NCBI GenBank assembly: GCA_016789955.1
Contig: JAEUPB010000092.1
Span: 1-52,723 of the forward strand
Origin: Rubrivivax sp.
Lineage (GTDB): Bacteria; Pseudomonadota; Gammaproteobacteria; Burkholderiales; Burkholderiaceae_C
Direction: 5' to 3'
DNA: 52,723 nt
Positions 1-52,723 of this stretch are shown here, piece after piece. The notes under the pieces are model-generated. The model searched no databases and was not told the origin of the DNA. It saw only the letters and a list, made by a program, of their open reading frames with translations. A program made the position numbers and the translations under genes. The first letter of the stretch is position 1. Each line of letters begins with the position of its first letter.

Positions 1-471
1 GCCCGCCACAAGGTGCCCTGGGCGGCGGCCGAGAAGGCGCTGAAGAGCATCAAGGTCGAGGTCGAGCTCGGCTTCGACCTGCCCACCGCGTTCAAGGAGG
101 CCGAGCGCTGCCTGAACTGCGACGTGCAGACGGTGTTCAACGACAAGCTGTGCATCGAGTGCGACGCCTGCGTCGACATCTGCCCGATGGACTGCATCAC
201 GTTCACCGACAACGGCGAGGAGGCCGATCTGCGCGGCCGGCTCAAGGCGCCGGCGCCGAATGCGACGCAGGACCTCTATGTGAGCACGGCGCTGAAGACG
301 GCGCGCGTGATGGTCAAGGACGAGGACGTCTGCCTGCACTGCGGGCTGTGCGCCGAGCGCTGCCCCACGGGCGCCTGGGACATGCAGAAGTTCCTGCTCA
401 TCACCACGAAGGCGGGCCCGAGTTGTCGCGACCGTAAACCGGCGCCGAAGAAGCAGGGGGTGCCGGCATGA
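1..471 (+). CDS. FAD-dependent oxidoreductase, C-terminal iron-sulfur part (5' end missing)
   Basis: The reading frame is open from the first base, so this is the last 156 residues of a longer protein. It contains cysteine clusters typical of a two-[4Fe-4S] ferredoxin domain: RCLNC, then CIECDACVDICP, then CLHCGLCAERCP about 55 residues later. This arrangement is known from the C-terminus of GltD-like FAD/NAD(P) oxidoreductases that carry electrons to or from a 2-oxoacid:ferredoxin oxidoreductase. The stop overlaps the start of the next gene (ATGA at 468-471), so the two are probably translationally coupled. I infer that it is the electron-transfer subunit of the complex encoded downstream. 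The flavin domain itself lies outside the window, so that part of the call rests on family architecture only. Confidence 0.72.
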   Translation, partial: ARHKVPWAAAEKALKSIKVEVELGFDLPTAFKEAERCLNCDVQTVFNDKLCIECDACVDICPMDCITFTDNGEEADLRGRLKAPAPNATQDLYVSTALKTARVMVKDEDVCLHCGLCAERCPTGAWDMQKFLLITTKAGPSCRDRKPAPKKQGVPA

Positions 472-2330
472 AAGGGACGACATTGAACCGCATCGAGGCC
501 GTCAACGACTTCGTCGTCAAGTTCGCCAACGTCAACGGCTCGGGCTCGGCGAGTGCGAACGAGTTGTTCGCCAAGGCCATCCTGCGCATGGGCGTGCCGG
601 TGAGCCCGCGCAACATCTTCCCGAGCAACATCCAGGGCCTGCCCACCTGGTACGAGGTGCGCGTGTCCGAGCGCGGCTGGCTCGGCCGCCGCGGCGGCAT
701 CGACATGATGGTCGCGATGAACCCGCAGACCTGGGCGCAGGACGTGGCCGAGATCGAGCCTGGCGGCTACCTGTTCTACGACTCCACCCGGCCGCTGCCG
801 GCATCGGCGTTCCGGCCCGACATCACGGTGGTCGGCATGCCGGTCACGGCGATCTGTAACGCCACCTACGAAGACCCGCGCCAGCGCACGCTGTTCAAGA
901 ACATCATGGTGCTGGGCGCGCTCTCGGTGCTGATGGACGTCGACGCGGCCACCATCGAGAAGCTGTTCGGCGAGCAGTACCGCGGCAAGGAGCGGCTGCT
1001 CGAGAGCAACGTGCGCGCGCTGCACGCCGGGCGCAGCTTCGTCAACGAGCACCTGTCGCCGCCCAAGCACCCGGGCGTGGGCCTGAAGGTGCGCCGTGCC
1101 GATGCGGTGGGCGACCGCGTGTTCCTCGAAGGCAACGCCGCCACCGCGCTGGGCTGCGTGTACGGCGGCGCCACCGTGTGCGCTTGGTACCCGATCACGC
1201 CCAGTTCGTCGGTGGCCGAGGCGTTCCAGAAGTACTGCCAGAAGTACCGGCACGACCCCGCCACCGGCGAGGCGCGCTACGCCATCGTGCAGGCCGAGGA
1301 CGAGATCGCCTCGGTGGGCATGATCACCGGCGGCGGTTGGAACGGCGCGCGCGCCTTCACCGCCACCTCAGGCCCGGGCGTCTCGCTGATGACCGAGTTC
1401 ATCGGCCTGGCCTACTTCGCCGAGATCCCGTTCGTCATCGTCGACGTGCAGCGCGGTGGCCCCTCCACCGGCATGCCCACGCGCACGCAGCAGGCCGACC
1501 TGATCAGCAGCGCCTACGCCAGCCACGGCGACACCAAGCACCCGATGCTGCTGCCGCAGGACCCGGCCGAGTGCTTCGAGCATGCGGCCACGGCGCTCGA
1601 CCTGGCCGAGCGGCTGCAGACTCCGGTGTTCGTCATGACCGACCTCGACATCGGCATGAACCAGCGCCTGTGCGAGCCGCTGCAGTGGGACGACTCCCGC
1701 CGTTACGACCGCGGCAAGGTGCTGACGGCCGAGCAGCTCGAGGCCGGCTTCGATTTCGGCCGCTACAAGGACGTCGACGGCGACGGCATCCCGTGGCGCA
1801 CGCTGCCCGGCACGCACCCGACCAAGGGCGCGTACTTCACGCGCGGCACCACGCGCGACCCCTACGCGCGCTACTCCGAGGCCGGCCCCGACTACATCTA
1901 CAACGTGCAGCGGCTGCTGAAGAAGTTCGCCACCGCGGCCACGCTGGTGCCGCAGCCGGTGGTGCGGGCCGCGCGCAAGAAGACGCGGCTGGGCGTCATC
2001 TACTTCGGCAGCACCGCGCCGTCGATGGACGAGGGGCTGGAGACGCTCGCGGCCAACGGCATCCACCTCGACGCGATGCGGCTGCGCGCGTTCCCGTTCC
2101 CGCCCAGCGTGCTCGAGTTCATCGAGTCGCACGACGGCGTGTTCGTCGTCGAGCAGAACCGCGACGCGCAGATGCGCACGCTGCTGATCAACGAGCTCGA
2201 GATCGACCCGGCCCGGCTGATCAAGGTGCTGCACTTCGACGGCACGCCGATCACCGCGCGCTTCATCGTGCAGACCATCACCCAGCTCGTGCTCGAGCTG
2301 GCCACGGCCCCGAAGCGCGAGCGCGCCTGA
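468..2330 (+). CDS. 2-oxoacid:acceptor oxidoreductase, fused gamma/alpha subunit
   Basis: This 620-residue protein has the gamma-then-alpha order seen in the KorA-type large subunit of 2-oxoglutarate (or related 2-oxoacid):ferredoxin oxidoreductases. Residues about 10-190 form the gamma domain (GSGSASANELFAKA near the start). Residues about 220-600 form the pyrimidine-binding and transketolase C-terminal-like domains, with YPITPSSSVAE, TATSGPGVSLM and VQRGGPSTGMPTRTQQ. The enzyme would oxidatively decarboxylate a 2-oxoacid to its acyl-CoA in the cytoplasm and pass electrons to an iron-sulfur carrier. It overlaps the preceding flavoprotein by 4 bases and is followed after 20 bases by the beta subunit. 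The substrate cannot be read from the sequence; 2-oxoglutarate, pyruvate and branched-chain or aryl 2-oxoacids are all possible. Confidence 0.88.
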   Translation: MKGTTLNRIEAVNDFVVKFANVNGSGSASANELFAKAILRMGVPVSPRNIFPSNIQGLPTWYEVRVSERGWLGRRGGIDMMVAMNPQTWAQDVAEIEPGGYLFYDSTRPLPASAFRPDITVVGMPVTAICNATYEDPRQRTLFKNIMVLGALSVLMDVDAATIEKLFGEQYRGKERLLESNVRALHAGRSFVNEHLSPPKHPGVGLKVRRADAVGDRVFLEGNAATALGCVYGGATVCAWYPITPSSSVAEAFQKYCQKYRHDPATGEARYAIVQAEDEIASVGMITGGGWNGARAFTATSGPGVSLMTEFIGLAYFAEIPFVIVDVQRGGPSTGMPTRTQQADLISSAYASHGDTKHPMLLPQDPAECFEHAATALDLAERLQTPVFVMTDLDIGMNQRLCEPLQWDDSRRYDRGKVLTAEQLEAGFDFGRYKDVDGDGIPWRTLPGTHPTKGAYFTRGTTRDPYARYSEAGPDYIYNVQRLLKKFATAATLVPQPVVRAARKKTRLGVIYFGSTAPSMDEGLETLAANGIHLDAMRLRAFPFPPSVLEFIESHDGVFVVEQNRDAQMRTLLINELEIDPARLIKVLHFDGTPITARFIVQTITQLVLELATAPKRERA

Positions 2331-2350
2331 GTAGGCCCGACGGAGACGAC

Positions 2351-3406
2351 ATGACCTATCTCGCCAAGCCCCGGCTGCACCACCCCACGCTGACGAAGAA
2401 CCGCGTCGGCTACACCCGGCGCGACTACGAAGGCAAGGTGTCGACGCTGTGCGCCGGCTGCGGCCACGACAGCATCAGCGCCGCCATCGTGCAGGCCTGC
2501 TGGGAACTCGACGTGCAGCCGCACCGCGTGGCCAAGCTGTCGGGCATCGGCTGCTCCAGCAAGACGCCCGACTACTTCCTCGGCGCCAGCCATGGCTTCA
2601 ACACCGTGCACGGCCGCATGCCCAGCGTGCTGACCGGCGCCAACCTCGCCAACCGCGAGCTGCTGTACCTCGGCGTCTCGGGCGACGGCGACTCGGCTTC
2701 CATCGGCCTGGGCCAGTTCGCGCACGCCATGCGGCGCGGCGTGCGCATGGTCTACATCGTCGAGAACAACGGCGTCTACGGCCTCACGAAGGGCCAGTTC
2801 TCGGCCACCGCCGACCGCGGCAGCAAGAGCAAGAAGGGCGCGGTCAACAACGACTCGCCGGTGGACCTGGTCGGTCTGGCGCTGCAGCTCGGCGCCACCT
2901 ACGTGGGCCGCGGCTTCTCGGGCGACAAGGCGCAGCTGGTGCCGCTGATCAAGGGCGCCATCGGCCACGGCGGCGCGGCCTTCATCGACGTCATCAGCCC
3001 CTGCGTGGCCTTCAACAACCACGACGGCAGCACGCGCAGCTACGACCACGTGCGCGAGCACAACGAGGCGGTCAGCCGCATCGACTTCATCGACCTGGCC
3101 GCGGAGATCACCGCCGAGCCCGCGCCCGGCGAGGTGATCACGCTGCCGCAGCCCGACGGCAGCCGCATGCGACTGCGCAAGCTGCACGCCGACTACGACC
3201 CCGCCGATCGCCGCTCGGCGATGAACCACATGGCCGCGCTGGCCGAGGCCGGCGAGATCGCCACCGGGCTGCTGTACGTCGACCCGGCAGCGCACGACCT
3301 GCACGCAGCGCTGAAGACGGTGCCCAGGCCGCTGAACACGCTCGACGAAGCAGCTCTGTGCCCGGGAGCGGCGGCGCTGGAGAAGATCAACGCGTCGCTG
3401 AGGTAG
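2351..3406 (+). CDS. 2-oxoacid:acceptor oxidoreductase, beta (TPP-binding) subunit
   Basis: This 351-residue protein is the thiamine-diphosphate subunit partnering the gene just upstream. The N-terminal CAGCGHDSIS motif and SGIGCSSKTP match KorB-type subunits. GDGDSASIG followed by ENNGVYGLTKGQ is the TPP/Mg signature (GDGD...N...N). The ATG at 2351 follows a GGAG sequence (2342-2345) at normal distance and lies 20 bases after the alpha-subunit stop, so the genes form one operon with the flavoprotein. It ends 54 bases before the convergent phytochrome gene. Confidence 0.88.
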   Translation: MTYLAKPRLHHPTLTKNRVGYTRRDYEGKVSTLCAGCGHDSISAAIVQACWELDVQPHRVAKLSGIGCSSKTPDYFLGASHGFNTVHGRMPSVLTGANLANRELLYLGVSGDGDSASIGLGQFAHAMRRGVRMVYIVENNGVYGLTKGQFSATADRGSKSKKGAVNNDSPVDLVGLALQLGATYVGRGFSGDKAQLVPLIKGAIGHGGAAFIDVISPCVAFNNHDGSTRSYDHVREHNEAVSRIDFIDLAAEITAEPAPGEVITLPQPDGSRMRLRKLHADYDPADRRSAMNHMAALAEAGEIATGLLYVDPAAHDLHAALKTVPRPLNTLDEAALCPGAAALEKINASLR

Positions 3407-3425
3407 CCCGTCGGGGGCCCGGTTC

Positions 3426-3442
3426 GGCGGCCGACGGCCGCC
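3426..3442. terminator. GC-rich hairpin between convergent genes, possible bidirectional terminator
   Basis: GGCGGCCG (3426-3433) and CGGCCGCC (3435-3442) are perfect inverted repeats around a single base, leaving a stem of about six pairs with a short loop. The hairpin lies in the 54-base gap between the stop codons of two convergent genes, where a shared terminator is expected. No clear T-run follows on either strand, so Rho-independent function is uncertain. Confidence 0.35.
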
Positions 3443-3460
3443 TCCCCGTTGTTCCCCGTG

Positions 3461-5986
3461 TCAGGCGGCCGCCATTTCGGCCATCACCCGCTGCAGGTCC
3501 CCGCGCCCGTACGGCTTGCACACGTGCGGGCGGCTGCGCAGCGCGTCGGGCAGTTCGTCGTTCTCGGAGTAGCCGGTGGCCACGATCACCGGCACCTGCA
3601 GCGCCGCCAGGCGCTCGGCCACTGCCTCGCTGGTGTGGTCACCCAGGTTCACGTCGAGCAGGGCGAGGTCGAAACGTTCGCGTTCGAGCACGGCGAGTGC
3701 CTCGTCGCGCGTGCCGGCCACCACCACGTCGCGGGCGCCGAGCTGGCGCAGCGCCTCCTCGGCGAGCATCGCGATCACGGGGTCGTCCTCGACGACCAGC
3801 GCCCGCCGGGGCACCGGCCCCTGCGCGCCCACCTGCGCCGCCGCGGTCTCGGGCGGTGACGCCGGCGCGCCGAGCACGAAGCCGCGCCGCACGAGCAGAC
3901 GGGCGCGCAGCCCGTCGGGCCCGTACTCCAGCCGCGCGTTGCCGCCCAGCGCATGCTGCAGCGCCTGCGCGATGACGCGGGTGCCGAAGCCGCGGTGGCT
4001 GGGCTTGCGCACGCCGGGCACGCCGCTCTCCGCCCACTCGATGGCCAGCGCGCCGGCTCCGTCGACGGCCCACGTCACCGCGAGATGCCCGCGCGGCAGC
4101 GACAGCGCGCCGTACTTGCGCGCGTTGGTGGCCATCTCGTGGATCACCAGCGCGAACGACAGGTAGGCGTTCGGCTCGAGGCTCACCGCATCGCCCGAGA
4201 GCTGCACCTGGCCGGTCTCGGCGAAGGCGCCGGCCTCCTCCGCCAGCAACGCGTGCAGGGCGGTGGGGCGCCAGTGCGCGCGCTCGATGCGCGTGTAGGC
4301 GCGCGAGAGGGCGTGCACGCGGTCGTGCAGCCGCTGCGCGAGGTCGTCCACCGAGGCCGCGCCGCGGGCCGTCTGCTGCACCAGGCCCTTGATCAGGCCG
4401 AGCATGTTGCGCACGCGGTGGTTCAGCTCGCGCACCAGCAGCGCCTGCTGCCTCGCGGCCTGGCGCGCGTTCTCTAGTTCGCGGTGCGCGCCGCGGCTGA
4501 GCACCGACTCCATCAGGCGCGTGCGCAGCACCTCGGCGAGCTCGATCTCGGCCGTGGTCCAGGGTTCGCAGTGCCAGCGCACCGACTCGCGCCAGGCCTC
4601 GAAGCTCTCGCGCGGGCACAGCCGCCCGCGGCGCCGCGACACGGTGCGGCCCGGGTCGCCGGCCCAGTTCACGTGGCGCGACACCTCGTCGCGCAGCAGC
4701 AGCAGCCAGTCGCGCCCGGGAGTGCCCACCGGCATCGCCAGCATGCCGGCGATGCGGGGCGCCAGCCGGCGCAGGGCGGGCTGCACGGCGGCCAGCGACT
4801 CGACGGCGGTCACGCGGGCGCTGTCGGCGGGCGCCGCCGAGGCGAGCTGCGCGGCCACGGTGTCGGATACGGGGCTGCTGCCCCAGCTGCGCGTGCGGCC
4901 TCCGATGCGGGCGACGATGGCCGACACGTCGATCAGGCGCGCGAGGCGGCGGCAGGCGGCGTCGAACGCGGCCGGGTCCGCCTGCCCGTCGGCCAGCGGT
5001 TCCACGCCCGGCAGCCCGAGCAGCAGCGACTGGACGTTGCGGTCGAGACCGTGGCGCTCGGCCCGGGCGAAGGCCAGGCTGTAGAGGCGGCCCAGCAACT
5101 CCACCATGCTGCGGCACCCCAGCGGCGGGCGCATCGGTTCGTGGTGGTGGCAGGCGATCAACCCCCACAGCCGGCCGTCGACCACCAGCGAGATCGACAT
5201 CGTTGCGGCCGAGCCCATGTTGCGCAGGTACTGCAGGTGCACCGGCGAGACGCTGCGCAGCGCCGACAGCGACAGGTCGAGCGGCTCGCGCCCGTGCGAC
5301 AGCAGCGGCACCCCCTCGTCGTGCGCGTCGGCGATGACGCGCGACAGGTTGCGCAGGTACAGCGCGCGCGCCTGCGCCGGGACGTCGCTGGCCGGGTAGC
5401 GCAGCCCGAGGTAGCTCGGCCGGCGCCCGGCGAGCTGCTCGGCCACCACCGTGCCGCTGCCGTCGGCGGCGAAGCGGTACAGCATCACCCGCGAGTAGCC
5501 GGTGATGCCGGCCACCGCGCGCACCGCCGAGTCCGCAAGCTCGGGCACGTGCTGCAGCGAGGCCAGCTCCTGCGTGCAGGCGCTCACGGCGGGCATCGCG
5601 GTGTCGGGGCCGGGGCCGGCGGGTTCGGCCTCCAGCACCACGTGCGGTCCGCTGGCGTGCACGGTGACGTCGACTGCATCGGCATGGCCGGGCCAGCGCA
5701 CCTGGTGCAGGTGCTGCACGCTGCCGCGCGCGCGGGCCACCGCGGCGTGCGCCAGCGCGGCGCCGAGATCGTGCGGCGACAGCAGGGTGGCGACGGGCTG
5801 TCCGAGCAGGCCGTCGGCGTCGCGCCCCATCCAGGCCTGCGCGTCGGCCGAGACGTGGCTCACGCGGCGGCTTCGCTGGCCGAACGCGAGCAGCATGCCG
5901 AACGACTGCACGCGGCCGAGCATGTGGATGGGCTCGCTGGCGCATTGCTCGAGCAGTGCGCGCTGCCGGGCCGGGGGGGTGACCAT
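3461..5986 (-). CDS. bphP: Bacteriophytochrome: PAS-GAF-PHY photosensor, HWE histidine kinase, receiver
   Basis: This 841-residue protein is a red/far-red light sensor kinase. Cys15, in the context QCASEPIH, is in the place of the biliverdin-attaching cysteine of bacteriophytochromes. The GAF domain carries PASDVP (Asp201) and SPVHLQYLRNMG (His250), both chromophore-pocket signatures. The PHY tongue is seen in VNWAGDP and PRESFEAW. The kinase part has ELNHRVRN (phospho-accepting His523), HEMATNARKYG (N box) and EWAESG (Trp651-x-Glu), which define the HWE family. The last 120 residues are a receiver with VVEDD, the phospho-acceptor Asp778 in LLDVNLG, and CKP. The start at 5986 places the cysteine at the usual distance from the N-terminus, although no strong ribosome binding site precedes it. 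No heme oxygenase or separate output regulator is adjacent. Confidence 0.92.
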   Translation of the reverse strand: MVTPPARQRALLEQCASEPIHMLGRVQSFGMLLAFGQRSRRVSHVSADAQAWMGRDADGLLGQPVATLLSPHDLGAALAHAAVARARGSVQHLHQVRWPGHADAVDVTVHASGPHVVLEAEPAGPGPDTAMPAVSACTQELASLQHVPELADSAVRAVAGITGYSRVMLYRFAADGSGTVVAEQLAGRRPSYLGLRYPASDVPAQARALYLRNLSRVIADAHDEGVPLLSHGREPLDLSLSALRSVSPVHLQYLRNMGSAATMSISLVVDGRLWGLIACHHHEPMRPPLGCRSMVELLGRLYSLAFARAERHGLDRNVQSLLLGLPGVEPLADGQADPAAFDAACRRLARLIDVSAIVARIGGRTRSWGSSPVSDTVAAQLASAAPADSARVTAVESLAAVQPALRRLAPRIAGMLAMPVGTPGRDWLLLLRDEVSRHVNWAGDPGRTVSRRRGRLCPRESFEAWRESVRWHCEPWTTAEIELAEVLRTRLMESVLSRGAHRELENARQAARQQALLVRELNHRVRNMLGLIKGLVQQTARGAASVDDLAQRLHDRVHALSRAYTRIERAHWRPTALHALLAEEAGAFAETGQVQLSGDAVSLEPNAYLSFALVIHEMATNARKYGALSLPRGHLAVTWAVDGAGALAIEWAESGVPGVRKPSHRGFGTRVIAQALQHALGGNARLEYGPDGLRARLLVRRGFVLGAPASPPETAAAQVGAQGPVPRRALVVEDDPVIAMLAEEALRQLGARDVVVAGTRDEALAVLERERFDLALLDVNLGDHTSEAVAERLAALQVPVIVATGYSENDELPDALRSRPHVCKPYGRGDLQRVMAEMAAA

Positions 5987-6075
5987 CGCCCGCGGACTAT
6001 CGGCCGCGGCCGTGCGCCCGGCTTGATCCTGCGCAATCAAGCGGGCCGCCGCCGTCGGGGACGACGGTCCCGACG

Positions 6076-7974
6076 TCAGGGCCGCACGACCAGCGAGGTC
6101 TTCTCGTACACCACCGACGGATCCAGCGTGCCGTTGCCGACGTCGTCGAAGCCGAAGTACAGGTCGTAGATCCCCGGAGGCAGCCCGTCCGCGGCCGGCA
6201 GCGCGAAGTACGGGATGTCCACCAGCGGGCCCGTGTAGGTGGCCGCCAGGCCGGGCCGCCAGCTCGCGCTGGCGAGGTCGTACGAGTACCACTGCCCGCC
6301 GGCGTAGGCGGCCAGCCACCAGTCGCCGCGGCGGCCGGCGAGTGCGCCAGCGCGCATCGAGATCGACATCTGGATCATCTCGCCGCCGGGGATGGCCACC
6401 GACTGGCGGTAGCCGTTGACGCGCATCGCCGGCTGCGTGGCCACGGAGGGTTCGGTGACGCGCACGCGATACGAGATCGGCTGCCCCTGCGGCAGTTCGC
6501 CGCTGGCGCCGATCGCGACCGTGCCGGTGTAGACCCCTGCGGCGAGCGTGCCGGTGAACCGGGTCTTGACGTTGGGGAAGCCCGCCACCGTGGTGGAGCT
6601 CTCGACGGTGTAGCGGCCATCGGTACCGATCGTGCCGGTCATCGGCAGCCACGACGCGGCGCCGCTGAACGTGAGCCGGTCACCGCTGCGCGACACCGTC
6701 ATGCCGCCGGGCGGCGGCTGCGTGCAGCAGGCGTGGCCGGCGGGATCGATGCGCTCGTCCACGATCACCGCCGCCGGCTCGGGCAGCACCTTCTCGCAGA
6801 TCACCATCACGGCGCGCCGCGTGCTGCCGCTCAGCGCCACATCGCCGTTGGCGTCGGGCGTGCCCAGGTACTCGAACACCGAGCCGGCCGGGCCGCCGCC
6901 TTCTTCGTCGCTGGCCTGGTCGACGTCCGACGAATGCATGATCCAGGGGCGACCGCGCGTCTTTCCGATGGCCACCAGGTCGACGGCGTGGCCGCCGTCG
7001 GGCCAGACGTAGTCCACCTCGCAGTTCTGGCCCTCGCGCATCGCCTCCATGACCTGGTCGAAGTTGATGCTGCGGCCGCGGAACGTCGAGCGCATCGCGG
7101 TGCCGCCGACGCTGACCGAGACGTCGCTGGTGGAGATCGACCCCCAGTGCGTGACGGCCACCCGCGAGGCCAGCCCGTTGCCGGCCAGGTAGCGCAGCTT
7201 GCCGGCCAGGCCGTCGGCGAACAGCGTGTACTCGCCGTTGTCGCGGTCGACGACGGTGCGGTTCATCGCGGTCTCGATCTTGCCGACCAGGGAGTCGTCG
7301 CCCGGCTCGGCCGACTCGCGCAGGCCCGCCTTGTGCGCGTGCGGCAGCGACAGCCCGGTGGTGTTCTTCAGGAACTGCAGGCTGTTGGCCACCGACATCG
7401 GCACGCACTGGTTGTTGGCGGCCTCGATGTTGGGGTGGTCGAACTGCACGACGACGTCGTTGGCGCCCGCCGGATCGAACGAGATGCCGGTGAGGTCCGG
7501 CGGCGCCGGCGGCGCCGTGGTCGGCCCGCCGCCGCCGGACTGCGTGGTGGTGCGCTGCCGCACCGCCTGCGCAACCGGGCTGCCGGCGTAGGCGGTCAGC
7601 GGGGCGGCGCCGTAGTCGATCGCCGCCGGCAGGCTGGCGACGGTCGTGCCGCTGCCCACGCCCAGCGTGAACCGGCTCGTGACCTTCGAGTACGGCAGCA
7701 CCTCCGGCGCCATCACCGGCAGGTTGCGCACCACCCACCCCTGGCTGGTGGCCATGTTGAGGTAGCCGGCGGCGAGGCCGGTGCGCTGGCGCAGCCGCAC
7801 GGTGTCGACCTCGATGCGCCCGATCCCCGTGCGCACCACGGTGCCCGACGGCAGCCGGTGATCCTCCTGCACCAGGCGCACGCCGTGCTCGACGCCGACC
7901 GTGGCGGCCTGCAGGCCGGATGCGCAGGCGACGAGGAGGATCGTGGACCCCAGCCTGTGGGCGTTGCAACGCAT
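6076..7974 (-). CDS. Secreted protein with C39-like cysteine peptidase signature
   Basis: This 632-residue product begins with a Sec signal peptide (basic MRCNAHR, hydrophobic stretch, LQA cleavage region). The start at 7974 has GGGAGG seven bases upstream. Residues about 20-170 show no recognised fold and end in a low-complexity GGGG/PPAPP linker. A central domain carries NQCVPMSVANS (Cys190) and GGHAVDLVAIG (His329), with WIMHSSDVD shortly after. That spacing and local sequence resemble C39-like papain-fold peptidases, so a secreted cysteine peptidase is plausible but unproven. The C-terminal 200 residues look like beta-sandwich repeats and end in FGFDDVGNGTLDPSVVYEKT, a segment often seen in secreted proteins of this group. 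It is transcribed divergently from the toxin-like gene at 8172. Confidence 0.6.
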   Translation of the reverse strand: MRCNAHRLGSTILLVACASGLQAATVGVEHGVRLVQEDHRLPSGTVVRTGIGRIEVDTVRLRQRTGLAAGYLNMATSQGWVVRNLPVMAPEVLPYSKVTSRFTLGVGSGTTVASLPAAIDYGAAPLTAYAGSPVAQAVRQRTTTQSGGGGPTTAPPAPPDLTGISFDPAGANDVVVQFDHPNIEAANNQCVPMSVANSLQFLKNTTGLSLPHAHKAGLRESAEPGDDSLVGKIETAMNRTVVDRDNGEYTLFADGLAGKLRYLAGNGLASRVAVTHWGSISTSDVSVSVGGTAMRSTFRGRSINFDQVMEAMREGQNCEVDYVWPDGGHAVDLVAIGKTRGRPWIMHSSDVDQASDEEGGGPAGSVFEYLGTPDANGDVALSGSTRRAVMVICEKVLPEPAAVIVDERIDPAGHACCTQPPPGGMTVSRSGDRLTFSGAASWLPMTGTIGTDGRYTVESSTTVAGFPNVKTRFTGTLAAGVYTGTVAIGASGELPQGQPISYRVRVTEPSVATQPAMRVNGYRQSVAIPGGEMIQMSISMRAGALAGRRGDWWLAAYAGGQWYSYDLASASWRPGLAATYTGPLVDIPYFALPAADGLPPGIYDLYFGFDDVGNGTLDPSVVYEKTSLVVRP

Positions 7975-8097
7975 GCGGGCCTCCCGTGGCGGTGAAGTGG
8001 CAGGGATATCGCAGATCGGCGCCGTCGTCAAACCGGCGTGGCCGCGGCGCTCCGCCACCTCGTCCCTCGTCGTGTGGAGGACCGCACCGGCACCGCA

Positions 8098-8126
8098 TTG
8101 AACGCGCATGGCGCCCGCCCTAGCAT
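8098..8126 (+). promoter_or_regulatory. Probable sigma-70 promoter for the toxin-like gene
   Basis: TTGAAC (8098-8103) and TAGCAT (8121-8126) are separated by exactly 17 bases, the optimal spacing. Each hexamer matches the sigma-70 consensus at four positions. Transcription would begin near 8133, about 40 bases before the chosen start codon at 8172. The site lies in the 197-base divergent gap between the secreted peptidase-like gene and this gene. Confidence 0.5.
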
Positions 8127-8171
8127 GACCCGCACGACATCGGTTTCGGACCGGTGGCAGGGAGCGTGGCG

Positions 8172-9977
8172 ATGGCCGAAGTACATGACGACTGGCTCGG
8201 CGGACTCGGCATCGACGTCGGGGCGGTGCTGCAGCGGGTGCGCGATGCCGCAGTGCCCACCGCCATGCCGGAGGGTCTGTCCTCGGCGTTCGGCGGCGCG
8301 GCCGGCCGCGCGCAGCAGGCCGCGAGCGACCTGGCCGCAGGTGCCGGTGCGGCCTGGGACCAGGCCGGCCAGGACCTGAAGGCGAAGGCACGGGACACGC
8401 TGCTCGAAGGGGTCGGTGCGGTCAGCGGCATCGCCAAGCAGGCCACCGAGGTCGTCGACACCGGCCTGTGGCTGGGCAGCGAGTACAAAAAGGTGCGCGG
8501 GAAGGTGGCGGCCCTCGGCGGCGAAGGTGGGTCGGTGGGCAACCAGGTGGCCGGGCAGGCGCTGGATGCCGTGGTCGATGTCGCCACGCTGGGCGGCGGC
8601 CGTACGCTGAAAGGGCTCGGCGACCTCGCCGATCAGGCCAGGCAGGCGGGTCTCGTCGACAAGCCCGCACCGGGCCAGGAGGCACGCGCGAGCCTGACGG
8701 CGCCGCTCGCCGGCGCCGTCAACGACCTGGCGAAGAAGATCGAGGCCGCGGTCGGGGGCACGCCGGCGGAGCCCGCCCTCTTCACACCGCTCGAGAAGGC
8801 CGAGATCGCCAGCGCGCTCGCTGCCCAGACGGCGCTGGCGTTCACCGGCGCGGAAGAGGTGAAGGTCGCGCTGAACGTCGCAGGCGCGCTGCAGAGCGTG
8901 CGCGGCATCGTCGAGTCGATGCGCCACAACAAGAGCTGGAAGAGCGATCCCGCCTTCTGGAGCGGGGTGATCGGCATCGTGCTATCGCTCTTCGGACTGA
9001 AGCACTCGGCGGGCGCGAGCAAGTTCACCACGCTGCTGATGCGCTTCGGCTGGACGGCCCAGGTGGTGCCGTTGCTGCTGCAGATGAACGACGCCTACTT
9101 CGCCGAGGGCCTCACCGACGAGGAGCGCGAGCAGAAGGTCAAGGCCTTCTGGACGCAGGTGGTCACCGTGCTCAAGGACGCCATCCTGCACGTCGCGCAG
9201 TCGCAGGGCGAGGCGCCGGCGCGCGCGGCGGCGGGCGATCCGGAGGCCCCGACGGCGCCCGCGGGCGCCCAGGACGAACCGTTCGTGGTCCAGGGCAACG
9301 CGGTCGAAGGGGCCGCGGAGGCCCGTGCGATCACCCCGGAGACCACGCCCCCGGAAGGCTTCGAAGCGACGGCCCACGGCAAGGTGGACGCGGGTCCGGT
9401 CCGCCGCGTCCGCGGCCTCCAGTCGTCCGGCGAGCAGTCACGGTCTCGTCCGAAGCCGGGCACCCTGGAAGGGCTGGAGCATCCGGAGACCGCCGGTGCG
9501 GTGCGGGGCCGCGAGGTGACGCCCGACGAACAGCGCTTTGGCATCCCGTCGTCCGAGGACTGGGAGGCCGTGCGCCGCTCGACGCCGACCGCCGAGCAGC
9601 GCGACGCGGCGCAGAAGGCCCTCCCGGCCGGCTCGCCGGACCCTGCGCTGCCGCACCTGACCGTCGGAAAGGCGCAGCCCGACCACATCGTCTCGGTCGA
9701 TCGGGTCCGGCGCATGCCCGGCTTCGCCGAACTCGACGCGGCGGCGCAGATCCAGGTGCTGAACTTGGACGAGAACCTGGCCCCGCTCGGAGAGGGCTCC
9801 AACCAGGCCAAGGGAGGGAAGTCGGTCGGCGAGTTCTCCGAAGGGAAAGGCATGCCCGTCGATCCGGCGTGGCGGGCCGAGATGCTCGCCCGCGAGGAGG
9901 CGGTCCTGCCGAAGATCCAGCGGCGCATCGACGAACTGCTGCGCGAACAGTGGGCGAAGGCTCGCGAACCCGGCTGA
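8172..9977 (+). CDS. Toxin-like protein with C-terminal HNH/endonuclease VII-type domain
   Basis: This 601-residue protein has the layout of a polymorphic or secreted toxin. The N-terminal 240 residues are Ala/Gly-rich and helical. Residues about 255-310 contain two hydrophobic stretches (GVIGIVLSLFGL and AQVVPLLLQM). Residues about 345-490 are a Pro/Glu/Ala-rich disordered linker. The last 100 residues hold PDHIVSVDRV (Asp504-His505), a downstream NLDENLAPL and GSNQAKGGK. The DH...N...N...K pattern matches nuclease toxin domains of the HNH/Endo VII superfamily. I chose ATG 8172 because AGGGAG lies seven bases upstream; a GTG at 8154 in the same frame has no such site. No signal peptide is visible and no immunity gene follows: the next gene is a membrane hydroxylase. 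Nuclease activity and export route are inferred. Confidence 0.6.
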   Translation: MAEVHDDWLGGLGIDVGAVLQRVRDAAVPTAMPEGLSSAFGGAAGRAQQAASDLAAGAGAAWDQAGQDLKAKARDTLLEGVGAVSGIAKQATEVVDTGLWLGSEYKKVRGKVAALGGEGGSVGNQVAGQALDAVVDVATLGGGRTLKGLGDLADQARQAGLVDKPAPGQEARASLTAPLAGAVNDLAKKIEAAVGGTPAEPALFTPLEKAEIASALAAQTALAFTGAEEVKVALNVAGALQSVRGIVESMRHNKSWKSDPAFWSGVIGIVLSLFGLKHSAGASKFTTLLMRFGWTAQVVPLLLQMNDAYFAEGLTDEEREQKVKAFWTQVVTVLKDAILHVAQSQGEAPARAAAGDPEAPTAPAGAQDEPFVVQGNAVEGAAEARAITPETTPPEGFEATAHGKVDAGPVRRVRGLQSSGEQSRSRPKPGTLEGLEHPETAGAVRGREVTPDEQRFGIPSSEDWEAVRRSTPTAEQRDAAQKALPAGSPDPALPHLTVGKAQPDHIVSVDRVRRMPGFAELDAAAQIQVLNLDENLAPLGEGSNQAKGGKSVGEFSEGKGMPVDPAWRAEMLAREEAVLPKIQRRIDELLREQWAKAREPG

Positions 9978-10022
9978 TGCCGACCCCGCGCCGGCGCGGC
10001 CGCGGCGTGCGACGATTCGGGC

Positions 10023-10943
10023 ATGGGTGAGTTCGGCCGCTTCCTCCTCCTCGTCGTGCTGCCGGGCGTGGTGCTGGCATCGGCGGTCGAGGCCGTGGTG
10101 CTCGCCCGCCGGGCCCGCGCCGGCAAGGGCGAGCGATACGACTGGGGCGCGATGGGAGTCTCGCTGGCCGACCTCATCGGGCGCGTGGCCATGCAGATCG
10201 CGCTGCCGGCGACGCTGGCGGCGCCGCTGGTGCTGTGGGCGCGCGAGCATCGGCTGGGCGACATCGCGATCGACGGGCCGCTCTCCGTGCTGGCGCTCTT
10301 CCTGGGCCAGGAGCTGTGCTACTACGCGTACCACCGGGCGGCCCACCGCGTGCGATGGTTCTGGTGCAACCACGCCGTGCACCACTCCCCCAACCAGCTC
10401 AACCTGTCGGCGGCCTATCGCATCGGCATGCTCGGCCGGCTCACCGGGTCGGCGCTGTTCTACCTGCCGCTGGTGTGGCTGGGCTTCCCGCCGCTGCTCG
10501 TGTTCGCGATGCTGCAGCTGAACCTGCTGTACCAGTTCTGGCTGCATGCCACGTGGATCCCGAAGCTCGGCTGGCTGGAAGGCATCCTGAACACGCCATC
10601 GGCGCACCGGGTGCATCACGCGGCCAACGTCGAGTACCTCGACGCCAACTACGGCGGCGTGCTGATGGTGTTCGACCGGCTGTTCGGCACCTACGTGCCC
10701 GAGCGCGACGACCTGCCGTGCCGCTATGGCCTGGTGACGCCGCTGCGGTCGTACAACCCGCTGCGCGTCGAGTTCCACCAGTGGCTGGCGCTGGCCGCCG
10801 ACCTCGCGCGCGCCCGCAGCCTGCGCGCCGTGCTCGGGCACCTGTTCGGCCCGCCCGGCTGGCGGCCCGACGGCCCGGGGCACACCACCGCGGCGCTGCG
10901 CGCCGCGGCGCGCATCACGCCGGGGCGACCAGCGGCTCGGTGA
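10023..10943 (+). CDS. Sterol desaturase/fatty acid hydroxylase family membrane protein
   Basis: This 306-residue integral membrane protein has the histidine clusters of the family that bind a di-iron centre: YHRAAH, HAVHHS and, later, HRVHH. Hydrophobic segments at about residues 5-25, 55-75, 85-100 and 145-175 fit a multi-pass inner-membrane enzyme. Members oxidise sterols, fatty acids, carotenoids or ether lipids; the substrate here cannot be read from the sequence. It begins 45 bases after the toxin-like gene, and its 3' end overlaps the convergent GGDEF-EAL gene by 29 bases (10915-10943). Confidence 0.87.
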   Translation: MGEFGRFLLLVVLPGVVLASAVEAVVLARRARAGKGERYDWGAMGVSLADLIGRVAMQIALPATLAAPLVLWAREHRLGDIAIDGPLSVLALFLGQELCYYAYHRAAHRVRWFWCNHAVHHSPNQLNLSAAYRIGMLGRLTGSALFYLPLVWLGFPPLLVFAMLQLNLLYQFWLHATWIPKLGWLEGILNTPSAHRVHHAANVEYLDANYGGVLMVFDRLFGTYVPERDDLPCRYGLVTPLRSYNPLRVEFHQWLALAADLARARSLRAVLGHLFGPPGWRPDGPGHTTAALRAAARITPGRPAAR

Positions 10944-13413
10944 GCAGCTCGCGCACCTGCGTGGCGCTGAGCGGGCGGCCGAGCAGGTAGCCCTGTCCGA
11001 TGGTCGCGCCGAGCGTGCGCAGCTGCGCCAGCTGCTCGTGCGTCTCGATGCCCTCGGCCACCACCTGCTTGCCCAGCGAGCGGCCGAGCGAGATCACGGT
11101 GCGCACGATCTCGAGGTTCTTGGCGCTCTTCTGCATGCCGATGACGAAGCTGCGATCGATCTTCAGGCAGTCGAAGGGCAGCGTGCTGAGGTAGGCGAGC
11201 GACGAGTAGCCGGTGCCGAAGTCGTCGATGCCGATCTTCACGCCCTGCGCGACGAGCGCATCGATCGAGCGCATCGCCAGCTCGCGATGCTCCATCAGCG
11301 TGCTCTCGGTGATCTCGAGCACGAGCCGCCCGGCGGGCAGCCCGTGGCGCTGCAGCACCCTGCCGACGTGCGGCACGAACGGCGCGCGCGCCAGGTCCTT
11401 GCCCGAGACGTTGACGTGCATCACCAGGTCGCCGCAGCCCTGGTGCGCCGCGCGCCAGGCCGCCAGCTGGCGCACCGCCTCGTCGACGGCCCAGGCGGTC
11501 AGCGAGTCGATGCAGCCGGTCTCCTCGGCCAGCGCGATGAACACGCCCGGGCTGATCACGCCGCGCTGCGGGTGCGTCCAGCGTGCCAGCGCCTCGAAGC
11601 CGTCGAGCCGGTGCGGGTCCAGCCGGTACAGCGGCTGGAACGCCAGCGAAAGCTGGCCGTCGCCGATCGCGCGGCGCAGGTCGGTCTCCAGCTGCAGCTT
11701 CTGCCCGATCTGCTCGCGCATGCTGATGTCGAAGATCGCCAGGCGCCCCTTGCCGTCGGCCTTGGCGCGGTACATCGCCACGTCGGCGTCGCGCAGCATC
11801 TCGTCGGGCAGGCGGTAGCCCATGTCGCTGTAGGTCACGCCGAGGCTGGCCGCGGTGCACAGCTCGGTGCCGTTGATCGTCACGGGCTTCTCGAGCGCCG
11901 CCTGCAGCCGCTGCGACAGGCGCAGCACCGCTTCGCCATCGCCGGACTGCTCGACGAGGATCGCGAACTCGTCGCCGCCCAGCCTGGCCACCAGGTCCGG
12001 CGGCCGCACGCAGGCCGCGAGCCGCCGCGCCACCTCCTTCAGCAGCTCGTCGCCGGCCGGGTGGCCGAGGGTGTCGTTGACGATCTTGAAGCGGTCGAGG
12101 TCGAGCACCATCAGCGCGAAGCGGTAGCGGCGGTCGGTGCGGCTGTGCTCCACAGCCACCTGCAGCCGCTCCTGGAAGCAGTTGCGGTTGGCCAGGTCGG
12201 TGAGGCTGTCGTGGTAGGCGATGTGGTGCAGCTCGCCTTCGGCGCGTCGGCGCGACGTGATGTCGTGCACCTGGAAGATCAGCCCCGGCGCCGCGCCGTC
12301 GGCGTGCGGCTGCGGGTCGTCGAACTGCGCGCAGTGCAGCGAGACCCAGATCTCCTGCCGCTCGACGCCCAGGCAGCGCAGCTCGATCGAGAACGCCTCC
12401 TCGCGCGCGGCCAGCACCGCATCGACGTGGCGCTGCAGCAGCGCGGCGTCTCCCGCGTTGAGCAGCCGGGCGAAAGGCTGGCCGAGCAGCTGCATCTCTC
12501 CGGCTCCGATGAGCCGGCACAGCGACTGGTTGACCTGGCTCACGCGCCCGTCGGCACCGACGATGGCCATGCCGATCGAGGCCTGCGTGAAGGCGCTGTG
12601 GAAGCGCTTCTGGTTCTGTGCCGACTCCTGCTCGGCGGTGCGCACGCGCGCGTCCTGCGCGGCGGCCTCGGCCGCCTGCTGGCGGAAGTGCGCCCGCAGC
12701 CAGGCCAGCGACAGCCCGAGCATCGCCACCGCCACGACGATCATCGCGCGGCCGTGCTGCTGCTCCTGCAGCGAGAGCATGCCGGCCAGCGCCGCCGCGG
12801 CGAGGTACATCGCGCCCACCCAGCTGCTGCTGGCGAGCCAGTCGCGCCAGCGCAGCGGGCGGCCCGACTTCAGGCACAGCACCCGCATCAGCGGCGCGGA
12901 GCCGGCCACGAGGTAGATGAGCGCGGCGCCGGCGAGCGCGGCGAGCTCCGCCGCCGCGGCCGGCAGCGCGTCGCCGGCCTCGGCCTTGAAGGCCTGGAAG
13001 AAGGTGCCTGCCAACAGCATCGCGGCAGCGGCGCCGGCCGGAGTGACGATGCGGCTGCTCACCCGCGTGCTCATCCTCCACGCGCCGAGCGCGCCCTCGG
13101 CGGCGGCGCACATCACGGCCGCCGCCGGGCCGTACAGCGCCAGCACCAGGAAGATCAGGAAGTCGCCCGCCGCGAACGACAGCTTGCTGCGCGGGAAGTG
13201 GATCGGAAACGCAGCGGCCACCAGCACCAGCAGCGTCCATCCGGCCAGCTGCCAGGCATCGGCCGCGCCGAGTTGCGACAGCTCGGCCGATGCACATCCG
13301 AGAGCGAGGGCGCCCGCCGCGACGACGCGGCCCCAGTGCTGCGCCGCGGCGTCGTTGTAGTCGTGCAGGTGACGCTGGCGGAACTCTCGCCAGGGCGTGT
13401 TGTCGGAGACCAT
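10915..13413 (-). CDS. Membrane-bound PAS-GGDEF-EAL cyclic-di-GMP enzyme
   Basis: This 832-residue protein starts with about eight hydrophobic segments (residues 30-240), then a short coiled coil, a PAS domain (about 265-390), a GGDEF domain and an EAL domain. The diguanylate cyclase motif is intact (GGDEF at 479-483), and RPPD lies five residues before it, matching the RxxD product-inhibition site. The phosphodiesterase side is also intact: FEALARW (Glu607), HVNVSGKDL, EITEST, DDFGTGYSSL, KIDRSF and VAEGIET. Both activities are therefore possible, as in many dual-domain proteins. It would set local c-di-GMP levels at the membrane in response to a PAS-bound or membrane signal. Its start lies 67 bases short of the stop codon of the upstream subtilase gene. 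Confidence 0.93.
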   Translation of the reverse strand: MVSDNTPWREFRQRHLHDYNDAAAQHWGRVVAAGALALGCASAELSQLGAADAWQLAGWTLLVLVAAAFPIHFPRSKLSFAAGDFLIFLVLALYGPAAAVMCAAAEGALGAWRMSTRVSSRIVTPAGAAAAMLLAGTFFQAFKAEAGDALPAAAAELAALAGAALIYLVAGSAPLMRVLCLKSGRPLRWRDWLASSSWVGAMYLAAAALAGMLSLQEQQHGRAMIVVAVAMLGLSLAWLRAHFRQQAAEAAAQDARVRTAEQESAQNQKRFHSAFTQASIGMAIVGADGRVSQVNQSLCRLIGAGEMQLLGQPFARLLNAGDAALLQRHVDAVLAAREEAFSIELRCLGVERQEIWVSLHCAQFDDPQPHADGAAPGLIFQVHDITSRRRAEGELHHIAYHDSLTDLANRNCFQERLQVAVEHSRTDRRYRFALMVLDLDRFKIVNDTLGHPAGDELLKEVARRLAACVRPPDLVARLGGDEFAILVEQSGDGEAVLRLSQRLQAALEKPVTINGTELCTAASLGVTYSDMGYRLPDEMLRDADVAMYRAKADGKGRLAIFDISMREQIGQKLQLETDLRRAIGDGQLSLAFQPLYRLDPHRLDGFEALARWTHPQRGVISPGVFIALAEETGCIDSLTAWAVDEAVRQLAAWRAAHQGCGDLVMHVNVSGKDLARAPFVPHVGRVLQRHGLPAGRLVLEITESTLMEHRELAMRSIDALVAQGVKIGIDDFGTGYSSLAYLSTLPFDCLKIDRSFVIGMQKSAKNLEIVRTVISLGRSLGKQVVAEGIETHEQLAQLRTLGATIGQGYLLGRPLSATQVRELLTEPLVAPA

Positions 13414-13480
13414 CCTTCGTTATCGGCAGCGGCGCGAGCGCCTTTCGGGGGAGGGCTGTCGCCGATGCACGCTCGGCAGC

Positions 13481-15709
13481 TCAGGGTTCGCCGCGAACGC
13501 TGCCGTCGCTGCCGGCGGCGGGGTCGCCGGACGTGGCCGACTCGCTGAGGATGAAGCCTTCGCTGAGGATGAACCCTTCGCTCAGGATGAAACCCTCGCT
13601 GAGGATGAAGCCCTCACTGAGGATGAAGCCCTCGCTCAGGATGAAACCTTCACTGAGGATGAAACCCTCGCTCAGGATGAAGCCTTCGCTGAGGATGAAG
13701 CCGCTGCCTGCGACGGCCAGCCCGGCCCACAGGGAGGTCGGCGCGAACAGCCCGGCGGCGTGCGCGGAAGGGGTGCCGTCGACGCGCACCACGCCGGCCG
13801 TCACCAGCGGCTGGCGGCCGCCCGTGACCCGGGTCTCGGTCACCGACCGCGGCCGCAGCATGGGGATGCCGCCGTCCACGGTGCTGCGCAGCACGACGCC
13901 GCGTGCCCAGGTCAGCCGCGGATCCCAGATCGGCTGGAACTGCGTGAACAGGGCGTCGCCGCTGAGCAGGTGGTTGCCGCCGGCGCCGACGAGGCGGCTC
14001 CAAGTGAAGGTCTGCCCGGCGACCGTGGACTGCGGCGTCGGGAACGCGCGCCCCCGCGCCAGGACCAGGTCGCCGGCCTTCAGGGATCCGGAGGCGAGGG
14101 CCGTGGCGATGTCGGTGCGCAGCGCGGTCGCGAGGCGCACCGCACCCTCCACGTTCAACTGGCCGGTGCCCTGCTGGAACAGGTTCGCACCCGGCACGGG
14201 CTGCGCCGTGTATTGCAGGATCGCCTTGACCAGCGGCGGCGTCAGGCCGGGGTTGGCCTGCAGTACAAGCGCCGCGGCGCCCGCCACGGCCGGCGCCGCC
14301 ACCGAGGTGCCGGAGAGCTGCATCAGGGCCTGGTTCGGCGCCTGCGACGCACCCGGCACCGCGGCGAGCTCCGGGTAGCGCGTGGCCAGCGTGTTCCAGC
14401 CCGCGCGCGACCCGAGCAGGTCGCTTCCGAGTGCCCCCAGGATGCGGTTGCCCGGCGCCACAAGGTCCGGCTTGACCAGGTTGTCGACCCACGCCGCCCC
14501 GTCCAGCGTCGTGCGGCCGCGCGTCGGGCCGCGCGAACTGAAGCCGGCCACGCTGTCATCGTGGCGAGCCGCGGTGGCGCGCGGGTTGCTGGCCCCGACG
14601 GTGATCACGGCGGGGTCATGTCCCGGCGACCCCACCGCCCCGTAGACCTCGCGACCGTCGGCGGTCTTGCCGGCGTTGCCCGCGGCGACCACGACGACGA
14701 GGCCGCTGGCCACGGCCGCGCGGGCCGCGCGCGCCAGCGGATCGACGAGGAACGAGTCGGTCGACGACGCCGCCAGGCTCATGTTGACCACGCGGATGCC
14801 CAGGCCCTGCGCGTTCTGGATCAGCCAGTCGAGCGCCGCGAGCACGTCGGCGAGTTGGCCGACGCCCTGGTCGTCGAGCACCCGAAGGTCGTACAGCGCG
14901 GCGTTGGGCGCGAGGCCCGACGCGTCGGGAGACTGGAAGTCGCCGCGGGCCCCGGCCACCGAGGCGACGTGCGTGCCGTGGCCGTAGACATCGGGGCGCA
15001 CGATGCGATTGACGGCGGACGCCAGCGGAACGGAGACGGCGGCATTGACCTTCAAGGCGGCCGGCGCGCTCGCGTCGACGCCGAGTGACCAGGCCGTGCC
15101 CTCGAGCCACTGGCCCACCTGGACGAGGTCGATCGTGCGTCGCACGCGGGTGAGGCCCAGCCCGTCCTGGAAGACCCGATGGCTGGCGGCGATGCCCGAG
15201 TCGAGCACCGCGATGCCGACCCCGCTGCCATCGAGCGAGCCGCTGTAGGCCGCGTCGGCCTCGACCTCGCCGGTCGTGGCCTGGAGCAGGCTGGCGGTGC
15301 GCGAAACCGTGCGGTTCGGTGCCAACGCGACCACGTCGGGGCGTGCGGCCAGGGCCTGCAGCTTCGATACCGGCACCGTGACGGCGGCCATGCGCATCGA
15401 CGGGAACACCTGTGTGATCGAGCCGCCGAGACCGAGCACGCCGCGTCGCAGATCCAGCAGGCTCGTGTCGCTGCTGCTGGAGACCACGATGACGCGCACC
15501 AGCGTCTGCCCGGCGCTCACGCGCAGCCAGGGCAGCAGCGGTGCTGAGCGGGTGCCCTGCACCAGCCCGGCCAGGTCGGCCGACAGCTTCGTCTGCACGG
15601 ATTGCGCGGTGACGACGTGCGGTACCAGCAACGCGGTCAGCAGGGTCGCGACTGCGAGCAGTGCGCGGCGGAGCCGGATCAGCGGCGCGCGAGAGACGAA
15701 CAGCGGCAT
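13481..15709 (-). CDS. Secreted subtilisin-family (S8) serine protease with C-terminal GFILSE repeats
   Basis: This 742-residue protein has a signal peptide (basic RLRR, then a hydrophobic run to VVTAQ), a propeptide-like region and a subtilase domain. The catalytic triad is visible as Asp170 (AVLDSGIA), His244 (GHGTHVASVAG) and Ser469 (LSGTSVAAP), with the oxyanion Asn in AAGNAGK. After the catalytic domain, about 150 residues of unknown fold lead to nine consecutive GFILSE units and a short tail. The start at 15709 is preferred over an in-frame TTG at 15727 because AAAGGA precedes it. That ribosome binding site lies inside a hairpin (see 15712-15739), which suggests translational control. 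The protease should act in the periplasm or outside the cell. Confidence 0.9.
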   Translation of the reverse strand: MPLFVSRAPLIRLRRALLAVATLLTALLVPHVVTAQSVQTKLSADLAGLVQGTRSAPLLPWLRVSAGQTLVRVIVVSSSSDTSLLDLRRGVLGLGGSITQVFPSMRMAAVTVPVSKLQALAARPDVVALAPNRTVSRTASLLQATTGEVEADAAYSGSLDGSGVGIAVLDSGIAASHRVFQDGLGLTRVRRTIDLVQVGQWLEGTAWSLGVDASAPAALKVNAAVSVPLASAVNRIVRPDVYGHGTHVASVAGARGDFQSPDASGLAPNAALYDLRVLDDQGVGQLADVLAALDWLIQNAQGLGIRVVNMSLAASSTDSFLVDPLARAARAAVASGLVVVVAAGNAGKTADGREVYGAVGSPGHDPAVITVGASNPRATAARHDDSVAGFSSRGPTRGRTTLDGAAWVDNLVKPDLVAPGNRILGALGSDLLGSRAGWNTLATRYPELAAVPGASQAPNQALMQLSGTSVAAPAVAGAAALVLQANPGLTPPLVKAILQYTAQPVPGANLFQQGTGQLNVEGAVRLATALRTDIATALASGSLKAGDLVLARGRAFPTPQSTVAGQTFTWSRLVGAGGNHLLSGDALFTQFQPIWDPRLTWARGVVLRSTVDGGIPMLRPRSVTETRVTGGRQPLVTAGVVRVDGTPSAHAAGLFAPTSLWAGLAVAGSGFILSEGFILSEGFILSEGFILSEGFILSEGFILSEGFILSEGFILSEGFILSESATSGDPAAGSDGSVRGEP
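13541..13702 (-). repeat. Nine tandem 18-bp units encoding GFILSE
   Basis: Nine uninterrupted 18-base units (162 bases) each encode Gly-Phe-Ile-Leu-Ser-Glu near the C-terminus of the subtilase. The units differ only at synonymous third positions (Gly, Leu, Ser and Glu codons vary), so the peptide sequence has been kept while the DNA diverged. This argues for selection on the repeat rather than very recent slippage. It is not a CRISPR array: there are no spacers and the frame is coding. Confidence 0.93.
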
Positions 15710-15711
15710 GG

Positions 15712-15739
15712 AGTCCTTTCCGAGCAATCTCGTAGGACT
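15712..15739 (-). promoter_or_regulatory. Hairpin burying the ribosome binding site of the subtilase mRNA
   Basis: On the minus-strand transcript AGUCCU pairs with AGGACU and, inside it, CGAG pairs with CUCG around an AUUG loop, with a small 1/3-base internal loop. The AGGACU arm overlaps the AAAGGA ribosome binding site and lies two bases before the AUG at 15709. Ten pairs of this strength would be expected to limit ribosome access. RNA thermometer behaviour or regulation by an RNA-binding protein are possible explanations, but neither is shown. Confidence 0.5.
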
Positions 15740-15902
15740 TGATCGGCAGCCTGCGCCGTCGCCTTGAGTGGCGCGCCCGAAAAACTTGAATGTGAGGGCG
15801 TGCGCTACGTCACGCAGCGGACCGGCACTAGTCTGCGAAAAGCAGAAGTTTGCTGCTGCTTATCTGAAAAGCGCGTTGTCGCGATTTATGGCAGATGCCG
15901 TT

Positions 15903-16376
15903 TCAGCGGCTCCGTGGCCACGCCGATACCGCGGCCACCGTCACGAGCACGAAGAGCGTGAGGCTCCAGATCTCGAAGGGGATCCCGAGCAGATTCACCG
16001 CGGCGTCCTTGCACGACGCGTAGGCGGTGAAGATCTCGGGCCAGCGTTCGTCCAGAGTGAGCGTGCTGATGATGCGTTCGGCCAGCGTCAGCGCACAGGT
16101 CTCGGCTGTGGCTGCCACGAAGTGCTGCCACAGCGCCGCGGCGATGCCGCAGCCGGCCAGTGCCACGATCAGCAGCACCGCCACGCGTGCGCCAAACCGG
16201 CCGCGCCACAGCAGGCCGAGCAGCGCCACGGCGGCGATGACCACGAAGATCAGCCGCTGCAGGATGCACCACGGGCAGGGCTGCATCTCCCAGCGGTACT
16301 GCAGCGTGAGCGCGATGCCCACCGCGACGAGGCTTGCGGCCGCGATGGCGGCAAGGCCCAGGTCCCGAGCCGTCAT
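15903..16376 (-). CDS. dsbB: Disulfide bond formation protein B (DsbB)
   Basis: This 157-residue inner-membrane protein reoxidises DsbA and passes electrons to quinones. It has four hydrophobic segments, the QPCPWCILQR motif (first redox cysteine pair, CxxC) in the first periplasmic loop, and a second Cys pair in the later loop (AETCALTL and YASCKDA). The length fits the family. Its ATG overlaps the stop of the RidA-family gene (ATGA, 16373-16376), so the pair is probably translationally coupled. The 193 bases downstream, before the subtilase gene, contain no gene and are less GC-rich than the surroundings. Confidence 0.95.
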   Translation of the reverse strand: MTARDLGLAAIAAASLVAVGIALTLQYRWEMQPCPWCILQRLIFVVIAAVALLGLLWRGRFGARVAVLLIVALAGCGIAAALWQHFVAATAETCALTLAERIISTLTLDERWPEIFTAYASCKDAAVNLLGIPFEIWSLTLFVLVTVAAVSAWPRSR

Positions 16377-16831
16377 CGCACCTCGGCGACCAGCTCGATC
16401 TCGACGCAGGCCCCGAGCGGCAGCTGCGCCACGCCGTAGGCGCTGCGGGCGTGCGAGCCGACGGCGGCGCCGAACACCTCGACGAACAGCTCCGAGCAGC
16501 CGTTGGTGACGAGGTGGTGCTCGGTGTAGGTGGGGGCGCTGTTGACGAGGCTCATCACCTTGACGATGCGCACCACGTTCTCGAGGCCGCCGGCTGCGGC
16601 CGACAGCGTGCCCATCAGGTCGACGGCGATGGCCCGCGCTGCGGCCTTGCCTTCCTCGGTGCCCATGGTGGTGCCGAGCTGGCCCACCCAGGGCTTGCCG
16701 TCGCGCTTGGCGATGTGGCCGCTGATGAACACCAGCGAGCCGGTGCGCACGGAAGGGACGTAGGCCGCGGCCGGCGCGGCCACCGGGGGCAGCGTGATGC
16801 CGAGCTTCGCGAGCCGCTCTGCGATGGTCAT
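16373..16831 (-). CDS. RidA/YjgF-family protein
   Basis: This 152-residue protein belongs to the Rid superfamily, whose best-known members hydrolyse reactive enamine/imine intermediates released by PLP enzymes. The recognisable parts are FISGHIAKRDGK, GQLGTTMGTEEGK and, near the end, HARSAYGVAQLPLGACVEIE. The Arg in HARS sits where RidA has its substrate-binding arginine. It resembles the longer subfamily more than archetypal 128-residue RidA, so deaminase activity is not certain. The start at 16831 is supported by GAGGA upstream. It is divergent from comEC and is followed by dsbB with a 4-base overlap. Confidence 0.88.
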   Translation of the reverse strand: MTIAERLAKLGITLPPVAAPAAAYVPSVRTGSLVFISGHIAKRDGKPWVGQLGTTMGTEEGKAAARAIAVDLMGTLSAAAGGLENVVRIVKVMSLVNSAPTYTEHHLVTNGCSELFVEVFGAAVGSHARSAYGVAQLPLGACVEIELVAEVR

Positions 16832-16910
16832 GGAAGTTCCTCGAACCCCTTTAGGGCGCGGCATGCTACACCCCGCCCTGCACGGCCCGCGGGGAGGGCG
16901 GCCAACCACC

Positions 16911-19337
16911 ATGCAGGCAGCTCGTTGGGGGCTCTGGCCGTTGGGCTGGATCGCGGGCGTGTCGCTGCAGTTGCAGCAGGCGCACACGCTGGCGCCTGCG
17001 TGGCAGGCCGCGGCTGCGTGTGCCGGGCTGGTGGCCGTGACGTGGGCCTGGCGCCGGGCGGCACGCCGCTTCGCCTGGCTGCTCGGCGTGCTCGGATGCG
17101 CGCTGCTCGGCTGGGCCAGCACCGATGCGCGCGCCGTGCACCGCCTCGCGCAGGCGCTGCCGCCGGCGCTCGAAGGGCAGGACGTGCGCGTGACCGGCAC
17201 CGTGGCGAGCTTGCCCACCGAAGGTGCTGCCGGCACGCGCTTCGTGTTGGAGGTCGAGCAGGCCGCCTGGCGCGGCGCCGTGGTGGCGCTGCCGCCGGCG
17301 CTGGCCGTCGGGTGGTATCACGGCTGGGACGGCGACGGCACCGGCCCGCCGGCCGACCTGCGCGCCGGGCAGCGCTGGCAGCTCGAAGTGCGGCTGAAGG
17401 CGCCGCACGGCACGATCAACCCGCACGGTTTCGACCTCGAGCTGTGGATGTTCGAGCAGGGTCTGCGGGCCAGCGCCTCGGTGCGCACCTCCGCCGCCAA
17501 CCGCCTCCTGGGCGAGCGCAGCTGCTGCCTCGTGCAGCGCGCCCGCCAGTCGATCCGCGCGGCCATCGAGCGCCGCGTGCCCGACCGTACGGTGGCCGGT
17601 GTGCTGGCCGCGCTGGTGGTGGGCGACCAGGCCGCCATCGACCGCGAGGACTGGGAGCTGTTCCGCGCCACCGGCGTGGCGCACCTGATGTCGATCTCGG
17701 GGCTGCACGTGACGATGTTCGCGTGGCTGGCCGGCGGCATGGCCGGCTGGCTGTGGCGGCGCTGGCCGGCGGCGATGCATCGCGTGCCCGCGCCGCTGGC
17801 CGCGCGCTGGGGCGGGCTCGCGGCCGCCGCCGGCTACGCGCTGCTGGCCGGCTGGGGCGTGCCGGCGCAGCGCACGGTGTGGATGATCGCCGCAGTGGTG
17901 GCGCTGCGCACCGTGGGCTGGCAGTGGCCGCAGTTGCTGGTGCTGCTGGCGGCCGGCACCGTGGTGGTGGTGGCCGACCCGTGGGCGATGCTGCAGCCGG
18001 GGTTCTGGCTGTCGTTCGTGGCGGTCGGGATGCTGGTGTCGTCGGAAGCCGCCTGGCAGCCCGTGCTGCGAGCCGAGGGCTGGCGTGCGCGGTTCGCGGC
18101 CACGCTGCGGGCCGGGCTGCGCACGCAGCTCGTCGCGTCCATCGGCCTCACGCCGCTGGCGATGGTGTTCTTCCAGCAGGTGTCGATCGTCGGCTTTCTC
18201 GCCAACCTGGTGGCGATCCCGCTGGTGACCCTCGTGATCACGCCGCTGGCGATGCTCGGCGTGCTGTTGCCATGGCTGTGGTCGCTGGGCGCGGCCTGCG
18301 TGCAGGGGTTGATGGCGGCGCTCGGCGCGATGGCCATGGCGCCCTGGGCGGTGTGGACGGCGGCGGCCGCACCGGCCTGGGCCGCCGCAGCGGGCCTGGC
18401 GGGCGGGGCGCTGCTGGTGCTGCCGCTGCCGTGGCGCCTGCGGCTGGCCGGCGTGCCGCTGCTGCTGCCGCTGCTGCTGCCGCCGCCCGACCACCCGGTG
18501 CCCGGCACCTACGACGTCGTCGCGGCCGACATCGGGCAGGGCACCGCGGTGCTGGTGCGCACGGCCGGCCACCTGCTGCTGTACGACGCCGGCCCGGTCT
18601 ATTCGCTGGAGGCAGACGCCGGCCACCGCGTGCTGCTGCCGCTGCTGCGTGCGCGTGGCGAGCGGCAGGTGGACCTGCTGATGCTCAGCCACCGCGACAG
18701 CGACCACACCGGCGGCGCCGCCAGCGTGATGGCGCGGCTGCCGGTGCGCTCGCTGGCCTCGTCGCTGGAGCCGCAGCATCCGCTGCTGCAGCGCGGCGTG
18801 TCGCACACGCCGTGCCGCCGCGGCCAGCGCTGGGAGTGGGACGGCGTGCGCTTCGACGTGCTGCACCCGTCGGACGGCGAGCCGACGAGCAAGGCCAACC
18901 ACCTGAGCTGCGTGTTGAAGGTGACCGCGGTCGACGGCACGACGCTGCTGCTCACCGGAGACATCGAGTCGCCGCAGGAATCGGCGCTGGTGGTGCGCGA
19001 CGGGGCTGCGCTGGCCAGCGACGTGCTGGTCGTGCCGCACCACGGCAGCCGCACGTCGTCGACCGCCGGCTTCATCGAGGCCGTGCACCCGCGCGTGGCG
19101 GTGGTGCAGGCGGCCTACCGCAGCCGCTACGGCCACCCGGCCCCCGATGTGGTGCAGCGCTACGAAGACCGTGGCATCGCGGTCGTCCGCAGTGACCGTT
19201 GTGGTGCATGGCTGTGGCGCAGCGGCACCGATGTGGGCGGTGTTTGCGCGAGGCTCGCGATGGCACGTTACTGGCATCATCGGTTGCAGTCAGGCCCGCA
19301 GGCCGAGGAGTCCCCGTGGCCATCCACGTCGCGCTGA
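16911..19337 (+). CDS. comEC: ComEC/Rec2 DNA uptake channel
   Basis: This 808-residue inner-membrane protein would form the channel that passes single-stranded DNA into the cytoplasm during natural transformation. An N-terminal domain is followed by the competence domain (FRATGVAHLMSISGLHVTMF) with many hydrophobic helices. A C-terminal metallo-beta-lactamase-like domain carries ADIGQGTAVLV, LSHRDSDHTGG and VPHHGSRTSS, consistent with a nuclease-type metal site. I chose the ATG at 16911 on the basis of a GGGGAGG sequence upstream; an in-frame ATG at 16863 would add 16 residues and cannot be excluded. The 3' end overlaps the next gene by 22 bases, although the next genes are functionally unrelated. 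Confidence 0.92.
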   Translation: MQAARWGLWPLGWIAGVSLQLQQAHTLAPAWQAAAACAGLVAVTWAWRRAARRFAWLLGVLGCALLGWASTDARAVHRLAQALPPALEGQDVRVTGTVASLPTEGAAGTRFVLEVEQAAWRGAVVALPPALAVGWYHGWDGDGTGPPADLRAGQRWQLEVRLKAPHGTINPHGFDLELWMFEQGLRASASVRTSAANRLLGERSCCLVQRARQSIRAAIERRVPDRTVAGVLAALVVGDQAAIDREDWELFRATGVAHLMSISGLHVTMFAWLAGGMAGWLWRRWPAAMHRVPAPLAARWGGLAAAAGYALLAGWGVPAQRTVWMIAAVVALRTVGWQWPQLLVLLAAGTVVVVADPWAMLQPGFWLSFVAVGMLVSSEAAWQPVLRAEGWRARFAATLRAGLRTQLVASIGLTPLAMVFFQQVSIVGFLANLVAIPLVTLVITPLAMLGVLLPWLWSLGAACVQGLMAALGAMAMAPWAVWTAAAAPAWAAAAGLAGGALLVLPLPWRLRLAGVPLLLPLLLPPPDHPVPGTYDVVAADIGQGTAVLVRTAGHLLLYDAGPVYSLEADAGHRVLLPLLRARGERQVDLLMLSHRDSDHTGGAASVMARLPVRSLASSLEPQHPLLQRGVSHTPCRRGQRWEWDGVRFDVLHPSDGEPTSKANHLSCVLKVTAVDGTTLLLTGDIESPQESALVVRDGAALASDVLVVPHHGSRTSSTAGFIEAVHPRVAVVQAAYRSRYGHPAPDVVQRYEDRGIAVVRSDRCGAWLWRSGTDVGGVCARLAMARYWHHRLQSGPQAEESPWPSTSR

Positions 19338-22300
19338 ACCACGTCACCCACTACCGATACGACCGGCGCGTCACGCTGTCCCCGCAGATCGTGCGGCTGC
19401 GCCCGGCGCCGCACTGCCGCACGCCGATCCTGTCGTACTCGCTGCGCATCGAGCCCGGCGATCACTTCGTCAACTGGCAGCAGGACCCGTTCTCCAACCA
19501 CCTGGCGCGGCTGGTGTTCCCCGAGAAGACCGCGGTCTTCAAGGTGACCGTCGACCTCGTGGCCGAGATGTCGGTCTACAACCCGTTCGACTTCTTCCTC
19601 GAGCCCGACGCCGAGAACTTCCCGTTCGAGTACCCGCAGGACGTGGCGCACGACCTTGCGCCCTACCTCGCGAAGGGGCCGCTGACGCCGCGGCTGGCGG
19701 CCTTCGTCGCCTCGGTGCCGCGATCGAAGCAGCGCACGATCGACTTCATCGTGCAGCTCAACCAGCGGCTGCAGCACGACATCCGCTACCTGATCCGCAT
19801 GGAGCCGGGCGTGCAGACGCCCGAGCAGACGCTGGAGAACGCCAGCGGCAGCTGCCGCGACACCGGCTGGCTGCTGGTGCAGGTGCTGCGCCACCTGGGG
19901 CTGGCGGCGCGCTTCGTCTCGGGCTACCTGATCCAGCTCAAGCCCGACGTGAAGTCGCTCGACGGCCCGTCGGGCGCCGAGACCGACTTCACCGACCTGC
20001 ACGCCTGGTGCGAGGTGTACCTGCCGGGCGCCGGCTGGATCGGCATGGACCCGACCTCCGGGTTGCTGGCCGGCGAAGGCCACATCCCGGTGGCCTGCAC
20101 GCCCGAGCCGTCGAGCGCGGCGCCGGTGAGCGGCGCGGTCGACGAGTGCGAGGTCGAGTTCTCGCACGAGATGGCCGTGACGCGCATCCACGAGTCGCCG
20201 CGCGTCACCAAGCCCTACACCGAGGACCAGTGGCGCGCCATCGAGCGGCTGGGCCACCGCGTCGACGACCAGCTCTCGGGCGGCGACGTGCGGCTGACGA
20301 TGGGCGGCGAGCCGACCTTCGTGAGCGTCGACGACCGCGACGGCGCCGAATGGAACACCGACGCGCTGGGCCCCACCAAGCGCGGCTACGCCACCGAGCT
20401 CGTGCACCGGCTGCGCGCGAAATACGGGCACGGCGGCTTCCTGCACTTCGGCCAAGGCAAGTGGTACCCCGGCGAGCAGCTGCCGCGCTGGGCGCTGTCG
20501 ATCTACTGGCGGCGCGACGGCCACGCCTGCTGGAAGGATCCGTCCCGCTTCGCCGACGAGCGCGACGTGCACCGCTACACCACGGCCGACGCCGAGGCCT
20601 TCATCACGCGGCTCACCGAGCGGCTCGGTCTGGACACGCGCTACGTGCACCCCGGCTACGAGGATACGTTCTACTACCTGTGGCGCGAGCGCCGGCTGCC
20701 GGTGAACGTCGACCCGTTCGAGTCCAACCTCGACGACGAGCTCGAGCGGGCGCGGCTGCGGCGGGTGTACTCGCAGGGCCTGTCCAGCGTCGTCGGCTAC
20801 CTGCTGCCGCTGAAGCGCGAGTGGGTGACGGGCACGCGCGGGCCGCAATGGGTCACCGGCCCGTGGTTCCTGCGCGATGACCGCCTGTACCTGATACCCG
20901 GCGACTCGCCGATGGGCTACCGGCTGCCGCTGGACTCGCTGCCGTGGGCGGCGCCTGCCGACCAGCCGTGGACGCTGGCGCACGATCCGTTCGCGCCGAG
21001 CTCGCCGCTGCCGGTGCCGGCGCAGGTGCGCGGGCAGTCCGTCACCGCCGGTGCCGCCGGGGGCCCCGGTGCGCACCCCGCCGGTGTCGACCTGCGCCAT
21101 GCCGGGCAGGGCCTGGCCGAAGGCGGCACGGTGGGCCTGCAGGCGCAGGGCGACTGGCACGATCCGGGGTACTCCGGTCCCGCGGGGCCTCACCACCCGG
21201 TGACGCCCAGCCCGGTGGCGCCCGACACCCACCCTGCGCGGCAGCAGTCGGCCGGGTGGATCACCCGCACCGCGCTGTGCGTGGAGGTGCGCGACCCGCA
21301 GCGCGCCAACGGCCCCAAGGCCGAGGCGCTGGCCGGCGGCAAGAGCGGCGTGCTGTACGTCTTCATGCCGCCGCTGCAGCACTTGGAGGACTACCTCGAG
21401 CTGCTCGAGGCCGTGGAGGCCACCGCCGCGGAGCAGGGCGTGAAGATCGTGCTCGAGGGCTACCCGCCGCCGCGCGACCCGCGCCTGAAGCTGCTGCAGG
21501 TCACGCCCGATCCGGGCGTCATCGAGGTCAACATCCACCCGGCGCACGACTGGAGCGAGCTGGTCGACCACACCGAGTTCCTGTACGACGCGGCGCACCA
21601 GTCGCGGCTGTCCACCGAGAAGTTCATGGTCGACGGCCGCCACACCGGCACCGGCGGCGGCAACCACTTCGTGCTCGGCGGCGCCACGCCGGCCGACAGC
21701 CCGTTCCTGCGCCGGCCCGACCTGCTCTCCAGCCTGCTCGGCTACTGGCACAACCACCCGAGCCTGTCGTACCTGTTCAGCGGCCTGTTCATCGGCCCCA
21801 CGAGCCAGGCCCCGCGCATCGACGAGGCGCGCAACGACCAGGTCTACGAGATCGAGATCGCGCTGCGCGAGCTCGAGCGGCAGATGCAGATGAACGGCAG
21901 CGAGGGCGCGCCCGCGGCCGGCGCGGTGCCGCCGTGGCTGGTGGACCGCGCGCTGCGCAACCTGCTGGTGGACGTCACCGGCAACACGCACCGCAGCGAG
22001 TTCTGCATCGACAAGCTCTACTCGCCCGACGGCCCGACCGGGCGCCTGGGCCTGCTGGAGCTGCGCGCCTTCGAGATGCCGCCGCACGCGCGCATGAGCC
22101 TGGCGCAGCAGCTGCTGTTGCGCGCGCTGGTGGCGTGGTTCTGGCGCGAGCCCTACCGCGGCCGCGGCACCACGCGGCTCACGCGCTGGGGCACCGGCCT
22201 GCACGACCGCTTCCTGCTGCCGACCTTCGTGCAGATGGACTTCGCCGACGTCATCGCCGAGCTGAACGAGGCCGGCTTCGGGTTCGACGAGGCGTGGTTC

Positions 22301-22861
22301 GCGCCGCACCTGGAGTTCCGCTTCCCGATGATCGGCGAGCTGGCCACGCGCGGCATCGGGCTCACGCTGCGCAGCGCCCTGGAACCCTGGCACGTGATGG
22401 GCGAGGAGGGCGCGGCGGGCACCACGGTGCGCTACGTCGATTCGTCGCTGGAGCGGCTGGAGCTGAAGGTCACCGGGCTGAACGACAACCGCCACGTGGT
22501 GACGGTCAACGGCACCGCCGCGCCGCTGCAACCCACCGGGCGCGTCGGCGAGTTCGTCTGCGGCGTGCGCTACCGCGCGTGGCAGCCGCCCTCGGCGCTG
22601 CACCCGACCATCGGCGTGCACGCACCGCTGACCTTCGACATCGTCGACCGCTGGATGGAGCGCTCGATCGGCGGCTGCCGCTACCACGTGGCGCACCCGG
22701 GCGGGCGCAACTACGAGACCTTCCCGGTCAACGCCTACGAGGCCGAGAGCCGCCGCCTGGCGCGCTACTTCCGCTTCGGGCACACGCCGGGCCGCATGGT
22801 GGTGCAGCCGCCCGACCCGAGCCTCGAGCTGCCGTTCACGCTCGACCTGCGCCGGGCCTGA
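19316..22861 (+). CDS. Transglutaminase fused to DUF2126
   Basis: This 1181-residue cytoplasmic protein starts with GTG, five bases after GAGGAG. Residues about 1-290 form a bacterial transglutaminase-like domain with the full triad: Cys180 (GSCRDTG), His229 (DLHAWCE) and Asp245 (GMDPTSG). From about residue 300 to the end is the large DUF2126 region (MGGEPTFVSVDD, HFGQGKWYPGEQLPRW, GTGGGNHFVLGG, FRFGHTPGRM). This two-part architecture is the conserved first gene of clusters containing circularly permuted ATP-grasp, alpha-E and a second transglutaminase protein. No biochemical role has been firmly established for the family; comparative work has proposed amide-bond formation or cleavage on peptides or proteins. 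It is followed after 18 bases by the ATP-grasp/alpha-E fusion. Confidence 0.9.
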   Translation: MAIHVALNHVTHYRYDRRVTLSPQIVRLRPAPHCRTPILSYSLRIEPGDHFVNWQQDPFSNHLARLVFPEKTAVFKVTVDLVAEMSVYNPFDFFLEPDAENFPFEYPQDVAHDLAPYLAKGPLTPRLAAFVASVPRSKQRTIDFIVQLNQRLQHDIRYLIRMEPGVQTPEQTLENASGSCRDTGWLLVQVLRHLGLAARFVSGYLIQLKPDVKSLDGPSGAETDFTDLHAWCEVYLPGAGWIGMDPTSGLLAGEGHIPVACTPEPSSAAPVSGAVDECEVEFSHEMAVTRIHESPRVTKPYTEDQWRAIERLGHRVDDQLSGGDVRLTMGGEPTFVSVDDRDGAEWNTDALGPTKRGYATELVHRLRAKYGHGGFLHFGQGKWYPGEQLPRWALSIYWRRDGHACWKDPSRFADERDVHRYTTADAEAFITRLTERLGLDTRYVHPGYEDTFYYLWRERRLPVNVDPFESNLDDELERARLRRVYSQGLSSVVGYLLPLKREWVTGTRGPQWVTGPWFLRDDRLYLIPGDSPMGYRLPLDSLPWAAPADQPWTLAHDPFAPSSPLPVPAQVRGQSVTAGAAGGPGAHPAGVDLRHAGQGLAEGGTVGLQAQGDWHDPGYSGPAGPHHPVTPSPVAPDTHPARQQSAGWITRTALCVEVRDPQRANGPKAEALAGGKSGVLYVFMPPLQHLEDYLELLEAVEATAAEQGVKIVLEGYPPPRDPRLKLLQVTPDPGVIEVNIHPAHDWSELVDHTEFLYDAAHQSRLSTEKFMVDGRHTGTGGGNHFVLGGATPADSPFLRRPDLLSSLLGYWHNHPSLSYLFSGLFIGPTSQAPRIDEARNDQVYEIEIALRELERQMQMNGSEGAPAAGAVPPWLVDRALRNLLVDVTGNTHRSEFCIDKLYSPDGPTGRLGLLELRAFEMPPHARMSLAQQLLLRALVAWFWREPYRGRGTTRLTRWGTGLHDRFLLPTFVQMDFADVIAELNEAGFGFDEAWFAPHLEFRFPMIGELATRGIGLTLRSALEPWHVMGEEGAAGTTVRYVDSSLERLELKVTGLNDNRHVVTVNGTAAPLQPTGRVGEFVCGVRYRAWQPPSALHPTIGVHAPLTFDIVDRWMERSIGGCRYHVAHPGGRNYETFPVNAYEAESRRLARYFRFGHTPGRMVVQPPDPSLELPFTLDLRRA

Positions 22862-22879
22862 CGGATCGGCGCGCGCACG

Positions 22880-25444
22880 ATGTCGTCGCTGCCGTCGCAG
22901 GATGCGCTGCCGCTGGACTTCGGCGGCAGCCTCGCGCGCGACCTCCTGCGGCAGGCAGCGGTGCCCGAGCACCCGGGCGAGGCCCGTGCATGGGACGAGC
23001 TGCGAACGCCCGAGGGCGAGCTGCGCGAACCGTGGCAGCGCTTCGCCGAGACGCTGCCGGCGGTCGACCCGCCCGAGGGGCTGGGCGCCGAGCTGGACCG
23101 GCGCGCCGCGCTGGTCGAGCAGCAGATCCGGCTCGACGGCGTCACGCACAACGTGTTCAGCGACGGTGGGGCCTCGAGCCGGCCGTGGTCGCTCGAGCTG
23201 CTGCCGCTGATCATCACCACGTCGGAGTGGGCGGGCATCGAGGCCGGCGCGATCCAGCGTGCCGCGCTGCTCGAGGCGATGCTCGAGGATCTCTACGGCC
23301 CGCAGCGCTTGCTGCACGACGGGCTGCTGCCGCCGGCACTGGTGCTGCGGCATCCGGGCTACCTGCGCGCGATGCGCGGCGTGGCGCCGGCCTGCGGGCA
23401 GCGGCTGCACATCGTGGCCTTCGACCTCGCGCGCGGCCCCGACGGGCAGTGGTGGTTCGTGGCGCAGCGCTGCCAGGGACCCTCGGGCCTGGGCTACGTG
23501 CTGCACAACCGCATCACGATCTCGCGCCAGTTCCCCGACGCGTTCCGCGAACTGCACGTGCAGCACATCGCCAGCAGCTACCGGCGGCTGCTCGACACGG
23601 TGGACGACGCCGCGCGCCAGGTGGCCGGCGGCGCCACGCCGCGCGTGGTGCTGCTGACGCCCGGGCCGTTCAGCGAGACCTACTTCGAGCACGCCTACCT
23701 CGCGCGCTACCTCGGCGTGCCGCTGGTCGAGGGCGGTGACCTCACGGTGCGCGGCGAGCGGCTGTTCCTGAAGACCGTCGAAGGGCTGGAGCCGGTGCAC
23801 GGCATCGTGCGGCGGCTCGACGACGACTGGTGCGACCCGCTGGAGCTGCGGCCCGATTCGTCGCTGGGCGTGCCGGGCCTGCTGCAGGTGGCGCGCGCCG
23901 GCACGGTGGTCATGGCCAATGCTCTGGGCAGCGCCTTCCTCGAGTCGCCGGCGATCAAGGGCTTCCTGCCGGGCATCTCCGAGCGGCTGCTGGGCGAGCC
24001 GCTGGCCATGCCGTCGCTGCCCACGTGGTGGTGCGGCGAAGGCGCCGCGTGGGCCGACGTGCGCGAGCACCTGGCCGACAAGATGGTGCGCAGCACCTAC
24101 CCGCGCGGCGGCCGCTCGCCGGCCACGCGCGACCCGGTGGTCAGCCTCATCGAGCAGGACCCCGACGCGTGGACGGTGCAGGGCCGCCTGCGCTTCTCGC
24201 GCACGCCGATCTGGAGCGCCGGCGCCGTGCATCCGCGGCCGGCGATGGTGCGCGTGTACGCCATCGCCGACGGCATGGGCCGCTGGCACGTGCTGCCCGG
24301 CGGCATGACGCGCGTGGCCCAGCGCGACGACGCCAGCGTGTCGATGCAGCGCGGCGGCACCAGCCTCGACACCTGGGTGCTCACCGAAGGCCCGGTCGAC
24401 ACCTTCTCGATGCTGCCGAAGAAGCTGGCCGTCGACGACATCGCCGAGCGGCGCCGCCCGGTGGCCAGCCGCACCGGCGAGAACCTCTACTGGCTCGGCC
24501 GCTACACCGAGCGCACCGAGCAGCTCGTGCGGCTGGCGCGCGCCACGCTGATGCTGATCGACGCCGATGCCGATGCCGACGAGGCCACGCTGGCCGCGCT
24601 GTCGTCGCTGGCCGCGACCACCGGCCTGGCGCCCTGGGGCGTGCCGACGCTCGTGCAGGCGCCGCACCTGTTCGAGCGCGCGGTGCTCGACGCGCTGGCC
24701 GACGTGCGAGGCGGGCGCTCGTCCAGCGTGGCCTACAACCTGTCGCGGCTGGCCAGTGCATCGGCGGCGCTGCGCGAGCGGCTGTCGTCCGAGCAGTGGG
24801 GGCTGATCCGCACGATGGGCGAGTCGTTCGCGCTCGCGCTCGAGGCGCCGCCGGGGCAGTTGCCGGCGCTGCCGCAGGTGCTGCCGGCGCTGGACCGGCT
24901 CACGGTGCAGCTCGCCGCCGTGACCGGCATGCAGACCGACCGCATGACGCGCGACCACGGCTGGCGGCTGCTCGCGGTGGGCCGGCTCATCGAGCGGCTG
25001 ATCGGCCTGGCGCAGCGGCTCGAGGTCTTCGAGACCACCGGCGCGCTCGCGTCGCCGGCCGGCACCGACGTGCTGCTCGACCTCTTCGACAGCACCATCA
25101 CCTTCCGCGCCCGCTACCAGCGCCGCGAGGACCTGCTCGCGATCATCGACCTGCTGGTGCTGGACACCAACAACCCGCGCGCCTTCGGCGGCGTGCTGCG
25201 GCGGCTGCGCACCGAGCTGAGCAAGCTGCCCGGCACGCGCGAGCAGATCGATGCGCTGCAGGCGCTGCTGCCGCGCGAAGGCGCGGGCCTCGCGCTGGAG
25301 TCGCTGCGCGGGCTGGACGACGCGGCCGTGTCTGCGCGGCTGCTGGCGCTGGCCCGGCACCTGGCCGCCTCCGCCATGCAGCTCTCCGACCGCATCGGCG
25401 AGCGCTACTTCACGCTGGCCCATGGCCTCGTGCAGGCGGTATGA
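22880..25444 (+). CDS. Circularly permuted ATP-grasp fused to alpha-E domain
   Basis: This 854-residue protein joins two modules that are encoded separately by the genes at 26354 and 27802. Residues about 1-510 align with the circularly permuted ATP-grasp family (VLLTPGPFSETYFEHAYLA, RPDSSLGVPGLL, HVLPGGMTRVAQ, GGTSLDTWVL). Residues about 530-854 are the helical alpha-E domain, beginning ASRTGENLYWLGRYTERTEQ. Compared with the stand-alone paralogue, the glycine-rich nucleotide-loop region (VVKEVHGAGGYGML there) is replaced by KMVRSTYPRGGRSP here, so catalysis by this copy is less certain. The start at 22880 has no strong ribosome binding site. The stop is five bases before the next start. Confidence 0.87.
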   Translation: MSSLPSQDALPLDFGGSLARDLLRQAAVPEHPGEARAWDELRTPEGELREPWQRFAETLPAVDPPEGLGAELDRRAALVEQQIRLDGVTHNVFSDGGASSRPWSLELLPLIITTSEWAGIEAGAIQRAALLEAMLEDLYGPQRLLHDGLLPPALVLRHPGYLRAMRGVAPACGQRLHIVAFDLARGPDGQWWFVAQRCQGPSGLGYVLHNRITISRQFPDAFRELHVQHIASSYRRLLDTVDDAARQVAGGATPRVVLLTPGPFSETYFEHAYLARYLGVPLVEGGDLTVRGERLFLKTVEGLEPVHGIVRRLDDDWCDPLELRPDSSLGVPGLLQVARAGTVVMANALGSAFLESPAIKGFLPGISERLLGEPLAMPSLPTWWCGEGAAWADVREHLADKMVRSTYPRGGRSPATRDPVVSLIEQDPDAWTVQGRLRFSRTPIWSAGAVHPRPAMVRVYAIADGMGRWHVLPGGMTRVAQRDDASVSMQRGGTSLDTWVLTEGPVDTFSMLPKKLAVDDIAERRRPVASRTGENLYWLGRYTERTEQLVRLARATLMLIDADADADEATLAALSSLAATTGLAPWGVPTLVQAPHLFERAVLDALADVRGGRSSSVAYNLSRLASASAALRERLSSEQWGLIRTMGESFALALEAPPGQLPALPQVLPALDRLTVQLAAVTGMQTDRMTRDHGWRLLAVGRLIERLIGLAQRLEVFETTGALASPAGTDVLLDLFDSTITFRARYQRREDLLAIIDLLVLDTNNPRAFGGVLRRLRTELSKLPGTREQIDALQALLPREGAGLALESLRGLDDAAVSARLLALARHLAASAMQLSDRIGERYFTLAHGLVQAV

Positions 25445-25448
25445 CGCC

Positions 25449-26357
25449 ATGACCCGCCTCGAAGTGCTGCACGAGACACGCTACGACTATGCGGCGCCGG
25501 TGTCGCAGTCGCACCACCTCGCGCACCTGCGGCCGCTGGACGATGCGCACCAGTCTGTGCAGGCGTGGTCGCTGGCGATCGAGCCGGCGGCGGACCACCG
25601 GCGCGAGGCGGCGGATGCCGAAGGCAACGCCACCTGCTGGTTCACGCTGGCGCGCGCGCACGACGCGCTGGCGGTGACGGGACGCAGCGTCGTCGAGGTG
25701 CAGTCGCGCTTCGACGACCTCGACCCCGATGCGTCGCCGCCGTGGGACCGTGTCGCCGCCGGGCTGCGCTACGTGTCGCGGCGGCCGTACGAGCCGGCGG
25801 TGGAGTTCGTGCAGCCGTCGCCGTACGTGCCGCGGCTGCCGGCGCTTCGCGACTGGGCCGCACCCAGCCTCGTGCCGGGGCGGCCGCTGGCGCGCGCGGC
25901 GCTGGAGCTGATGCAGCGCGTGCACGACGAGTTCACCTACGAGACTGCGAGCACGCATGTCGACACGCCGCTGGCGCAGGTCATGGAGCGCCGCCGCGGC
26001 GTGTGCCAGGACTTCGCGCACGTGCTGACCGGCGCGCTGCGCATGCACGGGCTGCCGGTGCGCTACGTCAGCGGCTACCTGCTCACCTCCACCGGGGCCG
26101 ATGCGCCGGAGATGGTGGGCGCCGATGCCAGCCACGCGTGGGTGCAGGCGTGGTGCCCGCTGACGCCCGGCGTGCCCGGCGGCTGGCTGGACCTGGACCC
26201 CACCAACCGCATGGTGCCCGCCTCGGGCCACGTGCGAGTGGCCGTGGGGCGCGATTTCGGGGACGTGACGCCGCTGCGCGGCGTCATCCGCGGCGGCGGG
26301 CAGCACCGCCTCGCGGTGGGCGTGACGACGAGGATCCTGAGCGAAAGACCGACATGA
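25449..26357 (+). CDS. Stand-alone transglutaminase-family protein
   Basis: This 302-residue protein has the N-terminal LEVLHETRYDYAAPV segment and catalytic domain of bacterial transglutaminase-like enzymes. The triad is visible: Cys186 (GVCQDFAH), His229 (DASHAWVQ) and Asp250 (LDLDPTN). There is no signal peptide, so it should act in the cytoplasm. Family members may be peptidases or amide-exchange enzymes; in this cluster it is expected to cut or transfer an amide made by the ATP-grasp partner, which is inference. Its stop overlaps the start of the next gene (ATGA at 26354-26357). Confidence 0.92.
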   Translation: MTRLEVLHETRYDYAAPVSQSHHLAHLRPLDDAHQSVQAWSLAIEPAADHRREAADAEGNATCWFTLARAHDALAVTGRSVVEVQSRFDDLDPDASPPWDRVAAGLRYVSRRPYEPAVEFVQPSPYVPRLPALRDWAAPSLVPGRPLARAALELMQRVHDEFTYETASTHVDTPLAQVMERRRGVCQDFAHVLTGALRMHGLPVRYVSGYLLTSTGADAPEMVGADASHAWVQAWCPLTPGVPGGWLDLDPTNRMVPASGHVRVAVGRDFGDVTPLRGVIRGGGQHRLAVGVTTRILSERPT

Positions 26358-27790
26358 AAGTGCCCTTCGACGAGATGAACGACGCGGCCGGCCGCGTGCG
26401 CGAGCACTACCGCGTGTACGACCGCTGGCTGCAGGGTCAGCCCGAGGCCACGATGCGCGCGCGCCGCGAGGAGGCGGAAGTGATCTTCCGCCGCGTCGGC
26501 ATCACCTTCGCGGTGTACGGCGCCAAGGACGAGGACGGCGCCGGCACCGAGCGGCTGATCCCGTTCGACCTGATCCCGCGTGCCATCCCCGGTGCCGAGT
26601 GGACGCGCATGGAGCAGGGCCTGCGCCAGCGCGTCACGGCGCTGAACCGCTTCATCGACGACGTCTACCACGGCCAGGAGATCCTGAAGGCCGGCGTGGT
26701 GCCCGCCGAGCAGGTGACGCGCAACGCGCAGTTCCGTCCCGAGATGATGGGCGTGGACGTGCCGGGCAAGGTGTGGTCGCACATCTCGGGCATCGACATC
26801 GTGCGGGCCGGCAACGCCGACGGCAGCGGCACCTACTACGTGCTGGAGGACAACCTGCGCGTGCCCAGCGGCGTGAGCTACATGCTCGAGAACCGCAAGA
26901 TGAGCATGCGGCTGTTCCCGGAACTGTTCAGCATGCACCGCGTCGCGCCGGTCGCGCACTACCCCGACCTGCTGCTGGAGACGCTGCGCACGGTGGCGCC
27001 CGGCGGCGTCAACGAGCCCAACGTCGTCGTGCTGACGCCGGGCATGTACAACAGCGCGTACTTCGAGCACGCGTTCCTCGCGCAGCAGATGGGCGTCGAG
27101 CTGGTCGAGGGGCAGGACCTCTTCGTGCGCGACCACTTCGTGTACATGCGCACCACGCAGGGCCCCAAGCGCGTCGACGTCGTGTACCGCCGCGTCGACG
27201 ACGACTTCCTCGACCCCAGCGTCTTCCGCCCCGACTCCACGCTCGGCTGCGCCGGGCTGCTGGACGTCTACCGCCGCGGCAACATCACGCTGTGCAATGC
27301 CATCGGCACCGGCATCGCCGACGACAAGAGCATCTATCCGTACGTGCCGAAGATGATCGAGTTCTACCTCGGCGAGCAGCCCATCCTGCAGAACGTGCCG
27401 ACCTACCTGTGCCGCGACGCGGGCGACCTGCAATACGTGCTCGACCACCTGTCCGAGCTGGTGGTGAAGGAGGTGCACGGCGCCGGCGGCTACGGCATGC
27501 TCGTCGGCCCGGCCGCGAGCAAGGCCGAGATCGAGGACTTCCGCCGCGCGCTGGTGACCAACCCCACCAACTACGTCGCGCAGCCGACGCTGGCCCTCTC
27601 GACCTGCCCGACCTACGTCGAGAAGGGCATCGCGCCGCGCCACATCGACCTGCGGCCCTTCGTGCTCTCGGGCACGCACGTGCAGATGGTGCCCGGCGGC
27701 CTGACGCGCGTGGCGCTCAAGGAAGGCTCGCTGGTCGTCAACTCGTCGCAGGGCGGCGGCACCAAGGACACCTGGGTGCTCGAGGACTGA
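26354..27790 (+). CDS. Circularly permuted type 2 ATP-grasp protein
   Basis: This 478-residue protein is the stand-alone member of the circularly permuted ATP-grasp family, predicted to form amide bonds by way of an acyl phosphate. Conserved segments are DVYHGQEILK, YYVLEDNLRVPSGVSYMLEN, LTPGMYNSAYFEHAFLA, YRRVDDDFLDP, VVKEVHGAGGYGMLVGP (glycine-rich nucleotide loop), HIDLRPFVLSG and VNSSQGGGTKDTWVL. All the motifs expected of an active enzyme appear present. It overlaps the transglutaminase by 4 bases, and the alpha-E protein follows 11 bases later, so the three genes are one transcription unit. The acceptor substrate is unknown. Confidence 0.93.
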   Translation: MKVPFDEMNDAAGRVREHYRVYDRWLQGQPEATMRARREEAEVIFRRVGITFAVYGAKDEDGAGTERLIPFDLIPRAIPGAEWTRMEQGLRQRVTALNRFIDDVYHGQEILKAGVVPAEQVTRNAQFRPEMMGVDVPGKVWSHISGIDIVRAGNADGSGTYYVLEDNLRVPSGVSYMLENRKMSMRLFPELFSMHRVAPVAHYPDLLLETLRTVAPGGVNEPNVVVLTPGMYNSAYFEHAFLAQQMGVELVEGQDLFVRDHFVYMRTTQGPKRVDVVYRRVDDDFLDPSVFRPDSTLGCAGLLDVYRRGNITLCNAIGTGIADDKSIYPYVPKMIEFYLGEQPILQNVPTYLCRDAGDLQYVLDHLSELVVKEVHGAGGYGMLVGPAASKAEIEDFRRALVTNPTNYVAQPTLALSTCPTYVEKGIAPRHIDLRPFVLSGTHVQMVPGGLTRVALKEGSLVVNSSQGGGTKDTWVLED

Positions 27791-27801
27791 AGGGATCGAA
27801 C

Positions 27802-28824
27802 ATGCTGTCACGCACCGCAGACCACCTCTTCTGGATGGCGCGCTACATGGAGCGTGCCGAGAACACGGCGCGCATGCTGGACGTCAACTACCAGACCTCG
27901 CTGCTGCCGCAGTCGGAGGTCTCGGCGCGGCAGCTCTGGCAGGGCCTGCTGTCGATCAGCGAACTGACCTGGGCCTTCCAGCAGAAGTACGCCGAGCCCA
28001 GCGCGCGCAACGTCATGGACTTCATGGTCGGCGACGAGTCCAACCACTCGAGCATCTGGAACTGCCTGCGCGCGGCCCGCGAGAACGCGCGCGCGGTGCG
28101 CGGCGCGCTCACCACCGAGGTGTGGGAGACGCAGAACCAGACCTGGCTCGAGTTCAACCGGCTGTTGAAGGACGGCGCCGCCGATCGCGACCCCGGCGCC
28201 TTCTTCGAGTGGGTCAAGTTCCGCAGCCACCTGAGCCGCGGCGTCACCGTCGGCACGATGCTGATGGACGAGGCGCTGCACTTCCTGCGCATCGGCACCT
28301 TCCTCGAGCGCGCCGACAACACCGCGCGGCTGCTCGACGTGAAGTTCCAGGCGCTGATGCAGGGCCACGCGCTGGGTGCCGGGTCGGCGCAGGGCCAGGT
28401 GCAAGGCCAGGTGCAGGGCGTCGACGACGACCTTCAGGCCGGCGGCAGCGACACGCAGGAGGTCGACTTCTATCACTGGAGCGCGATCCTGCGCTCGGTC
28501 TCCGGCTTCGAGATCTACCGCAAGGTCTACCGCAACGTGATCCGCCCCGAGCGCGTGGCCGAGCTGCTGATCCTGCGCCCGGACATGCCGCGTTCGCTGG
28601 CGGCGTCGATGAACGAGGTGATGATGAACCTGCGCCTGGTGGCCAACCAGGGCAGCGGCGAGACGCTGCGCCGGGCCGGGCGGCTGCAGGCCGACCTGCA
28701 GTACGGCCGCATCGACGAGATCCTCGCCACCGGGTTGCACGCCTACCTCACGCAGTTCCTCGACAAGGTCAACGACCTCGGCGCAGGCATCAGCCGCGAC
28801 TTCCTGGTGCCGGTGGCGGCGTGA
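27802..28824 (+). CDS. Alpha-E domain protein, partner of the ATP-grasp
   Basis: This 340-residue, almost entirely helical protein begins with MLSRTADHLFWMARYMERAENTARMLD cut here to its key parts HLFWMARYMERAENT, the hallmark of the alpha-E family. An internal Gln/Gly-rich insertion (GAGSAQGQVQGQVQG, about residue 190) separates two helical halves. AGGGA lies eight bases before the ATG. Alpha-E proteins always occur with circularly permuted ATP-grasp genes and are thought to assist them; no catalytic residues are established. It is the last gene of the cluster. Confidence 0.9.
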   Translation: MLSRTADHLFWMARYMERAENTARMLDVNYQTSLLPQSEVSARQLWQGLLSISELTWAFQQKYAEPSARNVMDFMVGDESNHSSIWNCLRAARENARAVRGALTTEVWETQNQTWLEFNRLLKDGAADRDPGAFFEWVKFRSHLSRGVTVGTMLMDEALHFLRIGTFLERADNTARLLDVKFQALMQGHALGAGSAQGQVQGQVQGVDDDLQAGGSDTQEVDFYHWSAILRSVSGFEIYRKVYRNVIRPERVAELLILRPDMPRSLAASMNEVMMNLRLVANQGSGETLRRAGRLQADLQYGRIDEILATGLHAYLTQFLDKVNDLGAGISRDFLVPVAA

Positions 28825-28912
28825 GTCCAAGGCTGACGACCCGGCCGTGGTGACTTGGTCCACGCAGCGCAAGGCGCTGGCCTGACCAGGCAGCGGGCCC
28901 GCACCGCACGCC

Positions 28913-29281
28913 ATGCCCATCGTCGACGTGCTCGTGGTCCATCGAGGGCTGGACGACGAGTCCTTGCCTTCGGCGCCGGCCCTCGCCGATGCACTGGGCA
29001 ACGTCTTCGGCGCAGCGCCGGGGCACGTGTGGGTGCGCCTGGCCGGCCTGGCGCGCGAGCGCTACGCGGAGAACGGCGTGGCCGCCGGCGACACGCCGGC
29101 GCCGGTGTTCGTGACGGTGCTGCACGCACGGCCGCCCGAGGGCGCCGCCCGCGCGGCCGAGGCTCTCGCCGTGGCCTCGGCCGTGGCCCGCGCCTGCGGG
29201 CGCGCCGTCGATCAGGTGCATGTCGAGTACGCGGCCCCCGGCCGCGGGCGCATCGCCTTCGGAGGACGGCTTCTGGCCTGA
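28913..29281 (+). CDS. Small tautomerase-like protein
   Basis: This 122-residue protein begins Met-Pro-Ile-Val-Asp. After Met removal it would expose an N-terminal proline, the catalytic base of the tautomerase/MIF superfamily. The middle (FVTVLHARPPEG) and the helical AEALAVASAVARACG followed by a GRGRIAFGGRL tail fit a beta-alpha-beta tautomerase fold. It starts 88 bases after the alpha-E gene and has no evident functional link to that cluster. Family membership is judged by eye, and the substrate is unknown. Confidence 0.55.
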   Translation: MPIVDVLVVHRGLDDESLPSAPALADALGNVFGAAPGHVWVRLAGLARERYAENGVAAGDTPAPVFVTVLHARPPEGAARAAEALAVASAVARACGRAVDQVHVEYAAPGRGRIAFGGRLLA

Positions 29282-29304
29282 TCCGCCGGCGTACGATGCG
29301 CCGC

Positions 29305-29601
29305 ATGTGCAGGAACATCCGGACGCTGTTCAACTTCGAGCCGCCGGCCACCGAACTGGAGATCCGCGACGCGGCGCTGCAGTTCGTGCGCAAGCTGAGC
29401 GGATTCAACGTGCCGTCGAAGGCCAACGAGGCGGCGTTCGAGCGCGCCGTGCAGGAAGTGGCGACCTCGGCACGCACGCTGATCGCCGGGCTCGTCACGC
29501 ACGCCGAGCCGCGCAACCGCGAGATCGAGGCGGCCAAGGCCCGGGCCCGCGCCGCCGAGCGCTACGCGGCGGCGCCGACGCAGAGAACGCCGACCGCATG
29601 A
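29305..29601 (+). CDS. DUF2277 family protein
   Basis: This 98-residue protein matches the DUF2277 family, whose members begin MCRNIRTLFNFEPPAT and contain FVRKLSGFNVPSKAN. The in-frame ATG at 29296 would add three residues (MRR), but the family N-terminus and the absence of a ribosome binding site for either codon favour 29305. TACGAT at 29292-29297 resembles a -10 box close to this ATG, so a leaderless or very short-leader transcript is possible. The function is unknown. The stop overlaps the start of the GNAT gene (ATGA, 29598-29601). Confidence 0.85.
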   Translation: MCRNIRTLFNFEPPATELEIRDAALQFVRKLSGFNVPSKANEAAFERAVQEVATSARTLIAGLVTHAEPRNREIEAAKARARAAERYAAAPTQRTPTA

Positions 29602-30206
29602 GCACGACGATGCTGGTGCGCCCGGCCCGCGAGCACCTCGCCGGCTACGTCGACGCGCTGCAACGCGGCTGGTCGCCGAACACGATGCGGCCCGAGGCGG
29701 CGCAGGAGGAACTGGCGCAGATCGCCGCCGATCCCGACGCCTTCCTGGCATTGATGGATGACCCCGAGGCGCGGGGCGGGCCGGTGACGCTGCCCGACGG
29801 CTCGCAAGTCACGCGGCTGCCGGGGCTGCGGCGCTGGTTGTGGGACGGTGGGGGGAACGGTGAGGGGGACCGCGCCTTCGTCGGCAGCATCAACCTGCGC
29901 TGGCAGGCCGGCACGGCCGAGTTGCCGGCGCACGTGCTCGGCCACATCGGCTACAACGTGGTGCCGTGGAAGCGCCGGCAGGGCCATGCCACGCGCGGGC
30001 TCGCGCTGCTGCTGGATGAGGCGCGCCGCATCGGGCTGCCCTGGGTGGAGCTGACCACCGACCCCGACAACACCGCGTCGCAGCGGGTGATCGAGGCCAA
30101 CCGCGGGCGGCTCGTCGAGCGCTTCGAGAAGGGCGCGGCCTACGGCGGCGCGCCGGGGCTGCGGTACCGGATCGACCTGGCCGGATCCGAGCCACACGCC
30201 CGCTGA
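29598..30206 (+). CDS. GNAT-family N-acetyltransferase
   Basis: This 202-residue protein has the fold pattern of GCN5-related acetyltransferases: LGHIGYNVVPWKRRQGHATRG contains the acetyl-CoA loop (RRQGHAT, R/QxxGxG/A type), followed by ALLLDEARRIGLPWVELTTDPDN and ASQRVIEANRGRLVERF, the typical last helix and strand. It overlaps the DUF2277 gene by 4 bases. The acceptor substrate cannot be told. Confidence 0.87.
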   Translation: MSTTMLVRPAREHLAGYVDALQRGWSPNTMRPEAAQEELAQIAADPDAFLALMDDPEARGGPVTLPDGSQVTRLPGLRRWLWDGGGNGEGDRAFVGSINLRWQAGTAELPAHVLGHIGYNVVPWKRRQGHATRGLALLLDEARRIGLPWVELTTDPDNTASQRVIEANRGRLVERFEKGAAYGGAPGLRYRIDLAGSEPHAR

Positions 30207-30242
30207 TGTATCGTCGCTCCCCTGCACCAACCGGGGACGTGC

Positions 30243-30422
30243 GTGGCCAAGCCGAACTACCAGTACGAGAAGCGCCAGCGCGAACTGGAGAAGAAGCGCA
30301 AGAAGGAAGAGAAGGCGCAACGGCGTGCCGCCGCCACCGAGAACAAGGGCCAGGGCGACGGCGCTCCCCCCGAGCCCGGTGCCGCGCCCGAGGCGCTCCC
30401 GCAGCAGGACCCGCCGGCATGA
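30243..30422 (+). CDS. Small lysine/arginine-rich conserved protein (GTG start)
   Basis: A 59-residue frame starts with GTG at 30243, after GGGGA about five bases upstream, and ends at 30422. The product begins MAKPNYQYEKRQRELEKK and continues with a Lys/Glu-rich helix, then an Ala/Pro-rich tail. I recognise this N-terminus as a small protein common next to housekeeping genes in Burkholderiales; no function is known. The highly charged helix suggests nucleic acid or ribosome association, which is speculation. It lies between the GNAT and cutA genes and would be missed by ATG-only or length-filtered gene finding. Confidence 0.72.
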   Translation: MAKPNYQYEKRQRELEKKRKKEEKAQRRAAATENKGQGDGAPPEPGAAPEALPQQDPPA

Positions 30423-30438
30423 GGTTGCGGAGCATCGC

Positions 30439-30777
30439 GTGACGTCCCCGCTGCCGCTGCTCGTGATCACCACCGTCGGCACGCACGACGATGCGCGTCG
30501 GCTCGCGCGCGAACTGGTCGACCTGAAGCTCGCCGCGTGCGCGCAGGTCGAGCCGATCGAGAGCACCTACCGCTGGAAAGGCACGGTGGCCTCCGAGCCC
30601 GAGTACCGCGTGATGTTCAAGACCACCGAGGCGCTGTACGAGCGCGTGGAGGCCGCGCTGCGCGAGCGCCACCCGTACGAGCTGCCGGCGATCCACGCGG
30701 TGCTCACCGTGCGCGCCGAGACCGCCTACGCGCAGTGGGTGGCGTCGCAGGGCGAGGCCGCTCCGCGCGCGGTGTGA
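30439..30777 (+). CDS. cutA: Divalent cation tolerance protein CutA
   Basis: This 112-residue protein has the CutA1 signature: VITTVGTHDDARRLARELVDLKLAACAQV, broken here as TTVGTHDDARRLA and LKLAACAQV, then STYRWKG, FKTTEALYERVEA and HPYELPAI. Family members are very stable cytoplasmic trimers linked to copper and other divalent metal tolerance, with an uncertain mechanism. The GTG start at 30439 is preceded by GGAG six bases upstream. Its stop overlaps the GTG start of the next gene (GTGTGA), suggesting coupled translation with a periplasmic metal-type protein. Confidence 0.93.
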   Translation: MTSPLPLLVITTVGTHDDARRLARELVDLKLAACAQVEPIESTYRWKGTVASEPEYRVMFKTTEALYERVEAALRERHPYELPAIHAVLTVRAETAYAQWVASQGEAAPRAV

Positions 30778-31589
30778 AGCGAGTCCTCGGCGCCGCGCTG
30801 CTGGCCCTGGCCGCGGCCGCACCGCAGGCCCAGGCGCACGACTTCTGGGTCGAGCCCTCGGCCTTCATCGTTCAGCCCGGCGACTCGCTGCGCATCCGGC
30901 TGCTGGTGGGCGAGAAGCTCAAGGGGGAAGGCGTGCCGCGGCCCGCGGTAGGCGACTACCGGCAGTTCTCGTTGCACGCCGGCGGCGAGGTGCGCGGCGT
31001 GCCCGGCCGCGCCGGGGCCGACCCCGCCGGGCTGCTGCGGGTGCCCGCGGGCCCGTCCCGCACGCCGATCATCGTGTTCCACAGCCGCTCCATCCCTATC
31101 GAGATCGACCCCGCCACCTTCACGCGCTACCTGAAGGAGGAGGGGCTGGACGCGATCGTCGAGCAGCGCGCCTCGAAGAGCCAGTCCGAGAAGCCCGGGC
31201 GCGAGATCTACACGCGCGACGCGAAGAGCCTGCTCGCGGTCGGCGACCAGCAGGAACCGGGCGACCGCGTCATCGGCTTGCCGCTGGAACTCGTGGCCGA
31301 GCGCAACCCGTACCGCATGAGGCCGGGCGACGAGCTGACCGTGCGGCTGCTCTACCAGGGCCGGCCGCTGGCCGGTGCGCTGGTGGTCGGGCAGGGCCGC
31401 ACGCGGCCCGGCGAGACGGTCTCGATGCGCAGCGGCCCGGACGGCCGCGCGACGCTGAAGCTGGCGGATGCCGGCTTCTGGCTCGTGAAGGCGGTGCACA
31501 TGGTGCCGGCCGCCGACCCGGCCGAGGCCGACTGGGTGAGCGAGTGGGCCTCGCTCACCTTCGAGCTGCCGGCGTCGCCTCGGCCGTGA
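30774..31589 (+). CDS. DUF4198 periplasmic protein
   Basis: This 271-residue product begins with GTG, overlapping the cutA stop by 4 bases. A signal peptide (VKRVLGAALLALAAAAPQAQA) would leave a mature N-terminus HDFWVEPSAF, the hallmark of the DUF4198 family. Family members are periplasmic and often sit with nickel or cobalt uptake genes, where the N-terminal His is thought to help bind metal. Two beta-sandwich-like halves follow, the second with RPGDELTVRLLYQGRPLAGA. Coupling to cutA supports a metal-related role but does not name the metal. Its 3' end overlaps the convergent mltB by 35 bases. Confidence 0.85.
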   Translation: MKRVLGAALLALAAAAPQAQAHDFWVEPSAFIVQPGDSLRIRLLVGEKLKGEGVPRPAVGDYRQFSLHAGGEVRGVPGRAGADPAGLLRVPAGPSRTPIIVFHSRSIPIEIDPATFTRYLKEEGLDAIVEQRASKSQSEKPGREIYTRDAKSLLAVGDQQEPGDRVIGLPLELVAERNPYRMRPGDELTVRLLYQGRPLAGALVVGQGRTRPGETVSMRSGPDGRATLKLADAGFWLVKAVHMVPAADPAEADWVSEWASLTFELPASPRP

Positions 31590-32664
31590 CGCCGGCTCGC
31601 CTCAGCGCCTCGGCGAGTTCGATCACCGCCATCGCGTAGTAGCTGCTCCAGTTGTAGCGGGTGATCGTGTAGAAGTTGGACGTGCCCGCCAGGTAGGTGG
31701 GCGCGGCGGGGCCGTTCTGCAGTTCCACCAGCGCCAGCGGCCCGTCGTGCGCGAGTGCCGCGTCGGGCAGCAGCGCGCCGCGCTCGACGAACTGCGCCGG
31801 CGAGAAGCTCGGCACGATGTCGGGCGCCAGCAGCGCCGCGCGGTCGGCGGTGTCGACAGGCACCGCCACGTCGTAGTGCGTCGGCAGGCCCCGCTGCCAG
31901 CCGAACGACGCGAGGTAGTGCGCCACGCTGCCGATCGCGTCGGCAGGATTGTTGCGCAGGTCGATGTGGCCGTCGTCGTCGAAGTCGATCGCCCAGCGCT
32001 GGATCGACGAAGGCATGAACTGCGGCAGCCCGATGGCGCCGGCGTACGAGCCGCGGAAGCTGGCGGCCGGCAGGCCTTCGCGGTACGCGATCTGCAGCAG
32101 CGACTCGAGCTCGTCGCGGAAGAAGGCGCTGCGGTCCTTGCGGCCGGGCGGGAAGTCGAACGCCAGCGTGGCCAGCGCATCGAGCACGCGGAAGCCGCCG
32201 GCGATGCGGCCGTAGTACGTCTCCACGCCGAGGATGGACACCACGATCTCGGGCGGCACGCCCCAGCGCTCGGACGCGGCTTGCAGCCAGCGCTCGTGCG
32301 TGCGCCAGAACGCCACGCCGTTGGCGATGCGCTCGCGCTCGACGAAGATCGCGCGGTAGGAGCGCCAGTTCTTCGCCGTGCCCGCGGGCGGCGGCATGAT
32401 GAGGCGGCGCACGGCCGCCACGCCTCGCGCCTCACGCAGCTGCTCCAGCACCCACGGCAGCGGCAGCCCGCCGCGCTCGGCCACGTCGTGTGCGTAGCGC
32501 TGCACGTCCTCGCGCCCGGCGAAGTTCGCGGCCGTGGACTCGGCAGCCGGCCGCGGACGCTTCCGGGCCGCGGCGTGGGCCGACGTGGAGGCCGTCGCCT
32601 CAGGCGCGGCGATGGCTGCCGCTGCGGCCAGCACCGCACCGGCATAGATCCTCGACAGCGTCAT
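31555..32664 (-). CDS. mltB: Lytic murein transglycosylase B (MltB family)
   Basis: This 369-residue periplasmic enzyme would cleave peptidoglycan glycan strands to 1,6-anhydromuropeptides. The catalytic Glu148 is in SILGVETYYGRIAGG. Other family segments are AGAIGLPQFMPSSIQRWAIDFDDDG and YNWSSYYAMAV. The N-terminus has a signal peptide with no lipobox cysteine, so this copy is probably soluble rather than outer-membrane anchored. It lies seven bases downstream of tgpA in the same direction and may belong to the MoxR-DUF58-TgpA transcription unit. Confidence 0.92.
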   Translation of the reverse strand: MTLSRIYAGAVLAAAAAIAAPEATASTSAHAAARKRPRPAAESTAANFAGREDVQRYAHDVAERGGLPLPWVLEQLREARGVAAVRRLIMPPPAGTAKNWRSYRAIFVERERIANGVAFWRTHERWLQAASERWGVPPEIVVSILGVETYYGRIAGGFRVLDALATLAFDFPPGRKDRSAFFRDELESLLQIAYREGLPAASFRGSYAGAIGLPQFMPSSIQRWAIDFDDDGHIDLRNNPADAIGSVAHYLASFGWQRGLPTHYDVAVPVDTADRAALLAPDIVPSFSPAQFVERGALLPDAALAHDGPLALVELQNGPAAPTYLAGTSNFYTITRYNWSSYYAMAVIELAEALRRAGVTAEATPAARR

Positions 32665-32671
32665 CGACCCA

Positions 32672-34741
32672 TCATACGGAGCGCGCCGGCGCGGCCTCGG
32701 GCACGGCGCGGATGACCGCGCCGGTGGCAGCCCCGGTGGCGGCCGCCTCGAAGGCCAGCCACCATCGAGCATCGACGCGCTTCGGTGCCGAGGCCGCCGC
32801 ATAGCGCGCGCGGTCGAGCTCGTCGAGGCTGGCAGCCAGCGCCTCGCCGCGCGCTCCGAGCGTCTCGCGCACCCGGGCCGCGCGGGTGCGAGGCGGGTCG
32901 TGCGGCTGCACCGCCACGCCCACCGCGGCCAGCCGCACGGCGATGCGCTGCTGCAGCCGCTGCCATGGGTCCTGCCGCAGGCGGTCGCGCAGCGCCCAGG
33001 CCGCGCCGGCCAGCGCGGCGGCGCTCAGCAGCACGGCCAGCGCCAGCGCCAGGTCCTGCCAGCTCGGCGCTTCGACGCCCAGCGAGCGCAGCAGGTCGAA
33101 CTGCTGGCCGCGCGAGTAGTTCAGCACGTACTGGTTCCAGCGGTTGTTGGCCAGCTCCCAGAACTCGCGCATCCGGGCGGCCAGTTCGGGGTCGACGTTG
33201 ACCAGCGCGCCGGCCATCAGGCCCTGCGGCGCGACGAGATTGACGCTGCGCTGGATGCGGTCGGGCGCGACCGCGGCCGTGGGGTCCACGCGCACCCAGC
33301 CGCGGCCGGGCTGCCAGTATTCGGCCCACGCGTGGGCGTGGCTCTGGCGCACGACGTAGTAGCCGTCGACCGGCTGCGGATCGGTGCCCTGGTAGCCGGT
33401 GACGATGCGCGCCGGCACCTGCATCGTGCGCATCACGAAGACGAAGCTCGCCGCGAAGTGCTCGCAGAAGCCCTGCTTGCGATCGAGCCAGAACTCGTCG
33501 ATGGCCTGCACGCCGTAGCCACCGGGCTGCAGCGTGTAGGCGTAGCCGCTCCCGCGGATGTGGGCCAGCACGCGGGCCACCAGCACGTCATGGTCGACCG
33601 CCCGGCCGGGCGCAGCCGCGTTCTCGCGGGCCCGCAGCGCCCGTGCCCACTCGGCGGTGCGCGGGTTGCTGTCGGGTGGCAGCGCCAGGAACGGGGCCAG
33701 GCCCCCGCCCGAGACTCGTGGGCCGTGTCGGCTGTCCAGCCAAGCGTGGGCCTCGAAGCGCAGCCGCTCGGCCACCGGGCGGTCGGTCATCCACTCGAGG
33801 TCCGAGCGCATCAGCGGCGAGTAGCCTTCCACAGCGGGTGCCGCGCCGGCACGGTCGGGCGTCAGCTCCAGCAGCGGCAGCATCGCCAGCCGGCTGGGCT
33901 CGAGCGTCATCTCGTAGCGCAGCGGGGCACCGATCAGCTGCACCTCGGTGCGCGCGCCGGCCAGGCCGGACAGGCGGGTCCAGTCGCGACCGTTGAAGTG
34001 CGTCAGCACCGGCCCGCGGAAGTACATCTGCTGCGGGGTCGGCGCCTCGCCGAAGAAGCGCACGCGCAGCGCGATGGAGTCGTCGTTGGCGAGGTCGGCG
34101 ATGGCGCCCAGCCGCAGGCTGCCCGAGAGCCCCGTGCGGCCGCCGGCGTCCTGCGGCATGCCCCACAGCGGCCCGAAGCGCGGGAACAGCAGGAACAGCG
34201 CCACCATCACCGGGGCGCCGAGCAGCGCCGACTTCGCCGCCAGCAGGCTGGCGCGGCCCAGCGCCGGCCGGCCCACCGGCATGTGCGACAGCACCAGCGC
34301 CGTCAGCAGCCCCCAGACCGACAGCAGCATCGACAGCGCCACGCCCAGCGACTGCGAGTACAGGAAGTGCGTGAGCACGAGGAAGAAGCCGAGGAAGAAC
34401 ATCACCAGCGCGTCGCGGCGCGCGCGCAGCTCGAGCGTCTTCAGCGCGATCAGCACGACGAGCATCGTCACGCCCGCCTCCTTGCCCAGCAGCGTGCGTT
34501 CGCTCCACCATGTCAGCCCGCAGGCCAGCAGCAGCACCGCGGCCACCACCCAGCGGCTGGGCAGCGGGCCGCCGGTGATCGCGAGCTGCGCGCGCCACGC
34601 GAGCATCAGCCCGGCCAGCGCGATGCACCACCAAGGCAGGTTGCCGGCGTGCGGCAGGATGGTCCACGCGACGACGGCGAGGTTGAACAGCGTGTCGCGA
34701 GCGTCGCGCGGCAGCTGGCGCAGGCGGCCGGCAATGCTCAT
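32672..34741 (-). CDS. tgpA: TgpA-type membrane transglutaminase (DUF3488/transglutaminase/DUF4129)
   Basis: This 689-residue protein has six or seven hydrophobic segments in its first 200 residues (DUF3488) and then a periplasmic transglutaminase domain. The triad is visible as Cys426 (QGFCEHFAAS), His in SHAHAWAEYW and Asp in RVDPTAAVAP. Another membrane segment lies near residue 570, followed by a short cytoplasmic tail. The Pseudomonas aeruginosa homologue TgpA is known to be essential. It is the third gene of a minus-strand MoxR-DUF58-TgpA operon, 28 bases after DUF58, a conserved arrangement suggesting cell-envelope maintenance under MoxR control. Confidence 0.93.
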   Translation of the reverse strand: MSIAGRLRQLPRDARDTLFNLAVVAWTILPHAGNLPWWCIALAGLMLAWRAQLAITGGPLPSRWVVAAVLLLACGLTWWSERTLLGKEAGVTMLVVLIALKTLELRARRDALVMFFLGFFLVLTHFLYSQSLGVALSMLLSVWGLLTALVLSHMPVGRPALGRASLLAAKSALLGAPVMVALFLLFPRFGPLWGMPQDAGGRTGLSGSLRLGAIADLANDDSIALRVRFFGEAPTPQQMYFRGPVLTHFNGRDWTRLSGLAGARTEVQLIGAPLRYEMTLEPSRLAMLPLLELTPDRAGAAPAVEGYSPLMRSDLEWMTDRPVAERLRFEAHAWLDSRHGPRVSGGGLAPFLALPPDSNPRTAEWARALRARENAAAPGRAVDHDVLVARVLAHIRGSGYAYTLQPGGYGVQAIDEFWLDRKQGFCEHFAASFVFVMRTMQVPARIVTGYQGTDPQPVDGYYVVRQSHAHAWAEYWQPGRGWVRVDPTAAVAPDRIQRSVNLVAPQGLMAGALVNVDPELAARMREFWELANNRWNQYVLNYSRGQQFDLLRSLGVEAPSWQDLALALAVLLSAAALAGAAWALRDRLRQDPWQRLQQRIAVRLAAVGVAVQPHDPPRTRAARVRETLGARGEALAASLDELDRARYAAASAPKRVDARWWLAFEAAATGAATGAVIRAVPEAAPARSV

Positions 34742-34769
34742 CGGCGGGCCTCGTTCCGGCGGGTCGCTG

Positions 34770-35738
34770 TCATGCCACGCCCCACAGCGCCAGCTGCTCC
34801 AGCGCGGCACGCCGATGCGCATCGCCGTGCCCGGGCGACTGCTGGAAGCCCGGCATCGAGAGCGCGTAGCTCAGGCCCGCGCGCTCGGCGCCCTGCACCC
34901 AGGCGGTGAGTCGCGACAGCCGCTGCTCGACATCGCTGCCGCGCGAGGCACTCGCGGCCCAGTCGAGCCGCAGTTGCCGGCTGCCCGAAGCTGCCGTGTC
35001 GCGGCTGACCATCTCGCCGGTGCGCGCCACCTTCTTCCACGCCACCTGCCGCATGCTGTCGCCGCGCTGCCAGGGGCGCATGCCGTCGAGCTCGCTGCCC
35101 TTGGGCGCGTGCGGCAGCGGCCGCTCGCCCGGCGTGGGTTCCACGCGCGGCAGCGGCGGCGGCGGGGCCTCGGGGGTCGGATAGGCGAGCAGCCTGGCCG
35201 CAGGCCTCCACAGGGTCCAGGCACGGAAGAGCCCGAGCGGGAAGTGCGTTTCCACCACCAGCGTGGGCACCGGGTGCCAGCCGCGCCGCTCGGGCACCAG
35301 CGTCACGCGCACGACCTCCTGGCCCTGTGCCGGCACGTCGCACCACACGACGCGCTGGCCCTGTGCCGTGGGTTCGTGGAAGTAGACGGCCAGGCCGTGC
35401 CGGGCGCCCCCCTTGTTCGTGAGCACCACGTCCAGCAGGGCTGCGTCGCCGGCGTGCACGGCCGTCGTCGGGCGCAGGTGCAGCGTGAGCCCGCGCAGCG
35501 AGCCGTGCGTGACGTGCATCGAGACGATGCCGCTGCCGGCCAGCAGGAACGTGAGCACGTAGCCCAGGTTGAGCTGGTAGTTGATCGACGCCAGCAGCAT
35601 GATGAACAGCGTCAGCGCGAACACCACGCCGGCCTTGGTCGGCAGGATGTAGATGTTCCCCTGGTTCAGCGTCCAGGTGTCGGTGAGCGGCAGCCGGGAC
35701 AGCCACCACTGCCGGATGCGGCGCCGCAGGCCGAACAT
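34770..35738 (-). CDS. DUF58 protein, membrane-anchored (operon 1)
   Basis: This 322-residue protein has two hydrophobic segments near residues 35-75 (VVFALTLFIMLLASINYQ and a following helix), then a beta-rich region and the DUF58 motif (GMRPWQRGDSMRQVAWKKVAR). DUF58 proteins have a von Willebrand A-like fold and act with MoxR ATPases. It lies 14 bases after moxR and 28 before tgpA, so the three are one operon. Unlike the DUF58 protein at 50083-51069 this copy has N-terminal membrane helices and a degenerate C-terminal vWA part. Confidence 0.9.
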   Translation of the reverse strand: MFGLRRRIRQWWLSRLPLTDTWTLNQGNIYILPTKAGVVFALTLFIMLLASINYQLNLGYVLTFLLAGSGIVSMHVTHGSLRGLTLHLRPTTAVHAGDAALLDVVLTNKGGARHGLAVYFHEPTAQGQRVVWCDVPAQGQEVVRVTLVPERRGWHPVPTLVVETHFPLGLFRAWTLWRPAARLLAYPTPEAPPPPLPRVEPTPGERPLPHAPKGSELDGMRPWQRGDSMRQVAWKKVARTGEMVSRDTAASGSRQLRLDWAASASRGSDVEQRLSRLTAWVQGAERAGLSYALSMPGFQQSPGHGDAHRRAALEQLALWGVA

Positions 35739-35752
35739 CGCGTGCGCGGGGC

Positions 35753-36679
<927 letters not shown>

Positions 36680-36702
36680 CGGCGGCACGTTAACCGAATT
36701 CC

Positions 36703-36720
36703 CTCCCGGCATCGCGGGAG
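36703..36720 (+). promoter_or_regulatory. Short hairpin over the ribosome binding site of the deacetylase-family gene
   Basis: CTCCCG (36703-36708) and CGGGAG (36715-36720) are perfect inverted repeats around a six-base loop. The right arm contains the GGGAG ribosome binding site of the ATG at 36728. The stem could lower translation initiation; it is short, and such stems arise often by chance at this GC content. Confidence 0.3.
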
Positions 36721-36727
36721 AAAAGCG

Positions 36728-37666
36728 ATGTTCACCGCCTACTACAGCCATCCGGAGTGCAGGCTGCACGACATGGGCCCGGGCCACCCGGAATGCCCCG
36801 AACGGCTCGATGCCATCCACGACCAGCTCGTCGCCAGCGGCGTGATGCCGGCGCTGTCCGTGCACGAGGCACCGCTGGCCGATGCCGTGCAGCTCGCCCG
36901 CGCGCACGACGCCCGCTACGTGGCCGAGATGCAGGCGCTGCTGCTCGAGTCGCGCGAGGCCGGCCGGCCACGGGCCATCGACCCCGACACGTTCGCCTGC
37001 CCGGCCACCCACGCCGCCGCGCTGCGCGCCGCCGGTGCGGCGGTTGCCGCCACCGACGAGGTGATCGCCGGGCGCGCCCGCAACGCCTTCTGCGCCGTGC
37101 GGCCGCCGGGCCACCACGCCACGCGCGGCCAGGCGATGGGCTTCTGCTTCTTCAACAACGTGGTCGTGGCGGCGCGCCACGCGCTGGACGTGCACGGCCT
37201 GGAGCGCGTGGCCATCGTCGACTTCGACGTGCACCACGGCAACGGCACCGAGGACATCGTGGCCGGCGACCAGCGCATCCTGATGTGCAGCTTCTTCCAG
37301 CATCCGCTGTACCCGTACAGCGGCACGCAGCCGCTGGGCACCAACATGGTCAATGTGCCGCTGGCGCCGTACTCGCGCGGCGGCCTGGCGCGCGAGGCGG
37401 TGGAGCAGCGCTGGCTGCCGCGGCTGGAAGCGCACGCGCCGCAGATGATCTTCGTCAGCGCAGGCTTCGACGCGCACCGCGAGGACGAGCTGGGCCAGCT
37501 CGGCCTGGTGGAGGACGACTACGCCTGGATCACGCGGCAGCTCGTCGACGTGGCCGAGCGCCACGCGCAGGGCCGCATCGTCTCCTGCCTGGAGGGCGGC
37601 TACGCGCTCTCGGCGCTGGGCCGCAGCGTGGCCGCGCACCTGCGCGTGCTGGCCGGCATGGCCTGA
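36728..37666 (+). CDS. Histone deacetylase-family (AcuC/AphA-like) amidohydrolase
   Basis: This 312-residue protein belongs to the arginase/deacetylase superfamily. Active-site segments are intact: GPGHPECPERL, CAVRPPGHHATRGQAMGFC (His pair), VDFDVHHGNGTED (zinc ligands Asp and His), SAGFDAHREDELG (third zinc ligand Asp) and LEGGYAL. Bacterial members remove acetyl groups from lysines, acetylpolyamines or other amides; the substrate here is not evident. It is followed after 28 bases by an MscS-type gene. Confidence 0.93.
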   Translation: MFTAYYSHPECRLHDMGPGHPECPERLDAIHDQLVASGVMPALSVHEAPLADAVQLARAHDARYVAEMQALLLESREAGRPRAIDPDTFACPATHAAALRAAGAAVAATDEVIAGRARNAFCAVRPPGHHATRGQAMGFCFFNNVVVAARHALDVHGLERVAIVDFDVHHGNGTEDIVAGDQRILMCSFFQHPLYPYSGTQPLGTNMVNVPLAPYSRGGLAREAVEQRWLPRLEAHAPQMIFVSAGFDAHREDELGQLGLVEDDYAWITRQLVDVAERHAQGRIVSCLEGGYALSALGRSVAAHLRVLAGMA

Positions 37667-37694
37667 CCCGGCGGCCAGCCCGGTACCGCCCCGC

Positions 37695-38966
37695 ATGGAA
37701 CGCGCGTTCGCCGCTGGCGACCTGAGCGAGTGGCTGGCCGCACTGTCGAGCCCGGCCGTGTGGCCCGAAGCCTTGGCGCTGGCCGCGTGCCTCGCGATCG
37801 CATGGCTGATCGCGCGCCAGGTGCGCGGGCCGCAGCCGCACCCCGACTCGGTGTGGTTCGGCCACGGCGTGGCCGGCGGGGTGCTGTTCCCGGCGCTGGC
37901 GCTGCTGCTCGCGGTGGGCACGCGCTGGGGTCTGGCCTCGAGGGTGCCGTCGGACGCGCTGTTCCGCCTGGCCGTTCCGGTGCTGCTGTCGCTGCTGGTG
38001 ATCCGCGTCGTGGTGCATGTCCTGGCGCGCGCCTTCCCGCAGTCCGACGCGATGCGCGCGGTGGGCCGCAGCGTGTCGTGGCTCGCCTGGATCACCGTGG
38101 TGCTGTGGATGACCGGCGTGCTGCCGGTGCTGCTGTCCGAACTCGACAAGGTGCAGTGGAAGGTGGGCAGCACGCGCATCTCGCTGCGCAACCTGCTCGA
38201 GGGCACGCTGACGGCGGTGGTGGTGCTCGTGATCTCGCTGTGGGTGTCGTCGGCGCTGGAGGCGCGGCTGCTGCGCGGCGCCACCGACAACCTGTCGGCG
38301 CGCAAGATCGCCGCCAACGCGCTGCGCGCGGTGTTCCTGTTCGTCGGGCTGATGTTCGCGCTGTCGGCCGCGGGCATCGACCTCACCGCGCTGGGCGTGC
38401 TCGGCGGTGCGGTGGGCGTGGGCCTGGGCTTCGGGCTGCAGAAGCTCGCGGCCAACTACGTGAGCGGCTTCGTGATCCTCGCCGAGCGCAGCATGCGCAT
38501 CGGCGACGTCGTCAAGATCGACGACTTCGAGGGCCGCATCACCGACATCAAGACCCGCTACACGCTGATCCGCGCGAACAACGGCCGCGAGGCGATCGTG
38601 CCCAACGAGGTGCTCATCACGCAGCGTGTCGAGAACTCGACCTACGCCGACCGCCGCGTGCTCGTCACCACCACCGTGCAGGTGGCCTACGGCACCGACC
38701 TCGCGGCGCTGGAGCCGCGGCTGCTCGAGGCCATCCGCGCCGTGCCGCGCGTGATCGCCGAGCCGGCACCGCAGATGCAGCTCACCGCCTTCGCGCCCGA
38801 CGGCATGGACCTGACGCTGCCGTTCTGGATCGAGGATCCGGAGAACGGGCAGGGCAACGTGCGCTCGGAGGTCAACAGGGCCGTGCTGCGCACGCTGAAC
38901 GAGATGGGCGTGGAGATTCCCTACCCGCAGCGCGTGCTGCACCGGGCGCGTTCCGGCGCGGGCTGA
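37695..38966 (+). CDS. MscS-family mechanosensitive channel
   Basis: This 423-residue inner-membrane protein has about five hydrophobic segments in its first 230 residues. The MscS pore helix and beta domain follow: LGVLGGAVGVGLGFGLQ (Gly/Ala-packed pore), ANYVSGFVILAERSMRIGD and VPNEVLITQRVENST. The last 90 residues are the alpha/beta cytoplasmic cage. It is longer than E. coli MscS (286 residues), with two or more extra N-terminal helices. Such channels release solutes on osmotic downshock. It starts 28 bases after the deacetylase-family gene. Confidence 0.93.
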   Translation: MERAFAAGDLSEWLAALSSPAVWPEALALAACLAIAWLIARQVRGPQPHPDSVWFGHGVAGGVLFPALALLLAVGTRWGLASRVPSDALFRLAVPVLLSLLVIRVVVHVLARAFPQSDAMRAVGRSVSWLAWITVVLWMTGVLPVLLSELDKVQWKVGSTRISLRNLLEGTLTAVVVLVISLWVSSALEARLLRGATDNLSARKIAANALRAVFLFVGLMFALSAAGIDLTALGVLGGAVGVGLGFGLQKLAANYVSGFVILAERSMRIGDVVKIDDFEGRITDIKTRYTLIRANNGREAIVPNEVLITQRVENSTYADRRVLVTTTVQVAYGTDLAALEPRLLEAIRAVPRVIAEPAPQMQLTAFAPDGMDLTLPFWIEDPENGQGNVRSEVNRAVLRTLNEMGVEIPYPQRVLHRARSGAG

Positions 38967-39005
38967 TGCCTGTGGCCGGCGGCATCCGGCGGCGCGGCCG
39001 GTGTC

Positions 39006-39035
39006 GTTTCGTCGCACCCGGCGTTGTTTCGTCGC
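39006..39035. repeat. 10-bp direct repeat upstream of the RND adaptor gene
   Basis: GTTTCGTCGC occurs at 39006-39015 and again at 39026-39035, exactly 20 bases apart (about two helical turns), in the 146-base gap between the MscS gene and the RND adaptor gene. This spacing would suit a regulator binding one DNA face twice. No regulator gene is adjacent, and no clear promoter could be matched. Confidence 0.35.
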
Positions 39036-39112
39036 CGACCGGAGCCATCGCCTCGCCGCCGCGCCACAATCCGCGCCCGTTCGTGCCGCGTCGGCACTGG
39101 AGGACCGTGGGC

Positions 39113-40315
39113 ATGTCGGGTACGCGTAGGGGATGGGCGCTGGTCGCCGCGGCGGCGCTGACAGCGCTGGCGGCATGCAGCAAGCCGGGCAGCGACTCCG
39201 CCGGCGCGGCCAAGGGCACGCCTGCTTCAGCGCCGGCTGCAGGCAGCGCGAAGGCCGCGACGGTGCTGCTGCTGGCCCTCGAGGACGTGGCCACCTTGCA
39301 ACCCGCCTCGCGTTCGCAAGGCCCGGTGATCACCGGTTCGATCCAGCCCGAGAAGCGCGCCGATCTGCGCGCCGAGGTGTCGGCGGTGGTGCTGCAGGTG
39401 CACAAGGAGAACGGCGAGCCGGTCAGGCGCGGCGACCTGCTGGTGACGCTGGACGCCACGACGATCCGCGACAACCTCGCGTCGGCGCGAGAGTCCGAGC
39501 GCGCGGCGGCGCAGGCGCTGGAGCAGGCCGAGCGCAGCCTGCAGCGCCAGCGCATGCTGCAGGCGCAGGGCATGACCTCGCAACAGGGGCTGGAGGACGC
39601 GGAGATGCGCCGCAACAGCGCGCAGAGCGAGCACCTCGCCGCCAAGGCGCGCGTGGCCAGCGCCGCGCAGCAGCTGGCCCGCACCGAGGTGCGCGCGCCG
39701 TTCGACGGCGTGGTCAGCGAGAAGCGGGCCTCGGCCGGCGACACCGCTCAGGTCGGCAAGGAGCTGCTGAAGGTCATCGACCCGCGCAGCATGCGCTTCG
39801 AGGGCCTGGTGTCGGCCGACCGCATCCACGAGGTGAAGGTCGGGCAGAAGGTGGCCTTTCGCGTCAACGGCTACCCGGGCGTCGACTTCGCCGGCCAGAT
39901 CCGGCGCGTCGACGCGGCGGCCAACGCCACGACGCGGCAGCTCGAGGTGCTGGTGGCCTTCGCCGGCGGCGAGCTGCCGAAGGTGGCGGGCCTGTATGCC
40001 GAAGGCCGCATCGAGAGCGGCACCGTGCAGGTGCTCGCACTGCCCGAGTCGGCGATCCAGCGTGCGGGCGACGTGGCCTCGGCCTGGAGGATCGACGGCC
40101 CGCGCGTCAAGCGCGTGGCGCTGCAACTCGGCGAGCGCGACGAGCGCAGCGGCGACGTGGAGATCAAGGCCGGCCTGGCCGCCGGCGACCGCTACCTGCG
40201 CCGCCCCGGCGCGACGCTCGTCGACGGCCAGTCGGTCGAGTGGATGAAGCCGGCCGCTCCGGCCGCGGCCGCCTCGGCCGTGGTATCCGCCGCGTCCGCG
40301 CCGGCGGCGAAGTAG
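39113..40315 (+). CDS. RND efflux periplasmic adaptor (membrane fusion) lipoprotein
   Basis: This 400-residue protein has a lipoprotein signal (ALTALAACSKPGS, LAAC lipobox), a lipoyl/barrel-sandwich half-motif (EVSAVVLQVHKENGEPVRRGD), an alpha-hairpin (about residues 125-185), the matching second half (TEVRAPFDGVVSEKRASAGD), then a beta-barrel and membrane-proximal domain. It would link an inner-membrane RND pump to an outer-membrane channel. GGAGGA lies eight bases before the ATG at 39113. The permease gene follows after 20 bases but is disrupted, and no outer-membrane factor gene is in the window. Confidence 0.92.
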   Translation: MSGTRRGWALVAAAALTALAACSKPGSDSAGAAKGTPASAPAAGSAKAATVLLLALEDVATLQPASRSQGPVITGSIQPEKRADLRAEVSAVVLQVHKENGEPVRRGDLLVTLDATTIRDNLASARESERAAAQALEQAERSLQRQRMLQAQGMTSQQGLEDAEMRRNSAQSEHLAAKARVASAAQQLARTEVRAPFDGVVSEKRASAGDTAQVGKELLKVIDPRSMRFEGLVSADRIHEVKVGQKVAFRVNGYPGVDFAGQIRRVDAAANATTRQLEVLVAFAGGELPKVAGLYAEGRIESGTVQVLALPESAIQRAGDVASAWRIDGPRVKRVALQLGERDERSGDVEIKAGLAAGDRYLRRPGATLVDGQSVEWMKPAAPAAAASAVVSAASAPAAK

Positions 40316-40335
40316 CCCGCCGCAGGGAGCCCGAC

Positions 40336-43300
40336 ATGTTCCTCTCCGATTTCAGCGTGCGCCGGCCGGTGGCCACCGTGGCCATCATCATCGCGCTGAT
40401 GGCCCTGGGCCTGATGGCGCTGAAGAACCTGCGCGTCAACCAGATCCCCGACGTCGACCAGCCCATCCTGACGGTGACGATCCCGTATCCCGGCGCGTCA
40501 CCCGAGACCGTCGAGCGCGAGGTCATCAACCGCATCGAGAAGGCGCTGCAGAGCATCCCCGGCGTCGACCAGTCGCGCGCCACCGCCAGCGAGGGCAGCG
40601 CGCGCTTCGTGCTGATCTTCAACTTCGACCGCAACATGGTCGAGGCCGCCGACGAGGTGCGCAACGCGATCGGCTCGGTGCGGCACAAGCTGCCGGTGGA
40701 GATCCGCGAGCCGGTGCTGCAGCGGCTGGACCCGAACGCGCAGCCCATCATGCAGATGGCGCTGTCATCGCGCACGTAGAGCCACGCCGAGATCTCGCGC
40801 ATGGCCGAGGACCAGCTCGCCGACCGCTTCCGCTCGATCCGCGGCGTGGCCACGGTCAACGTCGGCGGGGCGCTGCGCCGCGAGCTGACGGTGCTGCTGC
40901 GCGCCGAGAAGCTGCGCGAGTTCAACGTCTCGGTGGCCGAGGTGGTGAACGCGCTGCGGGCGCAGAACGCCACCGCGCCGGTGGGCAAGGTGCGCGGCGC
41001 GCTCGAGGACCAGAGCATCCGCCTGGTGGGGCGCATCGAGTCGCCTTCCGAGTTCGAGCAGGTGGTGATCAAGCGGCGCGGCAACGAGATCGTGCGGCTC
41101 GGGCAGGTGGCCGGCATCGCCGACGGTTTCGCCGAGGTCAGCAGCTTCTCGCTGCGCAACGGCAACCCGAACGTGGGCCTCTCGGTCACGCGTTCGCGCG
41201 ACGCCAGCACCGTCTCGGTGGCGGCCGAGGTGCGCAAGCTCGTCGGCGAGCTGAACGCGCAGCTGCCCGAGGGCACGCGCCTCGAGGTCACGCAGGACGG
41301 CGGCAAGGACGCGCAGACGAGCCTGAACAATGTCATCGAGGCGCTGATCTTCGGCGCCGGCCTGACGGTGCTCGTCGTCTACGTGTTCCTGAATTCGTGG
41401 CGCTCCACGCTGATCACCGCTCTCTCGCTGCCGACCTCGGTGGTGGCGGCCTTCATCGCCGTGTGGGCCTGCGGCTTCACGCTGAACTTCATGAGCCTGC
41501 TGGGGCTGTCGCTGGCCATCGGCGTGCTGATCGACGACGCCGTCGTCGTGCGCGAGAACATCGTTCGCCACATGGAGCGCGGCGAAGACCGCCGCACCGC
41601 GGCGTTGAACGGCACCGCCGAGATCGGCCTGGCGGTGGCGGCGACGACCTTCTCGATCGTCGCGGTGTTCATCCCGGTGGCCTTCATGCCCGGCGTCTCG
41701 GGCGAGTGGTTCCGCCCGTTCGGGCTGACGGTGGTGGCCTCGGTGCTCGTGAGCCTGTTCATCTCGTTCACGCTGGACCCGATGCTGTCGGCCTACTGGG
41801 GCGATCCGCCCGGCCATCACGACCACCGGAAGCGCGGCCTCTCACGGCTGCTGCAGCGCTTCAACACCTGGTTCGACCACCAGGCCGACCGCTACGGCCG
41901 CGTCATCGCGTGGGCGCTGCACCACCGGCGCTGGATGGCGGCCTTCGCCGTGGCCAGCTTCGTCGGCGCGATCGCGCTGCAGGCGAAGTTCGGCGGCTCG
42001 AGCTTCCTGCCGGTGGCCGACAACGGCATGCTCGCCATCGACGTGCGCACGCCGTCGTCGAGCAGCCTCGACTATGCGCGGATGAAGGTGGAGGCGGCGG
42101 CCACGCTGGCCCGCACCCTCCCCGAGACCAAGGCCACCAACAGCCTCGTGAACCCCGGTGGCGGCCGCGTCTACGTCGACCTCGGCAAGGCCGGCGAGCG
42201 GCGCCGCTCGGCCATCGAGATCGGGGTGGAACTGCGGGGCAAGGTGTCTCGGCTGGTCGGCGCCGAGTACGTGGTGCTCGACGACTTCAACATGGGCGTG
42301 CAGAAGCCGGTGCAGATCCGCTTCAACGGCACCGACTCGCGCAGGCTGCTGGAGATCGCCACGCGCTTCATGGAGCAGATGCGCCAGGTGCCCGGCGCCG
42401 TGGACGTGGGCCTCTCGGAGCAGGACCCGCAGGACGAACTCAAGATCGAGCTCGACCGGGGCCTGGCGAACAACCTCGGCATCTCGGCCGCCGACGCGGC
42501 GCAGGCGCTGCGCGTGGCCTTCGCCGGCGTGGAGGTGGGCGATTGGATCGACCCCAGCGGCGAGGCGCGCGACGTGGCCGTGCGGCTGCATCCCGACGAT
42601 CGCGTCGACGCCAGCAACATCGAGCGGCTGCCGGTGGCCGTGGCCGGCGGCACGCGCATGGTGCCGCTGGAGCAGATCGCCACGGTGACGATGGGCAAGG
42701 GCCCGTCGCAGATCCAGCATGCCGACGGCAAGCGCACGATCTCGGTCTCCGCCAACGCCCAGGGCCGATCGCCCGGCGAGGTGACCGCCGATGCGATGAA
42801 GATCGCGCAGGCGATCCCGTTCCCGCCGGGCTACGGGGTCGAGCTGGCCGGCTCCAGCCGCGACCAGCAGCAGGTGTTCGGCGCGATGTTCTCGGCGCTG
42901 CTGATGGGCGTGGCGCTGATGTACCTGATCCTCGTCGTGCAGTTCGGCTCGTTCACGGCGCCGCTGCCGGTGATGATGTCGCTGCCGCTGTCCCTGATCG
43001 GCGTGGTCGCCGCGCTGCTGCTGACCAAAGGCACGCTGAACCTGATGAGCTTCATCGGCGTGATCATGCTGATGGGCCTGGTGGCCAAGAACGCGATCCT
43101 GCTGCTCGACGCGGCGCGCGTGCTGGAACACGAAGGCATGCCGCGCGAGGACGCGCTGATGGCCGCGGGGCGCAAGCGGCTGCGCCCGATCCTGATGACC
43201 ACCTTCGCGCTGGTGGCCGGCATGCTGCCGGTGGCCATCGGCGTGGGCGACGGCGCCGAGTTCTACCGCCCGATGGCGGTGGCCATCATCGGCGGCACGA

Positions 43301-43551
43301 TCACGTCGACGCTGCTGACGTTGCTGATCATCCCGAGCTTCTACGACTCGGTGGAGATCGCGCGCGACGGCGCGATCGCGAAGTTCCATCGCCGCCGCGA
43401 GCGCTGGGGCGTGGCGGTGGGCTTTGCGATGACGTTGGTCGAAGCGCTGATGGCGCTGCTGCTGGTGCGCTGGCTGTGGCGGCTGTCGGCGCGCCTCGGT
43501 CGGCTCGTCGTCGCACGCGGCACGCGATCGTCGGTGGGTTTGGCTGATTGA
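40336..43551 (+). pseudogene. RND efflux permease (HAE1 type) interrupted by an in-frame TAG
   Basis: The full frame of 1072 codons has the length and motifs of an RND drug-efflux permease, but codon 148 (40777-40779) is TAG. The upstream part (40336-40776, 147 residues) holds TM1 and the start of the porter domain. The downstream frame continues without shift, resuming SHAEISRMAEDQLADRF, and has an internal ATG at 40801. Later motifs look intact: GVLIDDAVVVREN (TM4 proton-relay Asp pair) and GLVAKNAILLLD (TM10 Lys). Because there is one stop and no other decay, this is either a recent nonsense mutation or a sequencing error. Readthrough or reinitiation at 40801 would yield a protein lacking TM1, which is unlikely to work. 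Confidence 0.85.
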
Positions 43552-43569
43552 AGGGATCGTCGACGTGCC

Positions 43570-43601
43570 GCGGCCTGACGGATGAGGTCAGCGCGGGCCG
43601 C
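43570..43601. terminator. Stem-loop between convergent RND and lipoprotein genes
   Basis: GCGGCC-TGAC (43570-43579) pairs with GTCA (43587-43590) and, after a five-base bulge, GGCCGC (43596-43601). It lies just after the RND stop and runs over the lipoprotein stop codon, where a shared terminator would be expected. There is no T-run and the stem is interrupted, so this is tentative. Confidence 0.28.
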
Positions 43602-44025
43602 GTGGGCTCAGGAAGAATCCGAACTCGCGCGACATCACATCGGCAATGGCAAGGCCATAGTCCGGGGCACCGCGTTTCACGGTGGCGCCGTCGAGCCCGC
43701 CCGCGGCGTCTCGGAACTTGGTCGTCAGCGTGGGCCTGCTGCTCACCACCTGCCAGGCATGGCGCAGCCGCTCGGCGTCGGCGCCGCCAGCGGTAACGGT
43801 CAGCTCGCCGCCGCCGTCGGCACGCAGCAGCAGCCGGCCGACCTCGCTGAAGCCCCCGGCGGGCATCTGCATCCGAATGATGTACTCGGCAGAGGGTGCG
43901 GCCGGGCCCGGGGCCTGGCCGGTCGCAGCGGCACAGCCGGCGAGCAGCAGGATCATGCCCGCCGTCGCCGCTGCGACAACCTGCCGCCGCGGCCCCTGCG
44001 CGTCAGCGATCGTGGTCATGGTCAT
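43588..44025 (-). CDS. Small lipoprotein, paralogue of the 107-residue protein at 47147
   Basis: This 145-residue product has a lipoprotein signal peptide (ATAGMILLLAGC lipobox) and a C-terminal domain of about 75 residues. That domain resembles the protein encoded at 47147-47470: both have LTVTA, then LRHAW or LRAAW, a DGA turn, and the end motifs SREFGFFLSP here and SRRYGFFASP there. The start at 44025 is preceded by AAGGA eight bases upstream and overlaps the 3' end of the large metallopeptidase-type gene by 23 bases, so the two are translationally linked. The function is unknown. I infer that it is an envelope-anchored version of its soluble paralogue. Confidence 0.72.
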   Translation of the reverse strand: MTMTTIADAQGPRRQVVAAATAGMILLLAGCAAATGQAPGPAAPSAEYIIRMQMPAGGFSEVGRLLLRADGGGELTVTAGGADAERLRHAWQVVSSRPTLTTKFRDAAGGLDGATVKRGAPDYGLAIADVMSREFGFFLSPRGPR

Positions 44026-47000
44026 CACCTGAGTCCTTGGGCGACGTGCCGGGTGCCGGCGTACCGCTCGGGGACGGCGCCGGTGCCGGGCCCGGCGCCG
44101 GGGTGGGCGGGAACCGCTTGGCCATCTCGTTCTGCAGCTCGGAGCCCATCGCCCGCGAGTGCGCCTCCTCTGGCGACGTCGAATAGACCTTCTTGAACTC
44201 CGAGTTGTGCTGCTTGCGGTAGTCCTCGCACAGCGCGAGCGCCTTGGCCTGCTCGTAGCTCGGGTCGGTGGCCGGCAGCGAGCCGTCGCGGTAGCCCTTG
44301 ATCAGCCGCGCCTGTTCCTTGTGGCCTACCTCGTGCGCGACGGTATCGAGCAGTTCGTCGAACCTCGCGTGCGCGTCGTCGTGCGCGTTGACCTCGATCT
44401 TGTCGTTCTTGGCCGAGTACTTGCCGTACTTCGGCGGTGAGTATTCGCCCTTGTCCTTCAGCGCCTGGCGTTCAGCATCCGACAGGTTGTAGGTATCGAT
44501 CTCGGGGACGCCGACATTCCAGCCTTCCTGGCCCGCAGGGATCGTCGTCAGGTACTTGATCGCCTCCTTCTTTTCATCCGGCGTCATCGTGCTCCAGTTC
44601 TTGCGGTACTCGAGCACCTTGGGATCTTCGGCGTACGACTTGATGATGCGGTCGCGGACCGGCTTGTCGAGCTTGTCGAAGTTCTCGTCGATCGACGGGT
44701 TGGCCCAGATCTTGTTGATCGCGTCGGTATCCTTGGCCGTGACGGCGCCCTTCATCATCTCCTCGATGAGGATGTTGCGCGCTTCCGTCGGCATCTTGGC
44801 CAGCTCGCCCTTCTTGTCGAGCTCATCGATGATCTTCTGCGCCGCGGCCTTCTTCTCTGCCTCGGTGCCGGCGGCACCCATCTTGTTCTTGACGTCCTCG
44901 ACCTGCTTGAGCTCCGACATCAAGCGGGGCAGGTTGTCGAGGTCCTTCTGGGCCTGTTGCAGCGCGGCATCGTCGTTGCCGGACTTGGCGGCGCGAATCG
45001 ACTGCACCAGCTTGTCGACCTGGCCCTTCATGTTGGACTTGGTGTCCTTCATGCCGGCCAGTTCGGTCTCGATCGGCGGCAGTTTCGCGTCGATCGCCGA
45101 GCGGATCGCCGTGCGCGCCGTCTCGGCCTCCTGCTCGAAGGCTTCGGCCTCGCCCTTGAGCTTCTGCACGCTGGCGAGCGCGGCATCGAAGTCACCTTGC
45201 GCGGCCTGCTGGGTCATCGCGTCGCGGCTGGCGACGAGCGCGGCCTTCTTCGGCTCCATCGACGTCAGCTTGCAGCCGTCGACCTTCTGCATCAGCGCCT
45301 CGACCTCCGCGGCGGCTGCTTCGTATTCCTGCTTCTTCTGGTCGATCTCGGACTTGGCCTTCTCGTAGGAGTCGACCTGGGTGGTCAGGTCCTGCAACTG
45401 CATCATCGCCTGGTCGTAGTCGCCGGCCTGCGCCGAGGCCTCCATCGCACCCTGCGCCGCGGTGATCTCCTGGAGCAGCGGCTCGATCTTGGAGTACGCC
45501 GGGTCGCTCTGCGAGATGGCCTGGATGCGAGGCTGCAATGCCGCCAGCGCCGTCTCGTACTCCTGCTTCTTCTGATCGATCTCGGACTTGGCCCGCTCGT
45601 AGGAGTCGACCTGGGTGGTCAGGTCCTGCAACTGCGTCATCGCCTGGTCGTAGTCGCCGGCCTGCGCCGAGGCCTCCATCGTGGTCTGCGCCTGCGTGAT
45701 CTCCTGCAACTGCGGCTCGATCCTGGAGTACGCCGGGTCGCTCTGGGAGATCGCCTGGATGCGCGGCTGCAACGTCGCAAGCGCCGTCTCGTACTCCTGC
45801 TTCTTCGCGTCGATCTCTTGCTTGGCCTGCTCGATCGTGTCGAGCCGGGTCGAGAGATCCGTGGCCAGCGTCAGCGCCTGCGCGTAGTCGTCGGCCTGCG
45901 CCGCCGCTTCCATCTGCGTCTGCACGCCCGAGAGCTCCTGCACCATCGGCTCGAGCTTGGCGTACTGCGGATCGGACATCGATACCGCCTGGATGCGCGG
46001 CTGCAGTTGCGCCAGCAGCGTCTCGTACTCCTGCTTCTGCTGCACGAGTTCGTCGTGCTTGCGCTGGAACTCCTCGCGCTTGCCCTTGGAGTCGGCCAGC
46101 GACTGGTTGGCGCCGGCGTAGTCCCCCGCGTCAGCCTTGGGCTGCGCCTGCGCCTGCGCCTCGCTGATCGCCGCCCAGTCCGCATCCAGCGACTGGAACG
46201 CCGGCTCGGGCTGCGGCGTGGATTGCTGCTCCAGCCCCTGGCTGTCGGCCAGATACTGCTGGCGGGCCGGGTCGTTGGCGAGCCGATCGAGCTCGTCGGC
46301 CTTGGCCTGGACCTGCTCCATGCCCTGCACGCCGCCGACGAAGTCCTTCGCATCGGCCTTGCCCTTGGCCTCCTGCAGCGCCGCATCGGCCTCGCCGGCC
46401 TTGGCCGTCATCGGCTGCGAAGGCCGGTCCACAGCCTTGAGCGATTCCAGCTTGGCCGTGTGCTCGGCCAGTCGCTGTTCGTACTGCGGCTTGGCCTCCT
46501 TCTGCTTCGAGTACTCCTCGTACACCGGCTGCAGCGACGGCAGCAGGCCATCCAACGCCGAGCACGCCTCGCGCCAGCGGCGCTCGTTGGTGTGGCCGCG
46601 GATCGACTCGGCCTGGCCGCGCAGCGTGCCGGCCTGCGCGTCTTCCCAGGACTCGAGTTCCTCGACGTGGTGCACCGCCTCGTCGAAGGAGGCCTGCTTG
46701 GAGTCCCACTCGCTCTTGGCCGCCTCCGTCTCCTGCCGAAAGGTGGTCACCTCGGCGCAGAGGCTGCGCGCCTCGCCCAGCACGGCGTCGATGGCGCCCT
46801 GGGCCTTGGAAGGATCATTCCGGTCGATCGCGCCCAGCGCGCCCTGGAACTTGCCGTACAGCGCGTCGCGGCGCGAAGCGTAGCCCGAGTGCTTGGAGGC
46901 CTCGGCGTTGGCCGAGGTGTACTGCAGATGCTCGTTGATCTTGCCCTGCTCGGCTTCGAAGGCGGCCTTGAACTCGTTGGCCTGCTGATCCGAACCTTGC

Positions 47001-47110
47001 GGCTGGGTCTGCTGGCCGCCGCCGCCAGCATCGGACGGCGCAGGGTTTCCACCGCCCGGGTTGCCCACCCCCCATTGGTTCTTCAGGCCCGTGTTGCTCG
47101 GGTTGCCCAT
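44003..47110 (-). CDS. Large helical repeat protein with C-terminal HEVGH metallopeptidase motif
   Basis: This 1035-residue protein has no signal peptide. Residues 1-45 are Gly/Asn/Gln-rich and disordered. About residues 50-750 are charged helices, predicted coiled coil, including 78-residue tandem repeats (residues 359-592, with a divergent fourth unit to about 670). The C-terminal 170 residues hold a zinc peptidase signature, TVAHEVGHKEQ (His926-Glu927-x-x-His930). YSTSPEEAHSRAMG, about 51 residues later, offers Glu981/Glu982 as a third ligand. A Pro-rich tail ends in DDHDHDR. GGGAG lies about seven bases before the ATG. The metallopeptidase-on-a-stalk layout is reminiscent of effector or toxin proteins, but no delivery motif was found. 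Family unknown to me. Confidence 0.75.
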   Translation of the reverse strand: MGNPSNTGLKNQWGVGNPGGGNPAPSDAGGGGQQTQPQGSDQQANEFKAAFEAEQGKINEHLQYTSANAEASKHSGYASRRDALYGKFQGALGAIDRNDPSKAQGAIDAVLGEARSLCAEVTTFRQETEAAKSEWDSKQASFDEAVHHVEELESWEDAQAGTLRGQAESIRGHTNERRWREACSALDGLLPSLQPVYEEYSKQKEAKPQYEQRLAEHTAKLESLKAVDRPSQPMTAKAGEADAALQEAKGKADAKDFVGGVQGMEQVQAKADELDRLANDPARQQYLADSQGLEQQSTPQPEPAFQSLDADWAAISEAQAQAQPKADAGDYAGANQSLADSKGKREEFQRKHDELVQQKQEYETLLAQLQPRIQAVSMSDPQYAKLEPMVQELSGVQTQMEAAAQADDYAQALTLATDLSTRLDTIEQAKQEIDAKKQEYETALATLQPRIQAISQSDPAYSRIEPQLQEITQAQTTMEASAQAGDYDQAMTQLQDLTTQVDSYERAKSEIDQKKQEYETALAALQPRIQAISQSDPAYSKIEPLLQEITAAQGAMEASAQAGDYDQAMMQLQDLTTQVDSYEKAKSEIDQKKQEYEAAAAEVEALMQKVDGCKLTSMEPKKAALVASRDAMTQQAAQGDFDAALASVQKLKGEAEAFEQEAETARTAIRSAIDAKLPPIETELAGMKDTKSNMKGQVDKLVQSIRAAKSGNDDAALQQAQKDLDNLPRLMSELKQVEDVKNKMGAAGTEAEKKAAAQKIIDELDKKGELAKMPTEARNILIEEMMKGAVTAKDTDAINKIWANPSIDENFDKLDKPVRDRIIKSYAEDPKVLEYRKNWSTMTPDEKKEAIKYLTTIPAGQEGWNVGVPEIDTYNLSDAERQALKDKGEYSPPKYGKYSAKNDKIEVNAHDDAHARFDELLDTVAHEVGHKEQARLIKGYRDGSLPATDPSYEQAKALALCEDYRKQHNSEFKKVYSTSPEEAHSRAMGSELQNEMAKRFPPTPAPGPAPAPSPSGTPAPGTSPKDSGDDHDHDR
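45335..46036 (-). repeat. Three 234-bp tandem repeats (78-residue helical unit) plus a degenerate fourth
   Basis: Units at 46036-45803, 45802-45569 and 45568-45335 each begin KQEYET and contain LQPRIQA, SDP-Y, a Glu-Pro turn and D-YDQA or similar. The second and third are nearly identical in both protein and DNA, which points to recent duplication. The first is clearly related but diverged. A fourth unit (45334-45101) keeps only the KQEYE start and general pattern. Each unit looks like a pair of long helices. Confidence 0.85.
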
Positions 47111-47146
47111 CGCGAGCTCCCTTCGTCGTGGAAGAGGGGACGAACG

Positions 47147-47470
47147 TCAGCCGTACTCGGCCGGCGACGCGAAGAAGCCGTAGCGGCGCGACAGCAGGTC
47201 GGCCACGGCGCGCGGGTACTCCGGCGTGCCGGGCCTCACGTCGGCGCCGTCGATCAGGAACGTGTCGCCGGATTCGTCCTGCGGGTCCGGCTCGGACCAC
47301 TTCATGGCGATCACCGGCAGGGCCCGCACGGCGTTCCAGGCGGCGCGCAGTTCGTCTGCCATCGCGCCTTGCGCCGTCACGGTCAGCGTCGGTTCTGCGG
47401 CGTCCGGGAAGTCGATTTCGCCGACCCGGGTCACCTGGCCGTCGGCGAGCTTCTTGATGAGCAGCTTCAA
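47147..47470 (-). CDS. 107-residue hypothetical protein, TTG start, paralogue of the lipoprotein at 43588
   Basis: This small protein has no signal peptide. It begins MKLLIKKLADGQVTRVGEID, is beta-rich in its first half, and ends DLLSRRYGFFASPAEYG. No ATG or GTG fits; the TTG at 47470 has GGAG eight bases upstream and is the best start. The second half resembles the lipoprotein at 43588-44025. It lies 36 bases before the large metallopeptidase-type gene, which is therefore flanked by the two paralogues. Possible roles include binding partner, chaperone or inhibitor of the large protein; none is shown. Confidence 0.68.
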   Translation of the reverse strand: MKLLIKKLADGQVTRVGEIDFPDAAEPTLTVTAQGAMADELRAAWNAVRALPVIAMKWSEPDPQDESGDTFLIDGADVRPGTPEYPRAVADLLSRRYGFFASPAEYG

Positions 47471-47557
47471 GCGATGATCTCCACGTTGGAGTAGTGTGTC
47501 GTCGCTCGGAGAGCCGGTGCGACGATCCGTCAGCCTTGCGCGCCGGTTTCGACGGCG

Positions 47558-48838
47558 TCAGGCCAGCGCCTTGCGCAGGTCCGCCAGCGCCTTGGTCACC
47601 GGTGCATGCACCTGGACGTCGGCGAACTCCTTCTCGTCGATGGCACGCATCAGCGCGTTGTTCGCCACGAAGCGCTGGTAGCGTTCGAGCACCTCGGCCG
47701 CGGTGCCCGCGAGCGCCTCGAGCTTCTTCTGGTTGCGCAGCGGCGTGGAGGCGTACTGGTCGAGCGTGTCGCGCAGTTCGTCGTCGAGGTTGTCGAGGAT
47801 GTCGTCGATGGCCTTGCAGCCGGCCACCACCTTCGGCCATTGCTGCGCGTCGGCCATGTAGGCCATCTTGGCGCCGTCCTTGACCTTCTCCAGGTCCTGC
47901 TCCGCACGGACCTTGGCCGCAACCCAGGCAGCGCGGGCGCGCTTGAACTCCCGGCGGCGGTCCTCCAGGACCTGTTGCTCCTGCTGGGCCTGGGCCGCCT
48001 GCGCGGCGCCGGCCGCAGGGGCTTGGGGGGCGGCTTGGGAGGCGGCCGCACCGCTTGCAGCAACCGCTGCAGCGCCGGACGCATCCGCACCGGCTTCGGG
48101 GGCACCGCCCTCGTCGTCCTCGTCGACCTCCTGCTCCTGCCCGTTGAGCAAGACGGCGAACTTCTTGTAGAGATTGATCTTGTTCTGCTTCAGGTACAGG
48201 CGCAGCTGCTTGGCCGCGCCTGGGACGTTGGGGCAGTCCTCCAGGCTGATCATCAGCTTCGTGGCCTCGCCCGGGGCGGCCTGCAACCGGCCGAACACCA
48301 CCTTGGCGCCATCGCTGCGTTCCTTGGCCTTGCGCCCCATCGACTTGGGCATGCCGCGCACGCCCAACGCCAACGCGCGGACTTCGGCCTTGTTGCTGAC
48401 GACGAAGGCGAACGGCAGGGCCTGCCGCGTCGCGCGCTTGAGGGTCGTGCGATGCAGCTCGGGATCGAACAGCTTCTCGCCGGCGGTCTCTTCGTCCTCG
48501 TCGTCACCGCCGTCGTCCTCCTTGGCCTTCTCCTTCTCGGCGGCCTTCTCGGCGGCCTTCGCGGCCGCGGCCTTCGCCTTGGCCATCTCGGCCTGAACCT
48601 TCTTGACCTCGGCCTCGGCCATCGATTCCAGCGTGTCCAGGTCCTTCAGCAGGTCCTTCTGGCCCTTGAGCTCGGCACGGGCCTTCGCCAGCGCCGGCTT
48701 CAGCGTCGCTAGGGCTGCGACGAGCTTCTCGTCCTCGGTGGACTCGACGAGCGCGAGTGCCTTCTCGAGTTCGGCGCCCTTCACGGTCTTCGGCTTGACG
48801 CCGATCCACCACTTCTTCTTCAGTTCGACTTTGCTCAT
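47558..48838 (-). CDS. Charged 426-residue hypothetical protein with helical ends
   Basis: This 426-residue protein is the first gene of the four-gene set. Residues 1-120 form a Lys/Ala/Glu helix after MSKVELKKKWWIGVKPK, ending in an acidic patch (EDDGGDDEDEE). About residues 125-240 look globular (PFAFVVSNKAEVRALALGV, LMISLEDCPNVPGAA). A second acidic and Ala-rich linker follows, and residues 290-426 are helical. GGAG lies eight bases before the ATG at 48838. No signal peptide or known motif is seen. The charged stalks at both ends suggest a structural or adaptor role alongside the large coiled-coil protein, which is inference from shared composition and adjacency. Confidence 0.7.
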   Translation of the reverse strand: MSKVELKKKWWIGVKPKTVKGAELEKALALVESTEDEKLVAALATLKPALAKARAELKGQKDLLKDLDTLESMAEAEVKKVQAEMAKAKAAAAKAAEKAAEKEKAKEDDGGDDEDEETAGEKLFDPELHRTTLKRATRQALPFAFVVSNKAEVRALALGVRGMPKSMGRKAKERSDGAKVVFGRLQAAPGEATKLMISLEDCPNVPGAAKQLRLYLKQNKINLYKKFAVLLNGQEQEVDEDDEGGAPEAGADASGAAAVAASGAAASQAAPQAPAAGAAQAAQAQQEQQVLEDRRREFKRARAAWVAAKVRAEQDLEKVKDGAKMAYMADAQQWPKVVAGCKAIDDILDNLDDELRDTLDQYASTPLRNQKKLEALAGTAAEVLERYQRFVANNALMRAIDEKEFADVQVHAPVTKALADLRKALA

Positions 48839-49054
48839 CGCGGGTTCTCCAGGGTCAGCGCAGGACGATCTGCGTCGTGGGCGTCAGCATGAGCGGCGAG
48901 CGTTGCAGACGCGCTTCGGCGGGGCTGCAATTGTTTCGACCGCCCATGCGGACGGAAACGAGGGCCGGGAGGGCAGGGGGAACCACGGCACGCACTGTGG
49001 ACCCGGTCGCCACCGGCGTCCAGCACACTGAAGGGTGTGTCGTCCGGCGGAGGC
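48839..49054. other. Intergenic gap upstream of the four-gene set
   Basis: These 216 bases separate the vWA gene stop from the 426-residue gene start, both on the minus strand. A promoter for the four-gene set is expected here, but no convincing -35/-10 pair was found. A weak 5-bp hairpin (49024-49039) follows the vWA gene. A 30-codon frame (48855-48947, minus) exists but has no ribosome binding site, so I do not call it a gene. Confidence 0.4.
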
Positions 49055-50086
49055 CTAGGCGATGCGCCCGAACCAGAGCACCGAGAGCCCGGCGGCGAGC
49101 ACGGTCAGCAGCGCGCCTGCGGCGGCGAGGATCGCCGTCACCTCGGTCTCCTTGCGCTCGACGACCATGCGCGACGACAGCCCCTCGTAGACCTTCTTCA
49201 GGTCGTCGGCGGTGCCGGCATAGAAGTATTCGCCGTGGGTGAGCACGCTGACGTTCTTCAGCGTCTCCTCGTCCAGGCGCACGCGCATGCTCCATCCCTC
49301 GAACCCGATGATCTCGCCGCTGGTGGTGCCGATGCCGACGGTGTAGACGCGCACACCGCGCTCGGCGGCCATCTTGGCGGCGTCGAGCGGGTCGGGGCCG
49401 GTGGTGCGCTGCCCGTCGGTGAGCATGATGATCGCGGCCGACGCGTAGCTGCCCGGCGCGACGGGCGTGAACTTCTTCTCGTCCTTCTTGTCGTTGATCG
49501 CCTTTCCCGGGAAGCTGCGCTGCCCGGTGACGTGCTGGATCTCGATGCCGTGGTCGGGGAACAGCGTGGCCAGCGACAGGATGATGCCGCTGCCGGTGGC
49601 CGTGCCGCGCTGCAGCTGGAAGCGGTCGATGGCGGCGATCACGTCCTCGCGGCTCTGCGTGGGCGCCTGCACCACCGCGGCGGTGCCGGCGAACGAGATC
49701 ACGCCCACGCGCACCTCGCGAGGCAGGTTGTTGACGAAGGTCTTGGCGGCTTCCTGCGACGCGACGAGCCGGTTCGGCTTGACGTCCTCGGCGCGCATGC
49801 TGCCGGAGACGTCCATCGCCAGGATGATGGTGCGCTCGGCCAGCGGCAGCGTCAGCACCGCCACCGGCCGCGCGGTGGCCACCAGCAATGCGGCCAGCGC
49901 CAGCAGCAGCAGCACCGGCGGCACATGGCGCCGCCAGTGCGGGCGCGTGGCGGCGAGCCGCGCCACGTTGATGCTCGCCAAGCGCACGGTGGTCTTGCGC
50001 TTGCGCTTGAGCAGCCAGACGTACAGCCCCACCAGCAGCGGCAGCAGCAGCAGCAGCCACAGGAACGTGGGCCACAGGAAGTTCAT
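49055..50086 (-). CDS. von Willebrand factor A domain membrane protein (BatA-like, operon 2)
   Basis: This 343-residue protein has two N-terminal hydrophobic segments (FLWLLLLLPLLVGLYVWLL and PVLLLLALAALLVATA), then a vWA domain with an intact metal site: DVSGSM, the Thr of GTATGSG and LTDGQRTTG. A C-terminal hydrophobic helix (AILAAAGALLTVLAAGL) anchors the other end. The layout is that of BatA-type proteins that work with MoxR ATPases. It overlaps the DUF58 gene by 4 bases (ATGA, 50083-50086). Confidence 0.93.
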   Translation of the reverse strand: MNFLWPTFLWLLLLLPLLVGLYVWLLKRKRKTTVRLASINVARLAATRPHWRRHVPPVLLLLALAALLVATARPVAVLTLPLAERTIILAMDVSGSMRAEDVKPNRLVASQEAAKTFVNNLPREVRVGVISFAGTAAVVQAPTQSREDVIAAIDRFQLQRGTATGSGIILSLATLFPDHGIEIQHVTGQRSFPGKAINDKKDEKKFTPVAPGSYASAAIIMLTDGQRTTGPDPLDAAKMAAERGVRVYTVGIGTTSGEIIGFEGWSMRVRLDEETLKNVSVLTHGEYFYAGTADDLKKVYEGLSSRMVVERKETEVTAILAAAGALLTVLAAGLSVLWFGRIA

Positions 50087-51065
50087 GCGGTGGCTCCGGC
50101 AGGCTCGGCGCGCTTCAGGTGGGCCGGGAACCGCGCCGGCGACTTGAGCCGCGCGCGCTGGCGGCGCAGGTCGGCGAAACGCAGCATCGCGTCGAGCACG
50201 TCGTCGTCGGTGGCGAGCTCCAGCGCGTCGGCGCCGGAGCGGGCGAGGGCCTCGCGCAGCGCGGCCTCCTGTTCGGCGGCGATGGCTTCGTAGCGGGCGC
50301 GGAACTGCGGGTCGGCGGCGTCGACGAAGATCTGCTCGCCGGTCTCGGCGTCCTCGAGCGTCACCAGGCCGACGTCGGGCAGCGCCATCTCGAGCGGGTC
50401 GTACAGGCGCACCGCCACCACGTCGTGGCGCCGCGCCAGCCGCGCCACGCCCTGTTCCCAGCCCGGCGCGCTGATGAAGTCGCTCACCACCACCACCAGC
50501 GAGCGCCGCTTGATGATGCCCTCGGCCGCCTTGGCGAGCTCGCCCAGGTCGGTCGCGCGGCCGGGCGACTTGCGATCGCGCGGCGCGCGCATGCGCTGCA
50601 GCAGGTTCAGCACGTGCATCCGGGTGCTGCCCGGCGGCAGCAGGCCTGCCAGGCCGCGGTCGTACAGCAGCGCGCCGACGCGGTTGCCGTGCCGCGTGAT
50701 CGCGCGCGCCAGCGTGGCCACGAACGCGGTGGAGACGGCGAGCTTGGTCACGTCGCCGGAGCCGAAGTCGATGCTGCCCGAGAGATCCAGCAGGAACCAC
50801 GCGGTGAGGTCGCGGTCCTCCAGGAACAGGCGCACGTGCGGCAGCTGCAGCCGCGCGGTGACGTTCCAGTCGATGTGGCGCACGTCGTCGTGCAGCTGGT
50901 ATTCGCGCAGGTCGGCGAGGTCGACACCGCCGCCGCGCATCAGCGTGCGCCAGTCGCCCTGCAGCACGCCGTCCATGCGGCGCAGCACGGTCCATTCCAG
51001 CCGCCGCAGCAGCTGGTCGGAGCTGGCCAGCGACGGGTTCGCCGGGGAGGACGGGGCAGCGGTGC

Positions 51066-51069
<4 letters not shown>
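50083..51069 (-). CDS. DUF58 protein, soluble type (operon 2)
   Basis: This 328-residue protein has the classic soluble DUF58 form: DLADLREYQLHDDVRHIDWNVTAR (shown in part by REYQLHDDVRHIDWN), then FLLDLSGSIDFGS, a vWA-like DxSxS site. There are no membrane segments. It overlaps the moxR stop by 4 bases (51066-51069) and the vWA gene start by 4 bases, so the three are strongly coupled. It is a likely direct client of the MoxR ATPase. Confidence 0.93.
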
Positions 51070-52061
<992 letters not shown>

Positions 52062-52086
52062 GGGCGTTCCTGTCAGGTCAGAAGGG

Positions 52087-52723
52087 TCAGAAGGGCGGGA
52101 GGCCGGCCGCGCCGGCGGCATTCTCGATCGGCACGGCGAAGCCGATGCCGACGAAGGTGCGCTGTTCGTTCGGGTTCAGGATGGCGGTGACGATGCCGAC
52201 CACGTAGCCGTCCATCGTGACCAGCGGGCCGCCCGAATTGCCGGGGTTCGCCGCGGCGTCGAACTGGATCAGGTTGGTCAGCGCGTGCTGACCCTCGGGC
52301 GAGCGGAACTCGCGCCCCAGCCCGGAGACCACGCCGGCGCTGACCGAGGGCCCGATGCCGAAGGGGTGGCCGACGGCGATGACCTGGTCACCGGAGGCCA
52401 GGTCACCGGTGGAGCGCATGGTGGCCGGCTCCAGATCGTCGGGCAGGCTCAGCGCCTTCAGCACCGCCAGGTCGTTCTCGGGTTGCGCGCCCAGCATCAG
52501 GGCTTCGGACTCATGCCCGTTGGCGAAGGTGACGCGCACCTTCTTCGCGCCCCAGACCACGTGCAGGTTGGTCAGGATGGTGCCGTCGTCCTTGATGACC
52601 ACGCCGGTGCCCAGGCTGCGGTCCAGTGCGCGCTTGTCGGGGCGGTCGCGGCCATCGTCCTTCTCGTCCATCAGGCCGATCACCCGCACCACCGAGCGGC
52701 CCACCTTCTCGTAGGCCTTGGTG
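52087..52723 (-). CDS. Trypsin-like serine protease (HtrA-type), 5' end outside the window
   Basis: The visible 211 residues carry the catalytic triad of the DegP/HtrA-type trypsin fold: His in LTNLHVVWG, Asp in ENDLAVLK and Ser in PGNSGGPLV. The frame is open to the right edge (reading TKAYEKVG before the first possible start), so the N-terminus is missing. The protein ends about 30 residues after the catalytic serine region (GIGFAVPIENAAG), so no C-terminal PDZ domain is present, unlike DegP. It lies 25 bases upstream of moxR in the same direction and is probably part of that operon. Location is likely periplasmic or membrane-anchored, but the signal cannot be seen. Confidence 0.88.
   Translation of the reverse strand, partial: TKAYEKVGRSVVRVIGLMDEKDDGRDRPDKRALDRSLGTGVVIKDDGTILTNLHVVWGAKKVRVTFANGHESEALMLGAQPENDLAVLKALSLPDDLEPATMRSTGDLASGDQVIAVGHPFGIGPSVSAGVVSGLGREFRSPEGQHALTNLIQFDAAANPGNSGGPLVTMDGYVVGIVTAILNPNEQRTFVGIGFAVPIENAAGAAGLPPF

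What the first reader, a model, noticed from the sequence alone, without database searches (positions are those of the whole stretch)
43588..48838. Unassigned four-gene set built around a repeat-stalk metallopeptidase
Four genes on one strand encode a 426-residue charged helical protein, a 107-residue protein, a 1035-residue coiled-coil protein with HEVGH, and a lipoprotein related to the 107-residue protein. I recognise none of the full-length families. A long helical stalk with a C-terminal zinc peptidase, plus two small paralogues (one soluble, one lipid-anchored), suggests an effector-like enzyme with dedicated small partners. No VgrG, PAAR, Rhs, contractile-tail or two-partner secretion gene is nearby, so the delivery route, if any, is unknown.
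Basis: partly seen in the sequence, partly recalled or inferred. Interest (0 to 1): 0.72.

Follow-up and report, generated by a model that had tools for sequence, protein, structure and literature searches.

The report
Type VI-linked metallopeptidase toxin operon
Four neighbouring genes look like a toxin cassette for the bacterial 'harpoon' (type VI secretion system): a carrier protein from an uncatalogued family, a long-stalked zinc-protease toxin, and two related small proteins that probably protect the producer.

Summary
In detail: four minus-strand genes (426, 107, 1035 and 146 aa), HEVGH at residue 926, and the 107-aa protein and lipoprotein are paralogues. Profile libraries give only coiled-coil noise. 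The 426-aa protein ('A') belongs to a multicopy family: a profile gives 13 A matches in this genome, two of them inside a large type VI secretion cluster on contig C93, between TssM and TagF plus a second, fused VipA-VipB-like sheath protein. All 14 A-positive genomes tested carry a canonical VipB plus a divergent second VipB; 5 of 66 A-negative family members carry a divergent second one. A genes are often followed by large genes (25 of 42 against 24 of 213 other genes); partners include an M91 peptidase and, in another layout, a patatin with a CesT chaperone. Best reading: A is a carrier or adaptor, the 1035-aa protein a type VI cargo metallopeptidase, the 107-aa/lipoprotein pair cytosolic/periplasmic immunity. 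Delivery, toxicity and immunity are inferred; the last three genes have no relatives in the other A loci.

The parts
47558..48838 (-). A: 426-aa putative carrier/adaptor of the type VI-linked A family
   Evidence: leave-out profile of 32 full-length non-window members finds it at E 4.4e-23
48122..48838 (-). A N-terminal domain (residues 1-239): helical charged part with conserved Trp, then a domain of about 120 residues
   Evidence: Alignments A2 and A5; profile of 8 own copies without the window finds it at E 3.6e-8
47561..47995 (-). A C-terminal helical domain (about residues 282-426)
   Evidence: 31% identity to the C113 copy over residues 250-426, E 6.4e-12; profile of 7 other C-termini E 1.4e-16
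47147..47470 (-). 107-aa soluble small protein, putative cytosolic immunity (or chaperone)
   Evidence: paralogue of the lipoprotein; model mean pLDDT 84.7, no convincing fold match
44003..47110 (-). 1035-aa stalked putative toxin
45125..46492 (-). six helical repeat units of about 75 residues (residues 207-662)
   Evidence: the window-only repeat profile hits 3 of 685 other proteins, all A or A-linked; none in 3 shuffled sets
44111..44773 (-). C-terminal putative zincin metallopeptidase domain (residues 780-1000)
   Evidence: HEVGH and, by eye, a later Glu; no PDB or Pfam homologue; model unreliable (pLDDT 54.6)
44321..44335 (-). HEVGH motif (residues 926-930)
43588..44028 (-). lipoprotein paralogue, putative periplasmic immunity

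Best explanation
The four genes form a type VI secretion (T6SS) effector operon outside the main cluster. A (426 aa) is a carrier or adaptor that couples cargo to the T6SS. The 1035-aa protein is its cargo: a helical repeat stalk carrying a C-terminal zinc metallopeptidase. The 107-aa protein neutralises the toxin in the producer's cytosol, and the lipid-anchored paralogue neutralises toxin that arrives in the periplasm from sister cells. Shown: the anatomy, the A family, its presence inside a T6SS cluster, its co-occurrence with T6SS sheath genes, its frequent pairing with large genes, some of them toxin-like, and the shared stalk repeat. Inferred: that A carries cargo, that the 1035-aa protein is secreted and toxic, that the small proteins are immunity proteins, and the place of action.
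For: A copies at C93:69802 and C93:73171 lie between TssM and TagF/fused sheath, in a cluster with Pfam matches for VipA, Hcp, TssF, VgrG, DUF4280, DotU, IcmF, kinase and TagF. On the Rhizobacter GL140_4 contig L042 and in G1018 (L096) A lies on the same stretch as T6SS genes. 8 of 14 A-positive genomes have an A within 30 kb of the divergent sheath gene. Sheath association 14 of 14 against 5 of 66, Fisher p 7.7e-12. A followed within 250 bp by a same-strand gene of 500 aa or more: 25 of 42 against 24 of 213, p 9e-11. Partners include Patatin, Peptidase_M91 and a CesT chaperone and a group of eight related proteins, of which the five aligned have HExxH. In the 686-protein set the window's stalk repeat recurs only in A or A-linked proteins. 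Two published parallels, read as passages: RIX proteins as first gene of adaptor-effector-immunity operons (PMC10435454); VgrG2b/Tpe1, an HEXXH toxin acting in the periplasm with envelope-located, in some bacteria predicted lipoprotein, immunity (PMC6899460).
Against: The window copy is a divergent A member (24% identity to the reference row), and VipB was found only on another contig. The 1035-aa, 107-aa and lipoprotein sequences have no blastp relatives in the other A loci, so the pairing rests on one genome. The peptidase fold is unproven. The suspected N-terminal cargo motif is weak (8 of 56 against 3 of 138, post hoc; one of the 8 looks by eye like an SMC protein) and the window toxin was not among the matches. 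In the patatin layout the effector precedes A and has its own CesT chaperone. 5 of 66 A-negative genomes have a divergent second VipB without a detected A. In 6 of 14 A-positive genomes no A was seen within 30 kb of the divergent sheath gene. Most partners scanned have no recognisable toxin domain (7 of 10; the L012 pair).
Confidence: 0.6

Rival explanations
1. A is a T6SS accessory or assembly protein that also recurs beside effectors; it does not carry cargo, and the 1035-aa protein is loaded directly on Hcp or VgrG.
For: Two A copies sit inside the T6SS cluster, one of them only 246 aa long. Subthreshold matches to the NCBIfam T6SS family IglI_fam in 3 of 10 full-length members (best E 0.0054, 16.7 bits, cut-off 100).
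Against: 20 of 55 A proteins lack the common C-terminal domain and are 338 to 1483 aa long, which fits a delivery domain with variable extensions better; A pairs with unrelated large partners.
Confidence: 0.18
2. The 1035-aa protein is a T6SS effector aimed at eukaryotic predators; the 107-aa protein is a chaperone and the lipoprotein a surface accessory.
For: Another A copy of this genome is paired with a Peptidase_M91 protein; that M91 is the family of NleD and HopH1 is recalled, and these act in animal and plant cells (PMC3482391, passages). A CesT chaperone lies between the patatin protein and A in L019.
Against: The 107-aa and lipoprotein sequences are paralogues placed in two compartments, which suits immunity better than chaperoning; the 107-aa protein has no Pfam match, CesT included, at E<=1.
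Confidence: 0.14
3. The set belongs to the upstream MoxR-DUF58-BatA genes as an envelope or chaperone module.
For: Same strand, about 216 bp downstream of BatA; a BatA match at E<=1e-60 is present in 72 of 80 genomes of the genus, own included, in a few of them only as a paralogue of about 55% identity.
Against: None of the four genes is found by tblastn (E<=1e-5), nor the A domains by profile, in the 8.5-9.5 kb downstream of BatA in 18 relatives examined (of 71 other genomes with a match).
Confidence: 0.03
4. Delivery by an extracellular contractile injection system (eCIS/PVC) rather than T6SS.
For: The motif reads HEVGHKEQ, like the HExxHxxQ of PVC metallopeptidases (PMC3482391, passages).
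Against: No Pfam match to that domain at E<=1; the A family is tied to T6SS genes. eCIS genes were not searched for in this genome.
Confidence: 0.05

Closest known systems
RIX-domain T6SS secreted adaptors and effectors (Vibrionaceae; PMC10435454)
   Same: Polymorphic N-terminal domain; sometimes the first gene of an operon with a cargo effector and immunity gene.
   Different: A has a long N-terminal region (about 240 residues) and was found here in relatives of Rhizobacter (Burkholderiales); no RIX profile was available to test sequence kinship; secretion untested.
MIX, FIX, PIX, WHIX delivery domains of T6SS effectors (passages; abstract)
   Same: Domains that mark T6SS cargo with variable toxins.
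   Different: A is mostly a separate gene next to the large partner; no sequence test against these domains was possible.
Tpe-Tpi family, VgrG2b-PA0261 (PMC6899460)
   Same: HExxH toxin with immunity on the periplasmic side, predicted lipoprotein in some bacteria.
   Different: Not fused to VgrG; carried on a repeat stalk; PDB sequence search with the domain listed no relative.
Tox-MPTase/PVC-metallopeptidase and M91/HopH1 toxin peptidases (PMC3482391)
   Same: HExxH at the C-terminus of a long modular protein.
   Different: No Pfam hit for the window domain.

Membership tests
A family (defined here) | N-terminal domain of about 240 residues | tested here: met
   Leave-out profile E 3.6e-8, full-length leave-out profile E 4.4e-23
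A family (defined here) | Encoded in or with a T6SS | tested here: met
   Family level. The window copy itself is an orphan; VipB matches only on C93
RIX-type adaptor-effector-immunity operon | Carrier gene first, then effector, then immunity | tested here: met
   Order A, 107 aa, 1035 aa, lipoprotein on one strand; the roles are inferred and the 107-aa gene intervenes
RIX domain | RIX sequence signature | not tested
   No RIX profile at hand
RIX-type adaptor | T6SS-dependent secretion | not testable with these tools
   Needs experiment
MIX/FIX/PIX/WHIX | Their sequence domains | not tested
   No dedicated profiles; Pfam and NCBIfam scans named no such domain
Tpe1/VgrG2b metallopeptidase | HExxH | tested here: met
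   HEVGH
Tpe1/VgrG2b metallopeptidase | Sequence relation to the solved VgrG2b domain | tested here: inconclusive
   PDB phmmer lists only one unrelated chain, E 0.28; single-sequence search, presence of the VgrG2b entry in the copy not checked
PVC/eCIS metallopeptidase (DUF4157) | Domain match | tested here: not met
   Not among Pfam hits at E<=1
Zincin metallopeptidase fold | Zincin fold around HExxH | tested here: inconclusive
   Model pLDDT 54.6, pTM 0.32; profile comparison with other A-linked peptidases aligns only the HExxH stretch

The most novel reading that the evidence does not exclude
A defines an undescribed class of T6SS-secreted polymorphic carrier that recruits interchangeable toxins, and it works with a dedicated second, divergent VipB-like sheath protein (fused VipA-VipB in the window's genome) that is present in all 14 A-positive genomes tested, so that this T6SS would have its own cargo-loading or second-tail module.
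Probability: 0.35. Interest if true: 0.8.

Novelty: new variant of a known kind. Interest (0 to 1): 0.62.

Why it matters
T6SS cargo toxins outside the main gene cluster are hard to recognise because they lack a universal signal. If A is a carrier, one profile picks out families of unannotated toxin operons in Burkholderiales relatives: 13 of 399 family members, 9 of 141 genera. It also supplies a test of how large stalked cargo is loaded, and raises the question of what the co-occurring second sheath protein does.

Tried and rejected
Searches that found nothing: the 107-aa protein in 60 relatives, the peptidase domain in 398 other genomes of the order, the 426-aa protein alone in 80 other genomes of the genus (only the own C113 copy appeared), plasmids by tblastn (426-aa, 1035-aa, peptidase domain, 107-aa, one A N-terminus), phages by tblastn (peptidase domain, the L012 A), viral contigs with A3. 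The single genome-contig scan used two short peptide patterns and gave one locus, so it is no measure of rarity. Order and phylum draws gave only own hits plus four weak ones, E 3.8e-4 to 9.2e-4, not counted as family members.

Coiled-coil matches of the 1035-aa protein (Ribosomal_L5 and others, SMC/Rad50-like, JetC, LmuB, a few PHROGs) were judged compositional and rejected. Toc34 (E 4.1e-4) likewise. IglI_fam is far below its cut-off. A shared N-terminal cargo motif was considered but is only suggestive.

Limits: at most 4, 6 or 7 candidates per genome were scored, so some A-negatives may be false. Genes of the fetched loci come from a home-made caller. Close relatives (such as G903, G1007, G1082) inflate counts, and L042 and L117 appear to be the same contig (same length and layout), so two of the 55 A proteins are counted twice; that G1166 is the Rhizobacter MAG rests on this. 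That G844-G910 (without G903) are A-negative follows from their numbering in the draw; most are not listed there by name. The first display of the BatA test hid matches under 40% identity; one search repeated it without that filter and with profiles, again with nothing.

Full report
Observation. The order on the minus strand is 426 aa, 107 aa, 1035 aa, lipoprotein, with short gaps and an overlap at the end. The small pair are paralogues. The stalk repeat is visible in DNA and protein. Pfam, NCBIfam, PHROGs and PADLOC give coiled-coil noise for the 1035-aa protein, a few weak matches for the 426-aa protein and the lipoprotein, and nothing for the 107-aa protein.

Finding the family. A search of 81 genomes of the genus with the 426-aa protein gave, besides itself, one weak relative on contig C113 of the same genome. 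That locus (L012) carries a 477-aa homologue, a 687-aa helical protein with a different C-terminus, and a 127-aa gene. A two-sequence profile then found many more copies. With an 11-sequence profile the genome has 13 matches, and one other species of the 80 others searched in the genus, G460, has two. Leave-out tests confirm that the window protein belongs: E 3.6e-8 with a profile of eight own copies and E 4.4e-23 with 32 full-length members, none from the window. No convincing Pfam match was found (best E about 0.005), and NCBIfam gives only weak hits.

Link to type VI secretion. VipB occurs only on contig C93. Gene calls there show one large cluster; Pfam confirms VipA, Hcp, TssF, VgrG, DUF4280 (PAAR-like, PMC5014421, passages), DotU-OmpA, IcmF, a protein kinase, TagF and a 620-aa protein with both VipA and VipB matches (ten proteins scanned); other core parts were named by eye or not checked. 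Two A genes lie in it. The Rhizobacter GL140_4 contig L042, found in the named collection (Burkholderiales), and G1018 (L096) show A beside T6SS genes too; in G1082, G1007 and G903 A lies on the same 19.5-kb stretch as a TssM relative. A family-level search found 13 of 399 genomes, 9 of 141 genera, with A, up to seven matches each with at most seven candidates scored. In 80 chosen genomes (14 A-positive, 66 A-negative from the same draw) all 14 positives have a canonical VipB and a divergent second one; among negatives 20 have any VipB and 5 (G869, G872, G894, G895, G909) a divergent second. In 8 of 14 genomes an A lies within 30 kb of the divergent sheath gene; in the other six none does, five of them because the two are on different contigs.

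Partners. Of 45 A proteins longer than 300 aa, 42 have a called gene downstream in the fetched stretch; 25 of these 42 have a same-strand gene of at least 500 aa within 250 bp, against 24 of 213 other genes of 300-800 aa in the same loci, window left out of the control (Fisher; relatives not removed). The window itself is not among the 25, because the 107-aa gene intervenes. Ten partners or neighbours were scanned with Pfam: one Patatin, one CesT chaperone, one Peptidase_M91 above cut-off, seven with nothing above cut-off; the two L012 neighbours also had nothing. Eight partners form one related group; the five of them aligned share HExxH and a conserved APGEWF motif. They do not align with the window peptidase beyond the HExxH stretch. 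The window's repeat profile, built from three of its own units, hits 3 of 685 other proteins, all A or A-linked (E 9.5e-5 to 1e-3), none in three shuffled sets. Of 55 A proteins (two counted twice, see limits), 25 have the common C-terminal domain, 20 are longer proteins without it, 10 are under 300 aa.

Accessory position. A BatA match is present in 72 of 80 genus genomes. I fetched 18 of the 71 others: none has any of the four genes downstream, and one (L161) keeps BatA facing the same RND transporter with other genes between. The set is therefore best read as an accessory insertion beside a conserved locus.

Mechanism. Carrier, stalked metallopeptidase, and an immunity pair in two compartments is the reading that best joins these facts, by analogy with RIX operons and VgrG2b-PA0261. 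The 107-aa model is fairly confident (pLDDT 84.7) but matches no solved fold convincingly. The peptidase domain could not be modelled. Secretion, toxicity and immunity are untested.

Novelty. The listings of nine library searches show no paper that I recognise as describing this family, but a family without a name cannot be searched by name, so this is weak evidence. I rate it a new variant of a known kind: polymorphic T6SS delivery systems.

Noticed in passing
window 39133-43551 (+): The RND efflux permease next to the set is read as two ORFs, by their coordinates in the same frame, separated by a stop (matches to ACR_tran positions 2-144 and 156-1018); interrupted gene or sequence error. A relative (L161) has a single 1070-aa ORF.
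   Followed up: no
L036:16985-18847 (+): 620-aa protein with both VipA and VipB Pfam matches, next to TagF; a divergent second VipB is present in all 14 A-positive genomes tested. Role unknown.
   Followed up: partly
L019:11587-11976 and 11987-14188 (-): Patatin-domain protein with an adjacent CesT-type (type III-like) chaperone beside an A gene; similar layouts, not scanned with Pfam, in L101, L104, L116.
   Followed up: partly
L020:9551-11170 (+): Peptidase_M91 protein directly after an A gene.
   Followed up: no
L013:7301-11160 (-): Two tandem A proteins with other C-termini, one ending in a region that looks OmpA-like by eye, near a kinase related to the T6SS kinase.
   Followed up: no
L061:3-4451 (-): A fused into a 1483-aa ORF in another species of the genus, with a gene nearby that looks by eye like a transposase.
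   Followed up: no
L064:2-6035 (-): Genes that look by eye like a two-partner secretion pair (1499 and 505 aa) beside the T6SS cluster.
   Followed up: no
L037:7669-7962 (-): 97-aa ORF with only the start of the A domain, perhaps a decayed copy.
   Followed up: no
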